NCBI GenBank assembly: GCA_021731425.1
Contig: JAKFXJ010000004.1
Location: 1-14,396, forward strand
From: Limnohabitans sp.
GTDB taxonomy: Bacteria; Pseudomonadota; Gammaproteobacteria; Burkholderiales; Burkholderiaceae_C
Direction of reading: 5' to 3'
Length of the DNA: 14,396 bases
Position numbers and translations under genes: made by a program. Positions 1-14,396 of this stretch are shown here, in pieces; position 1 is the first letter of the stretch; each line of letters starts with the position of its first letter. The notes beneath the pieces were generated by a model. It ran no database searches, had not been told where the DNA came from, and worked only from the letters and a program-made list of their open reading frames with translations.

Positions 1-1
1 G

Positions 2-130
2 AGCTTCATGAGCGAGTCCCGGCGGCTGGACAACACCCGCATGAAAAAAGAATTGAAAGTCCGCTTGCATTACCCGCATGTGCGTGACGGCCTGAGCCCG
101 CAAGGCGCTTTGTTTTCGGGGGCGCGATGA
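2..130 (+). CDS. C-terminal end of an SDR/NAD-dependent epimerase-like oxidoreductase (partial)
   Basis: An open frame enters from the left edge and ends at a TGA at 128-130. Only 42 residues are visible. They include the segment SESRRLDNTRMKKELKVRL followed by a HYPHVRDGL-like stretch, which resembles the C-terminus of extended SDR (NAD-dependent epimerase/dehydratase) proteins, where a basic 'rRm...EL...L.YP....GL' end is common. No nucleotide-binding or catalytic motif lies inside the window, so the assignment rests on this tail alone. The stop codon overlaps the ATG of the next gene (ATGA, 127-130), so the two genes are probably co-transcribed and translationally coupled. It could be another protein family with a similar tail. 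Confidence 0.6.
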   Translation, partial: SFMSESRRLDNTRMKKELKVRLHYPHVRDGLSPQGALFSGAR

Positions 131-528
131 CGTCATTGCGCATCGACAAATGGCTGTGGGCGGCCCGCTTTTACAAAACCCGCAGTCTGGCCAGCGAGGA
201 GATCGGCAAGAACCGAGTGCAGGTCAACGGGCAAGACGCCAAGCCGTCCAAAGAGGTCAAACCCGGCGACACCGTGAGTCTGCGTCAAGGCGCGGTGGAG
301 CGCACGGTGGTGGTGCAAGGTTTGAGCGGCGTGCGTGGCCCGGCGCCGGTGGCGCAACTGCTCTACACAGAAACCCCGGAAAGCATTGAGGCCCGCCAAA
401 AAGCCGCTGAGCAAAACCGCTTGGCCCGCGAGCCCGCACTCAGCATTGAGCAGGGCCGCCCCACCAAACGTGACCGCAGGCAGATTGAGCGGAATTGGAA
501 CGACCGCTGGAGTGCGGGGATCGATTGA
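127..528 (+). CDS. hslR: RNA-binding S4-domain heat-shock protein Hsp15 (HslR)
   Basis: HslR binds stalled 50S subunits that carry nascent peptidyl-tRNA and helps recycle them after heat stress; it acts in the cytoplasm. The protein is 133 residues, the usual length of the family. An S4 RNA-binding domain covers about residues 4-65, starting with RIDKWLWAARFYKTRSLA and continuing through a VQVNG turn and a KPGDTV turn. These are the diagnostic S4/HslR segments. The C-terminal third is polar and very basic (TKRDRRQIERNW), as expected for rRNA contact. The ATG at 127 overlaps the stop of the upstream gene, which supports this start. A strong hairpin terminator follows 15 bases after the stop. 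Confidence 0.93.
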   Translation: MTSLRIDKWLWAARFYKTRSLASEEIGKNRVQVNGQDAKPSKEVKPGDTVSLRQGAVERTVVVQGLSGVRGPAPVAQLLYTETPESIEARQKAAEQNRLAREPALSIEQGRPTKRDRRQIERNWNDRWSAGID

Positions 529-543
529 TTTGAAAAACCCAAG

Positions 544-580
544 AAAAAAGCCGCAAGTTGCTGGAACTTGCGGCTTTTTT
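544..580. terminator. Bidirectional rho-independent terminator between hslR (+) and tRNA-Leu (-)
   Basis: A perfect 16-bp inverted repeat (544-559 against 565-580) surrounds a 5-nt loop (560-564). The GC-rich core CCGCAAGTT/AACTTGCGG is flanked by a run of A on the left and a run of T on the right, so each strand has a stem followed by a U-tract. It can end hslR transcripts on the plus strand and tRNA-Leu transcripts on the minus strand; the tRNA CCA end lies only 3 nt away. Confidence 0.92.
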
Positions 581-583
581 GTT

Positions 584-668
584 TGGTGCCCGGGGCCGGA
601 CTCGAACCGGCACGCCTTGCGGCGGGGGATTTTGAGTCCCCTGAGTCTACCAATTTCACCACCCGGGC
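584..668 (-). tRNA. tRNA-Leu, anticodon CAA (reads UUG)
   Basis: Read on the minus strand, the gene starts with GCCCGGG, which pairs with CCCGGGC before the discriminator A and an encoded CCA (584-586). The D arm is GTGGTGAAATTGGTAGAC. The anticodon stem GGGGA/TCCCC encloses the loop CTCAAAA, giving anticodon CAA. A long variable arm typical of class II tRNAs follows (CCGCCGCAAGGCG), then the T arm GCCGG-TTCGAGT-CCGGC. All stems pair. The gene is convergent with hslR and shares its terminator. Its 5' half and upstream region are partly duplicated about 2.5 kb away at 3178-3253, in front of cysM. Confidence 0.97.
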
Positions 669-704
669 GGTATTTGTGAAGACGCAAATTATGGCACATT
701 TTGG
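630..704. repeat. Direct repeat copy A: tRNA-Leu 5' half plus promoter region
   Basis: This stretch matches 3178-3253 in the same orientation at a constant offset of 2548 bases, with one extra base near the far end of copy B. The tRNA part (630-668) differs at four of 39 positions (636, 639, 647, 649). The promoter side is more diverged, but the block from 690 to 700 is identical. Homology begins at the anticodon loop, a usual crossover point of tRNA-targeting integrases, and runs toward the tRNA 5' end. Confidence 0.85.
688..693 (-). promoter_or_regulatory. Probable -10 element of the tRNA-Leu promoter
   Basis: On the minus strand CATAAT lies 19 nt upstream of the mature tRNA 5' end, giving an expected leader of about 12 nt. 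The corresponding position of the degenerate copy (3236-3241) reads CATATT, and the surrounding ATGGCACATT block is conserved between copies. I could not find a convincing -35 hexamer, so the call rests on spacing and conservation. Confidence 0.4.
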
Positions 705-976
705 ACGCCATTTTGGGCTTTTTTGGGGCGGGTGATCAAAAGATCTTGGCTTGAGTGTAGAGCGAGCGTTGGCCAGCTTGGGCATGAACTCCGCCTCAGC
801 CGGAAGAAGCTGCTTTGAATTTCCTTGGATAACCTTATTATCACGGCGATATCGATGGTCTGTAATGGGTCACCACCCAGGCCGCAGCGTTGATGACGTG
901 GGCGCACATGCAAGGATTGATGACTGTGGCAGCACCCCGTTTATTGATGTTTGGAAAACGACTTGGAAACACAACG
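705..976. other. Intergenic region upstream of the serine hydrolase gene
   Basis: These 272 bases hold no gene I can support. The in-frame upstream ATG at 890 has neither a recognisable secretion signal nor a clear ribosome-binding site. The promoter of the hydrolase operon should lie here, but I do not see a convincing -35/-10 pair. Confidence 0.4.
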
Positions 977-2173
977 ATGAAACGACGTCAACTGTTACAA
1001 GCTACTGCTGCTTGGCCTCTTATGCAAATGAGCGCTGGGGTTTGGGCTCAAGACAAATGGGGTCAAGGGCAGGGTTATCCAACAGGCCTGCAAGGCGGCC
1101 TTGTTCGTGAACCGATGTACAGGGTGGGTAATTTTTCCGGAGGCTATGAAAAAATTTTCCCTCACAACACCCTCAAAGCGCCCGCCAAGCCTGCAGTGCC
1201 TTACACCGAAAAACCAATTTCGCTGGTGTATCGCACAGGTTTTTCCGAGCGCACGCCCGAAGATTATTTGAGAAGTTGGCCGATCACGGGTTTGCTGATT
1301 GCCCGTGGAAATCACATTTTGTTCGAGCGTTATCAGTACGAACGCTCGGCCCAGATGCGTCTTACAGGTTGGTCCATGGCTAAAAGCATCACCTCGTTGC
1401 TTCTGGGCATTTGCTTGGACCTCAAACTCATCCAAAGCTACGACGATCCGGCAGAAAAGTATGTGCCCTCGCTCAAGGGCACGTTGCATGGTGGGGTCTC
1501 ATTACGCAACCTCAGCAACATGTCCAGTGGGGCTGATGTGCTGCACGATCGCGATAACGCCATCATCTATCCGTCGGCCTTTATGCAACCGAAGTCCAGT
1601 ATTGCCAGCACGGTGGCTGGGTGGAACCGCAGACGGGAAGACCCCGGCACGAAATACAACTACAACGAGTTGTGCCCGCTGACGCTGGGAATGGTGATTC
1701 GCCAAGTCAGCGGCATGAGCATTTCCGCGTTTGCTGAAAAGGTGTTGTGGCAACCGATGGGGGCAGAAGCGGACGCGACTTGGAGCACCGACGCCGAACA
1801 AAACGAGTTCAATTGCGTCGGTTTTGCTGCACGTTTGCGCGACTGGGCACGACTTGGGCGACTGGTGGCAGAAAAAGGAAGCGTTGGCGGTCTACAGGTG
1901 GTGAGTGAAGCATGGATACACGAGTGCTCCCACTGGGGGTATCGCGATCGACAATGCCGCCACGGTGTGGCAGGGCCTGGGTTTGGCTATAAAGCCCACA
2001 TGTGGCACGCCAAGGCAGACGGGTCTCGGCTGTCCTTTGCTGGGGCCCAAGGTCAGCGTGTGATGATAGATATTCCCACTCAAACGGTGGTGGTGCAAAC
2101 GGCGGTGGACAACGTGGTCGGGCCCTGGGAAAGAGAGTGGCTTGACTTGATTGCCGCTGCGACACGGGCTTAA
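977..2173 (+). CDS. Exported serine hydrolase of the class C beta-lactamase / 6-aminohexanoate-dimer hydrolase (NylB-like) fold
   Basis: The protein is 398 residues from the ATG at 977. I chose this start because MKRRQLLQATAAW begins a signal peptide ending near SAGVWAQ, and GGAA at 965-968 is suitably spaced. The frame is also open to an ATG at 890. The SxxK motif reads S133-M-A-K136, the same SMAK as in NylB. The catalytic Tyr is probably Y229 in the KYNYNELCPLTLG segment. The late motif is GAQGQRVM, near 'GxHGQ' in NylB-type enzymes and unlike the KTG of true beta-lactamases. Members of this fold hydrolyse amides or esters, and antibiotic resistance cannot be inferred. The gene lies 18 bases upstream of a second hydrolase gene. 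Both sit between a tRNA gene and its partial duplicate, which suggests horizontal acquisition. The substrate is unknown. Confidence 0.85.
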   Translation: MKRRQLLQATAAWPLMQMSAGVWAQDKWGQGQGYPTGLQGGLVREPMYRVGNFSGGYEKIFPHNTLKAPAKPAVPYTEKPISLVYRTGFSERTPEDYLRSWPITGLLIARGNHILFERYQYERSAQMRLTGWSMAKSITSLLLGICLDLKLIQSYDDPAEKYVPSLKGTLHGGVSLRNLSNMSSGADVLHDRDNAIIYPSAFMQPKSSIASTVAGWNRRREDPGTKYNYNELCPLTLGMVIRQVSGMSISAFAEKVLWQPMGAEADATWSTDAEQNEFNCVGFAARLRDWARLGRLVAEKGSVGGLQVVSEAWIHECSHWGYRDRQCRHGVAGPGFGYKAHMWHAKADGSRLSFAGAQGQRVMIDIPTQTVVVQTAVDNVVGPWEREWLDLIAAATRA

Positions 2174-2191
2174 CGAAGAAAGAGGTTTCAG

Positions 2192-3013
2192 TTGATTAAA
2201 CGACTTCTGATGATTGCAGCTGTATTGGGGTTGGCTGGTTGTGTAAGTACAGGCCCCAAAGTGCCTGTCTCAGTGCAGTCAAGCCTAAGCCCAATGCGCA
2301 ATCTCATTGACTCTACAGGTAAGGAACTGCCTGTTCGAATTGCTCTTCGACTTGGGGATAACCAACAAGCCCCCACTGTAATTGTGGGTCATGGTTCAGG
2401 AGGCGTGTCGCCCAGCGAACGCAAGCAAGCCGCTAAAGTTTGGACTTGGGGCTATAACGCGGTAGTCGTGGATCACTACACAGCTCGAGGAATCAAATCG
2501 CACACTGGAATGTCAGTTAACGGCGCTCTCCCAAACGACAGGGCAGCAGACATGATCGCTGTTGCCAAATGGGTCAAACAACAGCCTTGGCATAAAGGCA
2601 ACCTGGCCATCATTGGATTCAGTCAAGGTGGAGCGGGTATTTGGGCGCTGGCCAATGAGAAAAATATGCGGTCTCAATCTTCGATTCAAGTTACCGATGA
2701 AGATTTGAAACTCTTGAATGTTGGTGTTGCGATGTACCCTGCTTGCCACTCGTCAATGGCATCTCCACCAAGAGAGCCGTTTTTCCCCGTACAGCTGCAT
2801 CTTGCTGGGTCGGATGATCTGGCGTTGCCGCAATGGTGCGAGACCTTCGGAAATGCCAAGTATGAGAAATACACCTATCCTGGGGCAACCCATGTGTTTG
2901 ATTACGCTGGTGTGATCCGAAACCCAAAATTCACACACAGATACGATCGCGAAGCCGATGAGTTATCGCAAAGCCGCATCAAAAGCTACTTGGACAAGCA
3001 TCTCAAAAATTGA
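2192..3013 (+). CDS. Lipoprotein alpha/beta-hydrolase, dienelactone-hydrolase-like
   Basis: The start is TTG at 2192, supported by AGAGG at 2181-2185 with 6-nt spacing. The 273-residue product opens with MIKRLLMIAAVLGLAGC, a lipoprotein signal with lipobox LAGC and lipidated C17, so it should be anchored in the envelope. An alpha/beta-hydrolase core follows: an oxyanion-type GHGSGG segment near residue 67, the nucleophile elbow G-F-S144-Q-G-G, an acid candidate D208 or D209 in AGSDDLALP, and H234 in PGATHVFDY. The order and spacing fit a Ser-Asp-His triad rather than the Cys of classical dienelactone hydrolase. Base composition is visibly less GC-rich than in the flanking operons. It is probably co-transcribed with the upstream serine hydrolase and may act on the same substrate, which is inference. 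No specific substrate can be named. Confidence 0.85.
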   Translation: MIKRLLMIAAVLGLAGCVSTGPKVPVSVQSSLSPMRNLIDSTGKELPVRIALRLGDNQQAPTVIVGHGSGGVSPSERKQAAKVWTWGYNAVVVDHYTARGIKSHTGMSVNGALPNDRAADMIAVAKWVKQQPWHKGNLAIIGFSQGGAGIWALANEKNMRSQSSIQVTDEDLKLLNVGVAMYPACHSSMASPPREPFFPVQLHLAGSDDLALPQWCETFGNAKYEKYTYPGATHVFDYAGVIRNPKFTHRYDREADELSQSRIKSYLDKHLKN

Positions 3014-3096
3014 GTTTCAAACTGAGTTGACAAGTCTGTTGTCGTCAATTTTTCAGCGTATTTTTGCGCTGCAAAATTGGTGTGCTTTTGGCGTCA

Positions 3097-3125
3097 GCGT
3101 TCTACATGCCGTAGGACGCTTTTTT
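3097..3125 (+). terminator. Rho-independent terminator of the hydrolase operon
   Basis: A 9-bp stem with one T:G wobble pairs 3097-3105 (GCGTTCTAC) with 3111-3119 (GTAGGACGC) around the loop ATGCC. Six T residues follow at 3120-3125. It lies 84 bases after the lipoprotein stop and insulates cysM from the hydrolase genes. Confidence 0.88.
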
Positions 3126-3177
3126 GCCTCCTTGATAGAACACTCTTAGACTTTATTGGTTGCTAGGATATTCACTG

Positions 3178-3253
3178 TTTTGATTCACCTGAGTTTGCCA
3201 ATTTCACCACCCGGGCTGAATGTACGGAGACCCGAAATATGGCACATTATTGG
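3178..3253 (-). pseudogene. tRNA-Leu remnant: 5' half and promoter region (direct repeat copy B)
   Basis: Positions 3178-3216 reproduce the tRNA-Leu gene from the anticodon loop to its 5' end with 35 of 39 bases identical to 630-668. The acceptor strand GCCCGGG and the D-arm core GGTGAAATTGG are intact. The 3' half (variable arm, T arm, CCA) is absent, so it cannot make a tRNA. The promoter-side block up to 3253, including a CATATT -10-like hexamer at 3236-3241, also aligns with copy A. The remnant ends one base before the cysM ATG. It marks one edge of the 2.5-kb hydrolase cassette and may be an attachment-site scar or the residue of a tandem duplication. Confidence 0.85.
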
Positions 3254-3254
3254 C

Positions 3255-4157
3255 ATGATTTATCCAACCATTGAAGATGCAATTGGCAAAACACCTTTGG
3301 TGGCTTTGCAGCGCTTGGGGGCTGCCGACATGGCGGCTCGAAACAATGTGATCTTGGGCAAGCTCGAGGGCAACAACCCGGCGGGCTCCGTCAAAGATCG
3401 CCCCGCCTTGTCGATGATCCGCCGGGCCGAAGAGCGCGGCGAGATCAAGCCGGGCGACACACTGATTGAGGCGACATCCGGCAACACCGGCATTGCGCTG
3501 GCCATGGCGGCCGCCATCAAGGGCTACCGCATGGTCTTGATCATGCCCGAGGACTTGTCGATTGAACGCGCCCAAACCATGAAAGCGTTTGGCGCCGAGC
3601 TGATCCTCACGCCCAAAAGCGGCGGCATGGAATACGCCCGTGACTTGGCCGACAACATGGCCTCGCAAGGCAAGGGCCGCATCTTGGACCAGTTTGCCAA
3701 CGCCGACAACCCGCGCATCCATTACGAAACCACCGGCCCCGAAATTTGGGAGCAAACCGGCGGCAAGGTCACCCACTTTGTGAGTGCCATGGGCACCACC
3801 GGCACCATCACGGGCGTGTCGCGGTTCTTGAAAGAAAAGAACCCGGCCATCCGCATCATTGGTGCCCAGCCCAGCGAGGGCTCGCGCATCCCAGGCATCC
3901 GCAAATGGCCTGAGGAATACCTGCCCAAAATTTACGACCCGAGCCAGGTGGACGAGCTGATTTACGTGAGCCAAAACGACGCCGAGGAAACCTGCCGCCA
4001 GATGGCTCGGACCGAAGGCATCTTTGCCGGTATCTCGGCAGCCGGTGCTTGCTGGGTGGCCCAGCAAGTGGCCAAAACGGCGCAAAACGCCACCATTGTG
4101 TTCATCGTCTGCGATCGCGGTGACCGTTATTTGTCCACGGGCGTGTTCCCCGCCTGA
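3255..4157 (+). CDS. cysM: Cysteine synthase B (CysM type)
   Basis: A cytoplasmic PLP enzyme making cysteine from O-acetylserine and sulfide; CysM enzymes can also use thiosulfate. The start is ATG 3255, giving 300 residues beginning MIYPTIEDAIGKTPLV, the usual CysM N-terminus. An open extension upstream to 3156 only translates the tRNA remnant. The PLP lysine is K47 in NNPAGSVK47DRPA. The substrate loop EATSGNTG, the phosphate-binding GTTGTITG and the CysM-type end CDRGDRYLSTGVF are all present. No good Shine-Dalgarno precedes the ATG; the leader is the old tRNA promoter region. The next gene starts 11 bases after the stop. The operon contains a TusA-family protein, which fits sulfur assimilation. 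Confidence 0.95.
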   Translation: MIYPTIEDAIGKTPLVALQRLGAADMAARNNVILGKLEGNNPAGSVKDRPALSMIRRAEERGEIKPGDTLIEATSGNTGIALAMAAAIKGYRMVLIMPEDLSIERAQTMKAFGAELILTPKSGGMEYARDLADNMASQGKGRILDQFANADNPRIHYETTGPEIWEQTGGKVTHFVSAMGTTGTITGVSRFLKEKNPAIRIIGAQPSEGSRIPGIRKWPEEYLPKIYDPSQVDELIYVSQNDAEETCRQMARTEGIFAGISAAGACWVAQQVAKTAQNATIVFIVCDRGDRYLSTGVFPA

Positions 4158-4168
4158 CCGGAGGCCTC

Positions 4169-4726
4169 ATGGCTGAATTTCGTTTTTGTCCCATGTGTGC
4201 CAGTCCCCTGGCTTGGCTCTCCCAAATGGAAGACGGGGGCGAGACCATGCGCCTGCGTTGCACCGCCTGCGACTTCACCCATTGGAACAACCCGACGCCC
4301 GTGCTGGCGGGCATTGTGCAAGTGGGTGACCAAATTTTGTTGGCCCGCAATGCGGCCTGGCCGGGACGGCGTTTTGCGCTGATCACCGGCTTCATGGAGG
4401 CAGGCGAAACGCCCGAAGAAGGCATCACACGCGAGATTGCCGAAGAAACCAACCTCAAGGTGTCTGCCCTCAAGTTGATTGGCGTGTACGACTTTCAGCG
4501 CATGAACCAGGTGATCATTGCCTACCATGCGGTGGCCGAAGGCGAAGTGCGTTTGTCGCCCGAATTGGCCGAGTACAAAATGTTCGATTTCAAAGACTTG
4601 ATATGCTGGCCCGCAGGCACCGGTTACGCCTTGGGCGACTGGTTGCGCAGCATCGGCATCGAGCCCAAGTTCATGACATGGGAAGAGCGTGCCGCACAGA
4701 GCCAGGAAGCGAATCAGGACACATGA
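4169..4726 (+). CDS. Nudix hydrolase with N-terminal zinc ribbon
   Basis: The product is 185 residues. A zinc-ribbon with C7-x2-C10 and C31-x2-C34 precedes the Nudix fold, as in NADH pyrophosphatase-like (NudC-related) and YjaD-like proteins. The Nudix box spans residues 74-96: G74, E80, then REIAEE at 88-93, which bind the catalytic metal ions. The usual Gly near the box end is replaced by N95. The protein is shorter than full NudC (about 257 residues in E. coli), so it is probably a compact pyrophosphatase acting on a nucleoside diphosphate derivative; the substrate is not evident. GGAGG at 4160-4164 precedes the ATG with 4-nt spacing. The stop overlaps the start of the next gene (ATGA), so translation is probably coupled. 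Confidence 0.9.
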   Translation: MAEFRFCPMCASPLAWLSQMEDGGETMRLRCTACDFTHWNNPTPVLAGIVQVGDQILLARNAAWPGRRFALITGFMEAGETPEEGITREIAEETNLKVSALKLIGVYDFQRMNQVIIAYHAVAEGEVRLSPELAEYKMFDFKDLICWPAGTGYALGDWLRSIGIEPKFMTWEERAAQSQEANQDT

Positions 4727-4953
4727 TGCACATCGACAAAGAAATAGACACCAGCGGCCTGAACTGCCCTTTGCCCATTTTGAAGGCCAAAAAGGCCCTG
4801 AACGAGATGAGCAGTGGTCAGGTGCTCAAAGTGACGGCGACCGACCCGGGGGCATGGCGCGACTTTGAGGCCTTTGCCCGGCAAACCGGTAACGACTTGC
4901 TGATGCAGGAAAAGACCGAAACGGCGTTTGTGTTTGCACTCAAACGCCGTTGA
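4723..4953 (+). CDS. TusA-family sulfur carrier protein (SirA/TusA fold)
   Basis: This small protein has 76 residues from the ATG at 4723, or 75 from the adjacent ATG at 4726. It has the family signature near its N-terminus: GLNCPLPILKAKKAL, with the CPxP active-site cysteine at residue 15. A VTATDPGAWRDFEAFARQTGN segment follows, matching the DPGA-x-x-DF pattern of TusA-like folds. Such proteins carry persulfide sulfur on the Cys, for example for tRNA thiolation or cofactor biosynthesis. Several TusA paralogues usually exist per genome, so I do not assert that this is the tRNA-thiolation TusA itself. It overlaps the Nudix gene by 4 bases and closes the cysM operon. It is convergent with galU, 6 bases apart. 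Confidence 0.92.
   Translation: MMHIDKEIDTSGLNCPLPILKAKKALNEMSSGQVLKVTATDPGAWRDFEAFARQTGNDLLMQEKTETAFVFALKRR
4920..4951. terminator. Inverted repeat at the convergent tusA-like/galU junction, candidate terminator
   Basis: A perfect 11-bp inverted repeat (4920-4930 against 4941-4951, core ACGGCGTTTG/CAAACGCCGT) encloses a 10-nt loop. It lies inside the last codons of the TusA-like gene, just past the galU stop. Read on the minus strand it is followed by TTCGGTCTTTT, a weak U-rich tract. There is no T-run on the plus side. It may terminate galU transcripts or protect both 3' ends. Confidence 0.45.
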
Positions 4954-4959
4954 ACCCGA

Positions 4960-5838
4960 TCAGAGGCTCAAGCCTTTGAGGTAGTCGCGGAAAGAGGCAC
5001 CCACCTGCGGGTGCTGCAAAGCCAATTCCACTGTGGCTTCTAAAAAGCCTTCTTTGCTGCCGCAGTCGTAGCGCTTGCCTTGGTACTGAAAGGCGTACAC
5101 GGCTTCGCGCTGCATCAGGCGGGCGATGGCATCGGTCAGCTGGATCTCGCCGCCCACGCCCGTGGGCTGGTTGCGGATCTCGTCAAAAATGCCCGGCGTG
5201 AGGATGTAGCGGCCCGCCACGCCCATGCGTGAAGGCGCTTTGTCCGGGCTGGGTTTTTCCACGATTTGCTCGACGCGGATGAGCTGTTTGCCCGCGGGTT
5301 CTCCGGCCACGATGCCGTAGCGCTTGACCTGGTCGAGTGGCACTTCTTGTACCGCGAGCACCGAGCGGCCTTGCTTGGTGTAAGCCTCGACCATCTGGGT
5401 CAAGATGGAAGGGCCCGAGTTGACCATCAGGTCATCGGCCAGCAGCACCGCAAAAGGCTCGTTGCCCACCAGCGGCTCGGCGCACAGCACCGCGTGGCCC
5501 AAGCCCAGCATGCGGTTTTGGCGCACATAGGCGCACACCATGTCATCGGGCTGTACCGAGCGCACCAAGGCCAACAATTCGTCTTTGTGCGCCGCTTCGA
5601 GTTCGCTTTCGAGTTCGTAAGCGGTGTCAAAGTGGTCTTCGATGGCCCGCTTGCTGCGGCCCGTGACAAAGATCATGTGCCGCACACCCGCCGCATAGGC
5701 TTCCTCGACCGCGTACTGGATCAGCGGCTTGTCCACGACGGGCAGCATTTCTTTGGGTGCAGCTTTGGTGGCGGGCAAAAAGCGGGTGCCCAAACCGGCG
5801 ACAGGAAACACGGCTTTGCGGATGACGTTGTGGCTCAT
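4960..5838 (-). CDS. galU: UTP-glucose-1-phosphate uridylyltransferase (GalU)
   Basis: GalU makes UDP-glucose from UTP and glucose-1-phosphate, for envelope polysaccharides and galactose metabolism. The start at 5838 gives 292 residues, normal for bacterial GalU. It is supported by AAGGA seven bases upstream, whereas the in-frame ATG at 5856 lacks this. The N-terminus shows the nucleotidyltransferase signature [24 protein letters not shown]. Further in are [12 protein letters not shown], the metal/sugar-binding region around LLADDLMV, the [11 protein letters not shown] loop and [10 protein letters not shown], all typical of GalU. The gene begins 26 bases after the valS stop and is probably co-transcribed with it. 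Confidence 0.96.
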
Positions 5839-5864
5839 GGTCGATTCCTTATTCACGCAGGGCT

Positions 5865-8849
5865 TCAGCCCAAGCGTTGCAGTTGCTGGCGGATTTTGTC
5901 GAGTGTGGCCCCAAAGTCGGCCACGCGCTTTTTGGTTTCGTCGAGCACGGCTTGCGGGGCCTTGGCCACAAAGGCCTCATTGCCCAGTTTGGCATTGGCC
6001 TTGGTGATTTCACCTTCGAGGCGGGCCACTTCCTTGCCCAAGCGGATTTTCTCTGCGGCCGCATCCACTTCGATGAACAGGCACAAACGCGCTTCACCCA
6101 CCACGGCCACAGGCGCGGCCTGAGCGGCCGCGATCCACTCAGCCTCGGTGTCAAAGACTTTCACTTCGCTCAGCTTGGCCAGCGATTGCAGCACGGGCGC
6201 TGCGCTTTGCATGAAGGCGGTGTCGCCCAGAACATACAGGGGCATGCGGGTCGAGGGGGAGACGTTCATCTCGCCGCGCAAGTTCCGGCAAGCGTCCACC
6301 AGGGTTTTGAGCTTGGCCACATGGGCTTCGGCGGCTGGGTCGATGCGCTCGGGCTGGCTTACAGGGTAGGCCGAGATGCTGACCGACTCGCCCGAACGGC
6401 CCGCGACCACCGACACTTTTTGCCAAAGCTCTTCGGTGATGAAGGGGATGATGGGGTGCGCCAAACGCATGATGGTCTCGAGCGTGCGGATCAAGGTGCG
6501 GCGGGTGGCGCGTTGTTGTGCGTCGTTGCCGGTGTTGATCTGCACCTTGGCGATTTCGAGGTACCAGTCGCAGAAATCGTTCCACACAAAGTCATAGATT
6601 GTGTTGGCTACGTTGTCCAGGCGGTACTCGGCAAAGCCTTTGGCCACCTCGGCCTCGACGCGTTGCAGCTGCGAGCTGATCCAGCGGTCTGCTTGGCTGA
6701 AGGCCAAGTAGCCATGCACCGGGCCGCCTACCTCGCATTCGGCTTTGGTGTGTTCTTTCAGGCCGCAGTCTTGGCCTTCACAGTTCATCAGCACAAAGCG
6801 GGTGGCGTTCCAGAGCTTGTTGCAGAAGTTGCGGTAACCCTCGCAGCGCTTGGAGTCGAAGTTGATGCTGCGGCCCAGCGTGGCCAGCGACGCAAACGTG
6901 AAGCGCAGGGCGTCGGCGCCATAGGCCGGAATGCCTTCGGGGAATTCTTTTTCGGTTTGTTTTCGGACCTTGGGCGCGGTCTCGGGTTTGCGCAGGCCTT
7001 GGGTGCGTTTGTCAAGCAGCGGCTCGAGCGTGATGCCGTCGATCAGGTCAACCGGGTCGAGCACGTTGCCTTCAGACTTGCTCATCTTCTTGCCTTGGGC
7101 ATCGAGCACCAGGCCGTGGATGTAGACGTGTTTGAAGGGCACTTTGCCGGTGAAGTGGATGGTCATCATGATCATCCGGGCGACCCAGAAGAAGATGATG
7201 TCGTAGCCGGTCACCAAAACGGAAGACGGCAGGTAGAGGTCGTAGTCTGTTCCGCTGGCGAGCGTGCCGGACTCGGCCTTGCTCCCACTCGCTTCGCTCG
7301 CAATGTCGCTGCGCCCGTTTCCGGCACGCTCGCCAGCTGCGTTGTGGGGCCAACCCATTGTTGAGAAGGGGACTAGGGCGCTGGAGTACCAAGTGTCCAG
7401 CACGTCTTCGTCGCGCTTGAGCGTTTTGCCGGGGGCTTGGGCCTGTGCTTCGGCTTCGTTGCGGGCCACATACACCTTGCCGTCTTCGTCGTACCAGGCG
7501 GGAATCTGGTGGCCCCACCAGAGTTGGCGCGAGATGCACCAGTCGGTGATGTTGTTCATCCACTGGTTGTAGGTGTTGACCCAGTTCTCGGGCACAAAGC
7601 TCACTTGGCCAGACTGCACCGCGTCGATGGCTTTTTGGGCAATGCTCTTTCCGGTGGCATCGCCTTGGCCCACTTGGTTCATGGCCACGAACCACTGGTC
7701 GGTCAACATGGGCTCGATCACCTGGCCAGTGCGGGCGCAGCGGGGCACCATGAGTTTGTGTTTTTTCACCTCGACCAAAGCGCCTGCAGCTTCGAGGTCG
7801 GCCACCACGGCCTTGCGGGCCACAAAGCGGTCGAGGCCTTGGTATTTCTCGGGGGCGTTGCTGTTGATGGTTGCGTCCAAGTTCAAGACACAGATCATCT
7901 CCAGCTTGTGGCGCTGGCCGACTTGGTAGTCGTTGGTGTCGTGGGCGGGCGTGACCTTGACCACGCCTGTGCCGAAGTCTTTGTCCACGTAATCGTCGGC
8001 GATCACGGGGATGGTGCGGCCGCAAAGTGGCAGATTGACCTGTTGGCCAATCAGGTGTTTGTAGCGCTCGTCTTCGGGGTGCACCATCACGGCCACGTCG
8101 CCCAGCAGGGTTTCGGGGCGGGTGGTGGCGACAGTCACACTGCCGGACCCGTCCACCAAGTCGTAACGGATGTGCCACATCGAGCCGTCTTCTTCGGCGC
8201 TTTCCACTTCCAGGTCAGACACCGCGCTTTGCAGCACCGGGTCCCAGTTCACCAAGCGTTTGCCACGGTAAATCAGGCCTTGTTCATACAGCTGCACAAA
8301 GGTCTCGGTCACGGTTTTGGACAGCTTGGGGTCCATCGTGAAGTATTCGCGGCTCCAGTCCACGCTGTCGCCCATGCGGCGCATCTGGCTGGTGATGGTG
8401 CTGCCCGATTCCTCTTTCCACTCCCAGACCTTGCTCACAAAGTTCTTGCGGGCTTCGGCAGGCGTGGGGCCCATGTCGTGGCGGCTGATGCCCTTGGCTT
8501 GCAGCTGCCGCTCCACAACGATTTGGGTGGCAATGCCCGCGTGGTCAGTGCCCGGAATCCAGGCCGTGTTGAAACCCATCATTCGGTGGTAGCGGGTCAA
8601 CGAGTCCATGATGGTCTGGTTGAACGCGTGGCCCATGTGCAGCGTGCCCGTCACGTTGGGTGGTGGCAGTTGGATGGCAAAAGCCGGTGCGCCGTCTTTG
8701 GGCGCCTGAGTGCCTCTAAAACCGGCCACGCCGTAGCCGCGTTTTTCCCACTCGGGGCCCCAATGGGCTTCCAGCGCAGCGGGTTCAAACGATTTGGACA
8801 GGCTCTCAAGGCCGGGCTGTGTGACCGGGGTGGCGGGTGCGTTGCTCAT
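5865..8849 (-). CDS. valS: Valyl-tRNA synthetase with a 28-residue in-frame insertion
   Basis: This class I synthetase charges tRNA-Val. The protein has 994 residues against about 950 in E. coli. The HIGH motif is H71-M-G-H74 in [16 protein letters not shown], and KMSKS is at 588-592 ([12 protein letters not shown]). The editing (CP1) domain lies between them, the anticodon-binding domain follows, and the C-terminus from about residue 925 is the charged coiled coil usual for ValRS. Residues 505-532 (AGERAGN...GTLAS) have low complexity and are encoded exactly by an inverted-repeat element at 7254-7337. They fall between MGWPHNA and [23 protein letters not shown], two conserved catalytic-domain segments that would join cleanly without them. 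No strong Shine-Dalgarno is visible. The frame is intact and all motifs are present, so the enzyme is presumably active. Confidence 0.97.
7254..7337. repeat. 84-bp palindromic element inserted in frame in valS
   Basis: Perfect 18-bp inverted repeats (7254-7271 GCTGGCGAGCGTGCCGGA and 7320-7337) flank a 48-bp core containing the CTCGCTTCGCTCGC motif. The total length is 84 bp, exactly 28 codons (505-532 of ValRS), so the reading frame is preserved. The encoded peptide is rich in Ala, Gly, Ser and Glu and falls in a loop. The design resembles protein-coding palindromic elements such as the Rickettsia RPEs, though I cannot link it to a named family. No transposase is present, so any mobility would depend on other factors. 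Confidence 0.85.
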
Positions 8850-9167
8850 GGCGGGGTCTTTTTGAAAAAGAAAGCGGCTTTTCGAGTGCCGCGCAAGACC
8901 GTTGAGGTCTGTAGGGTTGGGCTGATTTTACCCAGCCGGCCTGTACTTTCTTCTTTGGAGCCGGGGTTTGCTCTCCTGCTGGTGTTCTCCAGGTCAGGAT
9001 AAACCCGGGGGTGGTTGTTGATGGCGATCAACTTTCAGTCTTGATAGCCTTGCTAAATCCATCCCATTGCATCAATCTATTTGGAAACTGATGGGTTTCG
9101 GTCTAACCTGATGGTTCTCTGGCGATCCTGCCAGGGCAATCAACTCATAACCCGCAAGGAGATATCC
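8850..9167. other. Divergent intergenic region between valS (-) and the rubrerythrin gene (+)
   Basis: These 318 bases should hold the promoters of both directions. I find no gene: the short open frames carry no family signal or ribosome-binding site. The clearest structure is the palindrome at 9018-9033. A TTGATA at 9042-9047 could be a -35 hexamer for the rubrerythrin gene, but no -10 at normal spacing convinces me. Confidence 0.5.
9018..9033. promoter_or_regulatory. Possible operator: GTTGAT-GGCG-ATCAAC palindrome
   Basis: A perfect 6-bp inverted repeat with a 4-nt centre lies 134 bases upstream of the rubrerythrin ATG in the divergent valS/rubrerythrin spacer. Its size suits a dimeric regulator site, and no T-tract follows it. 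Short palindromes occur by chance, and I do not recognise the sequence as a known binding box. Confidence 0.2.
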
Positions 9168-9590
9168 ATGGCAGCACTCAAAGGCTCGCGCACGGAACAA
9201 TGCCTGAAGGACGCCTTCGCAGGCGAATCCCAGGCCAACCGTCGCTATTTGTACTTCGCGAACAAAGCTGACGTTGAAGGTCAGAACGACGTGGCAGCCC
9301 TGTTCCGTTCTACCGCTGAAGGTGAAACAGGTCACGCCCACGGCCACCTGGAATTCCTGGAGCAATCCGGCGATCCAGCCACCGGCATGCCCATCGGCTC
9401 GACACGCGACAACCTGGCTTCGGCTGTGGCTGGCGAAACCCACGAGTACACCGACATGTACCCCGGCATGGCCAAGACCGCTCGTGAAGAGGGTTTTGAC
9501 GAAATCGCCGACTGGTTCGAGACCCTGGCCAAGGCTGAGCGTTCACACGCCAACCGTTACCAGAAAGCCTTGAACGAATTGGTGGATTGA
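9168..9590 (+). CDS. Rubrerythrin-family diiron protein lacking the rubredoxin domain
   Basis: The start ATG 9168 is fixed by an ideal AAGGAG seven bases upstream. The product has 140 residues. The ferritin-like four-helix diiron site is complete: E20 ([12 protein letters not shown]), E53 and H56 (EGETGH), E90 and E93 (AGETHEY), E124 and H127 (KAERSH). Rubrerythrins reduce hydrogen peroxide in the cytoplasm. Classical ones end in a rubredoxin FeCys4 domain; here the chain stops after the diiron domain and has only one Cys (C12), so electrons must come from another protein. The two downstream genes, an Fe-S oxidoreductase and a DUF3501 protein, are candidates for partners. A hairpin terminator follows directly, so the gene can be expressed at a higher level than, or separately from, its neighbours. 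Confidence 0.93.
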
Positions 9591-9607
9591 TTCCCCCGGT
9601 CCGTGAG

Positions 9608-9638
9608 CCCGCTGCACCGCAAGGCGCAGCGGGTTTTT
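9608..9638 (+). terminator. Rho-independent terminator after the rubrerythrin gene
   Basis: A perfect 8-bp GC-rich stem pairs 9608-9615 (CCCGCTGC) with 9626-9633 (GCAGCGGG) and is followed by TTTTT at 9634-9638. It lies 17 bases after the rubrerythrin stop and 61 bases before the next start codon. The downstream genes therefore depend on read-through or on a promoter in 9639-9690. Confidence 0.85.
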
Positions 9639-9699
9639 CTCAAGGTTCTGGCGGCAGAGTCTTTAGAAAAACCCCATAAAAATCCCCAAGGAGCACAAC

Positions 9700-11049
9700 A
9701 TGGCCAAAGAAGGCAACCTCGAAGCCCCGACACGACACGCCCTCGGCTGGGAGAGCCCCGACTTCTACAACGAAGAAAAGTGCTTCGACGAACTCGAGCG
9801 CATTTTTGACATTTGCCACGGCTGCCGCCGCTGTGTGAGCCTGTGCAATTCCTTTCCCACCTTGTTCGACTTGGTAGACGAGTCCAGCACCATGGAAGTG
9901 GATGGTGTGGACAAGAAGGATTACTGGAAAGTGGTGGACCAGTGCTTCATGTGCGACCTGTGCTACATGACCAAGTGCCCCTACACCCCGCCCCACGAGT
10001 GGAACCTGGACTTCCCGCACACCATGCTGCGGGCCAAGGCCATCAAGTTCAAAAAAGGCGAAGTGGGCGCGGCCGAAAAGTTTTTGGCCTCCACCGACAC
10101 CCACGGCTCGTTTGCGGGCATCCCGATCGTGGTGCAGGCCGTCAACGCCCTGAACAAGACCGAAGCGGCACGCAGCGTCATGGAAAGTGTGGCGGGCGTA
10201 GACAAAAACGCTTGGTTGCCTTCTTTGGCAACTCAAAAGTTCCGCTCCAGCGCCCCAGATGCCAAGGCTTCCAAAGTGGTGGATGGCGAAAAAACACCGG
10301 GCAAAGTGGCAATCTATTCCACCTGCTACATCAACTACAACGAGCCGGGCATCGGCCATGATCTGCTGAAGATCCTCGACCACAACGACATCCCGTATGT
10401 GCTGGTCGAGAAAGAAAAATGCTGCGGCATGCCCAAGCTCGAGCTGGGTGACCTGGACTCGGTCAAGGACTCCAAAGAAGCCAACATCCCGGTGCTGGCC
10501 AAGTACGCCAAAGACGGCTTTGCCATCATGGCGGCGGTGCCCAGCTGCGCCTTGATGTTCAAGCAGGAAATCCCGCTGATGTTCCCCGATTGCGCCGACA
10601 CCCAGTTGGTCAAAGAAGCCATGTGGGACCCGTTTGAATACTTCATGGCCCGCAAGCGCGATGGCTTGCTCAAGACCGAATTCCCGCAAAAACTGGGCAA
10701 TGTGAGTTACCAAATTCCTTGCCATGGCCGAGTGCAAAACATCGGCAAAAAAACCGAGGAAATGCTCAAGATGATCCCGAACACCGAGATCAATACCATC
10801 GAGCGCTGCTCGGGTCATGCCGGTACCTATGGTGTGAAAAAAGGCTCACACGAGATGGCGATGAAGATCGGCAAACCCGTGTTCAAGGCCATGGCCACCA
10901 TGAAAGACGGCTCCAAGCCCGACTTCATCAGCTCCGACTGCCCGCTGGGCGGCCACCACATTGCCCAGGGCTTTGAGGTCAACGGCCTCGGTGCCCCCGA
11001 ACTGAACCACCCCTTGACCTTGGTGCGCAAAGCCTACGGTCTCAAATAA
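9700..11049 (+). CDS. Fe-S oxidoreductase with two CCG domains (GlpC / heterodisulfide-reductase subunit-like)
   Basis: The product is 449 residues, with AAGGAG seven bases before the ATG. Two ferredoxin-type 4Fe-4S motifs are at the N-terminus: C39-x2-C42-x2-C45-x3-C49 and C82-x2-C85-x2-C88-x4-C93-P. Two cysteine-rich CCG-type domains follow. The first ends in C241-C242-G-M-P. The second has IPCHGRVQNIG and ends in C370-S-G-H, lacking the paired Cys. No membrane segment is seen, so it is probably a soluble or peripherally bound electron-transfer subunit, as in GlpC or HdrD-type proteins. No glycerol-3-phosphate dehydrogenase or heterodisulfide-reductase partner is nearby. The neighbours are a rubrerythrin upstream and a DUF3501 gene 11 bases downstream. 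I infer that it passes electrons within this set; the substrate is unknown. Confidence 0.88.
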   Translation: MAKEGNLEAPTRHALGWESPDFYNEEKCFDELERIFDICHGCRRCVSLCNSFPTLFDLVDESSTMEVDGVDKKDYWKVVDQCFMCDLCYMTKCPYTPPHEWNLDFPHTMLRAKAIKFKKGEVGAAEKFLASTDTHGSFAGIPIVVQAVNALNKTEAARSVMESVAGVDKNAWLPSLATQKFRSSAPDAKASKVVDGEKTPGKVAIYSTCYINYNEPGIGHDLLKILDHNDIPYVLVEKEKCCGMPKLELGDLDSVKDSKEANIPVLAKYAKDGFAIMAAVPSCALMFKQEIPLMFPDCADTQLVKEAMWDPFEYFMARKRDGLLKTEFPQKLGNVSYQIPCHGRVQNIGKKTEEMLKMIPNTEINTIERCSGHAGTYGVKKGSHEMAMKIGKPVFKAMATMKDGSKPDFISSDCPLGGHHIAQGFEVNGLGAPELNHPLTLVRKAYGLK

Positions 11050-11060
11050 GGAACACTGTC

Positions 11061-11651
11061 ATGCAACTGACCGGAAAAATCACCCCCGAGACCCTGATGA
11101 CTTTGGAGGCCTACACCAAGTGGCGCAAGGTTCACAAGCCTGAAGTCATCGCCCACCGCAAGCTGCGCAGCGTGCAGCTGGGTGAGCACATCAATGTGCA
11201 GTTTGAGAGCGAAACCACCATCCGCTACCAAATTCAAGAGATGCTGCGCATCGAAAAAGTCTTTGAAGAAGAAGGCATCTTGCAAGAGATCGACGCGTAT
11301 GCCCCGCTGGTGCCGGACGGCAGCAACTGGAAAGCCACCATGATGATCGAGTACACCGACATCAACGAACGCCGCCGCGAGCTGGCCAAGCTGATCGGCG
11401 TGGAAGACCGCATGTTTGTGGAGGTGGAAGGCCACGGCCGCGTGTATGCCATTGCCGATGAAGACTTGGACCGCGAAACCGATGAGAAGACCTCAGCGGT
11501 TCACTTTCTCCGATTTGAGTTGAAGCCAGTCATGTGCGCTGCCATCAAGGCGGGGGCGGGTGTCAAGCTCGGTTGCGATCACACCCACTATCCTTCACAC
11601 ATCGACATGGCCCCTGACACATTGGCCAGCCTGGCTGGCGACTTGAAATAA
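11061..11651 (+). CDS. DUF3501 family protein
   Basis: The 196-residue product is recognised as DUF3501 by its overall sequence and its place after a CCG-domain Fe-S protein; no function is established. Visible features are a charged N-terminal part with RYQIQEMLRIEKVFEEEGI, a central NERRRELAKLIGVEDRMFVEVEG segment, and a C-terminal CDHTHYPSH stretch. In the last, C172, D173, H174, H176 and H180 could bind a metal; a further Cys is C159. No signal peptide or membrane segment is seen. AAGGA precedes the ATG, and the gene starts 11 bases after the Fe-S oxidoreductase stop, so the two form an operon. It is convergent with the next gene, 9 bases apart, with no clear hairpin between them. Confidence 0.88.
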   Translation: MQLTGKITPETLMTLEAYTKWRKVHKPEVIAHRKLRSVQLGEHINVQFESETTIRYQIQEMLRIEKVFEEEGILQEIDAYAPLVPDGSNWKATMMIEYTDINERRRELAKLIGVEDRMFVEVEGHGRVYAIADEDLDRETDEKTSAVHFLRFELKPVMCAAIKAGAGVKLGCDHTHYPSHIDMAPDTLASLAGDLK

Positions 11652-11660
11652 GTCTCGGCT

Positions 11661-12284
11661 TCAAAGACCCAGCAGCGCCGGGTCACCCTGGCCCAGGCGC
11701 AAGACTTGCGCGGGCTCATCGGTCATGTCTATCACGGTGGTGGCTTGCAAAGAGCAGGCCCCCGCGTCAATGACCGCACCCAGCTGGTGTTCCAGCCGTT
11801 CACGGATCTCCTGCGGGTCATTCAAAGGGTCATCCTCTGTGGGCATGATCAAAGTGGCCGCCAGCAACGGCGCACCATGCAGGGACAGCAACTCTTGCAG
11901 CACTTTGTGTTCGGGCACGCGCAAGCCGATGGTTTTGCGTTGGGGGTGGCTCAGGCGGCGCGGCACTTCCTTGGTGGCTTCCAAAATGAAGGTGAAGGGC
12001 CCGGGCGTGGCTTGTTTGATGGCGCGAAACTGCCGGTTGTCCACCCGCGCATAGTTGGCCAACTCGCTCAGGTCGCGGCACAGCAGCGTCAGGTGGTGCT
12101 TGTCGTCCACGCCCCGGATGCGGCGCAGTTGGTCGGCGGCGTTTTTGTCGTCCAGATGGCAGACCAGGGCGTAGCTGGAGTCGGTGGGCACCGCCAGTAC
12201 TTTGCCTTGGTTGAGTAACTCCACCGCTTGCTTGAGCAGGCGGGCTTGGGGGTTGTCGGGATGAACGGTGAAAAACTGGGCCAT
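11661..12284 (-). CDS. yciO: YciO-type YrdC/Sua5-domain protein (threonylcarbamoyl-AMP synthase family)
   Basis: The start at 12284 gives 207 residues, close to E. coli YciO (206). The N-terminus MAQFFTVHPDNPQARLLKQA matches the YciO pattern. The YrdC-fold substrate region reads GKVLAVPTDSSYAL, followed by the CRDLSELANYARVDN and TPGPFTFILEATKEVPRR blocks and a TTVIDMTD end. The Sua5/TsaC family makes threonylcarbamoyl-AMP for the t6A base of tRNA. YciO is a paralogous branch that keeps the fold, and its cellular role is less certain. The frame stays open upstream into the transporter gene, but the conserved N-terminus fixes the start. No clear Shine-Dalgarno is visible. A PHP-domain gene two genes upstream recalls the E. 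coli yciV-yciO neighbourhood. Confidence 0.9.
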   Translation of the reverse strand: MAQFFTVHPDNPQARLLKQAVELLNQGKVLAVPTDSSYALVCHLDDKNAADQLRRIRGVDDKHHLTLLCRDLSELANYARVDNRQFRAIKQATPGPFTFILEATKEVPRRLSHPQRKTIGLRVPEHKVLQELLSLHGAPLLAATLIMPTEDDPLNDPQEIRERLEHQLGAVIDAGACSLQATTVIDMTDEPAQVLRLGQGDPALLGL

Positions 12285-12330
12285 GGGTGCGTGCTGGGTT
12301 GCCGGTGGTGATCGTTTGGAGGTAGATGGG

Positions 12331-12360
12331 GGCGAAGTCCCGCAGAGGAAGAGCTTCGCC
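12331..12360. repeat. Short inverted repeat between the transporter gene and yciO
   Basis: GGCGAAG (12331-12337) and CTTCGCC (12354-12360) form a perfect 7-bp stem around a 16-nt loop immediately after the transporter stop. No T-tract follows on the minus strand, so it is not a standard terminator. It may stabilise the upstream mRNA or modulate yciO, or it may be chance. Confidence 0.3.
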
Positions 12361-13260
12361 TCAGGATTCTGTCGGCTGGATGGCGATGCGGTTCTCGCGC
12401 ACGGTGAGCCAGGCCCCCAAAGCCCCACACAGGGCCACCAGACCCATGCCCACAAAGGTCCAATGGTCGGGCAGGTGGTTGAACACCACCCAGCCGCCCA
12501 ACACCGCAAAGCCGATCTGCGCGTACATATAAGGCGTGAGGGTGGCGGCCGGGGTTCTGCCATAAGCCAAGATGAGCAAAAAATGCCCGATCGAGGCCAG
12601 CACGCCCATGAGCAGCAACTGCAACCAGACGGTCCAATCTGCTGGCATTTCCCACACAAAGGGCAGCAGCAGCGTGGCCATGCCCGTGCCGATCCAGCCC
12701 GTGTAGAAGTGGGTGGTGATGGGGTCTTCGGTCTTGGCCATCTTGCTGGTCAATAGCTGAAAGCCTGAGTTCGTGCCCACCAGCATCAGCGGCAGGATCA
12801 CCGTCCAGTCAAAGTGCTGACTGCCAGGGCGGATGATGACCATCGTGCCGATGAAGCCGCCCAGCACCAGCAGCCAGCGCAGGGGGCGGATTTTTTCCTT
12901 CAGCATCCTGGCCGCCAGCAAGGTAATGATCAAAGGGGACAGCATCGAGATGGCAGTGAATTCGCCCACCGGCATGTATTTGAGGCTCAAAAAAGCCAAG
13001 ATACTGCAGGCAAACAGCAGCAGGCCACGGGCCAATTGGAAGCGGGGGTGTTCGGTCCTCAACACACGTCGGCCACGTCCCGGCCAGACCACCACCGTGG
13101 TGATGATCGCCTGGAGGGCGTAACGGAACCACAGCGCCACCAACACCGACAAGCCCGCACTGACATGCCGAGTGGTGGTGTCTAAGGTGGCAAAGCAGGC
13201 GGTGGCCAGGACCGCAAAGCCGATGCCTTGAAGGTTGGCGTGTCGGTGCGTCAGGTTCAC
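12361..13260 (-). CDS. DMT-superfamily (EamA) inner-membrane transporter
   Basis: The product is about 299 residues, almost entirely hydrophobic helices, consistent with ten membrane segments in two EamA repeats (about residues 12-137 and 150-285). Typical first-repeat features are the GIGFAVLATACFATLD helix, RYALQAIITTVVVW, ARGLLLFACSILAFLSLKYMP and ISMLSPLIITLLAARMLKEKI, the last being the conserved EamA end of a repeat. The family exports metabolites such as amino acids or nucleosides; the substrate cannot be read from sequence. I chose GTG 13260 because it overlaps the upstream stop (GTGA). A TTG at 13287 is the in-frame alternative. It lies between the PHP gene and yciO and is transcribed with them. 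Confidence 0.88.
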   Translation of the reverse strand: MNLTHRHANLQGIGFAVLATACFATLDTTTRHVSAGLSVLVALWFRYALQAIITTVVVWPGRGRRVLRTEHPRFQLARGLLLFACSILAFLSLKYMPVGEFTAISMLSPLIITLLAARMLKEKIRPLRWLLVLGGFIGTMVIIRPGSQHFDWTVILPLMLVGTNSGFQLLTSKMAKTEDPITTHFYTGWIGTGMATLLLPFVWEMPADWTVWLQLLLMGVLASIGHFLLILAYGRTPAATLTPYMYAQIGFAVLGGWVVFNHLPDHWTFVGMGLVALCGALGAWLTVRENRIAIQPTES

Positions 13261-14099
13261 TGAATGCGGTCGGCCAGCAGTTCCCAAACCGGGGTCAGTT
13301 GGCCAGGCAGGTAGGGCAGGGTGCCCAGGTCGATGCGGCTTTCTTCGGGGCTGTGAAAGTCACTGCCGCGCGAAGCCACCAGATCGAATTCGAGCGCTGT
13401 TTCGGCGTAGCGCACCGCTTCTTGTGAGGAGTGGCTGCCGGTGATGACCTCCACACCGCGCCCGCCGTGCGCCTTGAATTCGCTGAACAGCGCATATTCT
13501 TCGTTGGGTGTGAAACCGTAGCGTGCCGGGTGCGCAATGACGGCCATACCGCCTGCCTCGGTGATCCATTGCACCGCTTCTTGCAGCCGCGCCCAGCGGT
13601 GCGGCACGTAGCCGGGCTTGCCTTCGGTCAGGTATTTGCGAAACACCTCCGAGGTGTCGCTGCACACACCCGTTTCGACCAAGTGGCGGGCAAAGTGGGT
13701 GCGCGAAATCAGCTCGGGGTTGCCCACGTATTGCAGGGCGCCTTCATAAGCGTTTTTAATCCCGACTTTGGCCAGGCCGTCTGACATCTCTTGAGCGCGT
13801 TCGCTGCGCCCACCCCGGGTGCGGCGCAAGCCTGCCACCAAGGCGCTGTTGTGCGGGTCAAAGCCCAGGCCCACGATGTGCACCGTTTGGTGGGCGAAGG
13901 TGACCGAAATTTCGGTGCCAGTCAGGTAAGGCAGGCCTTGCGCACGGGCTGCGGCCCGAGCGCGGTCTTGCCCGCCTACTTCGTCGTGGTCGGTCAGCGC
14001 CCACAGTTCCACACCGTTGGCCTTGGCGCGTTCAGCCAGGGCTTCGGGGGTGAGGGTGCCGTCGGAGATGACGGAGTGGCAGTGCAAGTCGGCGTTCAT
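13257..14099 (-). CDS. yciV: PHP-domain phosphoesterase (YciV / RNase AM-like)
   Basis: The product is 280 residues from ATG 14099; an adjacent ATG lies at 14102 and another at 14111. The PHP metal-binding motifs are complete and in order: D4-L-H6-C-H8, D13, TD37-H38-D39, E63 in TGTEIS, H190 in VIAHPARYG, and D247 and H249 in GSDFHSP. Members of the YciV group hydrolyse 3',5'-nucleoside bisphosphates and trim 5' ends of RNA (RNase AM in E. coli). The sequence is consistent with that role, and the length is near that of E. coli YciV (about 293). It overlaps the transporter gene by the GTGA junction and opens a three-gene minus-strand operon ending in yciO. No strong Shine-Dalgarno marks the start. 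Confidence 0.92.
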   Translation of the reverse strand: MNADLHCHSVISDGTLTPEALAERAKANGVELWALTDHDEVGGQDRARAAARAQGLPYLTGTEISVTFAHQTVHIVGLGFDPHNSALVAGLRRTRGGRSERAQEMSDGLAKVGIKNAYEGALQYVGNPELISRTHFARHLVETGVCSDTSEVFRKYLTEGKPGYVPHRWARLQEAVQWITEAGGMAVIAHPARYGFTPNEEYALFSEFKAHGGRGVEVITGSHSSQEAVRYAETALEFDLVASRGSDFHSPEESRIDLGTLPYLPGQLTPVWELLADRIQ

Positions 14100-14184
14100 C
14101 ATGCAAACCATTTTAGGCGCATGCCGCTGGTTCAGGGCAAGCAACAGCCCTGCAGTCCTTCGGGCTGATGCCTGTGGCCGATAA

Positions 14185-14396
<212 letters not shown>

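Follow-up and report, generated by a model that had tools for sequence, protein, structure and literature searches.

An 84-bp hairpin lying in frame within valS is likely to be a resident copy of a small, non-autonomous palindromic repeat family of Limnohabitans and some other Comamonadaceae. It was analysed in the window, i.e. the whole stretch of 14,396 nucleotides of a Limnohabitans contig, and its features are collected in Table 1. The members of the family share a loop and a neck, whereas their stems differ from site to site and remain paired.

Table 1. Positions of the valS hairpin, its parts and its host gene in the window
Feature	Position	Strand	Evidence
84-bp hairpin element, loop type A, in frame in valS codons 505-532	7254..7337	-	R1 hairpin-model match, 75 bits
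5' stem arm (gene sense), 23 nt, outer 18 perfect	7315..7337	-	inverted-repeat search
3' stem arm (gene sense), 23 nt, outer 18 perfect	7254..7276	-	inverted-repeat search
Apical loop region, alignment columns 31-55, conserved in family	7283..7307	-	35 aligned elements
GCGAAGC loop core	7291..7297	-	both G-C pairs kept in 35/35 elements
valS, valine--tRNA ligase, host gene, 994 aa	5865..8849	-	

The valS hairpin and its place in the enzyme

The initial annotation had described a palindrome with perfect 18-bp arms in valS, and our analysis confirms it: the perfect inverted repeats occupy positions 7254-7271 and 7320-7337, and over 23 bp the arms are 91% complementary. In 200 dinucleotide shuffles of the window, no perfect 18-bp inverted repeat with a spacer of at most 80 was obtained, the longest shuffled one reaching 15. 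Folding of the gene-sense strand with 10-nt flanks gave −59.1 kcal/mol (z = −7.4) and folding of the opposite strand −51.3 kcal/mol (z = −4.1), values equalled in none of 200 shuffles in either case. As had also been claimed, the element, whose length is divisible by three, corresponds to exactly 28 codons of ValRS (505-532) and leaves the valS frame without a stop. Its apical loop region is a few bases off the family consensus.

The insert was described as separating two conserved segments of the enzyme, and the alignment with the ValRS of T. thermophilus (1gax) bears this out, residues 473 and 475 of the latter aligning with residues 504 and 535 of ours. Residues 505-532 are missing from the T. 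thermophilus enzyme and, as foreseen, from many relatives, some of them close; the closest named ValRS is that of Limnohabitans parvus (96%). In a partly redundant set of 135 sequences, the interlude between two conserved ValRS motifs measures 24-35 aa when it is empty and 53-110 aa when it holds the element, and three further interludes (44, 47 and 58 aa) hold other palindromes. The AlphaFold model of ValRS, with a mean pLDDT of 52.1 and values below 50 for residues 479-605, is too poor to place the loop. The 28 additional residues probably do little for the enzyme.

A FastTree phylogeny of 108 ValRS was computed with the interlude removed and with duplicates and sequences shorter than 900 aa dropped. 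The insert is present in 43 of these sequences, 4 of which have no loop-pattern match, and 18 gain or loss changes are needed, 12 of them being forced by starred branches. According to this tree, the valS element has been gained or lost at least 12 times. Judged by its single position across many genera, the valS copy is old and not a fresh insertion. Some lineages have two inverted copies inside valS, one of them read from the complementary strand. Such double copies were observed in L046, L134, L172 and L245, where the two loops are mutually complementary, and the predicted fold of the L046 double copy is one very long hairpin. At the same place, the ValRS of L332 and L311 has another hairpin, which codes for VRAEPVEA- or VRPEPFEG-like peptides (RPEPVEG-like), and that of L318 a hairpin encoding SLPPEGA, which in L048 and L252 adjoins the element. 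As read from these genes, the turn after residue 504 is a landing pad which three types of palindromes have entered.

A dispersed family with a constant loop

The hairpin model R1 matched 15 places in the host genome, an assembly of 405 contigs that is 82% complete, and 22 in a relative (G317), the highest number among relatives. Thirteen of the host copies were inspected, namely 12 intergenic ones and the valS copy. In a set of 60 genomes, 26 showed matches, our own included; they fall in two genera, one of which is represented by a single weak hit, and the reversed control of the 21-base loop pattern gave no match in any of the 60. With the stricter filters used for the family- and class-wide model searches, 54 of 299 genomes of the host's family matched, a number that is an upper bound since hits of about 64-67 nt in some of them may be another palindrome (similar model hits were seen in G444 and L288, and L288 was kept out of later counts). 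Class-wide, 3 of 369 genomes matched: our own, one family member and one with a weak short hit. The exact 27-base loop was found in 62 stretches of named genomes, in a search which may omit records very close to the window's own; 28 of them are titled Limnohabitans and the remaining titles are Comamonadaceae, Rhodoferax, Ramlibacter, Comamonas, Burkholderiaceae, Burkholderiales and beta-proteobacteria.

The initial annotation had also predicted that the 84-mer and its arms would be repeated as such, which does not hold, as it is the loop and neck that recur. No second full-length copy of the 84-mer was found in the host genome, and the arms used as probes gave only matches with three mismatches elsewhere in this genome (20 against 14 for the reversed control). 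These probes fail because the stems differ between sites; in the weak partial hits of the host genome, the central part recurs with a different stem each time. Among the 299 family genomes, our own included, 18 matched the 84-mer at E ≤1e-3. Full-length copies occur only in valS (4 outside our own genome), the stronger partial matches are also in valS, and weaker ones fall in uvrA and other places. A 15-base loop pattern allowing two mismatches was noisy (23 hits against 9 in the control) and was replaced by the longer loop and the model. A phage or plasmid vector was discarded after the loop queries, which gave neither an exact type A loop in viral contigs nor a plasmid match covering 80% of either query.

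Multiple copies, some intergenic and some in frame, had been expected, and copies having the same loop are of both kinds. In-frame copies were found in at least five gene families (valS, uvrA, DUF3025, MmeI-type and radical-SAM), in several frames and in both orientations. Three congeneric species (L052, L053 and L060) have in uvrA an insert that is read in another frame as QRHSERSEEEQ, and UvrA residues 490-523 have one counterpart residue in the solved UvrA 2r6f; two of the three uvrA places are also among the listed hairpin-model hits. The element is carried by a DUF3025 gene (L255, assigned by Pfam) and, at about the same place, by L159 and L140, which are DUF3025-like by eye, in the same orientation in L159 and in the opposite one in L140. 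It is also carried by the MmeI-type methyltransferases L263, whose Pfam scores are low, and L268, and by a radical SAM protein (L260, assigned by Pfam), presumably of the YgiQ type. Two other element-bearing proteins, L150 and L179, look like further methyltransferases, by appearance alone. An ordinary ValRS loop with a chance symmetry would agree with the insert standing at the same residue in many relatives, but it has virtually no probability given the shuffles, the presence of the same loop at unrelated sites and the lack of the insert in close relatives, the dispersed copies refuting it. The case named beforehand as contrary, an insert slowly diverging in all related ValRS without other copies, was not what was seen.

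The family follows a common plan, with a near-constant apical loop and neck, a stem of about 29 bp and about 84-86 bp overall. From the fetched loci, 129 loop matches were taken (at most 4 substitutions and enough flank), of which 114 with at least 16 of the 23 outer pairs were kept and 15 dropped. Those kept comprise 39 copies in valS and 75 elsewhere, the latter forming ten flank clusters, four of them single-copy. The frame was set by hand (23 pairs in the outer stem and six in the inner one, with one unpaired base between them that is mostly A) and only the loop spacing was free, which in part predetermines the length of 84-86 bp. All 39 valS copies measure 84 bp; of the 75 others, 42 measure 84, 32 measure 85 and 1 measures 86. 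The constant 84 bp in valS argues little for frame selection, since the valS copies are kin. The model hits (n=69) measure 77-91 nt, and the 35 chosen elements give a gap-free alignment. The outermost position is paired in 87% of the 75 copies outside valS and in 95% of the 39 valS copies, against 36% and 13%, respectively, one position outside the edge; the outer boundary is sharp, and real despite the hand-set frame.

The model also detected a second loop type (B), GATGTGGCAAAGCGAAGCGCCTCTGA, whose stems of about 30 bp are often perfect. Types A and B have in common GCGAAGC, a sequence known as an exceptionally stable DNA mini-hairpin, whose two G-C pairs are kept in 70 and 71 of the 71 model-fitted matches and whose middle A is variable in some copies. 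The consensus of either loop type is free of stops in five of the six frames.

Maintenance of the stem pairing

In the alignment of 35 elements, 90.0% of the cells are paired and both sides change in 27 of 32 pairs, with a covariation score of 0.719 against 0.174 in shuffled (500 shuffles) and at most 0.130 in slid alignments. The 71 model-fitted matches give 94.2% of paired cells and a covariation of 0.858, in an alignment biased towards the structure. At the argG site, 8 of 15 elements have G-C at column 11 and the other 7 have T-A. When different sites are compared, a median of 18 of the 46 outer stem bases are identical, and the best of 4,753 pairs reaches 36. The stems of the murB and coaBC/pyrG sites are identical at 36 of 46 bases, a likeness that is possibly a trace of dispersal. 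As far as these alignments reach, pairing persists in stems that diverge from one site to the next and from orthologue to orthologue.

One alternative is a structured RNA of the host, such as a 3' end stabiliser, a processing site or a terminator, inherited vertically and present in a few genes by accident. Such an RNA would agree with the intergenic sites next to argG/murB, mutL, coaBC/pyrG and pyrC, which are orthologous across many species (we take these gene names from the first residues of the proteins), with the 35 copies within 110 bp of a gene 3' end and with the valS copies, in which the loop strand is in gene sense in 36 of 39. However, 26 of these 35 copies have the loop strand antisense to the gene, both orientations occur within genes, and Rfam gave only tRNA families above the gathering cut-off in six sources. 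Moreover, 13 of 70 hits lie between divergent genes, besides 31 co-directional, 18 convergent, 5 in genes and 3 undecided. These 70 are the 71 matches minus one weak short hit, and their contexts were read in chosen regions around hits in six genomes with our own gene caller; among the five in-gene hits, L298 and L302 are probably spurious frames and the others are the window's valS and L307 (valS). A terminator or 3'-end element as the whole story was rejected on the divergent contexts and on the loop strand being mostly opposite to the adjoining gene, and a host structured RNA is on balance rather unlikely. At L115 (1840-2079), between mutL and a transporter gene, a 120-bp unit that includes one hairpin stands as two tandem copies (84%), and one of these has a 3' arm that has lost its match.

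The mismatches of the stems are asymmetric between strands. On the loop strand, G·T exceeds A·C by 134:40 in type A (n=77), 52:9 in type B (n=37) and 42:19 in valS (n=24), in counts of related copies which are not independent events, and G·T prevails in 48, 24 and 16 of the elements, respectively, against 8, 3 and 4 in which A·C does. The arms were placed by Watson-Crick pairs only and elements with fewer than 20 such pairs were dropped; the valS filter is crude, and the type A set may hold some valS copies. With arms placed by all pairs, a placement which favours G·T, the ratios are 77:7 in valS and 93:36 elsewhere. By site, the excess is stronger beside argG (18:4) and mutL (18:3 and 12:1) and weaker at murB (12:8), ABC/pyrC (14:9) and coaBC/pyrG (6:4). 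Such an excess is what RNA pairing predicts and it favours, to that extent, the host structured RNA; the sign of the mismatches nevertheless fits a hairpin of loop-strand RNA and one of loop-strand ssDNA alike. Apparently, what is preserved is the hairpin of a single strand.

The pairing could otherwise be kept by mutation only, through template switching from arm to arm with no selection. Among nearest orthologues, double changes that swap the strand order (27) are about as frequent as those that keep it (29, with 15 of other kinds), so that G·U intermediates alone are insufficient, in agreement with template switching. As the only process, however, it would leave G·T and A·C in equal numbers, against the ratios above and against the single changes, which set a standard pair against G·U in 90 cases and against A·C in 30 (other, 96). 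It also leaves the conserved loop unaccounted for, and is on these grounds very unlikely.

Spread of the family and relation to known palindromes

If the valS hairpin is a resident copy of a repeat family, its members would spread by mobilisation in trans, the structure recognised being the loop and the one-strand hairpin. Coding copies would survive only where 28 extra residues are tolerated, which the open frames of the loop would help, and the ValRS turn would be such a tolerated landing site, shared with the two other palindrome types. After insertion, selection on the one-strand hairpin, correction of one arm by the other through template switching, or the two together may keep the stem paired. 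The terms selfish and mobile express what we infer, since the analysis brought up neither a clean empty site nor a target duplication nor a mobilising enzyme. In 9 valS pairs, several of them badly aligned, neither a target duplication, which together with a matching transposase marks a MITE, nor a clean boundary between empty and occupied states was detected, and an inverted target duplication as the source of the stem was unseen in the same pairs, whose boundaries are highly diverged. No recent transposition was seen among the stems compared between sites, which are unlike apart from the murB and coaBC/pyrG pair. The orthology of many sites across species counts against the repeat family, as slow vertical inheritance fits them too.

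An improbable variant is that the loop-plus-neck of the single-stranded hairpin alone is the replicating unit, copying or template-switch repair rewriting the stem. If this were true, hairpins structurally alike and unrelated in sequence would spread through intergenic DNA and protein-coding genes, and a mobile element would be identified by its shape and loop, not by its ends.

The REP sequences with GTAG or CGTC ends measure 20-40 bp, with stems of 5-13 bp, in the description given by part of PMC3733652. Like the present family, they are palindromes that often form opposite-facing pairs close to the ends of genes and that sometimes lie within genes, including uvrA (PMC3733652, same part). 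Here, 16 of 21 neighbouring pairs at most 400 bp apart are in opposite, outward orientation, and GYAG stands at the 5' foot of 34 of 75 type A copies outside valS and of 25 of 39 valS copies. An unusual branch of the GTAG-type family moved by RAYT is nevertheless extremely improbable. GYAG, the only end motif scored, occurs in only 3 of 32 type B copies, and the elements, with about 84-86 bp and long stems, are far larger and have no constant GTAG/CGTC end as those of that source do. Unlike the GTAG REP families that flank a RAYT gene, no element was found within about 2 kb of the Y1_Tnp (RAYT-like) gene at 7 of 7 loci. This gene exists with and without elements across genomes, and a separate palindrome, TTTAATTGGG, accompanies it in 3 of 3 loci scanned. 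RAYT as the mobiliser is on these three counts unsupported, and the search, which covered Y1_Tnp as the only transposase family, gave no mobilising enzyme.

Other repeats were encountered. The Y1_Tnp neighbourhood of Limnohabitans has its own TTTAATTGGGATC/GACCCCAATTAAA palindrome (L397 2364-2390, L399 2398-2424 and L400 2374-2400), and L019 and L020, on our own contig C21, hold a separate repeat family of CATTGCGAGGAGCGAAGCGAC-like palindromes. The window itself contains an 84-nt direct repeat (630-713 and 3178-3261, 77% identical) which overlaps a minus-strand tRNA match (587-668); its second copy, close to where a gene starts, may be what is left of a tRNA.

The initial annotation had likened the element to the selfish palindromic elements of Rickettsia (RPEs), the copies of which are alike over the whole element. 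RPEs are small repeats forming long hairpins, intergenic and in frame in 19 reading frames (Ogata 2000 via Delihas, in the part of PMC2229807 devoted to them). The repeated hairpin described here likewise has intergenic and in-frame intragenic copies, and this part of the comparison stands, the selfish character being a matter of interpretation. The likeness fails for size and for whole-copy similarity: RPEs have 105-146 bp and 12 contiguous end pairs (same part of PMC2229807), whereas our family has about 84-86 bp, pairing that ends at the edge and stems of about 29 bp, conserves the loop and neck only (median of 18 of 46 stem bases between sites) and belongs to Betaproteobacteria. Repetitive hairpin-forming elements of sponge mitochondria are also dispersed and sometimes in genes, but with conserved stems and substituted loops, according to part of PMC2800124, whereas here the loop is conserved and the stems vary. 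In-frame palindromes as a kind are already in print, as parts of PMC2229807 and PMC3733652 attest; our searches of open-licence papers turned up nothing recognised as this palindrome family.

With the valS hairpin, in-frame palindromic insertions would gain a new family, found in Betaproteobacteria that are free-living and reaching the core enzymes ValRS and UvrA. Some forty sequences of the ValRS tree carry the element at a single codon and form a natural series in which the pace of its gain, its loss and its paired stem changes becomes measurable, and the strand-asymmetric mismatches make the identity of the hairpin molecule testable. The ValRS turn, with its three palindrome types, would show in nature where an insertion is tolerated.
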